Shown piece after piece: positions 1 to 64,000 of a stretch of DNA of 64,000 nt. This DNA is from Buchnera aphidicola (Thelaxes californica). Its GTDB lineage: Bacteria > Pseudomonadota > Gammaproteobacteria > Enterobacterales > Enterobacteriaceae. The DNA lies in NCBI RefSeq assembly GCF_005080825.1, contig NZ_CP034852.1:74203-138202 (forward strand). The letters are read 5' to 3'. The position numbers were made by a program, and so were the translations under genes. Position 1 is the stretch's first letter; the number at the start of each line of letters is the position of its first letter. Below the pieces are notes generated by a model. That model saw nothing but the letters and a program-made list of their open reading frames with translations, had not been told where the DNA came from and did not search any database.

Positions 1-771
1 AAAAAAAAAGTTCAAAAATATTTTAATCTTAAAATTAAATTTTTATATTCAGATGTACGTATTAACACTAGTATGAAGTATATATATCAACTTTTTTTTT
101 CAGATAAATTTTTTAAAATTCAATTAAATTTTGGAACAGAAATAATATTAGTATTATTTTCAATAAATTTAATTAAAAATATGATTGTAAATATGACTGA
201 TTCTATTTTAGAATCAGATTTTAATGTTCAAAAAAATTGTCATAATTCTCATACTATAAATTTTTTTAATAAAAAAATTGTGTTTATTTTAACTGAAATA
301 TATTGTTTTTTTTTAAAAAAGTATATTTTTACAGAAAATATACAATATACTTTTCAATGGATTTTAAATAAACAAGATTTTGCTTGTTTCAACTATACAA
401 GTAATTGTATTCAAGTACGTTATGATATTACCATTAATAATGGAAAAGAAAGTTTTTTTATATTTTTTCCTATATCAAGTATAAAAAAAATACATACAGT
501 TAATGTGGTTAATTTTGATAATATTCAAAAGAATGCTACAAAAAATAAGTTAAGTGTTAGTAAAATATATAATATAGATATAGTTTTAAATGGATATTTA
601 AAGCATTTTCATTGTATTTCATCCAATGTTAGAAAATGGCAAGTAGGTGATATTATTCCAATTATTTCTCCGAAAGAAATGTATTTAACAGCGAATGGTC
701 AATTAATTGCTTCTGGTAAATATTGTAAAAATCAAACATTTCATGCTTGTTGTTTACAGAAATTTTATTAA
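1..771 (+). CDS. fliM: Flagellar motor switch protein FliM, 3' part (start lies before the window)
   Basis: FliM is the C-ring protein that binds phospho-CheY in free-living bacteria and forms the base on which FliN sits. The frame is open from base 1, so the gene begins upstream of the window and only the C-terminal part (about 256 residues) is seen; the first in-frame ATG at 73 is internal. The last 70 residues form the SpoA-type domain, with the recognisable stretch WQVGDIIPI. It is followed after 32 bp by fliN, as in the enteric fliLMNOPQR operon. The protein is much diverged and rich in Phe, Ile, Lys and Asn. In aphid symbionts the flagellar basal body is thought to serve as an export apparatus; nothing here tests that. 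Confidence 0.82.
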   Translation, partial: KKKVQKYFNLKIKFLYSDVRINTSMKYIYQLFFSDKFFKIQLNFGTEIILVLFSINLIKNMIVNMTDSILESDFNVQKNCHNSHTINFFNKKIVFILTEIYCFFLKKYIFTENIQYTFQWILNKQDFACFNYTSNCIQVRYDITINNGKESFFIFFPISSIKKIHTVNVVNFDNIQKNATKNKLSVSKIYNIDIVLNGYLKHFHCISSNVRKWQVGDIIPIISPKEMYLTANGQLIASGKYCKNQTFHACCLQKFY

Positions 772-803
772 TATATTTGAAAGTAAAAAGTAGGATGTGA
801 TAT

Positions 804-1199
804 ATGCAAGATTTCAATAATACAAATGAAGAAAAAAAAAATGTACAAAATAATAAAATAAGTAAAAATCTAACTCCAGAAAGTTTTGATTCTTTACACA
901 ATCAGTTAAATTTAGAAAAGAATAAAAATGGAGATAAATTAAACGATAGCGATATTACAAATAATAATAGAATTTATATTGATAATATTCCATTAAAAAT
1001 TACAATTGAACTGGGAACATTAAAAATGCAAATTAAAGATTTATTACATTTAAAGAAAAATTCTGTACTTACTTTAGAACAAGAAATAGGTAGTCCTTTA
1101 AATATTTTAATTAATAATCATGTTATTGCTCAAGGAGAAATTGTTGTTATTGATAATAAATATGGTATACGTATTATAAATATTATGCATTCTATTTAA
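804..1199 (+). CDS. fliN: Flagellar motor switch protein FliN
   Basis: FliN is a C-ring component that also helps dock the FliH-FliI export ATPase. The protein has 131 residues, against about 137 in E. coli. The first 60 residues are low-complexity and Asn/Lys-rich. The C-terminal SpoA domain is well conserved: IPLKITIELG, then LNILINNHVIAQGEIVV and YGIRI. A purine-rich AGGATG stretch lies upstream of the ATG at 804. It sits between fliM and fliP. There is no room for fliO between fliN and fliP (135 bp, no ORF), so that gene is absent from this position. Confidence 0.9.
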   Translation: MQDFNNTNEEKKNVQNNKISKNLTPESFDSLHNQLNLEKNKNGDKLNDSDITNNNRIYIDNIPLKITIELGTLKMQIKDLLHLKKNSVLTLEQEIGSPLNILINNHVIAQGEIVVIDNKYGIRIINIMHSI

Positions 1200-1334
1200 T
1201 TATGTACGATTTTGTAATCAAAATTATAAGTATATTTTTTTTATTTATTTTTTATAAACATATATAATATTTAATTGAAAAAATAAATATAAAAAACTAT
1301 ATAATTATTGTAAATGTAAATATGGAGTAATTAG

Positions 1335-2078
1335 ATGCAATATCAGTATATTGTAATGTTGCTTACATTATTGCTTTTTCCTTTATGGAGTTTTGCGAGT
1401 CCTATAGATGTTATTAATGAATTTTTACAAGGGAAGAGTCAGTTAGGATCTTCATATTTTCCTTTAGAATTATTAATATTTTTAAGTTCATTAAGTTTTA
1501 TTCCAGCTTTTATTCTTATGATGACTAGTTTTACGCGTATTATTATTGTTTTTGGTTTATTAAGAAACGCTTTAGGTACTCCATACTCTCCTCCTAATCA
1601 AATTTTAATCGGTTTGTCTTTATTTTTAACATTTTTTATTATGAACCCTGTTTTTGAACAAGCATATCAGGAATCGTATATTCCTTATTCTCAAAATAAA
1701 ATAGATATGATTGAAGCTGTAGATAAAGCAATATATCCTTTTCGTAATTTTATGTTAAAACAAATTAAAGATTCTGATTTAATTTTATTTGCAAATTTGT
1801 CTAAAATTACAGTCTTAAAAGATAGAGATTCTGTTCCTATGAAAATTATATTACCTGCTTTTATGACCAGTGAAATAAAAACAGGATTTCAGATTGGTTT
1901 TTCTATTTTTCTTCCATTTTTAATTATTGACTTATTAGTTGCTAGTGTTTTGATGTCTTTAGGAATGATGATGGTACCTCCTTCTACTGTATCTTTGCCA
2001 TTTAAGTTAATGTTTTTTATATTATCTGATGGATGGAATTTGTTAATTCGTTCTTTGTTTTATAGTTTTCATACTTAA
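1335..2078 (+). CDS. fliP: Flagellar type III export gate protein FliP
   Basis: FliP is an inner-membrane export-gate protein that forms a pore with FliQ and FliR. It has 247 residues, close to the E. coli 245. A cleavable signal peptide is visible at residues 1-21, ending near SFASP. The family motifs [18 protein letters not shown] and PPNQILIGL (residues about 65-95) and the C-terminal [20 protein letters not shown] are intact. GGAG precedes the ATG by about 7 nt. It lies 16 bp upstream of the longest fliQ frame. The conservation contrasts with the diverged FliM, which fits selection on the export gate rather than on switching. Confidence 0.95.
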
Positions 2079-2133
2079 ATAAACATTTTTTTTATTGTAT
2101 TTTTTTGACAATTTTTCAATATTAGGGATTGAT

Positions 2134-2403
2134 ATGACAGAATATACAGTTATGAATATGTTTCATGAAGCAACAAAAGTTGCTTTACTTTTATCTGCTC
2201 CTTTATTAATTACTGCTTTAATTAGTGGTTTAATTATTAGTTTTATTCAAGCTATTACACAAATTAATGAACAAAGCTTGTCTTTTATACCTAAAATGAT
2301 TTCAGTTTTATTAGTATTAACATTGTTAGGATCTTGGATGATTAATATTATTACGAATTATATACATGATTTATTTATTAATATACCATTTTTTATTGTG
2401 TGA
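2134..2403 (+). CDS. fliQ: Flagellar type III export gate protein FliQ
   Basis: FliQ is a small two-helix inner-membrane protein of the export gate. The open frame reaches back to 2095, but I place the start at 2134: an AGGGA ribosome binding site lies 7-8 nt upstream, the product (MTEYTVMNMF...) is then 89 residues as in E. coli, and the extra 13 residues have no counterpart. Two hydrophobic segments flank the conserved AITQINEQSLSFIPK stretch. The stop overlaps the fliR GTG start, pointing to translational coupling. Confidence 0.92.
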   Translation: MTEYTVMNMFHEATKVALLLSAPLLITALISGLIISFIQAITQINEQSLSFIPKMISVLLVLTLLGSWMINIITNYIHDLFINIPFFIV

Positions 2404-3191
2404 TCAATATGGAAAATATGAATAGTTTATTAGAATTAATGCATTTATCTATTTTTTTTATTTTGTCATTTATCAGAATTTTTTCTTTTTTTTTTTTTAT
2501 TCCTATGTTTGGAGAAGAATTTTTAAATAATAAAATAAGATTTTTTTTTTCGTTATCATTAGGTTTTTCTATTTTTTTTATTATTCCTTTTCATAATCAA
2601 TCATTCAATTTTATATTAATCATTTTTTTATCTTTACATGAATTATTAATTGGTTTTGTTTTAGGTTTTTTAATTAAATTAATTTTTTCTATATCAATTT
2701 TATCAGGAGAAATAATTAGTTCTCAAATTGGAATATCTTTTGCAAATTTTTTTGATTTTAATGCAAGAATGAATATTTCTGTTATTACACGTTTTTTAAA
2801 TTTATTTAGTTTATATATTTTTTTATCATTAAATGGTCATTTATGGATAATTAATATTTTAATTCAAAGTTTTTATAAAATTCCAATTGAATTAAATATA
2901 TTTAATACAAAAAATTTTTTAAAAATTGTTCAATTTATGAGCATTATTTTTTTGAAAAGTATGTTATTAGTACAACCTATCATAATATTTATGTTTACTT
3001 TAATGATAACCTTAGCTTTTTTAAACAGAATTTCTCCACAAATTTCTGTTTTTTCAATTTTTTTTCCTATGACAGTATTGAGTGGTTGTTATCTGATATA
3101 TATTAGTATTCCGATATTTAATATTTTTTTTGAAAAAGTTTTTTTTGAATTATTTACTAACATTCAAAATCATTTTTTATTATTACATTAA
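2400..3191 (+). CDS. fliR: Flagellar type III export gate protein FliR
   Basis: FliR completes the FliP-FliQ-FliR export gate in the inner membrane. The 263-residue product is almost entirely hydrophobic, with six or so membrane segments. Conserved stretches include SGEIISSQIGISFA and LNGHLWIINILI. The GTG at 2400 overlaps the fliQ stop by 4 nt; an ATG at 2409 is an equally possible start and the sequence does not settle it. It is the last gene of the flagellar run and converges on rpmG, with a long hairpin between them. Confidence 0.9.
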   Translation: MINMENMNSLLELMHLSIFFILSFIRIFSFFFFIPMFGEEFLNNKIRFFFSLSLGFSIFFIIPFHNQSFNFILIIFLSLHELLIGFVLGFLIKLIFSISILSGEIISSQIGISFANFFDFNARMNISVITRFLNLFSLYIFLSLNGHLWIINILIQSFYKIPIELNIFNTKNFLKIVQFMSIIFLKSMLLVQPIIIFMFTLMITLAFLNRISPQISVFSIFFPMTVLSGCYLIYISIPIFNIFFEKVFFELFTNIQNHFLLLH

Positions 3192-3193
3192 GA

Positions 3194-3250
3194 CTATAAA
3201 AAAATAAAAAACAATATAAATTGTAATTTTTTGTTTTTATTTTTTTATAG
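3194..3250. terminator. Convergent hairpin between fliR and rpmG
   Basis: 3194-3210 pairs perfectly with 3234-3250 (17 bp). After a one-base bulge, three more pairs follow, with a 16-nt loop. The arms are long A and T runs, so either strand gives a stem with a U-rich side. It lies between the ends of two convergent genes, where a bidirectional terminator is expected. Function is inferred from structure and position only. Confidence 0.5.
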
Positions 3251-3274
3251 AATATTGTTATTAAAATAAATTAT

Positions 3275-3439
3275 TTATTTTAATTTTATTTCATTATATA
3301 AGCAATGTTTTCTAATAAATGGATCATATTTTTTTAATTTAATTTTTTCTGGAGTGTTTCTTTTATTTTTTGTAGTTGTATAAAAATGTTTACTTTTTGT
3401 AGACAATAATTTTATTTTTTCTCTGGCTCCTTTTGCCAT
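3275..3439 (-). CDS. rpmG: 50S ribosomal protein L33
   Basis: L33 is a small protein of the large ribosomal subunit. The 54-residue product starts [14 protein letters not shown] and carries the family signature FYTTTKNKR followed by [12 protein letters not shown]. coli L33 has 55 residues; one or two residues are missing just before HFYTTT. It follows rpmB by 12 bp on the same strand, the usual rpmB-rpmG pairing. The zinc-binding cysteines of some L33 forms are absent, as in E. coli. Confidence 0.93.
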
Positions 3440-3451
3440 ATTTTCACCTAT

Positions 3452-3688
3452 TTATTTTTTTTTAGATAACAATTTCATTTCATTTAATACTACATTAATT
3501 CCTTTTTTATCTATATAACGCATTCCTTTTGTGCTAACTTTTAGTTTGATAAATTTTTTTTGTTCTGCAACCCAAAATCGATGAGTGTGAATATTTAACA
3601 AAAATTTTTTTTTTGTTGCATTCATAGCATGTGATCTATTGTTACCAAACATGGCTTTTCTTTTAGTAATTTGACAAATATGTGACAT
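3452..3688 (-). CDS. rpmB: 50S ribosomal protein L28
   Basis: L28 is a large-subunit ribosomal protein. The length of 78 residues equals E. coli. The N-terminal CQITKRK, then GNNRSHAMNATKKKF, HRFWVA and KGMRYIDKKGI match the family throughout. It is the first gene of the rpmB-rpmG pair. AAGAAGG lies a few bases before the ATG and is a plausible ribosome binding site. Confidence 0.95.
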   Translation of the reverse strand: MSHICQITKRKAMFGNNRSHAMNATKKKFLLNIHTHRFWVAEQKKFIKLKVSTKGMRYIDKKGINVVLNEMKLLSKKK

Positions 3689-3804
3689 AATATATACCTT
3701 CTTATATATATAAAATTTTATTAATAAAAAAAGATATAATATATAATGTAAAATAAAAAAGATTTACATAAATATAATATATAAATAAATTAAAATAATT
3801 AAAA

Positions 3805-3831
3805 TATATACATAATAGTGTTATGTATATA
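3805..3831 (-). terminator. Hairpin downstream of ppa
   Basis: An 11-bp stem (3805-3815 with 3821-3831) encloses a 5-nt loop. On the minus strand it lies 87 nt after the ppa stop and is followed by TTTTAATTATTTTA. It could end the ppa transcript before rpmB. The stem is AT-rich apart from one G-C pair, so confidence is limited. Confidence 0.38.
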
Positions 3832-3917
3832 ACAATTAAATCTTTTTAAAATGATATATTTATATTAATATAATGTGTAAAAAATATTTATATATTAATA
3901 AAATAATATTTAAATGG

Positions 3918-4433
3918 TTATTGAGCTTTATTTTTTTTTTGAAATCTTTCGTAAGATTGAATTATTTCTATTTTAGCAGATCTTTGATCGTTCCATCCAA
4001 TAATTTTAACCCATTTTTTACTATCTAATTTTTTATAGTTTTCAAAAAAAAAGATGATTTGTTGTTTTAAATAATTAGAAATATCTTCAATATTTTTTAT
4101 ATTTTCATATTCTTTCGAGATGGATTTATGAGGTATCATCAAAATTTTACAATCTTCACCTTTTTCATCAATCATTTTCAACATACCTATTGGTGTACAT
4201 TTAATTATAGAATTATAAAAAAGAGGGTATGGTGTAATTACTAATGCATCTAATGGATCTTTATCTAAAGATAAAGAATTATTAATGTAACCATAATTAG
4301 TTGGGTAAAACATAGTTGTAGGCATAATTCTGTCAACAGACAATAGTCCTGTTTTTTTATCTATTTCATATTTTATTGGAGATGATTGGTAAGGTATTTC
4401 AATTGTTACTAAAATATTTTCGGTATCGTACAT
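3918..4433 (-). CDS. ppa: Inorganic pyrophosphatase
   Basis: Soluble family I enzyme that hydrolyses pyrophosphate to two phosphates and so pulls biosynthetic reactions forward. The protein has 171 residues (E. coli 176). Visible motifs are IEIPYQSSPIKYEIDKKTG, MFYPTNYGYI and the catalytic DKDPLDALV (Asp-rich metal site). GGGAG upstream of the ATG supports this start, which makes the N-terminus a few residues shorter than in E. coli. It is transcribed away from pmbA. Confidence 0.95.
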   Translation of the reverse strand: MYDTENILVTIEIPYQSSPIKYEIDKKTGLLSVDRIMPTTMFYPTNYGYINNSLSLDKDPLDALVITPYPLFYNSIIKCTPIGMLKMIDEKGEDCKILMIPHKSISKEYENIKNIEDISNYLKQQIIFFFENYKKLDSKKWVKIIGWNDQRSAKIEIIQSYERFQKKNKAQ

Positions 4434-4683
4434 ATTATTACTCCCAATAAATATTGTATATTATAAAAAATATTTTTGTGTGATATGTTAAAAATGTAAC
4501 AACTTAACATTATTAGAAATTAAATATTATGTATACTAATTTATGTCTGTTATTAAAAAAATTTAATAATATTCATTTAAGATTAAAAATAAAATGTTGA
4601 AATTTTTTTTACATTATTTAATGTTTATATAAAAATTTAAAAACAAACAATGATTAAAAATTTAATTGATGTAAGGAAAATAT

Positions 4684-6033
4684 ATGTTTAAAATTATTAC
4701 TAAAAATGAAAAAACAACTAAATTAATTCAAATTATGCAATATATTTTAAAAAAAAAAAAAGTTGATTATGATGAAATAGAAGTGGTTATTTTTAAAAAA
4801 AAAGGAATGAGAATTTTAGTTAGAAATTTGCTAACTGAAAATGTTTCATTTCATAATGATATTAGCTTAACTATTACAATTTATCAAGGAAATAAGAAAG
4901 GCAGTGCTACAACTTCTGATTTAAGTTTTTATTCAATTGATCAATTAATACAAAAAGTGTTAAGTATTATATCGTATACTCAACGAGATAATTGTGCAGG
5001 GTTACCAGATTTATCAATGTCATTATGTACAACATCACAATCTTTGCAAACATTTTTTAATTACTCTTTAGATGTAACATTAGGAATTAAAATTGCATTA
5101 CAAACTGAACAATCTGCTTTAAATTATGATACAAAAATTTCTAATAGTGAAGGATCTAATTTTGATAGTAATATCAATACATTTATCATAGGAAATAGTA
5201 CAGGAATAATTAAATCTTATAGTTCATCTGTTTCTTCAATTTCTTCTGAAATAATTGCAGAAAACCATGAGGGTATGCAAAGAGATTATTGTTATTCTAT
5301 TGTACCTGATCTCAATGATTTATTACTTAATATTGATACAGTTGGTAAAAAAAGTGCTCAAAGAGCGATTATGAAACTGTCTCCAAAAAAAATAAAAAGT
5401 ACACAATTACCAGTTATATTTACATCAAATTTAGCATCTTCATTTTTTTATGATTTTTCTAAATCTATTAATGGATATAGTGTATATCGACAAACTACTT
5501 TTTTATTAGATAAATTGGGAAAAAAAATATTTCCGGAATGGTTAAATATTATTGAAAATCCATTTTTATTTAAAGGACTAGGAACGCAACCTTTTGATGA
5601 AGAAGGAATAAATAAATCAATACAAAATATTGTGTATCAAGGTTACTTGTCTACTTGGTTGTTGGATACTTATTCCTCTCGTAAATTGAATATGGTAACT
5701 ACAGGTAATTGTGGAGGAATTTCTAATTGGGTTGTTAGTTTTGATAAACATATTACTTTTAAAAATTTAATTACGTATATGTATTCAGGTTTATTAATTA
5801 CTGAATTAATGGGTAGTGGAATAAATATGATAACAGGAGATTTTTCTTATGGAGCTACAGGATTTTTAATAAAAAAAGGGATTATACAACATGCTGTTAG
5901 TGAAATTACACTTTCTGGAAATTTAAAAAATATGTTTTTAGGAATAGTAAAAATTAGCAGTGATATAAATATTAATCATAGTATTCGTTCAGGTTCAATT
6001 TTATTTGATAATATTCGTGTTTCTGGAATATAA
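4684..6033 (+). CDS. pmbA: TldE/PmbA, metalloprotease TldD-TldE subunit
   Basis: TldE (PmbA) is the non-metal-binding partner of the TldD protease, which acts in peptide (microcin B17) processing and CcdA turnover in E. coli. The 449 residues match the family length. Conserved parts include NRKGSA-like GNKKGSATTSDLS, the GNSTGI segment, FTSNLASSFF, SVYRQTTFLLD and SGSGINMITGDFSYGATGF-like residues near the end. AAGGA precedes the ATG. TldD is not in this window. The gene converges on rnpB, leaving only about 30 bp. Confidence 0.93.
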   Translation: MFKIITKNEKTTKLIQIMQYILKKKKVDYDEIEVVIFKKKGMRILVRNLLTENVSFHNDISLTITIYQGNKKGSATTSDLSFYSIDQLIQKVLSIISYTQRDNCAGLPDLSMSLCTTSQSLQTFFNYSLDVTLGIKIALQTEQSALNYDTKISNSEGSNFDSNINTFIIGNSTGIIKSYSSSVSSISSEIIAENHEGMQRDYCYSIVPDLNDLLLNIDTVGKKSAQRAIMKLSPKKIKSTQLPVIFTSNLASSFFYDFSKSINGYSVYRQTTFLLDKLGKKIFPEWLNIIENPFLFKGLGTQPFDEEGINKSIQNIVYQGYLSTWLLDTYSSRKLNMVTTGNCGGISNWVVSFDKHITFKNLITYMYSGLLITELMGSGINMITGDFSYGATGFLIKKGIIQHAVSEITLSGNLKNMFLGIVKISSDININHSIRSGSILFDNIRVSGI

Positions 6034-6062
6034 AATATTATATAATTTTATTATTAATGTTA

Positions 6063-6470
6063 GAAGTTGACTAATAAGCCGGGTTCTGTATTAAACAGTC
6101 ATTAATCTAGATTAGTAATCACTTACTAATTCAAGCAGCCTACCCGAATTTTTTGAGCTAGGGCTTTGAGCTATAAAATTCTTATTTGGCCTTGCTCCAA
6201 GTGGAGTTTACCTTGCCATATATTGTTACCAATTATGCGGTGTGCTTTTACCACACCATTTCACCCTTACCTTAATTTAAATATAAAAAATTTTAAAATT
6301 TATATATTTTTTATTACAATATATAAAAAATTAGGCGGTATATTTTCTGTGGCACTAGTCGTAGATTTACATCTCCCAGGTGTTACCTGGCACTTTAGCC
6401 CTAGGAGCCCGGACTTTCCTCTCCTAAAATATTTTTTAAAAAATTAGCAGCGACTGTCTTAGTCAACTTC
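6063..6470 (-). ncRNA. rnpB: RNase P RNA (catalytic subunit M1)
   Basis: The RNA cleaves the 5' leader of tRNA precursors. Read on the minus strand, it begins GAAGTTGACTAAGACAGTCG and has the universal GAGAGGAAAGTCCGGGCTCC, then GGTAAGGGTGAAA, GGTAAACTCCAC, GAGCAAGGCCAAATA and the 3' segment GAACCCGGCTTATTAGTCA. The 5' and 3' ends pair as P1. The region corresponding to P12 (about 6270-6335) has become almost pure A and T, while the P4 and J-region core is intact. The ends are set by comparison with E. coli and may be off by a few bases. A 93-codon plus-strand frame inside it is a shadow. Confidence 0.95.
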
Positions 6471-6515
6471 ATTACTATATTATATAGTAAGGTTATCTTG
6501 GTGTCATTTTTTTAT

Positions 6516-7364
6516 TTATTTTTTAAAAATATATTTATATAAAAAATTTTTTTTTAAATTATGAATTTTCGAAGTATAATAGGCTGCTTTTTGCGTAGTT
6601 AAAACGTTTTTTAAAATATTAAAAGTATGCAAAATTTTTACGTTATTGTTTTTTTTTTTTTTTTTTATTATACCTTGAATTAACAGTACTATTTCTCCTT
6701 TTAGTATAAAATTATGATTGTTAATTAATTGAATAGCTTGTATTACTGGCATTCTAATAATAGATTCCCAGATTTTGGTTAATTCTTTTACAATTACAAT
6801 ATTTTTATCTTTACCTAAAATTTGCTGTATATCTTGTAAAGTAAATAGTAATCTATGAGGTGATTCATAAAATATTGTTGTTCTTGTTTCATTTAATAAT
6901 AATTGTATTTTTTTTATACGAGCAATTTTACTAGAAGGTAAAAAACCTTCATAAATAAATTGATTTGTTGGTAATCCAGATGCGATTAAAGCAGTAATAA
7001 TAGCACATGCACCTGGAAGTGGCACAATTTTAATATTTTGATATAGTAAACATTGTTGTAATAAATAAAATCCAGGATCACTGATCATTGGTGTTCCTGC
7101 ATTAGATACTAATGCAATATTTTTTTTATTTTTTAGATAATTAATTATTATATTAGTTTTATTTTTTTCATTATATTTATGTAACGATATTAATTTATTA
7201 TTTATATCGTATGTTTGTAATAGAAATTGAGTATGACGTGTGTTTTCTGCAGCAATACAATCAACAGTTTTTAATATTTTTGTGGCTCTATATGTCATAT
7301 CAGACAAATTTCCTATAGGAGTGGGAACTATATATAAGATTCCTTGTTGTTCATTTATGTTCAT
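6516..7364 (-). CDS. rsmI: 16S rRNA (cytidine-1402-2'-O)-methyltransferase RsmI
   Basis: RsmI methylates the ribose of C1402 in the decoding centre of 16S rRNA, using SAM. Motifs of the tetrapyrrole-methylase-like fold are seen: YIVPTPIGNLSD at the N-terminus, AAENTRHT, LVSNAGTPMISDPG and PLPGACAIITAL. The frame opens at a TTG (7376), but the ATG at 7364 has a GAGAAG stretch 4-9 nt upstream and gives 282 residues against 286 in E. coli, so I prefer it. Formerly yraL. It lies just past rnpB in the same orientation. Confidence 0.93.
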   Translation of the reverse strand: MNINEQQGILYIVPTPIGNLSDMTYRATKILKTVDCIAAENTRHTQFLLQTYDINNKLISLHKYNEKNKTNIIINYLKNKKNIALVSNAGTPMISDPGFYLLQQCLLYQNIKIVPLPGACAIITALIASGLPTNQFIYEGFLPSSKIARIKKIQLLLNETRTTIFYESPHRLLFTLQDIQQILGKDKNIVIVKELTKIWESIIRMPVIQAIQLINNHNFILKGEIVLLIQGIIKKKKKNNNVKILHTFNILKNVLTTQKAAYYTSKIHNLKKNFLYKYIFKK

Positions 7365-7515
7365 TTGTCTTCTCAAAATTATATATTTTTATTAAATATT
7401 ATATAGATAATAATTTGATTTTTAAAAAAATTAATACACATATAATGTTATAGATATTTTAAAAAATATTTAAACAAAAATATTTTATGATTATTATAAT
7501 AATAAGGTAACAATA

Positions 7516-8757
7516 GTGAAAAGAGTAGTTATTACAGGATTTGGAATTGTTTCTAGTATTGGAAATACTGAACAAGATATTGTTCAGTCTTTACAAAAAG
7601 GGCGATCAGGAATACAATTTTCTCAAAAAATGAAACAAAAAAAAATGAAAAGTCAAATATGGGGAAATCTGAATTTACATAATATTAATGTTTTAATTCC
7701 TAATAATATATTAAAATATATGAATGATGCAATTAAATATACATATTTATCAATGCAACAATCTATTATAATGTCTTGTTTATGTCCTACATTATATCGT
7801 AATAATCCTAGGGTGGGATTAATTGTAGGATCTGGTTCTATTCCAATGAAATCTTGTATGTTAAATATTAACAATATACCAAAAAATAAGTATGGAAAGA
7901 TGCGGATGAATCCATATTTTATGATTAATTCTATGCCTTCTGGAATTTCTGCAGTACTTTCCACTATTTTTAATATTCAAGGAATATCATATACGATGAG
8001 TTCCGCGTGTACTACATCTTCACATTGTATAGGACACTCTTTTGAATTAATTAAACAGGGAAAACAAGATATTATTTTTGCCGGTGGAGGTGAAGAATTA
8101 AGTTGGGAATTAGCATTAGCATTTGATTCTATGAGAATATTGTCTAAAAAATATAATTGTCAACCTAGTAATGCTTCTCGTCCATATGATATTGATCGAG
8201 ATGGTTTTGTAATTTCAGGAGGAGGAGGAATAGTTATTTTAGAAGAATTAAACCATGCTATTTCTCGTTCAGCAAATATTTATGCAGAAATTATAGCATA
8301 TTCATCTGTTTCTGATGGATTTAACATTACTACTCCTTCTGATAGTGGAGCAATATTATGTATGAATAAAGTCTTAAAAGATATTCATTGTCCTATTGAT
8401 TATATTAATACACATGGAACTTCTACACAAATAGGAGATAAAAAAGAAGGTCAAGCGATATACGAAGTGTTTAAAAAAAAAAAAGTGTGTCAACCTATGT
8501 TATCTTCTACAAAATCCATTACAGGTCATGCGTTAGGAGTATCTGGAGTGCATGAATTAATTTATTGTATATTAATGCTAAAATATAATTTTTTAGCTCC
8601 TAATATAAATATAAAACACTTAGATCCTTTTTTTCATCATTTAAATATTATTAGACAAACTGTTTATAAAAAAATATATACTATTATGTCCAATAATTTT
8701 GGTTTTGGAGGAACTAATGTTGTATTAATTATAAAAAAATATAATCATACGATATGA
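7516..8757 (+). CDS. fabB: Beta-ketoacyl-ACP synthase I
   Basis: FabB condenses malonyl-ACP with acyl-ACP in fatty acid elongation and is needed for unsaturated fatty acids in E. coli. The catalytic triad is visible: nucleophile Cys in SSACTTSSHC, His in INTHGTSTQIGD and His in ITGHALGVSG; the final NNFGFGGTN loop is present. It has 413 residues against 406. It starts with GTG at 7516, supported by AAGG upstream and by alignment to MKRAVITG. There are small lysine-rich insertions near residues 40-50. It stands alone, about 100 bp before talA. Confidence 0.95.
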   Translation: MKRVVITGFGIVSSIGNTEQDIVQSLQKGRSGIQFSQKMKQKKMKSQIWGNLNLHNINVLIPNNILKYMNDAIKYTYLSMQQSIIMSCLCPTLYRNNPRVGLIVGSGSIPMKSCMLNINNIPKNKYGKMRMNPYFMINSMPSGISAVLSTIFNIQGISYTMSSACTTSSHCIGHSFELIKQGKQDIIFAGGGEELSWELALAFDSMRILSKKYNCQPSNASRPYDIDRDGFVISGGGGIVILEELNHAISRSANIYAEIIAYSSVSDGFNITTPSDSGAILCMNKVLKDIHCPIDYINTHGTSTQIGDKKEGQAIYEVFKKKKVCQPMLSSTKSITGHALGVSGVHELIYCILMLKYNFLAPNINIKHLDPFFHHLNIIRQTVYKKIYTIMSNNFGFGGTNVVLIIKKYNHTI

Positions 8758-8775
8758 TAAAAATCATAGTTTTTT
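8753..8775 (+). terminator. Short intrinsic terminator at the fabB stop
   Basis: A 6-bp stem (8753-8758 with 8763-8768), an AAAA loop and then G plus six T residues. The stem overlaps the fabB stop codon. It is small but has the right order of stem and T-run. Confidence 0.4.
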
Positions 8776-8861
8776 GTGTAAATTATTTACATACATTTAT
8801 ATAATAATAAAAGTTGTAATTTTACAAATTATATATTTATTATAAATTGAGGTAATTAAAA

Positions 8862-9821
8862 ATGAATCAATTAGATTATTTAAAAAAAATGAGTATTGTT
8901 GTTGCAGATACAGGTGATATTATTTCCATTAAAAAATATCAACCTCAAGATGCAACTACAAACCCTTCATTAATATTAAAAGCTGTAGAATCTGGTATGT
9001 ATAATCATTTATTACAAACAGCAGTAACATATTCAAAAAAAATAGGTGGTACATATCTTATACAATTACAAAATGCAGTAAAAAAATTATCTGTTTTAAT
9101 TGGAATAGAAATATTAAACAATATACCTGGTCGAATTTCTACTGAAGTGAATGCAATGTTTTCATTTAGTTATGAAGATTCTTTAAGAGAATCTCGCGAT
9201 ATAATTAATTTATATGAGGAATCAGGTATTAATCGTTCAAGAATATTAATTAAATTAGCTGCAACATGGCAATGTATTTGTGCAGCGCGTGAATTAAAAA
9301 AAGAAAATATTCAATGTAATTTAACATTATTATTTTCTTTTGCGCAAGCAAAAGCTTGTGCTGATGCTCAAGTATTTTTAATATCACCTTTTGTTGGAAG
9401 AATTTTTGATTGGTATAAAAATAAAAATTTACTACCATATTATTCAATAGATATTGATCCAGGAGTATTATCTGTAAAAAAAATTTTTGATTATTATAAA
9501 AAAAATCAATATAAAACAATTATAATGGCAGCTAGTTTTCGTACAATAGAGCAAGTATTAGCATTGTCAGGATGTGATTATTTAACAATTTCTCCGGAAT
9601 TATTACAATCTTTAAAAGAAAAAAAAACTATGATATCGCTTCAATTAGACAAAAATTCAGTTAATAGTTCAAAAATTATTCCTAAATTTTTATTTACAGA
9701 ATCTGATTTTTATTTTGAACACAATCAAGATGCAATGGCTGTAGAAAAATTATCTGAAGGTATACGTCAATTTGTTTTTGACCAAAAAAAATTAGAAAAA
9801 ATATTATCACAATATATATAA
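8862..9821 (+). CDS. talA: Transaldolase A
   Basis: Transaldolase moves a dihydroxyacetone unit between sugar phosphates in the non-oxidative pentose phosphate branch. The Schiff-base lysine is in RILIKLAATWQ; DATTNPSLI at the N-terminus, CNLTLLFSFAQA and SPFVGRIFDWY are also present. It has 319 residues against 316 for E. coli TalA. GAGG precedes the ATG by 7 nt. It forms a pair with tktB 55 bp downstream, the same arrangement as E. coli talA-tktB, and supplies erythrose 4-phosphate for chorismate and ribose 5-phosphate for histidine. Confidence 0.95.
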   Translation: MNQLDYLKKMSIVVADTGDIISIKKYQPQDATTNPSLILKAVESGMYNHLLQTAVTYSKKIGGTYLIQLQNAVKKLSVLIGIEILNNIPGRISTEVNAMFSFSYEDSLRESRDIINLYEESGINRSRILIKLAATWQCICAARELKKENIQCNLTLLFSFAQAKACADAQVFLISPFVGRIFDWYKNKNLLPYYSIDIDPGVLSVKKIFDYYKKNQYKTIIMAASFRTIEQVLALSGCDYLTISPELLQSLKEKKTMISLQLDKNSVNSSKIIPKFLFTESDFYFEHNQDAMAVEKLSEGIRQFVFDQKKLEKILSQYI

Positions 9822-9876
9822 ATATTTTTATATTATGTTACTTGTATATATAAAATTGTCTTAATAAGGAAAATGT

Positions 9877-11877
9877 ATGTCTTTAATTTTAAAAAAAACT
9901 GCTAATGCTTTACGTATGTTAAGTATTGATGCTATTGAAAAAGCACAATCAGGTCATCCTGGAGCTCCTATGGGTATGGCGGATATTGCTGATGTATTGT
10001 GGAGAAAATTTTTAAAACATAATCCAAAAAATCCAAAATGGAGTAATCGAGATAGATTTATTTTGTCGAATGGTCATGCTTCAATGTTATTGTATAGTTT
10101 ATTGCATCTTTCAGGTTATGATATTTCTATAGAACAAATAAAAAATTTTAGAAAATTAAATTCTATTACTCCTGGTCATCCTGAATTTGGACATACTCCT
10201 GGAGTAGAAATGACTACCGGACCATTAGGTCAAGGTTTAGCAAATGCTGTTGGAGTAGCAATTGCGGAACGTACTTTTGGAGCTTATTTTAATAGACCAA
10301 ATTATTCAATTGTAGATCATTATACTTGGGTTTTTGCTGGAGATGGTTGTTTGATGGAAGGTATTTCTCATGAAGTAGCTTCATTAGCTGGTACTTTAAA
10401 ATTATCAAAATTAATTGTTTTTTATGATCGTAATAATATTTCGATTGATGGTGAAACAAAAGGATGGTTTACTGAAGACGTTGCAAAACGTTTTAAAGCC
10501 TATCATTGGAATGTTATTGATAATGTTAATGGTCATGATTTTAATAATATATATCAAGCAATTCATCAAGCAAAAAAACAACAAAAAAAACCTTCTTTAA
10601 TTATTTGCGATACTATTATTGGTTATGGTTCTCCTAATAAAAGTGGAAAAGAAGAATGTCATGGTGCTCCTTTAGGTGTTGATGAAATATTATTAACAAA
10701 AAAATTCTTAAATTGGGAATATGAAGCATTTTATGTACCTACAGAAATATATTCTAAATGGAATTTTCATGATCAAGGAAGTAAATTAGAAAAAAATTGG
10801 AAAGAATTATTTACAAAATATAGTATAGAATATCCAGAATTATCTAATGAATATAATAGAAGAATAAATGGTTTATTACCACAAACATGGGAAAAAAATA
10901 GTGAATTATATATACAAAGTATATGTAATCTTAACAATGAATTATCAACACGTAAAGCGTCGCAAAATATTTTAGAACAATGGGGTAAATGGTTTCCAGA
11001 ATTAATTGGAGGTTCTGCAGATTTAGCACCTAGTAATTTAACTATGTGGTCTGGTTCACAATCAATTAAAGATAATATTTCAGGTAATTATATTCATTAT
11101 GGAGTACGTGAATTTGGTATGACTGCTATTGCTAATGGTATAGCTAATTATGGAGGTTTTATTCCTTATACAGCAACATTTTTAATGTTTGTAGAATATG
11201 CAAGGAATGCAGTAAGAATGGCCGCTATGATGAAAATAAAACATATTTTTATATATACTCATGACTCTATCGGTTTAGGTGAAGATGGACCGACACATCA
11301 ACCAATAGAACAATTAATTAGTTTAAGAACTACACCTAATTTAAATGTTTGGCGTCCTAGTGATCAATTAGAAACAGCAATATCATGGAAATCAGCATTA
11401 GAAAGTAAATATACTCCTACTGCTTTAATTTTATCACGTCAAAATTTAGTTCCAATTAATAGAAATAGTATGCAAATAAAAAATATTTATAAAGGTGGTT
11501 ATGTATTACAAGATTTTAATGCTTATCCAAATTTAATATTAATTAGTAGCGGTTCAGAATTATGGATAACTATGTGTGCAGCAAAAATTTTAAGTAAAAA
11601 AGGGTACTCTGTAAGAGTTGTTTCTATGCCTTGTACTAATATTTTTGATGTTCAAAATCCAACTTATAAAAATTTAGTATTACCTAAAAAAGTAAATAAA
11701 CGTATTGCTATTGAAGCTAGTTCATCTAATTTTTGGTATAAATATGTTGGTTTAGATGGTGTAGTGATAGGAATAGATATGTTTGGGGAGTCTGCTCCAG
11801 CTCCAGAATTATTTAAAAAGTTTGGTTTTACAATAAATAATATAGTAAAAAAATCTGAATTATTATTAAATAAATAA
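9877..11877 (+). CDS. tktB: Transketolase
   Basis: Thiamine diphosphate enzyme transferring two-carbon units between sugar phosphates. It has 666 residues, the usual length. [24 protein letters not shown], the ThDP motif GDGCLMEG...NN and the GEDGPTHQP loop are present. The symbol tktB follows the E. coli talA-tktB linkage; the sequence cannot distinguish tktA from tktB. AAGGA lies upstream of the ATG. The codon use is strongly AT-biased, yet the active-site segments are nearly unchanged. Confidence 0.94.
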
Positions 11878-11912
11878 ATGTTTTTTATAAAATTTTTAAA
11901 ATTAATATATAT

Positions 11913-11944
11913 AAAATATTTTTATTATTTTTTAAAAATATTTT
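11913..11944 (+). terminator. AT-only hairpin after tktB
   Basis: An 11-bp stem (11913-11923 with 11934-11944) with a 10-nt loop lies 36 nt after the tktB stop. The 3' arm ends in TTTT. All pairs are A-T, so it could be chance; listed for its position. Confidence 0.3.
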
Positions 11945-12070
11945 GGATATTTTTAAAATTATTAATTTTACTTCAATTGTATAAATATACATATTATTAT
12001 AATTTGATAGCTATTTTAAATATAATAAAAAAATGAAATTATTGTAATTAATTATAAAGGAAAAAGTTTT

Positions 12071-13201
12071 ATGTTAAGTGATATTACTAAACTTACACAA
12101 GAATTAGTTCAAATTCCTTCTATAAGTCCTTATGATAAAGGTTGTCAAAAAATTTTAATAGATAGATTATTAAAATTAGATTTTAATGTAGAAGAAATAA
12201 ATATTAATAATACAAATAATTTTTGGGCATATAAAGGATCAGGAAAGACTTTTGCTTTTTTAGGTCATACAGATGTTGTCCCTCCTGGTAATTTAAATTT
12301 ATGGAATACACATCCTTTTCAAGGCATTATTAAAAATAATTGTTTATATGGTAGAGGGGCTGCTGATATGAAAGGTTCTTTAGCTGCGATGATAATAGCT
12401 ATTGAACGTTTTTTTTTAAAAAATCATGGTTTATATAAAGGAAGAATTGCTTTTTTAGTTACTTCGGATGAAGAAGATAAAGGCATAGATGGTATTGCTC
12501 AAGTAATCAATATTTTAAAAGAAAAAAAAGAAAAAATTGATTATTGTTTAGTAGGTGAACCTACAAGTACTAATTATATTGGAGATATTATTAAAAATGG
12601 AAGACGCGGTTCCGTGAATATTGAATTAGTTATAAAAGGAATACAAGGGCACATTGCGTATCCTCATTTATCAATTAACCCTATTCATAAATCTTTACCA
12701 TTTTTAGTTGATTTAATGAATAAAGAATGGGATCAAGGTAATCATAATTTTCCTCCTACTATGTTACAAATTTCTAATATTAAAGTAGATACTGAAAAAA
12801 ATAATGTGACACCTGGTGAAATAATTATTAATTTTAATTTACGTACGAATGGTATTAGAGATATAGAAGATATTAAAAATAATATACAAAAATTATTATC
12901 TCAATATAATTTAAAATATTCTATATATTATAATATTTCAGCGAAACCTTATTTTACCAAACCTGGTATATTAATAGATATAGTGCAACAAGCTGTTTTT
13001 AAAGAAACTGGTAATTTTCCTAAAAATTCAACTTCAGGAGGTACATCTGATGGTCGTTTTTTATCCGATTTGGGATCTGAAGTAATAGAATTAGGTTTAA
13101 TTAATCGTACTATTCATCAAATTAACGAAAACGTTCAATTATTAGATTTAAAAATATTATCTCGTATATATCAAAATATTTTAGAATTAATTATGGTTTA
13201 A
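12071..13201 (+). CDS. dapE: Succinyl-diaminopimelate desuccinylase
   Basis: DapE removes succinate from N-succinyl-LL-diaminopimelate in the lysine and peptidoglycan precursor pathway. It is a two-zinc M20 enzyme: FLGHTDVVPPG (metal His), GRGAADMKGS (bridging Asp), TSDEEDKG (catalytic Glu), VGEPTS and the C-terminal TIHQINE (metal His) are all visible. The length is 376 residues (E. coli 375). AAGGA lies before the ATG. A good intrinsic terminator follows. It converges with dapA, another lysine gene, on the opposite strand. Confidence 0.95.
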   Translation: MLSDITKLTQELVQIPSISPYDKGCQKILIDRLLKLDFNVEEININNTNNFWAYKGSGKTFAFLGHTDVVPPGNLNLWNTHPFQGIIKNNCLYGRGAADMKGSLAAMIIAIERFFLKNHGLYKGRIAFLVTSDEEDKGIDGIAQVINILKEKKEKIDYCLVGEPTSTNYIGDIIKNGRRGSVNIELVIKGIQGHIAYPHLSINPIHKSLPFLVDLMNKEWDQGNHNFPPTMLQISNIKVDTEKNNVTPGEIIINFNLRTNGIRDIEDIKNNIQKLLSQYNLKYSIYYNISAKPYFTKPGILIDIVQQAVFKETGNFPKNSTSGGTSDGRFLSDLGSEVIELGLINRTIHQINENVQLLDLKILSRIYQNILELIMV

Positions 13202-13279
13202 ATATTTGTTAATATAATTTAATACATTATAGTTTACTTAATGTTAAATATATTAGATATATACAATTATTTCTTTAAT

Positions 13280-13316
13280 AACATACGTAGTAAAAAGATA
13301 CTCCGTATGTTTTTTT
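13280..13316 (+). terminator. Intrinsic terminator after dapE
   Basis: 13280-13287 pairs with 13304-13311 (8 bp including several G-C pairs); after one mismatch four more pairs close a 6-nt loop. A run of seven T follows directly (13310-13316). It lies 80 nt past the dapE stop and is one of the clearest terminators in the window. Confidence 0.7.
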
Positions 13317-13410
13317 ACTTTTTATTCAGTTTTGATATATATTAATTGATTTTACATGTTTAAAAAAAAATTGATTTGTTTATATAATGTTATAAAGTTG
13401 TAATTTTAGT

Positions 13411-14304
13411 TTAACTAGAATTACATGTTTTAATAACAAATTGATTAATGATATTATTTAATATTTTTTTATTATCACTAGATAACATTGTTAATGGTAG
13501 TCTTAGTTTTGAATTTTCAATTAAACCTAATTTTTGAGCGGCCCATTTTACCGGGATAGGATTGGTTTCGATAAAAAGATATTTATGAAGAGGCATTAAT
13601 AATTGATTAATTAATTGAGCATTATAGTAATCTTCTTTTAAAGCGATTCTACACATTTGAGCCATTTCTTTTGCTGCAATATTTGCAGTTACAGAAATTA
13701 CTCCATCTCCTCCAAGTTTTATAAAATCTAATGCTGTTGCATCATCACCGCTTAGTAATAAGAAATTTTTTTTGATTAATGTTTTAATTTGATTAATTCT
13801 AGATAAATCTCCTGTTGCTTCTTTAATCCCTATGATATTTTTATATTTAGCAAGTTTAGCAATAGTTTCCGGAAGTAAGTCACATCCTGTACGTATAGGT
13901 ATATTATATAGAATTTGCGGTAAACTAGTATTTTCAGAAATAGATTTGAAATGTTCGTATAATCCTTTTTGAGTAGGTCTATTATAATATGGTGTAACAC
14001 TTAAGCATGCTGATATTCCTACATTTTCAAATTTTTGAGTTAAATTAATACTTTCTTCAGTTGCATTTGATCCTGTACCAGCAATAATCGGAATTTTTTT
14101 TTCTACTAAATCTACAGTACGTAATACTAAATTTATATGTTCTTTTTGACTTAATGTAGAAGATTCTCCTGTTGTGCCTACTGATACAATAGCTGAAGTA
14201 TTATTTTTAATATGATATGTGATTAAATTTTTTAAACTTTTTGGGCATAATTTACCTTTTTCATCCATGGGGGTAATTAATGCCACTATACTTCCTTTAA
14301 ACAT
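13411..14304 (-). CDS. dapA: 4-Hydroxy-tetrahydrodipicolinate synthase
   Basis: DapA condenses pyruvate with aspartate semialdehyde, the first lysine-specific step. The Schiff-base lysine is in [10 protein letters not shown], the catalytic Tyr in [10 protein letters not shown], and the GTTGES loop is intact. It has 297 residues against 292. The lysine feedback site of the E. coli enzyme (Ser48, Ala49, His53, His56, Asn80, Glu84, Tyr106) is partly changed: position 53 is Gln and 49 is Ser, while His56, Asn80, Glu84 and Tyr106 remain. AGAG precedes the ATG. A hairpin sits in its leader. Confidence 0.95.
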
Positions 14305-14678
14305 TTTATTTATCTCTTGAAAAATAGTATTGTAATAAAACTAATATTTACTATTCTTAATAGTTATTAGTTTTTTTTTATTGTATAGTTTTAAAATTTT
14401 TATAAAAATATATTTTTTTATTGGAGTATATAATAATTTTTTTATAAAATTGTTTAAAAATATGAATTTATTTGTATTATTATATTTTTATTATGTATTT
14501 AAATAGTATTTAAATATATTTTTTTATAATATTATGTATATATTATATGTGTTTTTTCATATTAAAAAAAATTTGTATATTATATATTTATTTGAAATTT
14601 ATGAAAAATATTTATATCAAATGTATGGAACATTATTAATGTAATTATATTTTTAGGTTATATGAAAGATATTTTTTG
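14305..14678. other. Gap between aroC and dapA, no gene seen
   Basis: 374 bp of AT-rich sequence between two minus-strand genes. Apart from the hairpin at 14337-14379 I see no open frame with coding character, no tRNA-like fold and no remnant I can name. The part next to aroC is homopolymer-rich. Confidence 0.6.
14337..14379. promoter_or_regulatory. Hairpin in the dapA leader, terminator-like on the antisense strand
   Basis: 14337-14346 pairs with 14365-14374 (10 bp); after a 3-nt bulge, 14350-14355 pairs with 14359-14364 (6 bp). On the plus strand nine T follow at once (14371-14379), so it looks like a terminator facing away from dapA. On the minus strand it would be a leader hairpin ending 33 nt before the dapA start. 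Which strand matters cannot be told from the sequence. Confidence 0.35.
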
Positions 14679-15776
14679 TTATTTTTTTAAAAAAAAATTT
14701 TTCATAAAAGTATTAACATGTGAACATTGTGCACGATATCTTAAAAAATGGTCCATTAAGATAATTGCTGTCATAGCTTCTGCTATTGGAACAGCTCTTA
14801 AACCAACGCAAGGATCATGTCTTCCTGTAGTGATTATTTTTGTTTCCTGATAATTTTCGTTTATTGTAGATGCTGGAATAGCAATACTTGAAGTGGGTTT
14901 TAAAGCGATAGTCAATATTATTTGATTACCATTGCTAATTCCTCCTAAAATTCCTCCTGAATGATTACTAAGATATTTTTTTGAAGACATTTCATCTCGA
15001 TGTAAACTCCCTTTTTGTTCAACTACATTAATACCATCTCCTATTTCTACTGATTTTACTGCATTAATACTCATTAATGCATGTGCTAAATCTGCATCTA
15101 ATCGATCAAAAACTGGTTCTCCAAGTCCAATAGGGACATTGTTTACTATTATTCTAATTTTAGCTCCAATTGAATCTTTATCTTTTTTTAATTGCTTAAT
15201 AAAATTTTCTAATTCAACAATTTTTTTTTTATCTGCACAAAAAAATGGATTTTCTTTAATAAAAGATAAATTTGTTTCTTTACATTTAATTGGACCCATT
15301 TGTTTAAGATAACCTAATATTTTTATATTACAATTTTCTTTTAAATATTTTTTTGCTATTGCACCAGCTGCAACACGAATTACTGTTTCTCTTGCAGATG
15401 ATCTTCCTCCTCCTCTATAATCGCGTATTCCATATTTGTAAGTATAAGTAAAATCTGCATGACCAGGACGAAATTTATTTTTTATAGATTGATAATCTTC
15501 AGAACGTGTATCTTGATTTTTTATATTTAGACCTATACTGGTTCCTGTTGTTTTTCCTTCAAATATTCCTGATAATATTTCAATAATATCATGTTCGCGA
15601 CGTTGTGTAGTATATTTTGAATTTCCTGGTTTTCTTTTATTTAGATCTTTTTGTATGTCAGAACATGATAAATACATTCCAGGAGGCATACCATCGATAA
15701 TTCCTCCTAAAGAAATTCCATGTGATTCTCCAAATGTTGTTACTTTAAATATTTTTCCAATAGTGTTTCCGGACAT
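14679..15776 (-). CDS. aroC: Chorismate synthase
   Basis: AroC makes chorismate from 5-enolpyruvylshikimate 3-phosphate, using reduced FMN. It has 365 residues (E. coli 361). Motifs: [20 protein letters not shown] with a catalytic His, the arginine-rich [12 protein letters not shown], and [17 protein letters not shown] near the C-terminus. A short lysine/phenylalanine tail extends the C-terminus. Its need for FMNH2 links it to the riboflavin genes ribE and ribF in this window. Confidence 0.96.
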
Positions 15777-15981
15777 AAAAATTTTTCCTTGATATAAAGT
15801 ATATACATTTAATATTTTTTATTTTTAATAATATTAACTATTTTAATATCGTTGAAGTTAAATATTATGTGTATAATAATTAATAATTTAATAAAAAAAT
15901 TAAAATGAATTTTGTTATATATGTATAAAATACAACATTTTTATTATAAAAAATATTATGTTCGTTTAATATTCTTGAGGT

Positions 15982-16527
15982 ATGAATGTAATTATGAATA
16001 AGATAATTGGACAATCTATATGTCCAGATTTTTTTTTATTTCGAGAGCATTGTACAGGAGCACGTGAGTTAGTACAAGATACTATTTTCCATATATCTTC
16101 TTCATCTCATTTAAAAAATAAAAAAAATGATAGTTTTAAAAAAAATTTAGAACAAGAAATACATACTTATTTTTTATCTAATTTTGTTAATGCTGTTAAT
16201 TTTTCAACTAATCCGATTTGTTATTTACGTAATGGTGTAAGTCAAAATAAATTAAAAAATTTAAAAAAAGGTAAGTATCGTCCTGACATTTTTGTTGATT
16301 TACATGGATTAAATAAAAAACAAGCAATTTTAGAATTAAGCACATTAATATTTACATGTAAAAAAGAGCATTTATTTTGTGCTAATATTATACATGGACA
16401 TGGAAAAAATATACTTAAAAACAATATTCCTATATGGTTATCACATCACCCTGATGTTTTAGCATTTTATCAAGATTCTGTATACCAAAATAAAAGTACT
16501 TCCATTATAGTTTTAATTGAATTATAA
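15982..16527 (+). CDS. smrB: Ribosome-collision endonuclease SmrB
   Basis: SmrB (formerly yfcN) is an Smr-domain protein that in E. coli cleaves mRNA between collided ribosomes so that stalled ribosomes can be rescued. It has 181 residues against 183. The N-terminal helix with QDTIFH is kept; the Smr domain runs from about residue 105, with DLHGL, FCANIIHGHGK and LSHHPDVLAFYQ. The DxH and GHGK motifs needed for activity are intact. ATG 15982 is used; ATG 15994 is possible. Keeping a quality-control nuclease stands out against the proofreading losses elsewhere in the window. Confidence 0.93.
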   Translation: MNVIMNKIIGQSICPDFFLFREHCTGARELVQDTIFHISSSSHLKNKKNDSFKKNLEQEIHTYFLSNFVNAVNFSTNPICYLRNGVSQNKLKNLKKGKYRPDIFVDLHGLNKKQAILELSTLIFTCKKEHLFCANIIHGHGKNILKNNIPIWLSHHPDVLAFYQDSVYQNKSTSIIVLIEL

Positions 16528-17020
16528 AATTATTTAAATAAAATAATAAAAAATTTTTTTTATGACTTAAATATATATTTAATTAAGTAATTGTATATTA
16601 ACAACACTCTTTTAAAATAATTAATTTATTATATTTAATATAAAATTTATTAATAAATAATATTAAAATTGTATTTTTTAATTAAAATATCTTGATTGTT
16701 ATTTTTTTTTGTATTATTTCTGATATATTTATAATAATGAATTATATAAAATAATTAATTTAATCAATGGTATGTATTTTTTTGTTTTTTGTTTAAAACA
16801 AATATTTAATTAATTCTTTGGTTATCTTATTTTTTTAAGCTATTTTTTTATTATTATAAAATATAATAAATAATATTTAAATTGTAACAATTTTAAATTG
16901 TGAGAATGTTTTAAAAATATGAATATCTATTTTAATAGATTAATACCATTATTCAATGATATATATGATAAAAAAATAGATTTTTGATTTTTGATAACAT
17001 TTTTACAGGAATTTATAAAC
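16528..17020. other. His operon leader region, no attenuator seen
   Basis: 493 bp before hisG. In E. coli this position holds the hisL leader peptide with seven consecutive His codons and a terminator. I see no run of CAT or CAC codons and no T-tailed terminator. Only a small perfect stem (16925-16931 with 16934-16940) and AT-rich sequence are present. A promoter must lie here, but I cannot place it with confidence. Confidence 0.55.
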
Positions 17021-17920
17021 ATGTCGATTAATAATAGATTGCGTATTGCAATACAAAAATCTGGAAGATTAAGTCAAGATTCAAAAAAAATGTTACTGAG
17101 GTGTGGTATTAAAATTAATTTAGATACAAATAAATTAATTGCATTTTCCGAAAATATGCCTATTGATGTAATGTGTGTAAGAGATGATGATATACCTGGT
17201 TTAATAATAGATAAAGTAGTCGATTTAGGAATAGTAGGAGAAAATGTATTAGAAGAAGAAATATTAAGACGTCAATTTCAAAAAAAAGATATATCTTATA
17301 AAATTTTGCAACGTTTAGATTTTGGAAAATGTCGGTTATCTTTAGGTATACCCATTAATAGAAAATATACATCTATACAAAATTTTTCTAATCTTAGAAT
17401 TGCAACTTCTTATCCTTATATTTTAAAAAATTTTTTTGATGCAAAATCAATTATTTTTCAATCTTTCGTTCTCAATGGTTCTGTAGAAGTTGCTCCTCAA
17501 GTGGGATTAGCAGATGCAATATGTGATTTAGTGTCTACAGGAGCTACATTAGAAGCTAATGGTTTACGAGAAGTAGAGATTGTATATCGTTCTCAAGCAT
17601 GTCTTATATCTCAATCAAAACATGTATCTTTTCAAAAAACAGCTTTAATTAACAAATTAATTACGAGAATTCGAGGTGTTATTAAAGCAAGAGAATCTAA
17701 ATATATTATGTTGCATGCTCCTATTATTAAATTAGAAGAAGTAAAAAAACTGTTAAGAGGAGCTGAACAACCTACTATTTTAAAACTTTCTGGAGATAAA
17801 AATAGAGTAGCTATGCATATGGTGAGTAGTGAAACACTTTTTTGGGAAACAATGGAAAAATTAAAGTGTTTAGGAGCTAGTTCTATTTTAGTGTTACCGA
17901 TCGAAAAAATGATGGAGTAA
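17021..17920 (+). CDS. hisG: ATP phosphoribosyltransferase
   Basis: HisG joins ATP and PRPP in the first step of histidine synthesis and is the feedback-controlled enzyme. A TTG-initiated frame begins at 16991, but the ATG at 17021 has ACAGGA 10-15 nt upstream and gives 299 residues, the E. coli length, starting [17 protein letters not shown]. The catalytic core ([36 protein letters not shown]) and the C-terminal regulatory domain ending [13 protein letters not shown] are intact. First gene of the his operon; hisD starts 5 nt after its stop. Confidence 0.96.
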
Positions 17921-17924
17921 AATA

Positions 17925-19241
17925 ATGAATATATGTAAAAATATATATTATTGGTCAAATTTAAATGCACAAGATAAAAAACAAATTTTATCTCGTCCTG
18001 CTGTGACTAATAAAAAACAAATTGCAAAAGATGTAGAAAATATTATACATACAGTCAAAAAAGAACGGAATCAAGCATTATATAAATATTCTAAATTATT
18101 TGACAATTTTACTATTAAAGATATTAAAAAAAAAAATATAGACATTATCAATTCAAAGAATTTGGTTTCTCAAGAATTTAAAAAAGCAGTACAAATTGCT
18201 AAAAAAAATATTTTTAAATTTCATAATTTACAAAAATTACATGAAATTGATATAGAAATTCAACCTGGAATACGTTGTCAAAAATTAATTCGTCCAATAG
18301 AATCTGTTGGATTATATATACCTGGAGGTACAGCTCCTTTAATTTCAACAGTATTAATGTTAGCTATTCCTGCGATGATTGCTCAATGTAAAAATATTGT
18401 TTTATGTTCTCCACCTAAAATTAGTAATGAAATTTTATACTCTGCATATTCTTGCGGAATTGAAACTATATATGAAATTGGAGGAGCACAAGCAATAGCT
18501 GCTTTAGCTTTTGGAACTGAATCTATTAATAAAGTTGATAAAATTTTTGGACCTGGGAATGCTTATGTAACTGAGGCAAAATTACAAGTAAGTAAAATTA
18601 TTAATGGTCCTAGTATTGATATGTTAGCAGGTCCTTCTGAATTATTAATCATTGCTGATGAAACATCAAGGGCAGATTTTATTGCTTTAGATATGTTATC
18701 ACAATCTGAACATGGTTATGATTCTCAAATTATACTTGTTACTTCCAGTATTAATATTGCTGAAGAAGTAATAATTCACATAAAAAATTTTTTAAAAAAT
18801 TCTGATAGAATAGATTGTATTAATAGTTCTCTTAATAATAGTAAAATTATTATTACTAATGATATTATGGAATGTATATTTATATCTAACCTTTATGCTC
18901 CAGAGCATCTTATTATTCAAACAAAAAATCCAAGGTCTTTATTAAAAAATATTATTAATGCTGGTTCTATTTTTTTAGGTTTATGGTCTCCTGAGTCTGC
19001 AGGTGATTATGCGTCAGGAACTAATCATGTTTTACCAACTTATGGATCTGCTCGTTCTATATCAGGATTAGGAGTATCTGATTTTCAAAAAAGCATGACA
19101 GTACAAGAATTAACTTGTTCCGGATTATCTAATATTGCACATACGATTGAAATTTTAGCTGAATCAGAACAGCTAATTGCTCATAAAAATGCTGTTTCAT
19201 TCCGTTTATCAACAATTATGGATAACTTGAATGATGTTTGA
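17925..19241 (+). CDS. hisD: Histidinol dehydrogenase
   Basis: HisD carries out the last two steps, histidinol to histidine, with NAD and zinc. It has 438 residues (E. coli 434). Motifs: SVGLYIPGGTAPL, KIFGPGNAYVTEAK, AGPSELLIIADE, SQSEHGYDSQ (catalytic Glu-His) and SAGDYASGTNHVLPT. The ATG overlaps the GGAG-containing end of hisG, so the two are coupled. Its 3' end overlaps the hisC start by 8-11 nt. Confidence 0.96.
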   Translation: MNICKNIYYWSNLNAQDKKQILSRPAVTNKKQIAKDVENIIHTVKKERNQALYKYSKLFDNFTIKDIKKKNIDIINSKNLVSQEFKKAVQIAKKNIFKFHNLQKLHEIDIEIQPGIRCQKLIRPIESVGLYIPGGTAPLISTVLMLAIPAMIAQCKNIVLCSPPKISNEILYSAYSCGIETIYEIGGAQAIAALAFGTESINKVDKIFGPGNAYVTEAKLQVSKIINGPSIDMLAGPSELLIIADETSRADFIALDMLSQSEHGYDSQIILVTSSINIAEEVIIHIKNFLKNSDRIDCINSSLNNSKIIITNDIMECIFISNLYAPEHLIIQTKNPRSLLKNIINAGSIFLGLWSPESAGDYASGTNHVLPTYGSARSISGLGVSDFQKSMTVQELTCSGLSNIAHTIEILAESEQLIAHKNAVSFRLSTIMDNLNDV

Positions 19242-20304
19242 TTTATTAAAAAAGATAACAAAAAAAAATTTAAAAAATTTTATTCCTTATGAGTCAGCTC
19301 GAACATTAAAAAAAAAAGGTGATATTTGGTTAAATGCAAATGAGTTGCCACATGATATAAACATTAAAATACAACACAATATGTTAAATCGCTATCCAGA
19401 AAATCAACCTAAAGAACTCATTGAGCAATATGCTAAGTATTCTTATGTGGATTTTAATAATATTATTATTACTCGAGGTGCAGATGAAGGTATTGAATTA
19501 TTAATGAAAGCTTTTTGTGAACCTAATATTGATGCTATTATTACTTTTCCTCCTACTTATCCAATGTATAAAGTGAATGCAGAAATAATGGGTATACAAA
19601 ATCATGAAATATCTTTAATTAATGATCATTGGGATATTAATTTTATTAAAATTCAAAAAATTAGTAAAAATATTAAAATCATTTATATATGTAGACCAAA
19701 TAATCCTACTGGACATATAATTAAATTAAATACAATAATTTTTTTATTAAAATTTTTTATCAAAACCGCTTTAGTAGTTGTAGATGAAGCATATATTGAA
19801 TTTTCTATAAAAAATAATTTATCATTTTTAATAAATGATTTTCCTAATTTAGTCTTACTAAGAACATTATCAAAAGCTTTTGGTTTAGCTGGTTTAAGAT
19901 GTGGTTTTATTTTATCCAATGTCAAAATTATTAATGTATTAAAAAATATTATTACTCCTTATCCTATTGCTTCTGTAGTTTCAAATATTGCTGTACATTT
20001 TTTAAATCAAAATATGATTAAAACTATGCAACAACGTGTAAAAAAAATAAATGAAACAAAAGTATGGTTTATTCAACAATTAAAACATGTTAAATATATA
20101 AAAAAAATATTTAATAGTGAAGGTAATTATGTTTTATTAGAACTTTTCGAATTTAATTCTATTATTAATTATTTATCTCATTCTGGTATTGTTATTAGAC
20201 CTCAAAATGATAAAATTTTGCTTCAAAATCATATTAGAATTTCTATAGGTACAAAAGAAGATTGTTTAGAAGTATTAAGAATATTCAAAGAATATAGCTT
20301 GTAA
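19231..20304 (+). CDS. hisC: Histidinol-phosphate aminotransferase
   Basis: PLP enzyme converting imidazole acetol phosphate to histidinol phosphate. It has 357 residues. The PLP lysine is in RTLSKAFGLAGLRCGF; NNPTGH and VVDEAYIEF are also clear. Two tandem ATG codons (19231 and 19234) can serve as start; both lie inside the end of hisD. The N-terminus is more lysine-rich than in E. coli but aligns from ESARTLKKKGDIWLNANE. Confidence 0.95.
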   Translation: MMFDLLKKITKKNLKNFIPYESARTLKKKGDIWLNANELPHDINIKIQHNMLNRYPENQPKELIEQYAKYSYVDFNNIIITRGADEGIELLMKAFCEPNIDAIITFPPTYPMYKVNAEIMGIQNHEISLINDHWDINFIKIQKISKNIKIIYICRPNNPTGHIIKLNTIIFLLKFFIKTALVVVDEAYIEFSIKNNLSFLINDFPNLVLLRTLSKAFGLAGLRCGFILSNVKIINVLKNIITPYPIASVVSNIAVHFLNQNMIKTMQQRVKKINETKVWFIQQLKHVKYIKKIFNSEGNYVLLELFEFNSIINYLSHSGIVIRPQNDKILLQNHIRISIGTKEDCLEVLRIFKEYSL

Positions 20305-20323
20305 ATAAATTTAAAGGAAAGGT

Positions 20324-21403
20324 ATGTCGAATAATATATTATTTATTGATAGAGATGGAACAATAGTTTCAGAACCAACATTAGATTATCAGATTGATAC
20401 TTTGGAAAAAATTGTTTTAGAACCTCATGTAATTACTACTTTATTAAATTTGAAAAAATTAGGATATTGTTTAGTTTTATTTACAAATCAAGATGGTTTA
20501 GGCAGTAATTGTTTTCCTTTTTATAATTTTTATAATACACATAATTTTATATTACAAATATTTAGATCTCAAGGAGTTATTTTTGATGACATATTAATAT
20601 GTCCTCATAAACCAGAAGATAATTGTGAGTGTAGAAAACCGAAATTACAACTTTTGAAGGGTTGGATCATTAATAATTTAATTAATAAAAATAATAGTTA
20701 TGTTATAGGTGATCGATTATCAGATATGAAGTTAGCACAAAATATTGGTATACAAGGTTTGCATTATAAACAACAATTTTTATCTTGGATAGATATTGAA
20801 AAAAAAATTACAAATCAAAAAAGATGTTTTTCTGTTTTTAGAAATACTAAAGAAACTAGTATTTGTATTAAAACGCACATTAATAATAATAAAGGTCTTA
20901 ATATTATTACGACTGGAATTGGATTTTTTGATCATATGTTAGAGCAAATTGCTGTACATAGTGGTATTAATTTTGATATTCATGTTTTGAAAGGTGATTT
21001 AAATGTTGATGAACATCATACTGTAGAAGATACTGCGTTAGTTTTAGGAAAAGCATTATATAAAGTGATTAGATATAATAAAAAAAATAATCATCGTTTT
21101 GGTTTTATGTTACCAATGGATGAAAGTATTTCTCATTGTGTTTTAGATATATCGAATCGACCATATTTAGTATTTAATGTACAATTCAAAAATTCTACTA
21201 TTGGAAATTTTCATACAGAAATGATTCAACATTTTTTTAGAACTTTAGTTTTTTCTATGAAAATTACTTTGCATTTTCAAGCTACTGGAAATAATGATCA
21301 TCATTTATGTGAAGCATTATTTAAATCATTTGGTCAAACTTTAAGGCAAGCTATAAAACATTTAAAACATGATGTTTTATTAAGTTCAAAAGGAATTTTA
21401 TAA
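20324..21403 (+). CDS. hisB: Bifunctional histidinol-phosphatase / imidazoleglycerol-phosphate dehydratase
   Basis: A fusion typical of enterics. Residues 1 to about 165 form the HAD-type phosphatase (FIDRDGT nucleophile motif, CPHKPEDNCECRKPK zinc loop, GDRLSDM). Residues about 170-359 form the dehydratase (GIGFFDHMLEQIAVHSG, DEHHTVEDTA, GNNDHHLCEALFKSFG). Both active sites look complete. AAAGGAAAGG lies right before the ATG. The stop abuts the hisH start. Confidence 0.96.
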   Translation: MSNNILFIDRDGTIVSEPTLDYQIDTLEKIVLEPHVITTLLNLKKLGYCLVLFTNQDGLGSNCFPFYNFYNTHNFILQIFRSQGVIFDDILICPHKPEDNCECRKPKLQLLKGWIINNLINKNNSYVIGDRLSDMKLAQNIGIQGLHYKQQFLSWIDIEKKITNQKRCFSVFRNTKETSICIKTHINNNKGLNIITTGIGFFDHMLEQIAVHSGINFDIHVLKGDLNVDEHHTVEDTALVLGKALYKVIRYNKKNNHRFGFMLPMDESISHCVLDISNRPYLVFNVQFKNSTIGNFHTEMIQHFFRTLVFSMKITLHFQATGNNDHHLCEALFKSFGQTLRQAIKHLKHDVLLSSKGIL

Positions 21404-21994
21404 ATGAGTATAGTAATTGTTGATACTCATTGTGCTAACTTAGCATCTTTAAAATGGGCTATTTTAAAATTAGGTTATACTGTTGAAGTGACAAATAATC
21501 CTTCTATTATTTTAAATGCAAAAAAAATAATTCTTCCTGGAGTTGGAACTGCTCGGGAAGCAATGAAACAATTAACTTTACATAATTTATCTGAAGCTCT
21601 TTGTATATGTACACAACCCGTACTTGGAATTTGTTTAGGTATGCAATTGTTTGGATCATTTAGTTCAGAAGGAGGAATAGTTAAAGGTTTAAATATTATT
21701 AATTCTTCTATTCGTGTATTTAAAAAAAATATTTATCCGATTCCACACATGGGATGGAATACAATTTCGATTAAAAAAAAATGTTCTTTGTTAAAAGGAA
21801 TAACAAATATGGATCGTTTTTATTTTGTTCATAGTTATATTTTTCCTATGATGAAATATACGCTTGCTAGCACTTATTATGGAGAAGACTTTAGTTCCAT
21901 TATTCATTTTAATAATTTTTATGGAGTACAATTTCATCCTGAAAAATCAGGAGTAGTAGGATCAATTTTTTTAAGAAATTTTTTGGAGTTATAG
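21404..21994 (+). CDS. hisH: Imidazole glycerol phosphate synthase, glutaminase subunit HisH
   Basis: HisH hydrolyses glutamine and passes ammonia to HisF. It has 196 residues, equal to E. coli. The class I triad is present: Cys in LGICLGMQLFG, His and Glu in VQFHPEKSG. ATG follows the hisB stop with no spacer. The GVGTAREAM oxyanion region is intact. It acts as a heterodimer with HisF, encoded two genes on. Confidence 0.96.
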   Translation: MSIVIVDTHCANLASLKWAILKLGYTVEVTNNPSIILNAKKIILPGVGTAREAMKQLTLHNLSEALCICTQPVLGICLGMQLFGSFSSEGGIVKGLNIINSSIRVFKKNIYPIPHMGWNTISIKKKCSLLKGITNMDRFYFVHSYIFPMMKYTLASTYYGEDFSSIIHFNNFYGVQFHPEKSGVVGSIFLRNFLEL

Positions 21995-21997
21995 TAA

Positions 21998-22735
21998 ATG
22001 ATTATACCAGCTATAGATTTGTTAAATGAAAAGATTGTTCGATTATATCAAGGAAATTATACGGAAGTTTTACATTATTCATATCAATTAAAAGATTTAA
22101 TTGATTTATATTCTTTAAATAATATACAAAGACTACATATAGTCGATTTGCAAGCAGCTATGAATCCTCATAATAAACAACATCGTTTTATTGAATCTCT
22201 TTTTCAATTTATCAATATTCCTATACAAATTGGTGGTGGTATTAGAAATGATAAAGATATAGAATTTTTTTTAAAATATGATAATACTCGAGTAGTGATC
22301 GGTTCTGCAGCAACGAATAATATTAATGAAGTAAAAAATTGGTTTAAAATATATACAGGAGAAAAAATAGTATTAGCATTAGATATACATATTCAAGAAA
22401 ATAACAAAAAGTTAATTTATACACATGGATGGAAAAAAAAATCTATTTTTGTATTAGAAGAATTAATAGAAATATTTTCAGAATATGGATTAAAACATAT
22501 TTTATGTACTGATATTTCTAAAGATGGTACATTACATGGACCAAATTGTAAATTGTATAATGATATGACTAAGCAATTTCCTCATTTATGTATTCAAGCA
22601 TCAGGAGGTATTGGTTCAATATCTGATATTATTAAAGTAAAACAAACAAAAGTCAACAGTGTAATTATAGGAAGAGCTTTATTAGAAAATAAATTTACAA
22701 TTAAAGAGGCAATAGAATGTTGGCAAAAAGAATAA
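21998..22735 (+). CDS. hisA: ProFAR isomerase HisA
   Basis: HisA is a TIM-barrel isomerase opening the ribose of ProFAR. It has 245 residues as in E. coli. The two catalytic Asp lie in IPAIDLL and ALDIH; the phosphate loops IGGGIRN and ASGGIGS are present. The 3' end overlaps hisF by 19 nt. Confidence 0.95.
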
Positions 22736-23493
22736 TTCCTTGTTTAGATGTAAAAGATGGAATTGTAGTTAAAGGAATACAATTTAAAAATCATCAAAAA
22801 ATAGGCAATATTCTTAAATTAGCTAAAAAATATGCAGATAATGGAGCAGATGAATTAGTTTTTTATGATATTACTGCATCTTCTAATAATACTTTATTAA
22901 ATAAAAAATGGGTAGAACAAGTTGCTGAATTAATTAATATTCCTTTTTGTGTGGCAGGAGGTATTAAAAATATAAAAGAAGCAAGAACAATGTTATCTTT
23001 AGGAGCTGATAAAATCTCTATTAATTCTCCTGCTATTCATGATCCTTTTTTAATTAGCCGTCTTGCTGATACATTTGGTGTTCAGTGTGTTGTAGTAGGA
23101 ATAGATTCTTGGTATAACACAATAAATAAACAATATCATGTTTTTCAATATACTGGAATTCAAGAAAAAATGATACAAACATCTTTATATACTGATGAAT
23201 GGGTAGAAAAAGTACAACAATTAGGAGCTGGAGAAATTGTTTTAAATGTTATGAATGAAGATGGTAATCAAAATGGTTATGATGTAAAACAGTTAACATA
23301 TATTAGAAATTTATGTCATGTTCCTTTAATTGCTTCAGGAGGAGCTGGGAAAAAAGAAGATTTTTATCATGTATTTAATATAGCAAAAGTTGATGGTGCT
23401 TTAGCTGCATCAGTATTTCATAAAAACATTATTAATATCTTAGATTTAAAACAATTTTTATTTAAAAATAATATTGAGGTTCGGTTATGTTAA
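22717..23493 (+). CDS. hisF: Imidazole glycerol phosphate synthase, cyclase subunit HisF
   Basis: HisF is the TIM-barrel synthase that uses ammonia from HisH to make imidazole glycerol phosphate and AICAR. It has 258 residues as in E. coli. [15 protein letters not shown] (catalytic Asp), [16 protein letters not shown] and [13 protein letters not shown] are clear. It starts inside the end of hisA and overlaps hisI by 7 nt, so hisA-hisF-hisI are tightly coupled. Confidence 0.96.
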
Positions 23494-24134
23494 ATGATAT
23501 AGACATTTTATCAAAAATTGATTGGAAAAAAACTAATGGAAATGTTCCTGTTATTATTCAAAATTATTTGTCAGGGGAAGTATTAATGCATGCTTACATG
23601 AATAATGTAGCATTAGAAAAAAGTATACAAGATCAAGAAGTTGTTTTAAACTCTAGAACGAAAAAAAGACTATGGAAAAAAGGAGAAACTTCTGGTAATT
23701 TTTTAAAAATAAAAAAAATTATTTCTGATTGTGATAGTGATTGTTTATTAATAATGGTTGAACCAGTAGGTGTTTCTTGTCATTTAAATCAAATTAGTTG
23801 CTTTTATTCCGATCATAATATTCATCGACCAATATTGTTTTTTTTACACTCTTTAGATAAATTAATTGAATCGAAAAAATCATTACAAGATCAAACATCT
23901 TATACTTGTAAATTATATAAAACAGGAATATCAAGAATTGCTCAAAAATTGGGTGAAGAATCAATTGAAACAATAATAGCTGCTGTACAATCTAATAAAA
24001 ATAACTTTGTGAATGAAGCATCAGATTTAATGTACCATTATTTAGTACTTTTACATAGTAAAAATATAAATATATATTCTATTATATCTAATTTACAAAA
24101 ACGTTTTTTAAAAAAAAAAACATCATCTTGTTAA
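23487..24134 (+). CDS. hisI: Bifunctional phosphoribosyl-AMP cyclohydrolase / phosphoribosyl-ATP pyrophosphatase
   Basis: HisI-HisE fusion carrying out steps two and three of the pathway. The cyclohydrolase half (residues 1 to about 110) has [27 protein letters not shown] and the zinc ligands in DCDSDC and CHLNQISC. The pyrophosphatase half (about 115-215) has [16 protein letters not shown] and [14 protein letters not shown]. It has 215 residues against 203. The end carries a lysine stretch. It is the last gene of an intact eight-gene his operon. Confidence 0.95.
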
Positions 24135-24267
24135 TGATATAAATATTTTTATTATAATTTTTTTTCTTATTTATTCTTTTGTTTTTTATAAAGTTTATTA
24201 TGTTAATGATGTATAATTTTATTAAACATTTTATTTTATTAATATAAAAATATTATTAGGAAGAAAT

Positions 24268-25674
24268 ATGTTCAAGCAAAAAATCGGTGTTATTGGTATG
24301 GGAGTTATGGGATATAATTTATCTTTAAATATGGAAAGAAATAATTTTTCTGTTTCAATTTTTAATCGTTCATCACATAAAACTCAATCAATAAAGATAA
24401 AACATCCTCATCAGGATATTATACCTTTTTTTACTATTAAAGATTTTGTAAAATCTTTAGACAGACCTAGACGTATTTTGTTAATGGTAAAAGCTGGAAA
24501 AGTTACTGATGATATTATTCAATCTTTATTACCTTTTTTACAGCCTCAAGATATAATCATTGATGGTGGAAATAGTTTTTATAAAGATACTATTAGAAGA
24601 GAAAAAGCATTATCCAACAACAATATTTATTTTATTGGAGCAGGTATTTCAGGTGGAGAAGATGGAGCTTTGAATGGACCTTGTATTATGCCAGGTGGAA
24701 CTGAAAAAGCGTATAATTTTATTAAACCTATTTTTCAAAAAATTGCTGCAAAATTAGATAAAGATTCTTGTGTTGATTATATTGGTCCTGATGGATCTGG
24801 TCATTATGTAAAAATGGTACATAATGGTATTGAATATGGAGATATGCAATTAATTGCAGAATCGTATTTTTTGTTAAAAATATTATTAAAATTAAAAAAT
24901 GAAGACATTGCTGATATATTTGAACTTTGGAACAAAGGAGAATTAAAAAGTTATTTAATTGAAATAACTGCAAAAATTATAAGAAAAAAAGATAACAAAG
25001 GAAAATATTTGATAGATTCAATTTTAGACGTGGCTGAAAATAAAGGAACAGGAAGATGGGTAGTCGAAGCTTCTTTAGATTTAGGGGAACCATTAACTTT
25101 AATTGCTGCATCAGTTTTTGCTAGATATTTATCTAGTATGAAAGCTCAGAGAATACAGGCTAATCAAGTATTAAAAGGACCTATATGTCATCCAGTCATA
25201 TTAAAAAAAAATATTTTTATTGAACAAGTTCGTCGTTCTTTATATTTAGGTAAAGTAATATCTTATGCTCAAGGTTTTTCACAATTACAACAAGCTTCAG
25301 ACAAATATAATTGGAATCTTAATTTAAGTAGTATTGCTAATATTTTTCGTTCTGGATGTATTATTCGTGCTAATTTTTTACAAAAAATTCATGATGCATA
25401 TTATAAAGATAAACATTTATTAAATTTAATTTTATCTCCTTATTTTTTAGAAATTGCTAATACATATCATGATGATTTAAGAAAAATTGTTATTTTATCT
25501 ATTCAAAAAGGTATAAGTATACCTACTTTTCTTGCTTCTATTACTTATTACGATGGTTATCGTACTAATATTTCGAATGCTAATTTAATTCAAGCTCAAA
25601 GAGATTTTTTTGGTTCACATACTTATCAACGTATTGATAAGAAAGGAATTTTTCATACGGAATGGACTAATTAA
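24268..25674 (+). CDS. gnd: 6-Phosphogluconate dehydrogenase, decarboxylating
   Basis: Gnd oxidises 6-phosphogluconate to ribulose 5-phosphate with NADPH and CO2 release. It has 468 residues, as in E. coli. The Rossmann motif [13 protein letters not shown] opens the protein; [21 protein letters not shown], the catalytic lysine in [14 protein letters not shown] and NKGTGRW are intact. Together with talA and tktB it gives the symbiont ribose 5-phosphate for histidine and erythrose 4-phosphate for chorismate. AGGAAG lies before the ATG. Confidence 0.96.
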
Positions 25675-25759
25675 ATATTGTTATTTGTTTAAAATAAAAT
25701 ATATTAAAAATATAAATATATTAAAAAATATTTATAATTAATTAATAATTAACATTATT

Positions 25760-25792
25760 ATTCCAGAATAGTCCAGAATATTATTCTGGAAT
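25760..25792 (+). terminator. Hairpin between gnd and metG
   Basis: An 11-bp perfect stem (25760-25770 with 25782-25792) containing C-G pairs, with an 11-nt loop that repeats part of the left arm (CCAGAATA occurs twice, at 25763 and 25773). No T-run follows directly. It lies 86 nt after the gnd stop and 55 nt before metG. It may end the gnd transcript or act in the metG leader. Confidence 0.4.
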
Positions 25793-25847
25793 GTTCATAA
25801 AATTTCAAATTATTATTTTATTAATTTAAGGGGGTACTATTAAATTT

Positions 25848-27497
25848 ATGAGTTATACAAATTCTTTAGTTACTTGTGCTTTTCCTTATTCTAATGGTTC
25901 CATTCATTTAGGACATTTATTAGAACATATTCAGGCTGATATTTGGGTACGATATAAACGTATGAGAGGTCAAAAAGTAATTTTTATTTGTGCAGATGAT
26001 GCTCATGGTACAGCAATTATGATTCAATCTAAAAAAGAAAATATTACTCCTGAACAGTTGATTCATCGTACTTTAATAGAGCATAAAAATGATTTTTTAA
26101 ATTTTAATGTTATTCACGATAATTATTATTCAACACATACAACAGAAAATTTGTTTTTTGTTAAAAAAATATTTTCTACGTTACAGAAAAAAAATTTTTT
26201 AAAAAAAAAAAATATATATCAATATTATGATATTAAAGAGAATATTTTTCTTCCGGATCGATTTATTAAAGGAACTTGTCCATATTGTCATACTAAACAA
26301 CAATATGGAGATAATTGTGAAAATTGTAGTTCTATTTATACAGCGACTGATTTAATTGATCCTAAATCGATTTTGTCAAATACAAAACCTTTATTAAAAA
26401 AAACAGAACATTTATTTTTTGATTTACCACAATTAGAAACTTTTTTAAAGAATTGGATATATTCAGGAGTACTACAATCTTCTGTTTTAAATAAAATTAA
26501 AGAATGGTTTATAACAGGTTTAAAACCTTGGAATATTTCTAGAGATCAACCTTATTTTGGTTTTAATATTCCTAATTTTCCTAATAAATATTTTTATGTA
26601 TGGATGGATGCTCCTATAGGTTATATAAGTACATTTAAAAATTTTTGTCATTATAACAAAGATATTAATTTTGAAGATTTTTGGAAAATTGATTCTCCTC
26701 ATCAATTATTTCATTTTATTGGTAAAGATATTATTTATTTTCATAGTTTATTTTGGCCAGCAATATTAGAAGCTGCTGATTTAAGAAAACCAACAGGAAT
26801 TTTTGCACATGGTTATTTAACAATAAATCAAAAAAAAATTTCTAAATCGAAAGGACCGATGATTTTAGCAAAAGATTGGATAAAATATTTAGATTCAGAT
26901 AGTCTACGGTATTATTATGCAAGTCGATTATCTTCTAAAGTAGAAGATATTGAAATGAATTTAGAAACTTTTCATGAAAAAATTAATGCAGATATAGTGA
27001 ATAAAATAGTAAATCTAGCATCTAGAAGTGCTTATTTTATTAATGTTTATTTTAAAGGATATTTATCAAAAGAACTAACTGATATACATTTATATAAAAT
27101 ATTAATATCAAGTTCAAGAAAAATTGAATCTTTTTTTGAAAATAGAGATTTTTCTTTGGTAGTTTCCGAAATTATAAAAATGTCAAATATTGCGAATCAG
27201 TATGTTAACACAGAAGCTCCATGGAATATATTTAATCTTAAAAATGATATATCAAAAAATCGAGTACAAAATATTTGTTCTTTATCTATTAATTTATTTA
27301 AAATAATTATAACGTGTTTGAAACCCATAATGCCAGATTTAGCTCAAAAAAGTGAAGAATTTTTGAATATATCTTTAAAATGGGAAGATATTGTACATCC
27401 ATTATTAAATCATAAAATTGCTCTTTTCAAAAAATTATATAGTAGAATTAATAAAAATCAAGTTCATTTTTTATTAAAAACTTGTACTTTAAAATAA
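25848..27497 (+). CDS. metG: Methionyl-tRNA synthetase, short form
   Basis: Class I synthetase charging both initiator and elongator tRNA-Met. PYSNGSIHLGH carries the HIGH-type motif, and KISKSKG is the KMSKS loop. The zinc knuckles CPYC...CENC lie near residues 145-165. At 549 residues it lacks the roughly 120-residue C-terminal dimerisation and tRNA-binding domain of E. coli MetRS (677); it ends soon after the helical anticodon domain. A GGGGG stretch is 13 nt before the ATG, a long spacing for a ribosome binding site. Confidence 0.95.
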   Translation: MSYTNSLVTCAFPYSNGSIHLGHLLEHIQADIWVRYKRMRGQKVIFICADDAHGTAIMIQSKKENITPEQLIHRTLIEHKNDFLNFNVIHDNYYSTHTTENLFFVKKIFSTLQKKNFLKKKNIYQYYDIKENIFLPDRFIKGTCPYCHTKQQYGDNCENCSSIYTATDLIDPKSILSNTKPLLKKTEHLFFDLPQLETFLKNWIYSGVLQSSVLNKIKEWFITGLKPWNISRDQPYFGFNIPNFPNKYFYVWMDAPIGYISTFKNFCHYNKDINFEDFWKIDSPHQLFHFIGKDIIYFHSLFWPAILEAADLRKPTGIFAHGYLTINQKKISKSKGPMILAKDWIKYLDSDSLRYYYASRLSSKVEDIEMNLETFHEKINADIVNKIVNLASRSAYFINVYFKGYLSKELTDIHLYKILISSSRKIESFFENRDFSLVVSEIIKMSNIANQYVNTEAPWNIFNLKNDISKNRVQNICSLSINLFKIIITCLKPIMPDLAQKSEEFLNISLKWEDIVHPLLNHKIALFKKLYSRINKNQVHFLLKTCTLK

Positions 27498-27505
27498 TTT
27501 TTTCG

Positions 27506-28855
27506 TTAATGTGATTGTTTAATTTTATGAAACCAATGAATTTCCCAATTTTTTTTATTTATCTGATTTTGTTTTGTATAAAATAATCCAATTGCTCCAA
27601 TAAATTCATCATCATAAAATAATAAAGGTATTTTATTTCTTTGCCAAGGGGGAATATTAAATTTTTGCCACATTTTTTTTATTGTTGTATGTTTTTTTTG
27701 ATATATAAATAACATTTTTTTTTTTAAAAAAAAATTAATTTTAACTATTTGATTGTTTAGTGGGGCAGGAGGGAATATATTTGTTTTATTTTTTACATTT
27801 TTTTTTGAAATATACCCTATTTGTAATGGTAGTTTTAATATATTATAAGGTTTATTCCATATCATTGATGTATTTTTAATATTATAATTGTTAATAAAAA
27901 AATATATATTTTGTTTATATTTTTGAATTTCATAATTTTTTATTAACATAATAGGATTATTTTTTTTTTTATTTTTAATAACTTCAAAATATAATTTATT
28001 TAATTGATGTGTTGTAGGCATTTTTTTAATATGTAAAAAAAACCATTTTCTTAAAATAATATTATGTATTTCTATATTATATTTATTAATAAATTTAATA
28101 TTTAAAGATAAATCTGAATTTAAATATTTTTTATATATATTTTTAATAAAATATTCAATTAAAAATTTATTTTGATGAAATAATTGAGATGTTTTATAAC
28201 AACTATAAATAAAGTTTGGCCATTTATTTTCTATTAATGGAATTATTTTTTTTCGTAAAAAATTTCTATTATAATGTATATCGAAGTTAGAAGAATCTTC
28301 AATCCATTTTATATTATTTTCAATGGCATATTGGTATATTTTTTTTTTTGGCACATTTAATAAAGGTCGTAATAAAATATTATGAAACATGTAAGAACAT
28401 TCTTTCATTCCAGAAAGACCATCTATTCCACTACCTCTTGTTAAAGCGAGTAGTAGTGTTTCACATTGATCATTAAGGTGGTGACCAGTTATTATTATTT
28501 CTTTTGGTTGAAGAATTTTTTGAATGATTTTTAATCGCGCTTTTCTCGCTTTTTCTTCTGTATTAGATTTTTCTTGAATTTTTTGATTTATTTCCTTATA
28601 AATTAAGTTTATATTATATTTTTGACATTCTTTTTTACAATGTTGATACCATGAATAAGATTTTGATTGAATTTTATGATTAATATGTAAAACTCTGAAT
28701 TTATTTTTTTTTAATGTATATATTTTTTTTAATTTAATTATTAGATGTAACAGAACACTTGAATCAATACCACCACTATATAAAATTAAAAAAGAATAAT
28801 TTAAATTAAAGTATTTTTTTATTTGATTAAAAATAATGTTTTTAAACAATGTCAT
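27506..28855 (-). CDS. tilS: tRNA(Ile)-lysidine synthetase
   Basis: TilS converts C34 of tRNA-Ile(CAU) to lysidine so that it reads AUA, a very common codon in this AT-rich genome; this makes it essential. The PP-loop SGGIDSSVLLHL is near residue 30, and GHHLNDQCETLLLALTRGSG holds the second active-site motif. It has 449 residues (E. coli about 432). The middle and C-terminal domains are low in complexity and lysine-rich. It is downstream of tRNA-Val by 55 bp on the same strand and converges on metG with a 9 bp gap. Confidence 0.93.
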   Translation of the reverse strand: MTLFKNIIFNQIKKYFNLNYSFLILYSGGIDSSVLLHLIIKLKKIYTLKKNKFRVLHINHKIQSKSYSWYQHCKKECQKYNINLIYKEINQKIQEKSNTEEKARKARLKIIQKILQPKEIIITGHHLNDQCETLLLALTRGSGIDGLSGMKECSYMFHNILLRPLLNVPKKKIYQYAIENNIKWIEDSSNFDIHYNRNFLRKKIIPLIENKWPNFIYSCYKTSQLFHQNKFLIEYFIKNIYKKYLNSDLSLNIKFINKYNIEIHNIILRKWFFLHIKKMPTTHQLNKLYFEVIKNKKKNNPIMLIKNYEIQKYKQNIYFFINNYNIKNTSMIWNKPYNILKLPLQIGYISKKNVKNKTNIFPPAPLNNQIVKINFFLKKKMLFIYQKKHTTIKKMWQKFNIPPWQRNKIPLLFYDDEFIGAIGLFYTKQNQINKKNWEIHWFHKIKQSH

Positions 28856-28910
28856 ATAAAAATATGTTTTTAAAGTTAAAGTAAGCCAAAATATGTTATA
28901 TAAAAAATTA

Positions 28911-28984
28911 TACGTCTGATCGGAATTGAACCGATGACTTCCACCATGTCATGATGGCGCTCTAACCTTCTGAGCTACAGACGT
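28911..28984 (-). tRNA. valV: tRNA-Val (anticodon GAC)
   Basis: Read on the minus strand, ACGTCTG pairs fully with CAGACGT (7 bp). The D stem is GCTC/GAGC, the anticodon stem CCATC/GGTGG with loop ATGACAT gives anticodon GAC, and the T stem ATCGG/CCGAT has loop TTCAATT. The discriminator is A. The 3' CCA is not encoded and must be added by the CCA enzyme. The sequence matches E. coli tRNA-Val(GAC) in layout. The gene symbol is by analogy. Confidence 0.96.
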
Positions 28985-29132
28985 GTTTTTAAATTTGATT
29001 ATAAATCTTTTTTTTATTAAATACAATAATATTAATTGTTTTAAATGCATTATATATTTTTATATATTAATTGTTTTAATTAAATATATTTTTATTTATT
29101 TTATTTTAAAAAATTTTATATAGGGACACAAA

Positions 29133-29762
29133 ATGTTTACAGGAATTGTTATGGGTCAAGCAAAATTTATTTCATTTAAAAGAAAACAAAATTGTATTTC
29201 TATGAAATTAAAGTTTCCAATATCATTATTAAATGACCTAAAAATAGGAGATTCTGTATCTAATAACGGATGTTGTTTAACTGTTCAAAATATTGTTCAG
29301 AAATGTGTATTATTTGATATAATAGAAGAAACTTTACAGATAACCAATTTTAAATTTTTAAAAAAAAATTGTTTAATTAATATTGAACGAGCTTTAAAAA
29401 TTAATAGTGAATTAGGTGGTCATTTAGTTTCTGGGCATATAACAGGAACAGTTATAATAAATAGAATTATTAATAATGAAATGAATAAAGAAATATGGAT
29501 GGAATGTAAAAATTTTGCTTGTATGCAATATATTTTTGAAAAAGGATGTGTTTGTATAAATGGAGTAAGTTTAACTGTCGGTCGTGTTATTAATAATTTT
29601 TTTTCGGTATTTATTATTCCAGAAACATTTAAAAATACAAATTTTTTACATGCAAGAGAAATGGATTGTTTAAATCTTGAAATTGATTATATAACTCAAG
29701 TTACAGTAGATACTGTAAATAAACAATGTAAAGATTATTTAAAAAAAATTAATATAATATAA
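29133..29762 (+). CDS. ribE: Riboflavin synthase, alpha chain
   Basis: It dismutates two lumazines to riboflavin and a pyrimidinedione. It has 209 residues (E. coli 213). It shows the family's internal duplication: MFTGIV at the N-terminus, NGCCLTVQ in the first lumazine domain, GHLVSGHITG at the junction and INGVSLTVG in the second. AGGGACAC precedes the ATG. The rest of the riboflavin pathway is outside the window. Retention implies the symbiont still makes riboflavin, with the shortened ribF downstream of it in the pathway. Confidence 0.95.
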   Translation: MFTGIVMGQAKFISFKRKQNCISMKLKFPISLLNDLKIGDSVSNNGCCLTVQNIVQKCVLFDIIEETLQITNFKFLKKNCLINIERALKINSELGGHLVSGHITGTVIINRIINNEMNKEIWMECKNFACMQYIFEKGCVCINGVSLTVGRVINNFFSVFIIPETFKNTNFLHAREMDCLNLEIDYITQVTVDTVNKQCKDYLKKINII

Positions 29763-29975
29763 TTTTTATATTTTAAATATTAATTAATTCAATATGTTTT
29801 ATTTATTTGAAATATATTAAAATAATAAAGCATATTTTATATATACAATTAAATTATTTTTTCAATTTTTTTAATTTTATATTTAAATTAAATTAAACAA
29901 AATATAATCATATAAAATATTTTCAATATTTTTTAATATAATTTAAATATTATTATTCTAACTGGATTTTTATTT

Positions 29976-32195
29976 GTGATGATTCTTGAAATAGTTATAC
30001 CAATTTTATCTCACCGATGTTTTTATTATATGTGTAATTCATATACGATCGTGCCTAAAATTGGAGTGAGAGTACAAGTTCCATTTAGAAATCGATTGTT
30101 AATTGGAATTGTATTACGATATCATAATAAATTTAAAATAAGTCATTTAATAAAATATAAATTAAAGAGTATCGATACAGTAATAGACACACATTCTTTA
30201 TTTGGAACAAGTTTATGGAATCTTTTAATATGGTATTCTAATTATTCTCATATTTACCTTGGAAAAATTGTATTAAATATTCTTCCTTTATTATTAAGAA
30301 AAGGAATAATTTATACAAAAAAATATTTATGTTGGAGTATTACTGATTCTGGTAAAAAAAAATTACAATTACCTAGTAAATTGGGAAAAAAACAAATATT
30401 TACTTTATCTTTATTAAAGAAAAAAAATATTTATAATTTAGAAATAAAAAAATATAAAATTAGCAATGCTGTTTTATCTTCTTTATCTATTAAAGGTTTT
30501 TGTATATTACAGAAAACACATTATGTACAAAAAATTGTTTATGTTTTTCAGAGAAAACATTATCCTAATTTAAATATTTTGTTTTTAAAAGAGATAGAAA
30601 AAATTTTAAAAAAAAATAAATATACTTGTCCTTTTTATTTTTCAGATATAAATTTTCTACAAAAAGTAGAAGTCTATTTATTTTTATTATACTTAATATT
30701 AAATAAAGGACAAACTAGTCTTTTGATTGTTCCTTGTACGAATACAACTTTGGTGTATTATATTAAAAATTTTTTTTATGATAATTATGATGTTGATGTA
30801 TTAATTTATGATACTAAGTTAAATGAAACAAAAAAAATAAAGATTTGGGATTTTAGTAAAACGTCTATTCCGAAAATTATTATTTCCACAAAAATGGGTA
30901 TTTTTTTACCTTTAACAAAATTAGGATTAATCATTGTTGATGAAGAATGTGATTTAAATCATATTTATTATAATAAATTTATTTTTAATGCAAAATTAGT
31001 AGCTATAGAAAGAGCAAAAAAAGAAAATATCCCTATTTTTTTAACGTCTTCATCTTTAAGTATCACATCCTATAAAGAAATTGTAGAAAAAAGATATCAT
31101 GAAATAAGAGTATCAGTTTTTCAAGAAAAAATTACAAAATATCATGTATATAAAAATACTTTAATTTATTTAAAGAAAGAGAGAAATATAGGAATTTATT
31201 CTGTTCAACTAATTAAAATAATAAGTAGACATCTTTTAAAAAATACAGTTATTTTGTTAATTTTAGAAGATAATAATATATTTTATAATCTATTGCAATG
31301 TGATAATTGTAAAAAAATGTTACAATGTTTTAGGTGTAATAATTATTATAAATTTAATAAAAGTTGCAATAATTTATTTTGTCCTTATTGTTTTTGTCAA
31401 GAAAACATTCCTAATTTTTGTATATACTGTGGTTTTTTTTCTTTTTCTGTTCGTTTATTTGATATAGAGTTAGCAAAAAAATATTTAAGTGACATTTTTC
31501 CAAATGTAAAGATATTATCTTTTTCCAAAAATATTACTTCTGAAGAAATTAAAAAAAATGTTGATAAAAATTATTGTTTAGATTTTTGTTCTTCAACAAT
31601 TATTTTATCTACCCCTGATTTTGCAAATCGTTTTTTAATTAAAAATGTTTCTTTAGTGGCATTTCTATCTTTAGAAAAATATTTATATTCTAATAACTTC
31701 AGGTCTATTGAATATTGTGGAAAATTGTATTACAGTGTTCTGTTTGTTTTAATGAATTCAAAATTAAAAATAAGAACAGTTATTCAAACACCAGAAGAAA
31801 ATTTTTTATTAACTACATTATTTAAAAAAAATTATTCTTATTTTTTAAATGAATTGTGTAAAAATAGAAAAAATTTATTATTACCTCCATTTCGTTATCA
31901 CACAGTTATATGGTTTGAATGTATTCAAGAACAAGTTATCATTCTTTTCACAAAATATTTTAAAAAAATATTATGTAAAAAATTATTATTGTTTGCACCA
32001 GATTTAATAATTATTGGTCCGGAATTAATTAAAAAAAGAAAATATACAAATTGTTATTATTCAAAAATTTTATTTTCGTATTTTTCTATAACATTTTTAC
32101 AAAATATTTTAGTTTTTTTTTCAAAAAAAATAAGTGTTCATTCACAATTTAAAGATATAAATTTTTTATTTGATGTAGATAGTGAAAAAAATTAA
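29976..32195 (+). CDS. priA: PriA-like primosomal protein with eroded helicase motifs
   Basis: PriA restarts stalled replication forks: it binds fork DNA, uses ATP to unwind, and loads PriB, DnaT and DnaB. The 739-residue frame is full length (E. coli 732) and keeps the N-terminal DNA-binding region (VQVPFRNRLLIGIV) and all eight zinc cysteines (residues about 442-485). The ATPase is gone: the P-loop GVTGSGKTE is replaced around residues 222-231 (30639-30668) by FSDINFLQKV, with only the lysine aligned; DEEH is DEEC (322-325); GSATP, the KGHHFPD segment and AGRAGRAG have no counterpart. Start is GTG 29976 or ATG 29979. It could be a helicase-dead loader or a gene late in decay. Confidence 0.85.
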   Translation: MMILEIVIPILSHRCFYYMCNSYTIVPKIGVRVQVPFRNRLLIGIVLRYHNKFKISHLIKYKLKSIDTVIDTHSLFGTSLWNLLIWYSNYSHIYLGKIVLNILPLLLRKGIIYTKKYLCWSITDSGKKKLQLPSKLGKKQIFTLSLLKKKNIYNLEIKKYKISNAVLSSLSIKGFCILQKTHYVQKIVYVFQRKHYPNLNILFLKEIEKILKKNKYTCPFYFSDINFLQKVEVYLFLLYLILNKGQTSLLIVPCTNTTLVYYIKNFFYDNYDVDVLIYDTKLNETKKIKIWDFSKTSIPKIIISTKMGIFLPLTKLGLIIVDEECDLNHIYYNKFIFNAKLVAIERAKKENIPIFLTSSSLSITSYKEIVEKRYHEIRVSVFQEKITKYHVYKNTLIYLKKERNIGIYSVQLIKIISRHLLKNTVILLILEDNNIFYNLLQCDNCKKMLQCFRCNNYYKFNKSCNNLFCPYCFCQENIPNFCIYCGFFSFSVRLFDIELAKKYLSDIFPNVKILSFSKNITSEEIKKNVDKNYCLDFCSSTIILSTPDFANRFLIKNVSLVAFLSLEKYLYSNNFRSIEYCGKLYYSVLFVLMNSKLKIRTVIQTPEENFLLTTLFKKNYSYFLNELCKNRKNLLLPPFRYHTVIWFECIQEQVIILFTKYFKKILCKKLLLFAPDLIIIGPELIKKRKYTNCYYSKILFSYFSITFLQNILVFFSKKISVHSQFKDINFLFDVDSEKN

Positions 32196-32281
32196 AAAAT
32201 TTAATATAAAAAAATTTGTATCAATTCAATAATAAGAGTTTTATTTAATAACATTGATTTATTATAGGATTTTTTTTTACA

Positions 32282-33559
32282 ATGAATATTATAGAAGAAT
32301 TACATCAAAAAAATTTAATTTTTAATATTTCAAATAATCAAGATTTAATAAAAAAAATTAATGAGAAAAGTATTTCATTATATTGTGGTTTTGATCCTAC
32401 AGCAGAAAGTTTACACGTTGGACATTTATTACCTTTGTTAGTGTTGAGGTTATTTCAAAAATGTGGACATAAACCAATAGTTTTAATTGGAGGAGCTACT
32501 AGCTTAATAGGTGATCCTAGTTTTAAAGAGAAAAAAAGAGAAGATATTTGTTTTGAAGTAATAAAAATTTGGGAAAAAAATATTGTTACTCAAATAAAAA
32601 AATTTTTAAATTTTAATCATCATTGTAATTCAGCATTAATAATAAATAATTATGAATGGTTTAATGAGATTAATTTATTAACCTTTTTAAAAGATATTGG
32701 AAAATATTTTTCTATTAATAGCATGATTAATAAAGAGTCAGTAAAAAAAAGAATTCAACGAATTGATCAAGGTATTTCTTTTACAGAATTTTCTTATAGT
32801 TTATTACAGGCGTATGATTATTTTTTTTTGTATAAAAAATATCACACTATTCTTCAAATAGGAGGATCTGATCAATGGGGAAATATTGTTTCAGGTATTA
32901 ATTTAATTCGAAAAAAATTAAACAAACAAGTTTTTGGTTTAACTATTCCTTTATTTATTAAATCTAATGGAAAAAAATTTGGAAAAACTGAATCAGGAAA
33001 TATTTGGTTAGATCCTAAAAAAACCACTCCATATGAATTTTATCAATTTTGGATGAATATCACTGATAGTGAAGCTTTATATTTTGCTAATATTTTAAAT
33101 ATTACTTCAATGCATGAAGTAAATACTTTTCAAAAAAAAGATAAAAATTTAATAATAGAAATGAAAAAAATATTAGCAAAAGAAATAACTATTTTAGTTC
33201 ATGGAAAAAAAGAATATACAATAGCAAAAAATATTTCTAATAATTTATTTTCCAATAATATTATTGGATTAGAAGAATCAGATTTTCAATGTTTTTTCAC
33301 AAATAGTTCTATTAAAAATATTCCTATCTTTTATTTCAAATATGTAGATAATATACAGTTAAGAAAATTATTAACAGAAGTAAAGTTGTCTACTTCTTGG
33401 AAACATGCTTCTAATTTAATTGTATCTAAAGGAATTAAAATTAATGGAAAAATAGAAAGTAATTCTAATTATTTTATTACATGTAAAGATGTTTTATTTA
33501 AAAAATATACTATTTTATGTAAAGGTAAGAAAAAATTTATACTTGTAAAATGGATATAA
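32282..33559 (+). CDS. tyrS: Tyrosyl-tRNA synthetase
   Basis: Class I synthetase, 425 residues (E. coli 424). CGFDPTAESLHVGHLL carries the HIGH-type motif (His45, His48). GGSDQWGNI and the KFGKTESGNIWLD loop (KMSKS equivalent) follow. The C-terminal S4-like RNA-binding domain (about 360-425) is present with KLSTSWKHASNLIVSKGIKING-type residues. It converges on sufA with a 9 bp gap. Confidence 0.96.
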   Translation: MNIIEELHQKNLIFNISNNQDLIKKINEKSISLYCGFDPTAESLHVGHLLPLLVLRLFQKCGHKPIVLIGGATSLIGDPSFKEKKREDICFEVIKIWEKNIVTQIKKFLNFNHHCNSALIINNYEWFNEINLLTFLKDIGKYFSINSMINKESVKKRIQRIDQGISFTEFSYSLLQAYDYFFLYKKYHTILQIGGSDQWGNIVSGINLIRKKLNKQVFGLTIPLFIKSNGKKFGKTESGNIWLDPKKTTPYEFYQFWMNITDSEALYFANILNITSMHEVNTFQKKDKNLIIEMKKILAKEITILVHGKKEYTIAKNISNNLFSNNIIGLEESDFQCFFTNSSIKNIPIFYFKYVDNIQLRKLLTEVKLSTSWKHASNLIVSKGIKINGKIESNSNYFITCKDVLFKKYTILCKGKKKFILVKWI

Positions 33560-33568
33560 AAATGAATT

Positions 33569-33931
33569 TTATAATTTCATTTCAAAACTTTCTCCACAAC
33601 CACATGTACTTTGTGTTTTAGGATTAAGTATTTTTATTTGTTTATTTAAACCTTGTTGTACAATATCTATTGTTGTTCCTTCAATTATTTTACATATTTT
33701 TAGAGGTATAAAAAAATTTATTTTTTTTATGATAATTTTTTTATTTTTTTGTTCAGAAAAAAAATTTTTATTACTGTTTTTGTAAATTAATTCGAAAGTA
33801 TATTTAAATCCTGCACATCCTGATTTTTTAATATTGATTAAAATTCCAATATTATTTTTTTCATTTTTTTTTATTATTGAATATATATATTCATATGCCG
33901 GCTGAGTAACTGTAATTATATTCCATTCCAT
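33569..33931 (-). CDS. sufA: A-type iron-sulfur carrier, SufA-like
   Basis: A-type carriers pass Fe-S clusters to target proteins. The three cluster cysteines are visible: KSGCAGFKY near residue 38 and the C-terminal STCGCGESF. The end (IVQQGLNKQIKILNPKTQ before the Cys motif) resembles E. coli SufA (VREGLNQIFKFHNPK) more than ErpA or IscA, and the neighbours tyrS and aroH fit the E. coli 38-minute region where sufA lies. No sufBCDSE genes are nearby. ErpA remains the alternative name. The centre of the protein has a lysine-rich insertion. Confidence 0.85.
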   Translation of the reverse strand: MEWNIITVTQPAYEYIYSIIKKNEKNNIGILINIKKSGCAGFKYTFELIYKNSNKNFFSEQKNKKIIIKKINFFIPLKICKIIEGTTIDIVQQGLNKQIKILNPKTQSTCGCGESFEMKL

Positions 33932-34271
33932 AATATTTTACACATATTTTATTTTATTAAATAAATGTTGAATATTTATTTAGTATACATTACCCTAAAT
34001 AAATTATATTTTAATGTATTTTTGATATATAAAATACATATTTTTTTAATATTTAAAATTATATTCTTTTTGATATTTTCAATCAACTATTTTATATATT
34101 TTTATATAAAAAAATTTTTTAAAAAACAAAGCGTTAATTTTTTTCAAATTATTTTAAAAAATTCTATAATTTTTATTTAAATTATTTTTTACATCATTAT
34201 TATACATAATTATGACTATTAAATACAATTATAATTATATTAATATCATTAAAATAATTATATTTAAAAAC

Positions 34272-34323
34272 ATTTATTAACAATAATTATATTATATTAT
34301 AAATATAATTATTGTTAATAAAT
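34272..34323. repeat. Perfect 22-bp inverted repeat
   Basis: 34272-34293 is the exact reverse complement of 34302-34323, with an 8-nt spacer (34294-34301). The arms contain TTAACAATAA. It is the longest perfect separated inverted repeat I found here, with only two G-C pairs. No T-run follows on either strand. Confidence 0.75.
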
Positions 34324-34376
34324 TTGAAAAATATTTAATGATATTACTCATATTTTATATACATATGATATCTATT

Positions 34377-34424
34377 TTTATTGTTTATTTTTAACAATAA
34401 ATTTTTTTATAAAAAAATTTATTG
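34377..34424. repeat. Three-arm repeat able to form two alternative hairpins
   Basis: 34377-34385 (TTTATTGTT) pairs with 34393-34401 (AACAATAAA), 9 bp. The same 34395-34401 bases can instead pair with 34418-34424 as part of a 14-bp hairpin (34395-34408 with 34411-34424). The two folds exclude each other, as in attenuators. A regulatory role is only a possibility. Confidence 0.5.
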
Positions 34425-35185
34425 AATTAATTTAAAAAATCTAAATTTTATTTAGATGACTGTTATTTTTTTCTTATTTTTTTTCTTATTTTTATTTCTC
34501 ATTTTCTCTCTTTTAAAAAACTAAAACATTTTTTTAATTAAATCACATATTTGTCTTAAAAAATATTCATTGATGATTTTTTAATCATAAAAAAGATATT
34601 TTTTCATTTATTTATTTTTGTTTTTTTTTTTTTTGAAAGGTATATTTCTTATATAAAAAATGATTTAAAATTAATAATAATAACAATTATTATCATAATA
34701 ATATCAACATTATATTTTCATATATATGATAAAATTTTTTGTTAGTCTTGTTTTCAAGATATTATGTAAGGTACAATTCTATTAATTTTTTATTATTTTA
34801 TTATTTTTATTTTTTTATTTTTGTTAATGTATTTCATTTAAAAATAATTTTTTTAATGTTTAATTTTTTTAAAAATATTTAATATATAATTTTGGTATTA
34901 TTAATTAGATATTTTTTCAATATATTTTTATTAATCATTTTTTATTTTATATAATTTTGTATTTATTTTTATTATATATTATAAATATATTAATATTAAT
35001 AATTATTTGTATTATTTTTTATTTTTTAATTTTATATTTTTATTAAAAATTTATATAAAAATGTTGGATAAAAATTATAATTTGTAACATTTTTTATAGA
35101 AAAATAATAATAATATTTTTAATCATACTTATGATAATTTTTTTCAGTTCTTTAATATCACTATTCTTTTTTTTCCTTCCTCATG

Positions 35186-35211
35186 TTTTATAACAATTTT
35201 TTGTTATAAAA
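35186..35211. repeat. 11-bp hairpin in the aroH upstream region
   Basis: 35186-35196 pairs perfectly with 35201-35211 around a TTTT loop. It lies 120 nt upstream of the aroH start, after a pyrimidine-rich stretch. The role is unknown. Confidence 0.45.
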
Positions 35212-35259
35212 AATATTATTCCAATATTTATCTTAATATTTTATAATTTTAAAAAAAAC

Positions 35260-35293
35260 AATATTAAATATTAAATATTTAATATTTAATATT
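35260..35293. promoter_or_regulatory. 34-bp perfect palindrome just upstream of aroH
   Basis: The sequence reads the same on both strands for 34 bases, built of AATATT and TTTAA units repeated (AATATTAAATATTAAAT and its mirror). It ends 37 nt before the aroH ATG, so it would lie in the promoter or 5' leader. It does not resemble the TrpR operator (no CTAGT core). It may be a cruciform, a leader hairpin or an AT-repeat accident. Confidence 0.5.
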
Positions 35294-35330
35294 AATTTTT
35301 ATTTTTGATAATTTTTTTTTAGAGAAAAAC

Positions 35331-36377
35331 ATGAAAAAAACAGATGAATTGAGAACAATCAGAATTGATCCTTTAATTACACCATTAGAATTAGCAAAAC
35401 GTTATGTAATAACTCCTGAAATTATGGATAATGTTATCCAATCGCGAGCACATATTTCTGATATTATTACTGGAAAAGATTCAAGATTACTTGTTGTAAT
35501 TGGTCCTTGTTCTGTTCACGATCCTTTAGCAGCTGTTGAATATGCATCTAAACTATATGAATTGCGTAAAAAATATGCGGATCGTTTAGAAATTATTATG
35601 CGGACTTATTTTGAAAAACCAAGAACTGTAGTAGGTTGGAAAGGATTAATTTCTGATCCTGATTTAGATGGAAGTTTTAGAGTTAATAAAGGTTTATCTA
35701 TTGCGAGAAAATTATTATTAGATATTAATAAATTAGGTATGCCTGCAGCAACAGAATTTTTAGATATGGTTATAGGTCAATTTATCGCGGATTTAATTAG
35801 TTGGGGAGCTATTGGAGCTAGAACTACTGAAAGTCAAATTCATAGAGAAATGGCTTCTGCTTTATCTTGTCCTGTAGGTTTTAAAAATGGAACAGATGGA
35901 AATATAAGAATAGCTATTGATGCTATCCGAGCAACTCAAGTGAGACATTTATTTTTAGCTCCTAATAAAAATGGACAAATGACTATTAATCATACTAGTG
36001 GAAATCCATTTGGTCATATAATTATGCGTGGTGGAAAACAACCAAATTATCATACAAAAGATATACAACAAGCAGTTAATTTGTTAAATGAATTTAATCT
36101 TCCAGAATATTTAATGGTAGATTTTAGTCATGCAAATTGTTTAAAAGAACCATTACGTCAGATGGAAGTATCTCAATCAATTTGTAAACAAATTCGAAAT
36201 GGAATGAAGCAAATTTGTGGTGTAATGATAGAAAGTTTTTTAGTTGAAGGCACTCAAAATGTTATTCCAGGACAATCATTACAATATGGTCAATCTATTA
36301 CTGATCCATGTTTAAGTTGGAAAGATAGTGAAATTTTAATTGATCAATTAGCACAAGCGTTAGATTCTAGATTTTAA
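35331..36377 (+). CDS. aroH: DAHP synthase, AroH type
   Basis: It joins phosphoenolpyruvate and erythrose 4-phosphate in the first step of aromatic synthesis. It has 348 residues, the same as E. coli AroH, and the N-terminus TDELRT.RI and the end CLSWKDSE..IDQLAQALDSRF match the tryptophan-type isozyme best. Metal and substrate motifs: VIGPCSVHD, RTYFEKPRTVVGWKGLISDPD, GARTTESQIHREMASALSCPVGFKNGTDG split in the usual order, and DFSHANC. AGAG precedes the ATG. It is one of the best conserved proteins in the window, as expected for a nutrient-supply gene. Confidence 0.95.
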   Translation: MKKTDELRTIRIDPLITPLELAKRYVITPEIMDNVIQSRAHISDIITGKDSRLLVVIGPCSVHDPLAAVEYASKLYELRKKYADRLEIIMRTYFEKPRTVVGWKGLISDPDLDGSFRVNKGLSIARKLLLDINKLGMPAATEFLDMVIGQFIADLISWGAIGARTTESQIHREMASALSCPVGFKNGTDGNIRIAIDAIRATQVRHLFLAPNKNGQMTINHTSGNPFGHIIMRGGKQPNYHTKDIQQAVNLLNEFNLPEYLMVDFSHANCLKEPLRQMEVSQSICKQIRNGMKQICGVMIESFLVEGTQNVIPGQSLQYGQSITDPCLSWKDSEILIDQLAQALDSRF

Positions 36378-36386
36378 TAATTTTAC

Positions 36387-36414
36387 ATATGCCAGTTAGT
36401 ATTTACTGGCATAT
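36387..36414 (+). terminator. Hairpin after aroH
   Basis: A 10-bp perfect stem (36387-36396 with 36405-36414) with four G-C pairs and an 8-nt loop, starting 9 nt after the aroH stop. A T-rich stretch follows only after about 15 nt. Probably the aroH terminator or an mRNA-end stabiliser. Confidence 0.5.
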
Positions 36415-36499
36415 TGATATTGTAATTTATTTTTTATCAATATTTTTAAAAAAAATTATTAGTAAATATCGTTTATATACATTATTTTAAGGATAAAAT

Positions 36500-38431
36500 A
36501 TGCCGGTTATTACTTTTCTTGATGGAACAAAATGTACATATGAAGAAAATGTTTCTTTTATACAAGTGTTAAAAGATTATAAACCGGATTTAATCAGTTC
36601 TTGTGTGGGTGGATTAGTTAACCATGATACAGTGATTCATATTAATACTATTTTAAATCATGATGTTTGTATATCTGTAATTTGTAATAAAGATGTATAT
36701 GCTATGAATTTAATTCGTGTTACATGTGGTCATTTATTAGGTTATGCAGTAAAACAATTATGGCCTGATATTCAATTGGTTCAGTTTACTTTGACTAAAA
36801 ATGGATTTTTTTATGATTTTGATACTCAAAAAAATTTTAGTAAAATTGAATTGCAAACAATTGAAAATAAAATGAAAGAATTGTCATTATTAAAATATGA
36901 TATTAAATTTAAAATGTTTTCTATTCAAGATGCAAAAAAATATTTTTTTGATCAACCTTATAAGATAAACATAATACAAAATAGTATAAAAGAAGATAAT
37001 AAAAATATTACTGTTTATTTTCATAATGATCATCCTGATATTTTTTTGAATTTAACACAAGCTTCTAATATATCTTTTTGTACTTATTTTAAAGTGGAAA
37101 AATGTTCTGGAATATATTGGAATAAAGATAAAAAACAAAAAGTATTACAGAGAATATATGTAATTTCTTGGCCTAATAGTGAACTATATAATAGTTATTT
37201 TAGTCAAATATCTTCTTTAAAAAAAAGAGATCATAGAATTTTAGCAAAAAAATTAGATTTATATCATATGCAAGATGATGTTCCAGGAATGGTTTTTTGG
37301 CATTCCAAAGGTTGGTCGATATTTAAAGAATTACAAAATTTTATTCGATTAAAATTAACTGATAATGAATATGAAGAAGTTAAAACTCCAATTATTATTA
37401 ATAAAAAAATGTGGGAAAAAAGTGGACATTGGGAAAATTATAATACTTCCATGTTTACTACTTTTTCTGAAAAAAAAGAGTATTGTATTAAGCCAATGAG
37501 TTGTCCAGCTCATATACAAATTTTTAATCATGGTTTAAAATCATATAAAGATTTACCTATTCGTATGTCTGAATTTGGTCATTGTCACCGTAATGAATAT
37601 TCAGGAAGTTTACATGGTTTATTAAGAGTAAGAGAATTTACTCAAGATGATGGACATATATTTTGTTCAAAAAATCAAATTAGAAAAGAAATTGAAAAAT
37701 GTATCATAATGATTTTAGATATTTATCGTATTTTTGGTTTTAAAAAAATTGATATAAAACTTGCTACTCGACCTATAAAACGTATAGGAGATGAACAAAC
37801 TTGGGATCAAGCAGAGCAAGATTTATTATTTGTATTAAAAAAAAATAAGTTGTCATTTGAATTAAAATCAGGCGAAGGTGCATTTTATGGACCAAAAATA
37901 GAACTAGTATTAGAAGATTCTTTAAGACGTAGTTGGCAATGTGGTACGATACAATTAGATTTTTATTTACCTAAATTATTAAATGCAGTATATATTAATA
38001 AAGATAATAAAAAAGAAAATCCAATATTAATACATAGAGCAATTTTAGGTTCTATAGAAAGATTTATAGGTATTTTGATCGAAGAATATAATGGTATTTT
38101 TCCTGTATGGTTAGCTCCGATACAAGTAATATTAATTAGTGTTGCAGAAGAATATTATTTATATATTCATGAAATTAAAAAACAATTAATTTGTGTAGGA
38201 ATTCGTACTGTAATCGATACAAGAGCTGTATCTATGAAATTTAAAATTAGAGAACATGTACTTGCAAAAGTTCCGTATATATTAGTATGTGGAAAAAAAG
38301 AACGATTAGAAAATAAAATTAGTATACGTACAAATACGGGAATAAAAATAAATTTATTAGAATTAAAAAAATTTATTTCTCATGTTACATTAGAAATTAA
38401 CACTCGTAGTAATATTAATTGGGAGGTATAA
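36500..38431 (+). CDS. thrS: Threonyl-tRNA synthetase with eroded editing site
   Basis: Class II synthetase, 643 residues (E. coli 642). The N-terminal TGS domain (1-62), catalytic core (zinc ligands Cys in PMSCPAH, His in GSLHGL and His in ILIHRAILGS) and anticodon domain are complete. The N2 editing domain, which removes serine from tRNA-Thr, keeps its length but not its active site: E. coli HxxxH (73, 77) is His78...Tyr82 here, Cys182 is Phe and His186 is Thr (codons at 36743, 37043, 37055). AAGGA precedes the ATG. infC starts 3 nt after the stop. Confidence 0.96.
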   Translation: MPVITFLDGTKCTYEENVSFIQVLKDYKPDLISSCVGGLVNHDTVIHINTILNHDVCISVICNKDVYAMNLIRVTCGHLLGYAVKQLWPDIQLVQFTLTKNGFFYDFDTQKNFSKIELQTIENKMKELSLLKYDIKFKMFSIQDAKKYFFDQPYKINIIQNSIKEDNKNITVYFHNDHPDIFLNLTQASNISFCTYFKVEKCSGIYWNKDKKQKVLQRIYVISWPNSELYNSYFSQISSLKKRDHRILAKKLDLYHMQDDVPGMVFWHSKGWSIFKELQNFIRLKLTDNEYEEVKTPIIINKKMWEKSGHWENYNTSMFTTFSEKKEYCIKPMSCPAHIQIFNHGLKSYKDLPIRMSEFGHCHRNEYSGSLHGLLRVREFTQDDGHIFCSKNQIRKEIEKCIIMILDIYRIFGFKKIDIKLATRPIKRIGDEQTWDQAEQDLLFVLKKNKLSFELKSGEGAFYGPKIELVLEDSLRRSWQCGTIQLDFYLPKLLNAVYINKDNKKENPILIHRAILGSIERFIGILIEEYNGIFPVWLAPIQVILISVAEEYYLYIHEIKKQLICVGIRTVIDTRAVSMKFKIREHVLAKVPYILVCGKKERLENKISIRTNTGIKINLLELKKFISHVTLEINTRSNINWEV

Positions 38432-38434
38432 AAT

Positions 38435-38980
38435 ATTAAAGGTATAAAACGCAATACATTCACAAAACCTAATCGTATTAATAATGAAATTACTCAAGTC
38501 GCTGAAGTGCGTTTAACTGGTGTTGATGGTGATCAGTTAGGAATTTGTAGTTTCAAAGATGCTTTAGCACAATCAGATCAATTAGGATTAGATTTAGTAG
38601 AAATTAGCCCAAATGCTATTCCTCCAGTTTGTCGAATTATGGATTATGGAAAATTTTTATATCAAAAAAGTAAATCTTTTAAAGAACAAAAAAAAAAACA
38701 AAAAGTGATTCAAATTAAAGAAATAAAGTTTCGACCTAGTACGGAAGAAGGAGATTATCAAGTTAAATTAAAAAGTATTATTAAATTTTTAGAAGAAGGA
38801 AATAAAGTAAAAATTACATTGCGTTTTCGAGGTAGAGAAATGGCACATCAACATATTGGAATTAATATTTTAAGTAGAGTAAAAAATGATTTGAAAAATA
38901 TTTCCATAGTTGAATCTTTTCCCCTGAGAATTGAAGGTCGACAAATGATTATGATTTTAATACCAAAGAAAAATAATTAA
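38435..38980 (+). CDS. infC: Translation initiation factor IF-3, AUU start
   Basis: IF3 keeps ribosomal subunits apart and checks the start codon. The frame has no ATG at its head. Reading from the ATT at 38435 gives 181 residues starting [16 protein letters not shown], which matches E. coli IF3 from its own AUU start; GGGAGG at 38421-38426 is 8 nt upstream. A GTG at 38507 would remove the first helix. The AUU start allows IF3 to repress its own synthesis in E. coli, so this control looks preserved. [12 protein letters not shown] and EGRQMIMIL mark the C-terminal domain. Confidence 0.96.
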
Positions 38981-39046
38981 TATTTTAAAGATGTTAACAA
39001 TTATTTAAATATAAAAAATAAATTATATATAACATGGAATGTCAAT

Positions 39047-39244
39047 ATGCCTAAAATTAAAACATTGCGTAGTGCATATAAACGATTTAAAAAAACCGCT
39101 TCCGGTTCTTTTAAATGTAAGAAAACTAATTTACGTCATATTCTTACTAAAAAAAGTAGTAAATATAAACGTAATTTGCGTGCAAAAGTTATCATTTCAA
39201 AATCTAATCATAATTCAGTCAAATTATTTTTACCATATGTATAA
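39047..39244 (+). CDS. rpmI: 50S ribosomal protein L35
   Basis: L35 belongs to the large ribosomal subunit. It has 65 residues (E. coli 65). [22 protein letters not shown] and [15 protein letters not shown] are the family signatures (shown in part). It lies between infC and rplT in the conserved infC-rpmI-rplT operon. In E. coli L20 represses translation of this gene through an upstream mRNA pseudoknot; I cannot verify that structure here. Confidence 0.95.
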
Positions 39245-39282
39245 ATTATTAAATCTTTTTTTTTATAGAAGGAAAAGTATAT

Positions 39283-39645
39283 ATGACCCGTGTTAAAAGA
39301 GGTGTTGTTGCTCATGCTCGTCATAAAAAAATTTTAAAAAAAGCAAAAGGGTATTATGGTGCTCGTTCGAGAGTGTATAGAGTAGCTAATCAAGCAGTTA
39401 TTAAAGCGGGTCAGTATGCTTACCGTGATCGTCGTCAAAAAAAACGCATATTTCGTCAGTTATGGATTACTCGTATTAATGCTGCTGCTCGAAATAATAA
39501 TGTTTCATATAGCAAATTGATATTTGCATTAAAAAATTCTTCGATTATTATTAATCGTAAAATTTTATCAGACCTAGCTATTTTTGATAAAATAGCTTTT
39601 TCTGAATTAGTAAAAAAGTCACAATCAGATTTAAAGATTATTTAA
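39283..39645 (+). CDS. rplT: 50S ribosomal protein L20
   Basis: L20 is an early assembly protein binding 23S rRNA and the operon's own regulator in E. coli. It has 120 residues (E. coli 118). [20 protein letters not shown], the arginine-rich YRDRRQKKR helix and [11 protein letters not shown] are conserved. GAAGGA lies upstream of the ATG. A hairpin follows before pheS. Confidence 0.96.
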
Positions 39646-39668
39646 TTTTTAAACTAAATAATATTACG

Positions 39669-39689
39669 TGGGAGTAAATATAACTCCCA
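39669..39689 (+). terminator. G-C-containing hairpin between rplT and pheS
   Basis: TGGGAGT (39669-39675) pairs with ACTCCCA (39683-39689), 7 bp, with a 7-nt loop. Four G-C pairs in a row are rare in this genome's intergenic DNA. No T-run follows directly. In E. coli this gap holds the pheM leader and attenuator; no Phe-rich leader peptide is seen here. Confidence 0.45.
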
Positions 39690-39821
39690 TTGTAATAATT
39701 ATTGAAATTAATAAAAGAGTATATAATAAAAATTATGAATAAAATAGTATACTATTTGATTTTATTTTTATAAACAGCAATATATAGTTATAAAATTATA
39801 TATTTTTAATAAGAGAAAATT

Positions 39822-40817
39822 ATGTTTTTTGATCATTCTTTTTTAATTAAATTTGAAAAAAAAATTAACAAGATTACTACTTGGAAAGAATTAGATACAT
39901 TACGTATTCAATATTTAGGTAAAAAAGGTTATATTTTTCATTTAATGCAATCTTTAAAACAAGTTTCGAAAGAAAAAAAAAAACAATTAGGTCTTAAAAT
40001 CAATTTTTTTAAAAATTTTATAAAAAATAAAATAAGATTAAAAAAAAATAAAATAGATGTATTAGATGTTCAAAATGAATTACAAAAATCTTCCATTGAT
40101 GTAACATTACCTGGTCGTGGTGCTTATTTTGGTTCGTTACATCCTATTACTGTTGCTATAGGTGATATAGAAAATTTTTTCTTAAATTTAGGTTTTTCAA
40201 TAACTTCTGGACCTGAAATTGAAGATGTATATCATAATTTTGATGCTTTAAATATTCCGATTAACCATCCAGCTCGTAATCAAAATGATACTTTTTGGAT
40301 AAATAAAAAAATATTGTTGCGTACTCAAACATCTAGTGTTCAAATTCGAGCCATGGAACGAAGGCAACCTCCTATTCGAATGATTTCTTACGGTAAAGTA
40401 TATCGTAATGATTACGATTCAACTCATACTCCAATGTTTCATCAATTAGAAGGTTTAGTAATAGAGAAAAATTTAAATTTTTCAAATTTAAAGTATTTAT
40501 TATTTAATTTTATACAAAATTTTTTTAAAAAAAAAGTAAAGACAAGATTTAGAAGTGCTTATTTTCCATTTACTTTACCTTCCGCTGAAATAGATATTTT
40601 TAGAAAAAATGATGATAAAAAATCTGAATGGTTAGAGATATTAGGATGTGGAATGGTTCATCCTAATGTTTTAAAAGAAATGGGAGTGAAGAATAATTTA
40701 TATTCAGCTTTTGCTTTTGGAATAGGTATAGAACGTATAATAATGTTACGTTATGGTATAATAGATTTACGTTCATTTTTTCAGAATGATTTAAGTTTTC
40801 TTCAACAATTTAAATAA
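39822..40817 (+). CDS. pheS: Phenylalanyl-tRNA synthetase alpha chain
   Basis: Catalytic subunit of the (alpha-beta)2 class II enzyme. It has 331 residues (E. coli 327). The N-terminal coiled-coil (1-90) is lysine-rich. Motif 2 region RTQTSSVQIRAM, YRNDYDSTHTPMFHQLEG and motif 3 AFGIGIERIIMLRYGI are fully conserved. It is followed after 21 bp by pheT. The conserved alpha chain contrasts with the partly decayed beta chain. Confidence 0.96.
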   Translation: MFFDHSFLIKFEKKINKITTWKELDTLRIQYLGKKGYIFHLMQSLKQVSKEKKKQLGLKINFFKNFIKNKIRLKKNKIDVLDVQNELQKSSIDVTLPGRGAYFGSLHPITVAIGDIENFFLNLGFSITSGPEIEDVYHNFDALNIPINHPARNQNDTFWINKKILLRTQTSSVQIRAMERRQPPIRMISYGKVYRNDYDSTHTPMFHQLEGLVIEKNLNFSNLKYLLFNFIQNFFKKKVKTRFRSAYFPFTLPSAEIDIFRKNDDKKSEWLEILGCGMVHPNVLKEMGVKNNLYSAFAFGIGIERIIMLRYGIIDLRSFFQNDLSFLQQFK

Positions 40818-40838
40818 TGTTATATAGGTTTTAGAAAA

Positions 40839-43235
40839 ATGAAATTTAGTGAAGCATGGTTGAAAAAAAAATTTAATTTATTTTTTATTCGTACTGATAT
40901 TTTATGTCAACAATTAACACAATGTGGATTTGAAGTTGAAGAAGTAGTACATGATACAGGAATAGATGATCAAATAATTGTAGGTAAAATTTTGTCTGTT
41001 GAACGACAAATAAAAAAAAAAAATGTTTTTTTATATAAAATATTAATTGGAAATAATATAGTAGTTAAAATAATTTCTGATCTATTTGAATTAAATTGTT
41101 TTAATAAAGTTGCAGTAATGTTGGATAGTAATCTAAATATAGAAAATAATAAAAATGTACAAATAAAAAAATTTTGTAGTTATTCAGATTTACATTTAAT
41201 GTATGGAACTAATAGAATAATATTATTTCCTAATAATGCACAACCGGGAGAACTTGTAAAAAAGTATTTTATAAAAAAAAATAATAATATAATTAAAGTT
41301 AATATACCTCCTAATCGTTCAGATGTAATAAGTTTATTAGGTTTGGCGAGAGAATTATCTTCTTTTAATAATATAAATTTACCTGTTTTACCATCTTATT
41401 GTATAAGAGAACAAATAAATTGTAAATTAAAAATTAATATAGAAAAAGATAGTGGTTGTAAAAGATATATTGGTAGAATTATTAAAAATATTAATGCTCA
41501 AGTCACGACTCCTTTTTGGATGCAAGAAAGGTTGAGAAATTCTGGTGTATATACAGAAAATGTTATTTTAGATATTATTAATTATGTATTGATTGAAATA
41601 GGTGAACCTGTTCATATTATTAATATTGACAATAATTTTGATGATTTAAACATCACAAAAAATAAAAAAATAGAAAATGTAATATTACCGAATGGTGTTG
41701 CAATTTCTTTAAAAACTAATATTTCAATTATTTCTCAAAAAAATAAAATTTTATTATTATCTAATAATATTAATTTACAATGTTCATCTGTGAAATTAAA
41801 TACAAAGAATATTTTTATAGGTTCTGCTTGTTTAACTTCTCATCAATTGTCACAAAATTGTTTTCAATATGATATGTTAGATCGAAATGAATTATATATT
41901 TATAAAAGGTCTGTTAATATTATACAACAAGAACATAGTGTGAATTATACAACTTTTTTAATTCATAAAATTTGTGGAGGAGAAATAGGACCGTTATCTT
42001 ATAGTAAGAATATTACATATCATAATAATAATCATTCTAAAAAAATTTTTTTATGTCATGTTTATTTAAACAAAATATTAGGTTTTTTTGTTAATGCTAC
42101 TGATATATATAATATTTTTTTTTATTTAGGTTATAATATTGTTTTTTTTAAAACAGGTTGGTTCATGATTCCCCCTTATTGGAGGAAAGATGTATATTTA
42201 CAAGAAGATTTAATTGCTGATTTTATTCGATTGTATGGTTATGATAAAATTCCCATGAATATTTTACCTAATAATAATTTTAATATTCAGAAAAATATAT
42301 CTTGTAGTGACAAATATAATTTTGATTATAGTAAAAATTTAAAGTTAATATTAATGAGTAGAGGTTATTCTGAAGTAATTAATTATTCTTTTATTAATCC
42401 AGATATGCAATATTTGTTTAATCCTAATATTCATCCTTTAATGATTAAAAATCCTATATCAAAAGATATGTCTTCGATGCGTTGTACTTTGTGGATAGGT
42501 TTAATTATATCCGCTTTATATAATCAAAAAAGACAAAAATTTTTTTTACGTTTATTTGAAATAGGATTATGTTTTATTCCTAATAAAAAAGAATTATTAC
42601 AATCTAATCAGATTAGATGTTTATCTGGTTTAATTACTGGATTAAATTTTTCAATCCATTGGAACGAAAAAAATAAAAATGTAGATTTTTATCATATAAA
42701 AGGTGATATAGAAGCTTTGTTAATATATTGTGGAATTAAAGAAAAAGTGCAATTTGTTCCAAAACCAATTTTTGGGTTAAATCCTAATATAAGTGCTTAT
42801 ATTTATTTAAATGAAAAAAAAATTGGAAAAATAGGAGCTTTAGATTTGTTGTTAGAAAAAAAGTTTTGTTTTAAAAATTCTGTTTTTTTATTTGAATTAT
42901 TTTTAGATAAAATTTCATTTTTTTCTATAGAAAAAGTGAAAAAAATTAAATATTTTCCACGAAGTCAAAGAGATATTTCTATTATTATATCAAAATCCGT
43001 TACTTATGCATCTATATTGCGTTCATGTAAAAAAAGCATTGGTAATGAAGAAATAGAATTTAATGTATTTGATGTATATCAAGGTAATCATATTGAATCA
43101 GGAAAAAAAAGTATTTCTATTAATTTGTTATTTTTAAATCTTAAAGGTGATTTAAATGAAAAAAAAATTAATATTTTAGTCAATAATATTTTGTCCGTTT
43201 TAAAAAATGATTTTAACGCAGTTTTAAGAACATAA
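40839..43235 (+). CDS. pheT: Phenylalanyl-tRNA synthetase beta chain with eroded editing and OB domains
   Basis: It has 798 residues (E. coli 795), so no domain has been cut out. Core parts are good: PPNRSDVISLLGLARELS, PYWRKDVYLQEDLIADFIRLYGYDKIP (in part), NPISKDMSSMR and the C-terminal anticodon domain from FPRSQRDI. The B3/B4 editing module, which clears Tyr-tRNA-Phe, has lost its landmarks: the GGIFGG..SGV segment reads SNNINLQCSSV (residues 308-318), the LLECAFF glutamate is gone, and HTDASHRYERG is replaced by DRNELYIYKRS. Only His259 remains. The N-terminal tRNA-binding OB domain also lacks HPNADKL and CGAPN. Confidence 0.93.
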   Translation: MKFSEAWLKKKFNLFFIRTDILCQQLTQCGFEVEEVVHDTGIDDQIIVGKILSVERQIKKKNVFLYKILIGNNIVVKIISDLFELNCFNKVAVMLDSNLNIENNKNVQIKKFCSYSDLHLMYGTNRIILFPNNAQPGELVKKYFIKKNNNIIKVNIPPNRSDVISLLGLARELSSFNNINLPVLPSYCIREQINCKLKINIEKDSGCKRYIGRIIKNINAQVTTPFWMQERLRNSGVYTENVILDIINYVLIEIGEPVHIINIDNNFDDLNITKNKKIENVILPNGVAISLKTNISIISQKNKILLLSNNINLQCSSVKLNTKNIFIGSACLTSHQLSQNCFQYDMLDRNELYIYKRSVNIIQQEHSVNYTTFLIHKICGGEIGPLSYSKNITYHNNNHSKKIFLCHVYLNKILGFFVNATDIYNIFFYLGYNIVFFKTGWFMIPPYWRKDVYLQEDLIADFIRLYGYDKIPMNILPNNNFNIQKNISCSDKYNFDYSKNLKLILMSRGYSEVINYSFINPDMQYLFNPNIHPLMIKNPISKDMSSMRCTLWIGLIISALYNQKRQKFFLRLFEIGLCFIPNKKELLQSNQIRCLSGLITGLNFSIHWNEKNKNVDFYHIKGDIEALLIYCGIKEKVQFVPKPIFGLNPNISAYIYLNEKKIGKIGALDLLLEKKFCFKNSVFLFELFLDKISFFSIEKVKKIKYFPRSQRDISIIISKSVTYASILRSCKKSIGNEEIEFNVFDVYQGNHIESGKKSISINLLFLNLKGDLNEKKINILVNNILSVLKNDFNAVLRT

Positions 43236-43449
43236 TTATATTATAATATATAAAATTTTATATATATTAATAATATTAACAGTTGAACTTTTTATGTATT
43301 TTGTTTATGTGTATATAAACATTAATAATGTAAGTTATTTATTAACATTACATAATATGAATAAATAAAAGTGAAATATTTTTATTATAATAACAATAAT
43401 TGTTTAATAAATTGCTGTGATTTATGATATAAAATAATAAATGTTATGT

Positions 43450-43506
43450 TTATGAATAATTATTGTAATAATTATATTATTTTAATAATTATTCATAATT
43501 TTTTTT
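43450..43506 (+). terminator. AT-rich intrinsic terminator after pheT
   Basis: A 15-bp perfect stem (43450-43464 with 43484-43498), a 19-nt loop and eight T directly after (43499-43506). It lies 215 nt past the pheT stop, in a 322 bp gap before the convergent glyS end. Orientation fits pheT. Otherwise the gap 43236-43557 holds nothing I can name; ihfA, which follows pheT in E. coli, is absent. Confidence 0.5.
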
Positions 43507-43557
43507 GTGTTAATCTTTGTTGATAATATAGTTTTTTTTTACAATTATTAATATTTT

Positions 43558-45630
43558 TTATGTTCCAATAATGAAAAAATCGAAATCTAACATTTTTAAA
43601 AAAATTTTTTTTATTTCTTTAATTAAAGTTAAACGATTTAAATAAATTTTTATATTTTCATCTTTAATATATATTTTTTTAAAAAAAGTATCGATGTAAA
43701 AAATTAACTGAGATAATTTCTTTAAAATTTCTAAATATTCTTTTTTTAATAGCAAATCATTAATTATTTGATTGATTTGTTTAATTTTTTTATATAGAGA
43801 TATTTCTAATTCATGTTTTAATAATACAATATTAACTTTTTTTAAAAATATTATATTTTTATTTTTTTTTAAAATGTTTGAAACTCGTTTATATGTAATG
43901 ATTAAATTTGAAAACATTTCGCTGTTATAAAGTTCATGTATAGCTTCAATTCTTTGAGAAGCATCAAAAGGATTATTGTTACAATATTTTAAAATAGAAT
44001 TTATGATTTTTCGATTAACATTTTTTTTTTTATATAAAAAATATAAACGATTAAACATAAAATGTAATATATTATCTTTTATTTTTTTTGAATTTTTATA
44101 ATTATACAAATATAAATTTTTTGTTATTAATTTTTTTAGATTAATAGATATTTTTTTTTCTATTAAAATTCTCATAATTCCAATAGATAATCTTTTAATT
44201 TTAAAAGGGTCATGATGAGATTTAGTATTTTCTCCTACTATATATAATCCTACAATAGTATCAATTTTATCAGAAATAGATAATAAACATCCAATTTCAC
44301 TTTTAGGTAAAATATCATCAAAGAAATTTGGATAATAATGTTCTTGAATTGCTTGAGCTACCTTTATATTTTCTCCATTTTGTAATGCATAATATTTTCC
44401 GACAAGCCCTTGCATTTCTGGAAATTCAAAAATTAAATGGCTTACTAAGTCACATTTTGATAATAAAGCTGCTCTAACTGCATGATGTATTTTTTTTTTA
44501 ATATGATCATATGTCCATTTTATTAAATGATAAATTCGAATAGTTTTATCATATAATGTACCAAGTGTTTGTTGAAATATAACTTTTTTTAATATTTTAA
44601 GATTATCAATGAGTTTAACATGTTTATCTTGATTTAAAAAAAATACAATGTCAGATAATTTAGCATGTATGACTTGTTGATATCCAAAAATTATTTTTTT
44701 GTTATTAGAAGATAATATATTAGTAACTATAAGAAAATAGTTACTAAGTTTTTGATTAATATATATTGGAATATTTTTTTGATATACTTGCAATATATAT
44801 ATAATTATTTCTTGAGGAATATTTAGAAATTTTGGATCAAATTTTCCTAATAACACATCAGGATATTCAATTAAAGCGTTTATTTCTTCTAAAAACAGAG
44901 AATTGATTTTAATTTCTCCTTTAATCATTTGTACTGCATGTGACATTCTTTGTTTTAATATTTTTTTTCTTTTATTAAAATCTACTATTACCATTCCTTT
45001 TTCAATTAATGTATTTAAATATTCTTGAGGATTTTTTAAATGAATTTTTTTGTTATACATTAAGTGATGTCCATACGTGAAATTTTTAGATATTAATCCA
45101 AACATTTTTAATTTTAATACTGATTTATCTAATAATGCTAAAATATTTCTTACTGGACGAATAAAAGAAGATATATTTTCTTTCCACCTCATTTTTTTTT
45201 TAAAATTAATATTTTTAATAGAATTTTGAATAATTTTAGAAAGAAATGGTTCAATATTTTGTTTTTGTTCAAAAGATTTTTGTGCAATATGTTTTTTATG
45301 GTTTTTTTCCAAAAAATATATTTTTTTTTCATCAATTTTATTTTTTTGTAACCATGATAAACCTACTTTATTAAAAGTATTATCCTTATTCATTACATAT
45401 TCAATTGGAGGACCTATGATTGTTTTAGTCTTCATAAATCTTATTGTTTTCATTTGATTAATTGTAATTGCTATTCTCCTTGTGGAAGCATACCATTCTA
45501 ATTTTTCATAATTTATTTTTAATTTTTTTAATTCATTCATAACATTATAATAAAAAGATAATGCAATATTTTTTAGTTCTTTATGAGGTATATCTTCTAT
45601 ATATATTTCTACTAAAAGTGTTTTTTTCAT
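43558..45630 (-). CDS. glyS: Glycyl-tRNA synthetase beta chain
   Basis: The large tRNA-binding subunit of the bacterial alpha2-beta2 enzyme. It has 690 residues (E. coli 689). It starts LLVEIYIEDIPHKELK; PVRNILALLD, GHHLMYNKKI, YPDVLLGKF, KCDLVSHLIFEFPEMQGLVG and ISDKIDTIVGLY match the family. The C-terminal anticodon part is highly lysine- and isoleucine-rich but keeps FDASQRIEAIHEL. It is 31 bp downstream of glyQ on the same strand. Confidence 0.94.
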   Translation of the reverse strand: MKKTLLVEIYIEDIPHKELKNIALSFYYNVMNELKKLKINYEKLEWYASTRRIAITINQMKTIRFMKTKTIIGPPIEYVMNKDNTFNKVGLSWLQKNKIDEKKIYFLEKNHKKHIAQKSFEQKQNIEPFLSKIIQNSIKNINFKKKMRWKENISSFIRPVRNILALLDKSVLKLKMFGLISKNFTYGHHLMYNKKIHLKNPQEYLNTLIEKGMVIVDFNKRKKILKQRMSHAVQMIKGEIKINSLFLEEINALIEYPDVLLGKFDPKFLNIPQEIIIYILQVYQKNIPIYINQKLSNYFLIVTNILSSNNKKIIFGYQQVIHAKLSDIVFFLNQDKHVKLIDNLKILKKVIFQQTLGTLYDKTIRIYHLIKWTYDHIKKKIHHAVRAALLSKCDLVSHLIFEFPEMQGLVGKYYALQNGENIKVAQAIQEHYYPNFFDDILPKSEIGCLLSISDKIDTIVGLYIVGENTKSHHDPFKIKRLSIGIMRILIEKKISINLKKLITKNLYLYNYKNSKKIKDNILHFMFNRLYFLYKKKNVNRKIINSILKYCNNNPFDASQRIEAIHELYNSEMFSNLIITYKRVSNILKKNKNIIFLKKVNIVLLKHELEISLYKKIKQINQIINDLLLKKEYLEILKKLSQLIFYIDTFFKKIYIKDENIKIYLNRLTLIKEIKKIFLKMLDFDFFIIGT

Positions 45631-45661
45631 TATTTTTTTCTTTGTTTATTAAAAAATGTAT

Positions 45662-46540
45662 TTATGAGTATTTATTTAAATAAATGGTAGCAGCTAATTT
45701 TGATAACATTCTTAATTGAAGAATATATTTTTGTCGTTCTGTAACAGAAAATATTTTTTTTGCTTCTATTAAATTAAAATTATGGTTTGCATATAAAAAA
45801 TGTTCATAAGCTGGAAAAATTAAAGGATTTTTTAATGTTAATAATCTTTTACATTCTTTCTTATGTAATTGAAAAAGATTTATAAGCAATTTTGTATCTG
45901 AATAAATAAAATTGTATTGTGATTGTTCTTTTTCATTTTTGTAAAATAAATCTCGATATGTTATGGTATAGTTTTTATTATTCATCCATATACAATCATA
46001 TATACTTTTTTTATTTTGAATGTGCATACATATTCTTTCCAATCCATAAGTAATTTCAACAGTAACTGGATTACATTCTGTACCTCCTACATTTTGAAAG
46101 TATGTAAATTGTGTAATTTCCATACCATTAATCCAAACTTCCCACCCTACTCCAGATGCACCTAAAGTTGGATTTTCCCAATTATCTTCTATAAATCGTA
46201 TATCATTCATTTCTAATGAAATATTAATTTTTTTTAAAGAATTTAAGTACATTTCTTGAATATTTATTGGAGCAGGTTTAATTACTAATTGTAATTGATA
46301 ATAATATTGTAATCGATTAGGATTGATTCCATACCTTCCGTCAGAAGGTCTACGACAAGGTTGAACATAAATATTAGAATAGGGATTAGGACCAATAGAT
46401 TTAAAAAAAGTTTCTGGATGAAATGTTCCAGCCCCTACTGGAGTATCAATTGATTGTAATGGAATAACTCCTTTTTTATTCCAAAAATTAATTAAAGTTT
46501 GTAAAATATCCCAAAAATTTTTTTTTTTATTTATTAACAT
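45662..46540 (-). CDS. glyQ: Glycyl-tRNA synthetase alpha chain
   Basis: Catalytic class II subunit. It has 292 residues (E. coli 303; the C-terminus is shorter). TPVGAGTFHPETFF, QPCRRPSDGRYGINPNRLQ, GASGVGWEVWINGMEITQFTYFQ (in part) and GLERICMHIQ are conserved. AGGA lies 8-11 nt before the ATG. First gene of the glyQS pair, divergent from nfo. Confidence 0.95.
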   Translation of the reverse strand: MLINKKKNFWDILQTLINFWNKKGVIPLQSIDTPVGAGTFHPETFFKSIGPNPYSNIYVQPCRRPSDGRYGINPNRLQYYYQLQLVIKPAPINIQEMYLNSLKKINISLEMNDIRFIEDNWENPTLGASGVGWEVWINGMEITQFTYFQNVGGTECNPVTVEITYGLERICMHIQNKKSIYDCIWMNNKNYTITYRDLFYKNEKEQSQYNFIYSDTKLLINLFQLHKKECKRLLTLKNPLIFPAYEHFLYANHNFNLIEAKKIFSVTERQKYILQLRMLSKLAATIYLNKYS

Positions 46541-46758
46541 AGTATTCCTGAATATATATTAAAAATTTTACAAAGTATAAAAATTATTAATATTAATAAA
46601 TATTTTTAATATTAATAAAAGTATTGATATAATATATATATTATATGATATATAAATTTTATTTTTATTAATTAAATAGTATACAATTTAATTGTAATCT
46701 AATAGTATTAATATATATATATTTTTTTTAAAAATAAAATTCACAATATTATATTCAA

Positions 46759-46789
46759 TTATTTTGATATACGATTTACATCAAAATAA
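46759..46789. promoter_or_regulatory. Hairpin in the glyQ-nfo divergent region
   Basis: TTATTTTGAT (46759-46768) pairs with ATCAAAATAA (46780-46789), 10 bp with an 11-nt loop, ending 36 nt before the nfo ATG. It may overlap a promoter or leader. The rest of the 285 bp gap is plain AT-rich sequence. Confidence 0.3.
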
Positions 46790-46825
46790 AAAATGTATTT
46801 ATTAATTTAATTAAATAAGGTATGT

Positions 46826-47665
46826 ATGAGATATTTAGGTTTTCATGTAAGTGCTGTAGGAGGTCCACTCAAAGCATTAAAAAGAGCGTATCAATTAAAA
46901 TCTACTGCATTTTCTTTTTTTACTAAAAATCAAAGAAAATGGAAATCTAAAAAATTAAGTGAAAACAGTATTATTAGTTTTAAAAAAGCATGTAAAAAAT
47001 ATGCTTATAATAATAATCAAATTTTACCTCATAGTAGTTATTTAATTAATCTAGGACATCCAAAGAAACTTTTTTTAGAAAAATCAAGACAATCTTTTAT
47101 AGATGAATTAAATAGATGTTTACAATTAGGTTTATTATATTTGAATGTACATCCTGGTAATCATTTAAAAAAAGTTTCTGAGGAAAAATGTTTAGAAATT
47201 ATTTCTAAATCCATTAATATATCTTGTGAAACAGTTAAAAACATTATTGTGGTTATTGAGAATACTGCAGGACAAGGAAGTAGTGTAGGTTATAATTTTT
47301 CTCATTTATCTAATATTATTTCTAATATAAAAGATAAAAATCGTGTAGGAGTATGTTTAGATACTTGTCATTTATTTGCATCTGGTTATGATCTTAGTTC
47401 AGAATATTCTTGTGATAAAGTGTTGGAAGATTTTGATCAAATAGTTGGTATTAAATATTTAAAAGGTATACATTTAAATGATGCAAAATCACTTTTTAAT
47501 AGTAGAGTTGATAGACATCATAGTTTAGGTTATGGAAATATTGGAGTATCACTGTTTAAATGGGTAATGAATAATAAAAATTTTTTTCATATTCCAATTA
47601 TTATAGAAAGTATTAACTCCAATTTATGGGAAAAAGAAATTAAATGGCTTCGTTCACTTATTTAG
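46826..47665 (+). CDS. nfo: Endonuclease IV
   Basis: Three-zinc AP endonuclease that cuts at abasic sites in base excision repair. It has 279 residues (E. coli 285). Metal ligands lie in HSSYLINLGHP, LNVHPGNHL, VIENTAGQGS, CLDTCHLFASGYDL, HLNDAK...DRHHSLGYG and IIES. AAGG precedes the ATG by about 6 nt. Retention of nfo as the AP endonuclease is usual in these symbionts. Confidence 0.95.
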   Translation: MRYLGFHVSAVGGPLKALKRAYQLKSTAFSFFTKNQRKWKSKKLSENSIISFKKACKKYAYNNNQILPHSSYLINLGHPKKLFLEKSRQSFIDELNRCLQLGLLYLNVHPGNHLKKVSEEKCLEIISKSINISCETVKNIIVVIENTAGQGSSVGYNFSHLSNIISNIKDKNRVGVCLDTCHLFASGYDLSSEYSCDKVLEDFDQIVGIKYLKGIHLNDAKSLFNSRVDRHHSLGYGNIGVSLFKWVMNNKNFFHIPIIIESINSNLWEKEIKWLRSLI

Positions 47666-47726
47666 TTTTCTTATTGTATATTTCTAACATTAATTTTTTA
47701 GTACAAAAATAAAAAAGGAAAATATC

Positions 47727-47780
47727 ATGATATCATTATGTATTAGTTTATTTTTTGTTATGTTAGAAAGATGTCCATAA
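47727..47780 (+). other. 17-codon micro-ORF with a good ribosome binding site
   Basis: AAAGGA lies 7-12 nt before an ATG that opens a 17-residue frame (MISLCISLFFVMLERCP). It sits in the 207 bp between nfo and rplY. The spacing is that of a translated gene, but the length is too short for any family call. It could be a leader peptide, the head of a lost gene, or chance. Confidence 0.2.
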
Positions 47781-47872
47781 ATTTATATAGAATTATATAA
47801 AAAAAATTATTTAAAATAATATAAATCAATTGTATTTTAAAATATATTTATATATATTTGTATGGAAAAAAT

Positions 47873-48160
47873 ATGTTAGTTATCTTTGCAGAAAAGCGAA
47901 TAAAAATAGGAAAAAGTTCTAGTCGTTTTTTGAGAAATCAAAATAAAATTCCGGCTATAATTTATGGAAAAAAAATAATTCCTGTATATATTTCAATTAA
48001 TCAAAATATTTTTTCTAAAGTTGAAAATACTTTACATTTTGATAAAAATAATATCAATTTAAATATTGATAATATCATTAATTATGTAGTAAAAATAAAA
48101 GAAGTGCAAAGACACCCTTTTAAAAAAAAATTATTACATATTGATTTTTTGTTAAAGTAA
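47873..48160 (+). CDS. rplY: 50S ribosomal protein L25
   Basis: L25 binds 5S rRNA. A frame opens at 47858, but the ATG at 47873 has TGGA 6-9 nt upstream and gives 95 residues (E. coli 94). PAIIYGKK in the centre and VQRHPFKKKLLHIDFL at the end are diagnostic. The middle is diverged. Hairpins lie at its stop codon, then the odd tRNA. Confidence 0.92.
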   Translation: MLVIFAEKRIKIGKSSSRFLRNQNKIPAIIYGKKIIPVYISINQNIFSKVENTLHFDKNNINLNIDNIINYVVKIKEVQRHPFKKKLLHIDFLLK

Positions 48161-48197
48161 TTTTTTTACTTTAATTATCAAGTATTTGATAATTAAA
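48152..48197 (+). terminator. Two overlapping hairpins at the end of rplY
   Basis: Hairpin 1: TTAAAGTA (48152-48159) with TACTTTAA (48167-48174), covering the rplY stop codon. Hairpin 2: 48170-48181 with 48186-48197, 12 bp with a GTAT loop. They share bases 48170-48174, so they compete at the base. Hairpin 2 is the better candidate terminator, although a strong T-run is missing. Confidence 0.42.
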
Positions 48198-48239
48198 AAT
48201 ATATATTTTATTAAAAATATCAGGTTTTTTGAAATAGTT

Positions 48240-48313
48240 CGGCACGTAATATAAATTGGTGATGAACTGTCATTAATAGACAGAAATCAGAGGTTCAAAT
48301 CCTCTCGTGCCGA
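48240..48313 (+). tRNA. proL: Degenerate tRNA of proL (tRNA-Pro GGG) descent, with anticodon UAA
   Basis: 74 nt, the same as the E. coli proL body, and in the same place (next to rplY). The acceptor CGGCACG/CGTGCCG with C1-G72 and A73, and the T arm AGAGG-TTCAAAT-CCTCT, are those of tRNA-Pro(GGG). The anticodon stem CTGTC/GACAG is perfect and differs from proL by paired changes. But the loop is ATTAATA, so the anticodon is UAA (Leu UUA) with U37, and the D stem is reduced to ATAT/ATGA with an A-A mismatch and one T-G pair. The variable loop is short, so it is not a tRNA-Leu. CCA is not encoded. It is either a tRNA pseudogene or an altered RNA. Confidence 0.75.
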
Positions 48314-48363
48314 ATATGTATGGAAATTAAATAATTATTTATTGTATGTAATTTAAAAAATTT

Positions 48364-49164
48364 TTAATTATTTAATGTTTCATCATGATTTTGAATTGTA
48401 GGGGAAAAAAATATTTTCCATAATAATGTTCTAAAGATATACATTTTAGGATGAAATTGGATTAAAATAATTCCTAATATTCCTATTAAACATAAAATGC
48501 ATGATATCCAAAATGTTGTTTTAACAGTTAAAGAAAAAAGTAGTTGTTGATATTTATGTGCTTTCCACCACCTCCAAAAAAACCATATTCCAATGATATT
48601 TATTAAAAATATGAATATTAATAGTATTTTGAAATTGTCTTTTTTTGCTATTAATTCTGGATTATTTATTGTAATACCAGCAACAATTCCAGGTAAAAAA
48701 TATAATATCGGCCATAATATACATGCGACGATATTAGGAAGAAAAAATTTTTTTATTGGTAATTGAAGCATTCCGGAAATAATTGAAATAATTGGTCTAG
48801 TAGGACCAATAAATCTTCCTATTAAAATAGTAAGAACACTATATTGATATAGTGCGCTTTTTGTTAATCTAAATATTGTTTGATATTTTTGAAATAAAAA
48901 TAAATTGTTTAACCATTTTTTAAATTTCCATCCTATATAATAGGATAACCAATCTCCAAATAAACAACCTATGGTACTACCAAACCATGCAGAGTATAAA
49001 TTTAATTGTCTATTACCTATTAATGTTCCTATTGCTGTCATAAAAACAATACTCGGAAAAAGAAAACTTATTATTAATAAAGATTCTGCGAAAGATATTA
49101 TTCCTATTATTAATATAGAATATCCAGTAGGTTGACTTTTTAAATATATTAACCAAGATTCCAT
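48364..49164 (-). CDS. yabI: DedA-family membrane protein YabI
   Basis: DedA proteins are inner-membrane lipid transporters; several act as undecaprenyl-phosphate flippases. The 266-residue product (E. coli YabI about 254) has about six hydrophobic segments. The family core is present: FAESLLIISFLFPS, GDWLSYYIGWKFKK and ILIGRFIGPTRPIISIISGM (in part), with the conserved GRF..GPTRP arginines, then LPNI-CILWPILYFLPG. YabI is preferred over other DedA paralogues by similarity and because yabI lies close to rsmA-apaH in the E. coli 1-minute region. The precise substrate is unproven. Confidence 0.9.
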   Translation of the reverse strand: MESWLIYLKSQPTGYSILIIGIISFAESLLIISFLFPSIVFMTAIGTLIGNRQLNLYSAWFGSTIGCLFGDWLSYYIGWKFKKWLNNLFLFQKYQTIFRLTKSALYQYSVLTILIGRFIGPTRPIISIISGMLQLPIKKFFLPNIVACILWPILYFLPGIVAGITINNPELIAKKDNFKILLIFIFLINIIGIWFFWRWWKAHKYQQLLFSLTVKTTFWISCILCLIGILGIILIQFHPKMYIFRTLLWKIFFSPTIQNHDETLNN

Positions 49165-49548
49165 AATTTTTTTTATTCTATGTTTTAAAAAAAAATGATT
49201 ATTATCACAAAAGAAATATATAGTGTTAATATTTAAGTGATTTTATTAATATATTTGTATCTTTTTGTTTATTTATATTGTGTAAAAAATACTGAATTGA
49301 ATATATTTTATTTAATTAATTGTTACTGTTGAATTATTGTGTTTTAATAAATATGATAAAACTATTATTACATTTATTTTAACAATATTAAAAATAAAGT
49401 AAAATATAAAAATTTCATGATTTAGAAGTATATGTTTGTAAAGATATAAATATTATTTTTTTTGTTTATGTTTATTTAAAATAACATACTTTTTTAATTT
49501 TGAATTTTTATAATAAAATTAATGATTCCATGGAAGAACTGATAAACT
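49165..49548. other. Divergent yabI-rsmA spacer, no gene seen
   Basis: 384 bp between divergent genes, so promoters for both must lie here. I see no reading frame, no tRNA and no strong hairpin. surA and pdxA, which precede rsmA in E. coli, are not here. Confidence 0.5.
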
Positions 49549-50370
49549 ATGAACAATTCTTTGGATATTTTTATCAAAAATAGTATTCCTAATAGAAATT
49601 TAGGTCAAAACTTTTTATTAAATCAAGATATAATAAAAAAAATAATATGTTTAATTAATCCTCAGATACAACAATTTTTTTTAGAAATTGGACCAGGATT
49701 AGGTGCCTTAACTGTTCCTTTGTGTAAAATAACAGAAAATGTGATTGTTATTGAAATAGATCATAGAATGGTAAATTTTTTAAAAAAAAAAATTATTAAT
49801 AGTAAAATTAAAATTCTTCATGACAATGCTTTACATTTTAATTATCAAAATATTTTTAAGTACAATAGTAATCATTATCCTGTTCGAGTAATTGGAAATC
49901 TTCCTTATAATATTTCTATTCAATTAATTTTATTATTTTTGAAACGAATAGACTTTATACATGATATGCATTTTATGGTGCAGTATGAAGTTGGTTGTAG
50001 ATTAATTGCATTACCTGGAAATAAACATTATGGTCGTATTTCAATTATTTCACAGTATTATTGTGATATTATTCCGTTGATAATTGTAGATTCTAATTCT
50101 TTTTACCCATCTCCAAAAGTAAAATCTTATTTTATAAAATTTAAACCTCATAAAAATAAATATCCAATTGTTAATATAGAAATTTTAAGTTTAATTACTA
50201 AAACTGCATTTTCTCAAAGGAGAAAAATTATTAAACATAGTTTATCATCTTTATTTTCATTACATACATTATTAAAATTAAATATTAACCCTTTATTAAG
50301 GGCACAAAATTTAACAATAATAGATTATTGTGTTTTGTCAAATTATTTAATAAAAAAAATATATACATAA
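49549..50370 (+). CDS. rsmA: 16S rRNA (adenine-1518/1519-N6) dimethyltransferase
   Basis: RsmA (KsgA) dimethylates two adjacent adenines near the 3' end of 16S rRNA late in 30S assembly. It has 273 residues as in E. coli. NLGQNFLLNQDII, the SAM motif FLEIGPGLGALT, VIEIDHRM and the catalytic NLPYNIS are intact. GGAAG lies upstream of the ATG with a long spacer. apaH follows with a 41 bp gap; apaG, which lies between them in E. coli, is absent. Confidence 0.95.
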   Translation: MNNSLDIFIKNSIPNRNLGQNFLLNQDIIKKIICLINPQIQQFFLEIGPGLGALTVPLCKITENVIVIEIDHRMVNFLKKKIINSKIKILHDNALHFNYQNIFKYNSNHYPVRVIGNLPYNISIQLILLFLKRIDFIHDMHFMVQYEVGCRLIALPGNKHYGRISIISQYYCDIIPLIIVDSNSFYPSPKVKSYFIKFKPHKNKYPIVNIEILSLITKTAFSQRRKIIKHSLSSLFSLHTLLKLNINPLLRAQNLTIIDYCVLSNYLIKKIYT

Positions 50371-50411
50371 TATCAAGTTATAATTTTTATTTTTTTAAAT
50401 ATGGAAAAAAT

Positions 50412-51227
50412 ATGACTATTTATTTAGTAGGAGATATTCATGGTTGTTTTGATCAATTAAAATTAATTTTAAAAAAAGTAAAATTTAATAAAAATATTGA
50501 TCAACTATGGGTTACTGGTGATCTTGTATCTAGAGGTCCAAAATCTTTTGAAGTAGTACAATATTTATTTTCATTGGAAGATGCAGTTTATTTAGTCTTA
50601 GGAAATCATGATTTATTTTTTATTTTATCTTATCTTAATTATCAGAAAGGTAATCCTTTAAGAAAGGATACGATTTCTTTCTTTCAGAATAAAGAAAGTG
50701 AAATATTAATTCAATGGTTACGTCGACAACCTTTATTAAGAGTAAATTATCAACATAAATTTATTTTATCACATGCTGGTATTTTTCCTCAATGGACTTT
50801 ATCAGTAGCTCAAAAATGTGCTAGAAATGCTGAAAAGATTTTATCTAGTGATCAGTGTTGTGAATATTTAAATAAAATTAATATTGATAAAAATAATTTT
50901 TGGAATGATAGTTTGACACCATTCAATAATTTTGCATTTACTATTAATGCTTTAACTCGCATAAGATATTGTGAATCAAATGGTAATTTAAATATGCTAG
51001 AAAAGTCACCTCCTTCACTTAAAGATAGTGATAATAATTTAATTCCTTGGTTTTTAATGGAAAATTCTATTCCTATAGAATTTTCTTTTGTTTTTGGTCA
51101 CTGGTCTGCTTTAGATGGAAAAGGTACTCCAAAAAGGTTTTTTCCATTAGATACTGGATGTTGTTGGGGTAAAAAATTAACCTTATTAAGATGGGAAGAT
51201 AAAAAATTTTTTTTTCAACCTTTTTAA
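50412..51227 (+). CDS. apaH: Diadenosine tetraphosphatase (symmetrical)
   Basis: ApaH splits Ap4A to two ADP and also decaps Np4-capped RNA in E. coli. The frame opens at 50328 inside rsmA, but the true start is the ATG at 50412: TGGAAAA lies upstream and the family N-terminus MTIYLVGDIHGCFDQL begins there, giving 271 residues. Metallophosphatase motifs GDIHG, GDLVSRGP and GNHD are intact, as is FGHWSALDGKGTP and DTGCCWG. It converges on carB. Confidence 0.95.
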   Translation: MTIYLVGDIHGCFDQLKLILKKVKFNKNIDQLWVTGDLVSRGPKSFEVVQYLFSLEDAVYLVLGNHDLFFILSYLNYQKGNPLRKDTISFFQNKESEILIQWLRRQPLLRVNYQHKFILSHAGIFPQWTLSVAQKCARNAEKILSSDQCCEYLNKINIDKNNFWNDSLTPFNNFAFTINALTRIRYCESNGNLNMLEKSPPSLKDSDNNLIPWFLMENSIPIEFSFVFGHWSALDGKGTPKRFFPLDTGCCWGKKLTLLRWEDKKFFFQPF

Positions 51228-51281
51228 TAATTAATATAATAGTTATTATTTTTTTTATATAAAAATATGATGATTTTCATT

Positions 51282-54200
51282 TTAAGAATATGTTATATAT
51301 TTTTTATGTAATGATTGTAAATCATATACATTTTCTGTTGGATTAAAACTTAAAGCCATAACAGTTGCAAATGCAGCATTTAGAGTAGTGTCAAAATGTA
51401 TTTTATATTCCATAGCATAATTTAATATTCTATTTATTTTTTCTGGATGTATAGAATTCATTGAATATGTATGAATAATATAACTATATTTTTTATTTTT
51501 AATATTATTTTCTTGACTGTCATAAATTTGATGTATTAATTGTGATTGAATTCCTGCATCTTCTAGCACTTTTTGTGTACCCTTGGTTGCATCTATTTGA
51601 AAACCAATATTTATTAATTTTATTGCTAAATTAATAACCTTTTTTTTATCAGATTGTTGTACTGATATTAATACTTTTTTGTTTTTATTTATATAAATTT
51701 GAGCACCTAACATAGATTTTGAAAATGCTTCTGAAAAAGTAAAACCAATACCCATTGTTTCTCCCGTTGATCGCATTTCCGGTCCTAAAATGGGATTAAC
51801 ACCAGGAAATTTATTAAAAGGTAAGATGGCTTCTTTAACTGAAAAATAAGATGTGTGAATTGTTTTTAAATAATTTTTAGATTGATCTTTTATTTTTTGT
51901 CCACCTATAATTTTTGCTGCTATTTTTGCTAAAGAAATTCCTGTAGCTTTCGCAATAAATGGAAGAGTTCTTGAAGCTCTGGGATTCACTTCTAAAATTA
52001 ATATATTTTGGTTTTGTATAGCAAATTGTACATTTATTAATCCTATAACACCTATTTTTAAAGATAATTTAATGACTTGTTGTTTAATTTTTTCTTTTAT
52101 TTTTTGAGAAATAGTATAAGTAGGTAAAGAACAAGCTGAGTCTCCAGAATGGATGCCTGCTTGTTCTATATGTTCCATAATACCGCCAATAAATACATTT
52201 CTTCCATCACATACTGCATCAACATCAATTTCTATAGCATTTTCTAGATATTGATCTACTAATATTGTTAGATTTTTATTTTTATTTTGTAGTATTTTTA
52301 AAAAATAATTTTTTAATTGCAATTCATTATACAGTATTTCCATACTACTTCCTCCTAAAACATAAGAGGGTCTAACCATAATTGGATATTGTAATAATTT
52401 TACTGCTAATTGTGCTTCTTGTATCGTTTTCACTGTTTTATTTTTAGGTTGTTTTAATTTTAGTTGAGTAACTATTTTTTGAAAACGATTTCTATTTTCT
52501 GATTTGTCTATAGAATCTGAGCTAGTTCCTAAAATATTAATTTTTTCTTTTTCTAAACTTTTTGCTAATTTTAAAGGAGTTTGTCCTCCATATTGGATAA
52601 TGACACCTTTTGGATTTTCTAAATATATAATGTTTAAAATATGTTCTAATGTTATCGGTTCAAAATATAGTCTATTAGAAGTATCATAATCAGTTGAAAC
52701 AGTTTCTGGATTACAATTAATCATAATTGTTTCATATCCTATTTGTTGTAAAGCAAAAGATGCATGTACACAACAGTAATCAAATTCAATACCTTGACCA
52801 ATTCTATTTGGACCACTACCTAATATAATTATTTTTTTATTAAAATTATTTGTGGGTTGAGATTCACATTCGTTTCCCCATGTTGAATACATGTATGCTG
52901 TTTCTGTTTGAAATTCAGCTGCGCATGTATCTATTCTTTTAAATATAGGAAATATATTTAGTGTTTTTCTTTTTTTACGAATTAATTCCTCATGTGAATT
53001 GATTAATTGTGCAATTCTAATATCAGAAAATCCTTTTTTTTTAATTTTTTTTAAAAACTGTGAGTTCATTTCTTCTAATTTTGTATTTTTAATTTTTTTT
53101 TCTAATAATATCAAGTCTAAAATTTCATATAAGAACCATGGATCAATTTTGGTAAGTTTATGTACTTGTTCAATAGACATATTATGTCGAAAAGCATCAG
53201 CAATATACCATAAACGTTGAAATCCTGCTTCTTTTAATTCATATTCAATTTTTTGAATGATATTATCGTCACAATTTTTTAACGACACTTTTGGAGTTAA
53301 ACCGTATTCATTAATTTCTAAACTACAAATTGCTTTTTGTAGTGATTCTTGAAAAGTTGAACCAATTGCCATTACTTCACCCACCGATTTCATTTGAGTA
53401 GTTAAACGATCATTACAACCTTTAAACTTTTCGAAATTAAAACGAGGAATTTTTGTAACTATATAATCTATAGATGGTTCAAAAGATGCTGGAGTTTTTT
53501 TATTAGTAATGTCATTTTTTAATTCATCTAATGTATATCCAATAGAAAGTTTAGCTGCAATTTTTGCAATAGGAAAACCTGTAGCTTTTGATGCTAAAGC
53601 AGAAGAACGAGAGACTCTGGGATTCATTTCAATAACAATCATTTTTCCGTTTATAGGATTTACTGCAAATTGAACATTAGCTCCTCCATTTTTAATGCCT
53701 ATTTTTTTTAATATTGATTTTGAAGCATTTCTCATATTTTGATATTCTTTATCTGTTAAAGTTTGAGAAGGAGCTACAGTAATAGAATCTCCAGTATGAA
53801 TACCCATGGGGTCTAAGTTTTCTATAGAGCAAACTACAATAAAATTATTTTTATTATCTCTTAAAACTTCCATTTCAAATTCTTTCCATCCAATTAACGA
53901 TTCACTAATTAAAAGTTCTTTATTAGAAGATAATTTTAAACCTTCTTTACAAATTTGAATAAATTTTTCATAATTATAAGCTATTCCTCCTCCACTACCT
54001 CCCATAGTAAAAGATGGTCTAATAATACAAGGAAAATGTACTTGTTTTAAAATGTTTAATGCTTCTACAATATTGTAAGCTAAACCTGATTTTGCCGTTT
54101 TTAAGTTAATACTATACATAGCTTTTTCAAAATAAGATCTATTTTCTGCAGTATTAATCGAATTAATGGAAGAACCTAAAATTTCCACATTAAATTTTTG

Positions 54201-54524
54201 TAAAACTTTTTTTTTATGTAAATCTAATACACAATTTAATGCTGTTTGTCCTCCCATAGTTGGTAATATTGCATCTGGATTTTCTTTTTCTATAATTTTT
54301 TGAATAATTTTCCAATGTACTGGTTCGATATATGTTACATCAGCTATATCAGGATCGGTCATAATTGTTGCAGGATTAGAATTAACTAAAATTATTTTAT
54401 ATCCTTCTTCTTTTAATGCTTTACAAGCTTGTACACCAGAATAATCAAATTCACACGCTTGCCCAATAACAATTGGGCCTGATCCTAATATTAAAATAGT
54501 TTTTAAATCATGTCTTTTTGGCAT
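51282..54524 (-). CDS. carB: Carbamoyl-phosphate synthase large subunit
   Basis: CarB makes carbamoyl phosphate from bicarbonate, two ATP and ammonia delivered by CarA. It has 1080 residues (E. coli 1073). Both ATP-grasp halves are there: [16 protein letters not shown] and [15 protein letters not shown] in the first, [16 protein letters not shown] and [14 protein letters not shown] in the second. The C-terminal regulatory domain (about 940-1080) is retained with DATKGT and [10 protein letters not shown]. Product feeds arginine and pyrimidines. It lies 17 bp after carA. Confidence 0.96.
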
Positions 54525-54541
54525 TTTTTTTTCTCAAAGAT

Positions 54542-55702
54542 TTAATTGTAATTATCATTGTATTGTTTTTTTAAATGATGAATTTTGTGTATAAATAGGT
54601 CGAAAAAATAAACAGCATCTTGAGGTCCAGGAGCAGATTCAGGATGACCTTGAAATCCTATTGCTGGTGCATTAACTAGTTCAATACCTTGTATAGTTGT
54701 ATCAAATAATGATATATGGGTAATAATTATATTTTTTGGAAGAGTATTTATATCTATAGTAAAATTATGATTTTGAGAAGTAATTATGACTTTATTTGTT
54801 ATAACATTTTTAACAGGATGATTAGCTCCATGATGACCAGATTTCATTTTTTTTATTACTGCTCCATTAGCTAAAGCTAGTAATTGATGCCCAAAACAAA
54901 TTCCTAATATAGGAATGTGAAGTGATAATAGTTTTTTAATTTCATATAAAATGTTAATACATGGTCTTGGATCACCTGGTCCATTAGATAAAATTATCCC
55001 ATGAAGTTTTTTTTTGTTTTTTTTATATGTATTAATGATTTTTTCAGCAGTTGATTCTGGAGGGAATACATGTGAAATACATTTTTTTTGATGTAAAATA
55101 TTTAATATGTTATTTTTTATACCAAAATCATATACTGCAATATTTAAATGTTGTGTATAATTTTTATTATAATCATTATTTTTTTTTGGAGAAAATTGAT
55201 AATCTTTTTTAATAGATACTAATGTAGTAAGGTTTTTATGTTCTAATCCTGAAAAAGATTTAATTTTTTGGTAAGCAGAATAATAACTCTCTGTTTCTTC
55301 TGTAAAAATACAACCTTTTTGTGAACCCAATTTTCTTAATATTCGAGTTATTTGTCTAGTATCTATATTAGAAATTCCAACAATATTATTTCTTATTAAA
55401 TAAGTTTTTAAACTATGTTGACTACGATAATTACTAGATTTTTTTGTTAACGTATGAATAATTATTCCAGAAGCATGAATACGATATGACTCTTCATCTT
55501 CTGTATTTATTCCAGTATTTCCAATTTGAGGAAACGTAAAAGTAATAATTTGATTTAAATAAGAAGGATCACTTAATATTTCTTGATAACCAGTCATTGC
55601 GGTATTAAAGACTAATTCTCCTATTATAGAACCATTGATTCCAATAGATTTTCCATGAAATACTAAACCATTTTCTAGTACTAACGTTGCTTTTTTGTGC
55701 AA
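54542..55702 (-). CDS. carA: Carbamoyl-phosphate synthase small subunit
   Basis: Glutaminase subunit that supplies ammonia to CarB through a tunnel. It has 386 residues (E. coli 382). The class I triad is seen: Cys in LGICFGHQLLALA, His and Glu in GFQGHPESAPGP. LENGLVFHGKSIG opens the protein and FTFPQIGNTGIN is conserved. First gene of carAB. No ArgR or PurR-type operator is evident in the 100 bp upstream. Confidence 0.96.
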   Translation of the reverse strand: MHKKATLVLENGLVFHGKSIGINGSIIGELVFNTAMTGYQEILSDPSYLNQIITFTFPQIGNTGINTEDEESYRIHASGIIIHTLTKKSSNYRSQHSLKTYLIRNNIVGISNIDTRQITRILRKLGSQKGCIFTEETESYYSAYQKIKSFSGLEHKNLTTLVSIKKDYQFSPKKNNDYNKNYTQHLNIAVYDFGIKNNILNILHQKKCISHVFPPESTAEKIINTYKKNKKKLHGIILSNGPGDPRPCINILYEIKKLLSLHIPILGICFGHQLLALANGAVIKKMKSGHHGANHPVKNVITNKVIITSQNHNFTIDINTLPKNIIITHISLFDTTIQGIELVNAPAIGFQGHPESAPGPQDAVYFFDLFIHKIHHLKKQYNDNYN

Positions 55703-55802
55703 TTTTTTTTCCTATAAATTGAATAGAATTATTTTTATAAAAATATTTTATGTGAATTGACTATTGATATAACGTAACTGTGTTCACTTTACATAATATT
55801 TT

Positions 55803-56627
55803 TTAAAATGTTTCATTAATTACATGGTTCATATTAAATAAACCATTTTTTTTAAACAGAAGCCATTGAGCAGCTCGAATAGCTCCTTCTGCAAATGGAG
55901 TTCTGTTAAAAGCTGTATGTTTAATTTCTACTGATTCAAATTCGTTAATAAAAATTATTTTGTGTTCTCCTATAATGTTTCCGGCTCTAATGATAGAAAA
56001 ACCAATTTGTTTTTTTTTTCTAATAGGTGTTATTTCTTTTTTTCTATAAATTGCACTTTTTTCTAAATTCCATTTTAGAGTATCACAAATTACATTTCCT
56101 AAATGAATTGCCGTGCCTGATGGAGAATCTTTTTTTTCTCTGTGATGTGATTCAATAATTTCAATATCACTATTATGACCTAAGATTAAAGCAGTTTTTT
56201 TTAACAGATCACAGACTAAATTAATTCCTATACTAAAATTAGATGATAATACTATACCTATTTTTTTTGAATATTCTTGAATCATTTTTATTTGATTGAT
56301 ATTAAATCCTGTAGTTCCAATAACTATGTTTTTTTTAAATTCTTTACAAATTTTTAGTTGTTGTATTGTTGATTCTGGGTTACTAAAGTCAATGACTATA
56401 TCAATTTTTTTTTCTTGTATTGCTTTTTTTAAACAAGAATATAATATTTGATCAGTATCAGTATTATTTAATTGATTAAATGTTTTTTTTTTTAAATTAT
56501 TACTTGGGTTATTTTTTATTATTTTTGCGACCAATTGCAAACATTTTTTTTTTTTTATTTCAGAGACTAATAGCTTCCCAACTTTACCTAAAGCTCCTAC
56601 TACTGCAATATGTATAGCATTTTTCAT
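55803..56627 (-). CDS. dapB: 4-Hydroxy-tetrahydrodipicolinate reductase
   Basis: DapB reduces the DapA product in lysine synthesis. It has 274 residues (E. coli 273). The nucleotide-binding VVGALGKVGKLL, DFSNPEST, GTTGFN, the catalytic ESHHREKKDSPSGTA and the C-terminal HTAFNRTPFAEGAIRAA (in part) are complete. With dapA and dapE this makes three lysine genes in the window. It stands after the ileS-lspA terminator, so probably has its own promoter. Confidence 0.96.
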   Translation of the reverse strand: MKNAIHIAVVGALGKVGKLLVSEIKKKKCLQLVAKIIKNNPSNNLKKKTFNQLNNTDTDQILYSCLKKAIQEKKIDIVIDFSNPESTIQQLKICKEFKKNIVIGTTGFNINQIKMIQEYSKKIGIVLSSNFSIGINLVCDLLKKTALILGHNSDIEIIESHHREKKDSPSGTAIHLGNVICDTLKWNLEKSAIYRKKEITPIRKKKQIGFSIIRAGNIIGEHKIIFINEFESVEIKHTAFNRTPFAEGAIRAAQWLLFKKNGLFNMNHVINETF

Positions 56628-56673
56628 ATATTTTTCCGTATATAGTTTATTTTTTTTTTAAAAAACAATTTTT

Positions 56674-56711
56674 ATATTTTTATACACATAAGAATATGTG
56701 TATAAAAATAT
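56674..56711 (-). terminator. Strong hairpin directly after lspA
   Basis: A 17-bp perfect stem (56674-56690 with 56695-56711) and an AGAA/TTCT tetraloop, starting 1 nt after the lspA stop on the minus strand. Further on that strand a TTGTTTTTT run follows after 5-6 nt. It fits a terminator for the ileS-lspA operon, upstream of dapB. Confidence 0.58.
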
Positions 56712-56712
56712 T

Positions 56713-57213
56713 TTATTTTAAAAATATAGAATATAATATAGATGCTAAAGCTCCAAACATAATGCTAATATCTGCAATATTAAATATTGGTAAATGAATT
56801 GTATAAATATGTATATCGATGAAATCAATGACACAACCATATTTGATGCGGTCAATCAAATTTCCTATAGCTCCTCCTATAATAAAACAATAAAACATAT
56901 AATTTTTATATGTTTCTTTGATAAAAAAAGAATAAAAAATTTGAACAATTTTAATTGTTACCATCGTTCCTGTAAAAAATATCAGGAATTCTGGACAAAA
57001 TTTTTGTTGTGATAGTAAACCAAAAGCCATTCCATTATTGTGTATATAAAATAGATTTAAAAAAGAACAAATGGTTTTATTCTGATAAAGATCAAAAGTA
57101 TGTATTACCCATTTTTTTGTCATATAATCGATTACGATGATTAATACAGTAATCCATAAAAAAAGTATAAATTTTTTTATATGAATTTTTTTATACGAAA
57201 AGACGTGTTTCAT
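56713..57213 (-). CDS. lspA: Lipoprotein signal peptidase
   Basis: LspA cleaves prolipoprotein signal peptides after lipid attachment in the inner membrane. A longer frame exists, but the ATG at 57213 has AAAGGA 5-10 nt upstream, and the 166-residue product (MKHVFSYKKIHIKKF...) matches the E. coli length of 164. The catalytic aspartates are in NLIDRIKYGCVIDFIDI (in part) and FNIADISI. Four membrane segments. It overlaps the end of ileS by 23 nt, more than the 1-nt overlap in E. coli. Confidence 0.94.
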   Translation of the reverse strand: MKHVFSYKKIHIKKFILFLWITVLIIVIDYMTKKWVIHTFDLYQNKTICSFLNLFYIHNNGMAFGLLSQQKFCPEFLIFFTGTMVTIKIVQIFYSFFIKETYKNYMFYCFIIGGAIGNLIDRIKYGCVIDFIDIHIYTIHLPIFNIADISIMFGALASILYSIFLK

Positions 57214-60025
57214 ACGGTCCTTTAATATTTTTAGTGCATCTAGTACATAAATTATTGTTTGTTTGTATTTTTTTTGTATTAATTTTTTCATTATTTAAGT
57301 GATAATGCCAACATCTAGGACATTTTATTCCATTGATAATTTTTAAAGAAATTTTAATGTTTTGAATAGTATTTATTTTATGAGCATTTGATGATGCACA
57401 TTCATAATTTTTTATTATTACTTTTGAAGTAAGTAATATAAATTTTAATTCTGTTTTAAGTTTTTTTAAAATGTTTTGAATAGATTTTCCTGTATAAATA
57501 TAAATACATATTTCAAGAGAATTTTTTATTATTTTTTTTTTTCTATATTCTTCTAAAATTTTGTTAATTCCATTTCTTATAAGAATTAAACAATTCCAGT
57601 TTTGTAAACTAATACTATTTTTTTCAGAATATATAGATAATTGTGTAAACCATGATTCAGTAAAAATATAATTACTATTTTTTTGGGGTATAAAATTCCA
57701 AATTTCATCTGCTGTAAAAGATAATATAGGAGCAATCCATCTTACTAAAGCTTGTAATATTATATATAAAGTGGTTTGACTACTTTTTCTGATAGAGCTA
57801 TCTTTATATGTAGTATAAAGTCTATCTTTTATTATATCTAAATAAAAAGAACTCATATCAATTGAACAAAATTGCATAATTATGTTGACAATATTGTGAA
57901 AATTATAATGTTCATAGCAATGAATAATTTTTTTTTGTGTAACCTGTGTTAAATTGATTGCCCATTGATCTAATTCAATCATTTGATTGATGGGAATACT
58001 ATCTTTTTTAGGATTAAAATCATATAAATTAGCAAGAAAAAATCGTATAGTATTACGTATTTTTCGATAAGTATCACAAATTTGTTGAATTGATGTAGTT
58101 GATATTACGATGTCTTTTGTGTGATCAGAGGAAGCAACCCATAATCGCAAAATATCTGCACCCATAGTTTTCACAATTGTATCAGGACTAATAGTATTTC
58201 CTAATGATTTAGACATTTTTTGACCTGTTTTATCAATAGTAAAACCATGTGATATAACTGTTTTAAATGGAGTTGTTTTTATAGTTGCATTAGCAATAAT
58301 TAATGAAGACATAAACCAACCTCTATATTGGTCCGATCCTTCTAAATATATATCTGCACGTTCATTATGAAATTTAGTATTTTTATATATAGTTTTAATA
58401 TTCATAGCACCAGATTCAAACCAAACGTCTAATATATCAGTGACTTTAATATATTTATTAGAATCATGTTGTAATAATTGTTCTATATTGGTATTCCACC
58501 AAAAATCAATTCCTTCTTTTTCAATTTTTTTGATAAATTCTTTTAATAATTGTAAAGTATTTGGATGTAAAGCTCTTGTTTTTTTATTTATAAAAATAAA
58601 TAATGGAACACCCCAATTTCTTTGACGAGATATACACCAATCAGGACGATTAGAAACAAGATTCAACATTCTTTCTTTACCCCAATTAGGTATCCAGTTT
58701 GTTGATTCAATCGTTTTATGTGCATATGATTGTAACGTTTTATGATTAATCTTAATAAACCATTGTGGAGTAGCTCTAAATATTATTTTTTTTTTATGTC
58801 TCCAACAACAAGGGTAACTATGTAGTATTTTTTTTGATAAAATTATTTTTTTTTCTTTTTTTAATATATTTATAATAATTTTATTTGCTTTAAATACATC
58901 AATTTCATTTAATAATGGATGTATATTTTTTTTAAATTTTCCTCTTTCATCGACTAAATTTTTTGTATTGATATTATATTTTTGAGCAAGAATATAATCT
59001 TCATATCCGTGGTCAGGAGCAATATGCACTGCTCCTGTTCCAGTGTTAGGTTCGATATATTTGCTTAAAATGATAGGTACTGTAAATTTTAAAAATGGAT
59101 GTATAAAAAATTTTTTTTCTAATTTTTTTCCTTTAATTTCTGAACATATTTTCCATTTTTTTATATTTATTGAATTTAGTAATTTTTTAACAATTTTTTG
59201 TTCTAGTATTAATATAAATTTTTCTGTTTCTATTAATTGATATGTAAATTCTGGGTGTATTGCGATTGCCTGATTTGCAGGTAAAGTCCAAGGTGTAGTA
59301 GTCCATACTGCTATAAATATTTTTTTTTGATTATTATGTAAATAATGAAATTCATTTAAAATACTTGTAGCATCTTTAGATTCAAACAAAATAGTAATAG
59401 AAGGAGAATTTTTTTGTTGATATTCTAATTCTGTATCAGCTAATGCAGAATTACAATCACTACACCAATGTACTGGTCTTAATTGTTCATACATATATCC
59501 ATTTTTAATAATTTCATATAATACACGGACAGTGTTTGCTTCATTTTTTTGATGCATTGTTAACTGTGAATTATTCCAATCAGCTATAATTCCTAATTGT
59601 ATAAAATCTTTTTTTTGTTTTTCGACTTGTTCTTGGGCATATTGTTTACATAATACACGAAATTCAATGTTGGAAACTTTTTTTTTTTTTTTTTTTAATA
59701 TTTTTTCAATTTGATGTTCAATAGGTAAACCATGACAATCCCAGCAAGGAATAAATGGAGCATCAAATTCTGACATATTTTTTGATTTTATAATAATATC
59801 TTTTAATATTTTATTAACTGCATGACCTAAATGAATATTTCCATTGGCATAAGGAGGACCATCTTGTAAAATAAATGATGGATGATTTTTTTTACTTTTT
59901 CTAATGAGAGAATAGAGATTTTCTTTTTTCCATTTTAACAAAATTTTTGGTTCTTTTTCAGTTAATAAACCTCTCATAGAAAATTCTGTATGAGGTAAAT
60001 TTAAAGTATTTTTATAGTTATTCAT
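57191..60025 (-). CDS. ileS: Isoleucyl-tRNA synthetase
   Basis: Class I synthetase, 944 residues (E. coli 938). GPPYANGNIHLGHAVNK carries HIGH; KMSKSLGN is intact. The CP1 editing domain looks functional, with WTTTPWTLPANQA and GTGAVHIAPDHGYEDY (editing Asp kept). The C-terminal zinc site CPRCWHY...LCTRCTKN is present. This is a useful contrast with ThrRS and PheRS, whose editing sites have decayed. The stop lies inside lspA. Confidence 0.96.
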   Translation of the reverse strand: MNNYKNTLNLPHTEFSMRGLLTEKEPKILLKWKKENLYSLIRKSKKNHPSFILQDGPPYANGNIHLGHAVNKILKDIIIKSKNMSEFDAPFIPCWDCHGLPIEHQIEKILKKKKKKVSNIEFRVLCKQYAQEQVEKQKKDFIQLGIIADWNNSQLTMHQKNEANTVRVLYEIIKNGYMYEQLRPVHWCSDCNSALADTELEYQQKNSPSITILFESKDATSILNEFHYLHNNQKKIFIAVWTTTPWTLPANQAIAIHPEFTYQLIETEKFILILEQKIVKKLLNSINIKKWKICSEIKGKKLEKKFFIHPFLKFTVPIILSKYIEPNTGTGAVHIAPDHGYEDYILAQKYNINTKNLVDERGKFKKNIHPLLNEIDVFKANKIIINILKKEKKIILSKKILHSYPCCWRHKKKIIFRATPQWFIKINHKTLQSYAHKTIESTNWIPNWGKERMLNLVSNRPDWCISRQRNWGVPLFIFINKKTRALHPNTLQLLKEFIKKIEKEGIDFWWNTNIEQLLQHDSNKYIKVTDILDVWFESGAMNIKTIYKNTKFHNERADIYLEGSDQYRGWFMSSLIIANATIKTTPFKTVISHGFTIDKTGQKMSKSLGNTISPDTIVKTMGADILRLWVASSDHTKDIVISTTSIQQICDTYRKIRNTIRFFLANLYDFNPKKDSIPINQMIELDQWAINLTQVTQKKIIHCYEHYNFHNIVNIIMQFCSIDMSSFYLDIIKDRLYTTYKDSSIRKSSQTTLYIILQALVRWIAPILSFTADEIWNFIPQKNSNYIFTESWFTQLSIYSEKNSISLQNWNCLILIRNGINKILEEYRKKKIIKNSLEICIYIYTGKSIQNILKKLKTELKFILLTSKVIIKNYECASSNAHKINTIQNIKISLKIINGIKCPRCWHYHLNNEKINTKKIQTNNNLCTRCTKNIKGPYETRLFV

Positions 60026-60050
60026 CAGTTTCCTTTTATATTGGAATCTT

Positions 60051-60479
60051 TTAAAGTGTAGTTTGTTTGAAAAAAAAATTTTTTGTTTCGATAATATCTG
60101 TTTTAATTTGTTTTTTTAAAGATTTTAATGAAAAAAAAATTTTTTCATTTCTAATTTTTTTCATTAAAAAAATTGTTATTTTTTTTCCATATAAATTTGA
60201 GTTTATATTAAAAATATAAACTTCTAAAAGCAACTTTTTTTGAAAAAAAGTTGGCTTTATACCAATATTTGCTACACCGAATAATATTTTTTTTTTTTTA
60301 TTTCCAATAATTATTTTTACTGCATATACTCCTCTTATTATAATAAAACTTGGATGAATTGAAATATTTGCTGTAGGAAAACCTAATTGTCTTCCTTTCT
60401 GACATCCATATTGAACAATACCTGAAATAGAAAAATGTTTTCCTAAAAATAATGAAGATTTTTTAAAATGGATAGACAC
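60051..60479 (-). CDS. ribF: Truncated RibF: riboflavin kinase domain only
   Basis: E. coli RibF (313 residues) has an N-terminal FMN adenylyltransferase (FAD synthetase) domain and a C-terminal riboflavin kinase. Only the kinase part remains: 142 residues from a GTG at 60479, with GRQLGFPTANI, RGVYAVKI, FGVANIGIKPTF and KKIRNEKIF. The adenylyltransferase motif GNFDGVHxGH is not found in any frame upstream. The frame stays open for 18 codons before the GTG and these look like the old linker (TQICRYIVS), after which a TAA blocks it. The kinase appears intact, so FMN can be made but not FAD by this protein. A frameshift artefact is unlikely as no N-terminal domain is seen. Confidence 0.9.
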   Translation of the reverse strand: MSIHFKKSSLFLGKHFSISGIVQYGCQKGRQLGFPTANISIHPSFIIIRGVYAVKIIIGNKKKKILFGVANIGIKPTFFQKKLLLEVYIFNINSNLYGKKITIFLMKKIRNEKIFFSLKSLKKQIKTDIIETKNFFFKQTTL

Positions 60480-61101
60480 AATATATCTACAAATTTGAGT
60501 TTTCTGATTTTTTTTGTTTCGGTCGAATATTTAAAGTATTAATATGATGAAATATAATAAATATATTTTTTGTATTCTTTTTTTGAAGAAGAATAATATT
60601 CTTTTTTTTAACAGAATTTCATTGCACATTATTTTTTATTCATAGTTATTTAAATTAGAAATATTTATGTTTTAATAAATATGCTATTTTTTTCTTTTCA
60701 AGAATTTGTTAAAAATAAATGTGCATATTTTTTTAATGTAGTTAATACAATATAATAATTATGAAAACACTTTTTTAAATTATATGTTATTAATATTATT
60801 AATAATAATGTTTTAATATATAATATCAATATTAATAATATTGTTGTTGTTATTTTTTATTTTTTAAATTTTTTTTATATTTTTATAAATTTTATGAAAA
60901 ATACATATAGAAATATTTGTTATTTAAAAAATATTTTATTTTAAAAAATAGTATTTGTAAATATTTGATGATTTTGTTTATATATATTTTTTATATATTC
61001 CACTAGAATAATTTGTTATAATATTAATAATTAAAATTATATATAAATAATATTTATTTATTAAATTTTTATTAATTTTTGAATAAAAAAAGGATATTAA
61101 T
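60480..61101. other. ribF-rpsT spacer; site of the lost RibF N-terminal domain
   Basis: 622 bp, about the size of the missing ~180-residue domain. No frame with domain motifs is left. Only bases 60480-60533 on the minus strand continue the ribF frame before a stop. A 13-bp inverted repeat (60792-60804 with 60830-60842) is present, made only of A and T. The rpsT promoter must lie within the right half. Confidence 0.55.
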
Positions 61102-61368
61102 ATGGCAAACATTAAATCTTCTCAAAAAGATATGATTAAATCTAAAAAGAAAAAAATGAGAAATATGAGTCATCGTTCTATGTTAAAAACTTTTATAAAA
61201 AAAGTATATATTGCTATTTCTGAAAAAGATAAAAAAAAGGCAGAAAAAGCATTTTATAAAATGCAACCAATAATAGACAGATGTGCAATACAAGGACTAA
61301 TTCATAAAAATAAAGCAGCACGTCATAAATCAAATTTATTTAGAAATATTAAAAATATAAAAATTTAA
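61102..61368 (+). CDS. rpsT: 30S ribosomal protein S20
   Basis: S20 is a small-subunit protein binding 16S rRNA. It has 88 residues (E. coli 87). [46 protein letters not shown] and [13 protein letters not shown] are the family pattern (in part). AAAGGA lies 8-13 nt before the ATG. It is single, between divergent ribF and convergent dnaJ. Confidence 0.95.
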
Positions 61369-61463
61369 TAATATATAAAAATGTATACATTTTTATATTT
61401 TTTATTTAGTTTAGTATTAATATGAATAATTAATAATTTTATGAAAAGATTTATTTTTATGAT

Positions 61464-61517
61464 AAAAAAAAGTATTGCTTTTTTTTAATTAAAGAAAAGC
61501 AATACTATATATTTTTT
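61464..61517. terminator. Bidirectional terminator between rpsT and dnaJ
   Basis: AGTATTGCTTTT (61471-61482) pairs with AAAAGCAATACT (61495-61506), 12 bp with a 12-nt loop. On the minus strand seven T follow at once (complement of 61464-61470), a clear dnaJ terminator. On the plus strand a TTTTTT run follows at 61512, so it can serve rpsT too. Confidence 0.72.
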
Positions 61518-61524
61518 CTTCATT

Positions 61525-62667
61525 TTATAGAGTTAAATTATCAAAAAATTGCTTTACACGATCAAAAAATCTTTTAGTTTTAGGACTGTTATTATCCCCT
61601 TTTAATCCATTAAAACTATTTCCTAATTGAGACAGTAAATTTTTTTGGTGTTCATTTAAGTTTACTGGGGTTTCTACCACTACTTTACACATTAAATCTC
61701 CATGGTATTTATTTCTAATAGATTTAATTCCTTTTCCTCTTATTCTAAATATTTTTCCAGATTGTGTTTCTGGAGGAACTTTTATTTTTAATCTTCCATC
61801 CAAGGTAGGAACTTCTATATTTCCTCCTAAAGCTGCTATGGTAAAATTGATAGGCACTTCGCAATATAAGTGATTTTCTTCTCTTTGAAAAATAGGATGT
61901 GAACGTATCCTAAATTTAATAAATAAATCTCCAGAAGGACTATTATATTCTCCTACTTCTCCTTCGTTATGTAGTCTAATTTTATCATTATTATCTACAC
62001 CAGAGGGTATTTTTATTGATAATTTTTTATTTTTTTTAATTCTACCTTTACCATAACAAATATTACAAGGATTTTTTATAATAATACCTTTTCCTTGACA
62101 ATGATGACAAGATTGCTGCACACTAAAAAAACCTCTTCTAATGTGAATTTGACCACTGCCTTTACAACTTGTACATTTTTTTGGTTTAGTGTTAGTATTT
62201 GTGCCACTACCTGTACATGAAGTACATCTTTGAAAAGATGGTATTATTATTTCTTTAATGGTTCCTTTTACAGCTTCTTCTAGAGATAGCTCCATATTAT
62301 ACTGTAAATCTGCACCTCTTGAGTGTCTTTGTGTATTACTATTATTTCCAAAAATATCTCCAAAAACATCTCCGAAAATATCTCCGAAATCTGTAGTTGT
62401 ACTAAAACTACTAGTAAAGGAATCATTTGTGTTATTACCTTGTTCAAAAGCTGCATGTCCATATTGGTCATATGCAGATCTTTTTTGTTCATCAGTTAAA
62501 ATTTCATATGCTTCTTTAATTTCTTTAAATTTTATTTCTGATTGTTTATCACCTTGATTACGGTCAGGATGATATTTCATCGCTAAGCGTTTATATGCTC
62601 TTTTTATATCTTTTTCATTTGCTGATTTTGATACACCTAAAGTTTGATAGTAATCTTTTTTTTCCAT
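61525..62667 (-). CDS. dnaJ: Chaperone protein DnaJ
   Basis: DnaJ delivers unfolded proteins to DnaK and stimulates its ATPase. It has 380 residues (E. coli 376). J domain 1-70 with His33-Pro34-Asp35; a Gly/Phe-rich region (about 75-120, here also Ser/Thr/Asn-rich); the zinc domain with four CxxCxGxG repeats ([32 protein letters not shown]), all eight Cys kept; then the C-terminal substrate domains. It is downstream of dnaK with a GC-rich hairpin between. Confidence 0.96.
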
Positions 62668-62702
62668 TATATTTTCATCCTACATTGAAGGAAAGTTACA
62701 AT

Positions 62703-62748
62703 ACACTTCGGGCGTAGTAGCATATTTATATATTTAACGCCCGTGTGT
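62703..62748 (-). promoter_or_regulatory. GC-rich hairpin in the dnaK-dnaJ spacer
   Basis: On the minus strand CGGGCGT (complement 62737-62743) pairs with ACGCCCG (complement 62709-62715), 7 bp with five or more G-C pairs; ACAC/GTGT adds four pairs after a small internal loop. The loop is 21 nt and AT-rich. This is the most GC-rich non-coding segment besides the RNA genes, lying 36 nt before the dnaJ ATG. It probably acts in the dnaKJ mRNA (stability, partial termination or translation). Confidence 0.6.
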
Positions 62749-62811
62749 TATATTTATTTTTATATAATAATTTTATGCAGGTTCGTTCTTTAAGATTGCT
62801 ATGTTATTACT

Positions 62812-64000
62812 TTATTTTTTTTTTTCATCAACTTCTTCGAATTCAGCATCCACTACTGATTCTTCTTTCGTTTTTGAAGATTCATTTTTTTCTTGTTGTG
62901 AATCATTTTTTTTATTTTGATCTTGAGGTATTAATTTAGAGGCGATATCTAATACACATTGAATGTTTTTTTCTATATCTTTTTTATTTTCTCCTTTTAA
63001 GGATTGATCTAATTGATTTAAAGCTTTATTAATTTTTTCTTTATTATCAGTGTTAATTTGATCAGATTTTTCTTTTAATTGTTTTTTTGTATTATGAGAA
63101 ATTTGATCTCCTTGATTTCTTATTTGTACTAATTCTTCAAATTTACGATCAGCAGCAGAATTTTCTTCTGCATCTTGTACCATTTTTTTTATTTCTGTTT
63201 CATTTAATCCAGAAGATGCTTTTATTGTAATTTTTTGTTCTTTTCCAGTATTTTTATCTTTTGCAGAAACATGTAATATTCCGTCTGCATCTATGTCGAA
63301 GGTAACTTCTATTTGAGCCATACCTCTTGGCGCTGCTTGAATACCATCTAAATTAAATTGACCAAGTGATTTGTTATCTTGAGCTCTTTTGCGTTCCCCT
63401 TGTAATACATGTATTGTTACTGCAGATTGATTATCTTCTGCTGTAGAGAATATTTGACTATGTTTGGTAGGAACAGTTGTATTTTTTGTTATTAATGGTG
63501 TCATAACTCCACCCATGGTTTCAATTCCAAGAGATAAAGGAGTAACATCTAACAATAGTACATCTTTTACATCACCAGATAATACTCCACCTTGTACAGC
63601 TGCTCCAACAGCGACTGCTTCATCTGGATTGACGTCTTTTCTTGGTTCTTTTCCAAAGAATTTAGCTACCTTTTTTTGTACCAAAGGCATTCTTGTTTGT
63701 CCACCTACTAAGATTACGTCATCAATATTGGAAATAGTTAATTTGGCATCTTGTAATGCAACTTCTAATGGTTTAATAGAACGTAAAATTAAATCTTCAA
63801 CTAAAGATTCTAATTTTTTTCTTGTCACTTTAATATTTAAATGTTTTGGTCCTGTTGCATCAGCAGTAATATATGGCAAATTTACATCGGTTTGTTGTGC
63901 TGAAGATAGTTCAATTTTTGCTTTTTCTGCTGCTTCTTTTAAACGTTGCATAGCAAGAGGATCATTTCTTAAATCAATGGTTTGTTCGTGTTTAAATTCT
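62812..64000 (-). CDS. dnaK: Chaperone protein DnaK, 3' part (5' end beyond the window)
   Basis: Hsp70 ATPase that folds and protects proteins; the main partner of DnaJ. The frame runs off the end at 64000, giving about 396 C-terminal residues of a roughly 638-residue protein. The end of the nucleotide-binding domain is seen ([20 protein letters not shown] in part, [11 protein letters not shown]), then the linker [19 protein letters not shown] (in part), the substrate domain with [15 protein letters not shown] and the lid. The C-terminus ends [10 protein letters not shown], close to the EEVKDKK end of E. coli DnaK. Confidence 0.97.

Follow-up and report, generated by a model that had tools for sequence, protein, structure and literature searches.

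A PriA without its helicase motor is retained under purifying selection in Buchnera, probably as a platform for replication restart

A pseudohelicase form of PriA is already known as a kind, from Deinococcus. PriA of Deinococcus radiodurans lacks ATPase and helicase activity, yet it retains binding to forks and to DnaB (PMC4504706). The E. coli protein binds the fork, its zinc region moves so that a pore encloses the lagging-strand ssDNA, and the partners PriB and DnaT dock (PMC10175261, PMC13377028), with HD2/CTD as the docking site of DnaT (PMC13377028). Since the E. coli DnaB-loading assay was performed with PriA K230A (PMC10175261), DnaB loading needs no motor. The helicase-dead allele priA300, however, depends on PriB, and cells that combine it with a deletion of priB are severely sick (PMC9713433). 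Actinobacterial PriA-like proteins are smaller and very divergent (PMC1193525); they were compared here by description and by weak PRK14873 matches to the frame under study only. Nearly all bacteria retain the PriA motor, though E. coli survives without it.

The window, that is, the whole stretch of 64,000 nucleotides analysed, comes from Buchnera aphidicola (Thelaxes californica). It carries a helicase-dead priA at 29976..32195 (+ strand, 739 codons; profile and structure homology), flanked upstream by ribE for riboflavin synthase (29133..29762, +) and downstream by tyrS (32282..33559, +), which served as the control for dN/dS. The frame opens with GTG at 29976, followed by ATG as codon 2 at 29979; the latter is the likelier start. 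Matches to Pfam, NCBIfam and solved structures identify the frame as PriA over its whole length, the best solved match being E. coli PriA (8fak, E=6.6e-64, residues 3-735, collinear). An out-of-frame nonsense stretch within priA was ruled out, since the alignment is collinear from end to end. The NCBIfam model PRK05580 (priA) matches at E=5.8e-106, yet under its cut-off, and the curated equivalog cut-offs are likewise missed (PRK05580.1-1, 355 vs 858 bits; TIGR00595, 212 vs 230). The 3'-DNA-binding domain, 3'BD (PF17764; 29988..30287, +), is recovered over the cut-off at E=2.4e-17, and its residues F16, Y18 and F36 (E. coli numbers) are near-invariant among Buchnera. It is followed by a winged-helix domain, WH (PF21213; 30330..30506, +; E=1.7e-4, below cut-off), by a cysteine-rich region whose eight zinc cysteines were placed by alignment (31299..31430, +), and by the LPPF segment with the C-terminal domain, CTD (PF18074; 31881..32180, +; weak, E=0.22). 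A single-sequence AlphaFold model of the protein had a mean pLDDT of 33.5 and was left unused. The genome consists of 534 kb plus two small contigs. One of these (8164 bp, pLeu) encodes leuB, leuC, leuD and repA, and all its matches in the plasmid collection are to Buchnera plasmids; the other (3208 bp, pTrp) encodes TrpE- and TrpG-like proteins. The lineage belongs to a genus of which three species were available.

The helicase motifs of this PriA are largely erased. Motif I, the P-loop (30648..30668, +), reads INFLQKV vs ITGSGKT in active PriA (in wider context, DINFLQKV in place of GITGSGKT), and with the glycines and the threonine gone, the P-loop lysine K230 (codon 30663-30665) is the sole residue left. 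Motif II (30939..30950, +) is partly kept as DEEC vs DEEH, VIDEEHD having become IVDEECD, so that D, E and E persist and His is replaced by Cys. Motif III (31044..31058, +) is dead, with TSSSL vs GSATP and loss of the Gly and Ala, and so is motif V (31626..31643, +), with NRFLIK vs KGHHFP (wider, NRFLIKN in place of KGHHFPD). In motif VI (31734..31757, +), where active PriA has GRAGR, this protein has FVLMN, and both R584 and R587 are missing. It therefore lacks the Walker A GxGKT, motif III, the motif V KGHH and the motif VI arginines by which an active helicase is recognised, whereas the eight-cysteine zinc region typical of the PriA family is complete (8/8). The initial annotation had described a full-length PriA with no recognisable helicase active site. 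Alignment bears out its loss of the P-loop glycines, GSATP, KGHHFPD and the motif VI arginines, as well as the retention of the eight zinc cysteines, the N-terminal 3'BD and LPPF, but the DEEH box that it reported as gone has lost only its His, and K230 is also still in place. A general decay of ATPases across the genome was ruled out, the P-loops of DnaC and Rep being intact.

In the Buchnera protein, as in D. radiodurans PriA, Walker A and B residues are lost and the rest is kept. The two differ in that the loss of activity was measured in Deinococcus, whereas in Buchnera it is predicted from sequence. Moreover, the P-loop lysine is replaced by Arg in Deinococcus and retained in Buchnera, where the glycines, the Thr and the motif VI arginines are gone, and Deinococcus is free-living, whereas Buchnera is an insect symbiont with DnaT and DnaC and no detectable PriB or PriC. 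With E. coli PriA it shares an identical domain order, and helicase-dead alleles of the latter (priA300/K230A) still assemble the primosome. The initial annotation had drawn on priA300 as a precedent. That analogy does not carry over directly, because priA300 works via PriB, whereas here priB is absent from its usual place between rpsF and rpsR, PriC is undetected and the PriB-docking residues are not conserved. We found no earlier report of a degenerate Buchnera PriA in the literature searched, which included few subscription papers. The new elements are that the motorless state extends across Buchnera under selection, that it arose independently in other symbionts, and that it occurs where neither PriB nor PriC accompanies it, a combination that by E. 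coli genetics should be severely defective (PMC9713433).

The loss is common to Buchnera. The comparison covered 37 PriA reading frames of Buchnera, drawn from six genera; frames were assigned to Buchnera by priA-tyrS adjacency or by membership in a genus with such adjacency, and for G212, whose gene is frameshifted, the long downstream frame was used. G227, G355, A357, G538, K544, G545, H546, G583, R584 and R587 are each found in 0/37 frames, and G229 and T231 are kept in 1/37 each. By contrast, K230 and E322 persist in 36/37 each, S356 in 37/37, and each of the eight zinc cysteines in 37/37. The low GC content (about 20%), which favours AAA, could account in part for the retention of K230. 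In the sister species G001, PriA is full-length and 45% identical to that of the window; its ATPase motifs are lost too, and its motif II is truly erased (IIYQDYS). With G001 and all 37 aligned Buchnera PriA degenerate, the common loss in relatives that the initial annotation had proposed to look for is borne out, and an accident confined to one species was ruled out. In a tree limited by composition bias and long branches, the 37 proteins form one clade (SH-aLRT 100), separate from the other lineages with a degenerate PriA. Because of this monophyly and the uniform loss, the motor was probably lost no later than in the last common ancestor of living Buchnera, a single event being the simplest reading; parallel losses within Buchnera are possible.

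Selection on the degenerate protein was measured with a custom-written pairwise maximum-likelihood codon model (GY94 type, F3x4) in a joint fit to seven pairs of closely related Buchnera. The joint dN/dS of PriA is 0.115 (0.104-0.127), and twice the log-likelihood difference between omega=1 and the fitted value is 1069. By domain, dN/dS is 0.115 in 3'BD, 0.167 in WH, 0.091 in lobe 1, 0.065 in the zinc region, 0.132 in lobe 2 and 0.144 in the CTD; the zinc and DNA-binding parts thus lie far below 1, in line with the check that the initial annotation had proposed. In the comparison with G001, omega=1 is rejected in every domain, though dS is saturated there. For the same seven pairs, tyrS has a dN/dS of 0.071. 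Buchnera PriA is therefore not in neutral decay, but under clear purifying selection after the loss of the motor, somewhat weaker than that on tyrS. In having degenerate Walker motifs while the remainder is under selection, it resembles a pseudohelicase of the Deinococcus type.

Several Buchnera have nevertheless broken or lost the gene, so priA is dispensable in some lineages. Of the 36 species of genus g98, about 18 have a full-length priA, nine an intact frame with a reduced winged helix and nine a frameshift or stop, and in some other Buchnera priA is not detectable. WH occupancy was checked in six of the nine winged-helix-reduced frames. It is 23-25/85 positions in L124, L210, L212, L213 and L215, and 49/85 in L214, where the domain is partly gone; these six proteins are 662-693 aa long. 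Three more g98 species have 665-aa frames, likewise winged-helix-reduced, as judged by coordinates only. A second module, the winged helix, is thus being dropped in some g98 species while the remainder of PriA stays. Frameshifts, the other sign that the initial annotation had watched for in close relatives, give a divided picture: G001 is full-length, whereas priA of G002 is interrupted by a single frameshift at an A15 run (L079 11334), its P-loop being degenerate too. Frameshifts were also observed at or close to an A10 run in G212 (L122 1484) and a long A run in G032 (L022 near 1552), and in G002, G212 and G032 alike long open frames lie on both flanks. Transcriptional slippage has been proposed as a correction of frameshifts in Buchnera, but a genome-wide survey found no such case (PMC5574713).

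Among the restart partners about which the initial annotation had asked, dnaT, dnaC and rep are present in the genome and only priB is missing from its usual place. The genes dnaT (L248 10143-10703, - strand) and dnaC are complete and adjoining; DnaC keeps GRPGTGK, and Rep has its AGAGSGKT P-loop and DEYQD box intact. The gap between rpsF and rpsR is 77 bp, too small for priB. The PriB model TIGR04418 gave no match over cut-off, and its weak matches, in frames of 160-214 aa, were taken as SSB. PriC (PF07445) was absent from all 36 genomes searched, whereas the E. coli control matched. Furthermore, Buchnera PriA does not conserve the residues on which PriB docks in the E. coli protein (D438, T482, H483). 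The DnaT linker is net positive in 19 of the 22 Buchnera DnaT aligned, that of the present genome included; E. coli DnaT served as yardstick in this comparison. In E. coli, DnaT docks on PriB through this linker, which is acidic there (PMC13377028). The shift would fit an abandonment of PriB binding, but a bias of AT-rich DNA towards Lys could be an alternative cause. dnaT co-occurs with every intact Buchnera priA examined. Seven Buchnera without priA likewise lack DnaT and keep DnaC, and dnaT persists in g98 species whose priA is broken. The co-loss of PriA and DnaT was dropped as statistical proof, since it amounts to one or two events only (DnaC+Efp tree), and the association, not being statistically independent, is suggestive.

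Homology and selection were computed directly; the loading role we infer from them. We consider it likely that Buchnera PriA is a pseudohelicase serving as an ATP-independent, fork-binding platform that recruits DnaT and then DnaC-DnaB without PriB or PriC; the initial annotation had raised such a loader platform, and the results support its reading in part. It would bind abandoned forks via 3'BD, the helicase lobes, the zinc region and the CTD without hydrolysing ATP, and would present HD2/CTD to DnaT, which would bring in DnaC-DnaB directly, with use of neither PriB nor PriC. If the lagging strand has to be unwound, Rep may do so, though Rep was undetected in G145 and G212, which have a degenerate PriA and DnaT. 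Speculatively, the kept K230 and E322 may pair as a structural lock in the empty nucleotide site. We suggest more tentatively that this would be a restart route new to E. coli genetics, in which an ATP-independent PriA works with DnaT and DnaC, without PriB and PriC and with a de-acidified DnaT linker. Such a route runs against the dependence of helicase-dead PriA on PriB in E. coli, and it makes PriB-free, ATP-free loading directly testable.

Other explanations have to be weighed against this platform. The initial annotation had offered, as its own alternative, a gene decaying before its first stop. Under such slow decay the helicase would go first and the remainder drift under relaxed selection with no stop fixed yet, which fits the faster evolution of PriA relative to tyrS, the g98 species with a frameshift or stop (9/36) or with the winged helix mostly or partly lost (nine more), and the Buchnera without a detectable priA. 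It is nonetheless improbable and is rejected as a general account, given that every domain has a dN/dS of about 0.1, the dead lobe 1 included, that no zinc cysteine is lost in any of the 37 frames, and that full-length frames persist over divergences at which dS is saturated; at the composition of this genome, moreover, an open frame of 739 codons would be expected by chance with a probability of about 10^-26 to 10^-31. Somewhat less improbable, yet still unlikely, is a role outside restart, such as protecting DNA or keeping polymerase away from stalled forks, in which case DnaT and DnaC would act only in oriC initiation or elsewhere. Degenerate PriA is similarly constrained in symbionts without detectable DnaT, and DnaT outlasts priA in g98, as such a role would allow; against it stand the company of dnaT with all intact Buchnera priA examined and the good conservation of the DnaT C-terminal domain, which in E. 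coli binds PriA and ssDNA. As for a cryptic ATPase, in which K230, E322 and S356 together with a rebuilt loop would bind or slowly hydrolyse ATP, the near-universal retention of these three residues is what speaks for it. The absence of Gly at 227 or 355 and of R584 and R587 from all frames, and the near-complete loss of G229 and T231, make it very improbable. In E. coli PriA, K230R by itself abolishes activity (PMC4504706).

Degenerate PriA is also found outside Buchnera. Genera g113 and g6 have PriA with loss of the same class, which the tree places with active PriA and outside Buchnera, and there have been at least two independent motor losses in other insect symbionts. A similar loss is seen in G089. 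The eight zinc cysteines are present in 9/9 of these other degenerate PriA. The degenerate PriA of g6 (L119, L120, L125, L127) and of g113 (L123, L129, L130, L131) is under selection, with a dN/dS of 0.103. In the g6 and g113 genomes no DnaT was detected, and matches to PF01695 (DnaC-type) were weak only; the CTD of their PriA is no less constrained. The g113 plasmid resembles plasmids of reed-beetle (Plateumaris, Macroplea) symbionts. Since g6 and the reed-beetle symbionts are without detectable DnaT, DnaT need not be the partner of degenerate PriA everywhere. The long natural experiment in Buchnera, with the motor gone and the platform kept, together with its at least two repeats, points to the parts of PriA that are indispensable. 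'priA present' in lists of minimal genomes does not equal helicase present. A partly degenerate PriA was also observed in three reduced genomes, G017 (L012), G206 (L081) and G244 (L098), possibly as intermediate stages of motor loss.
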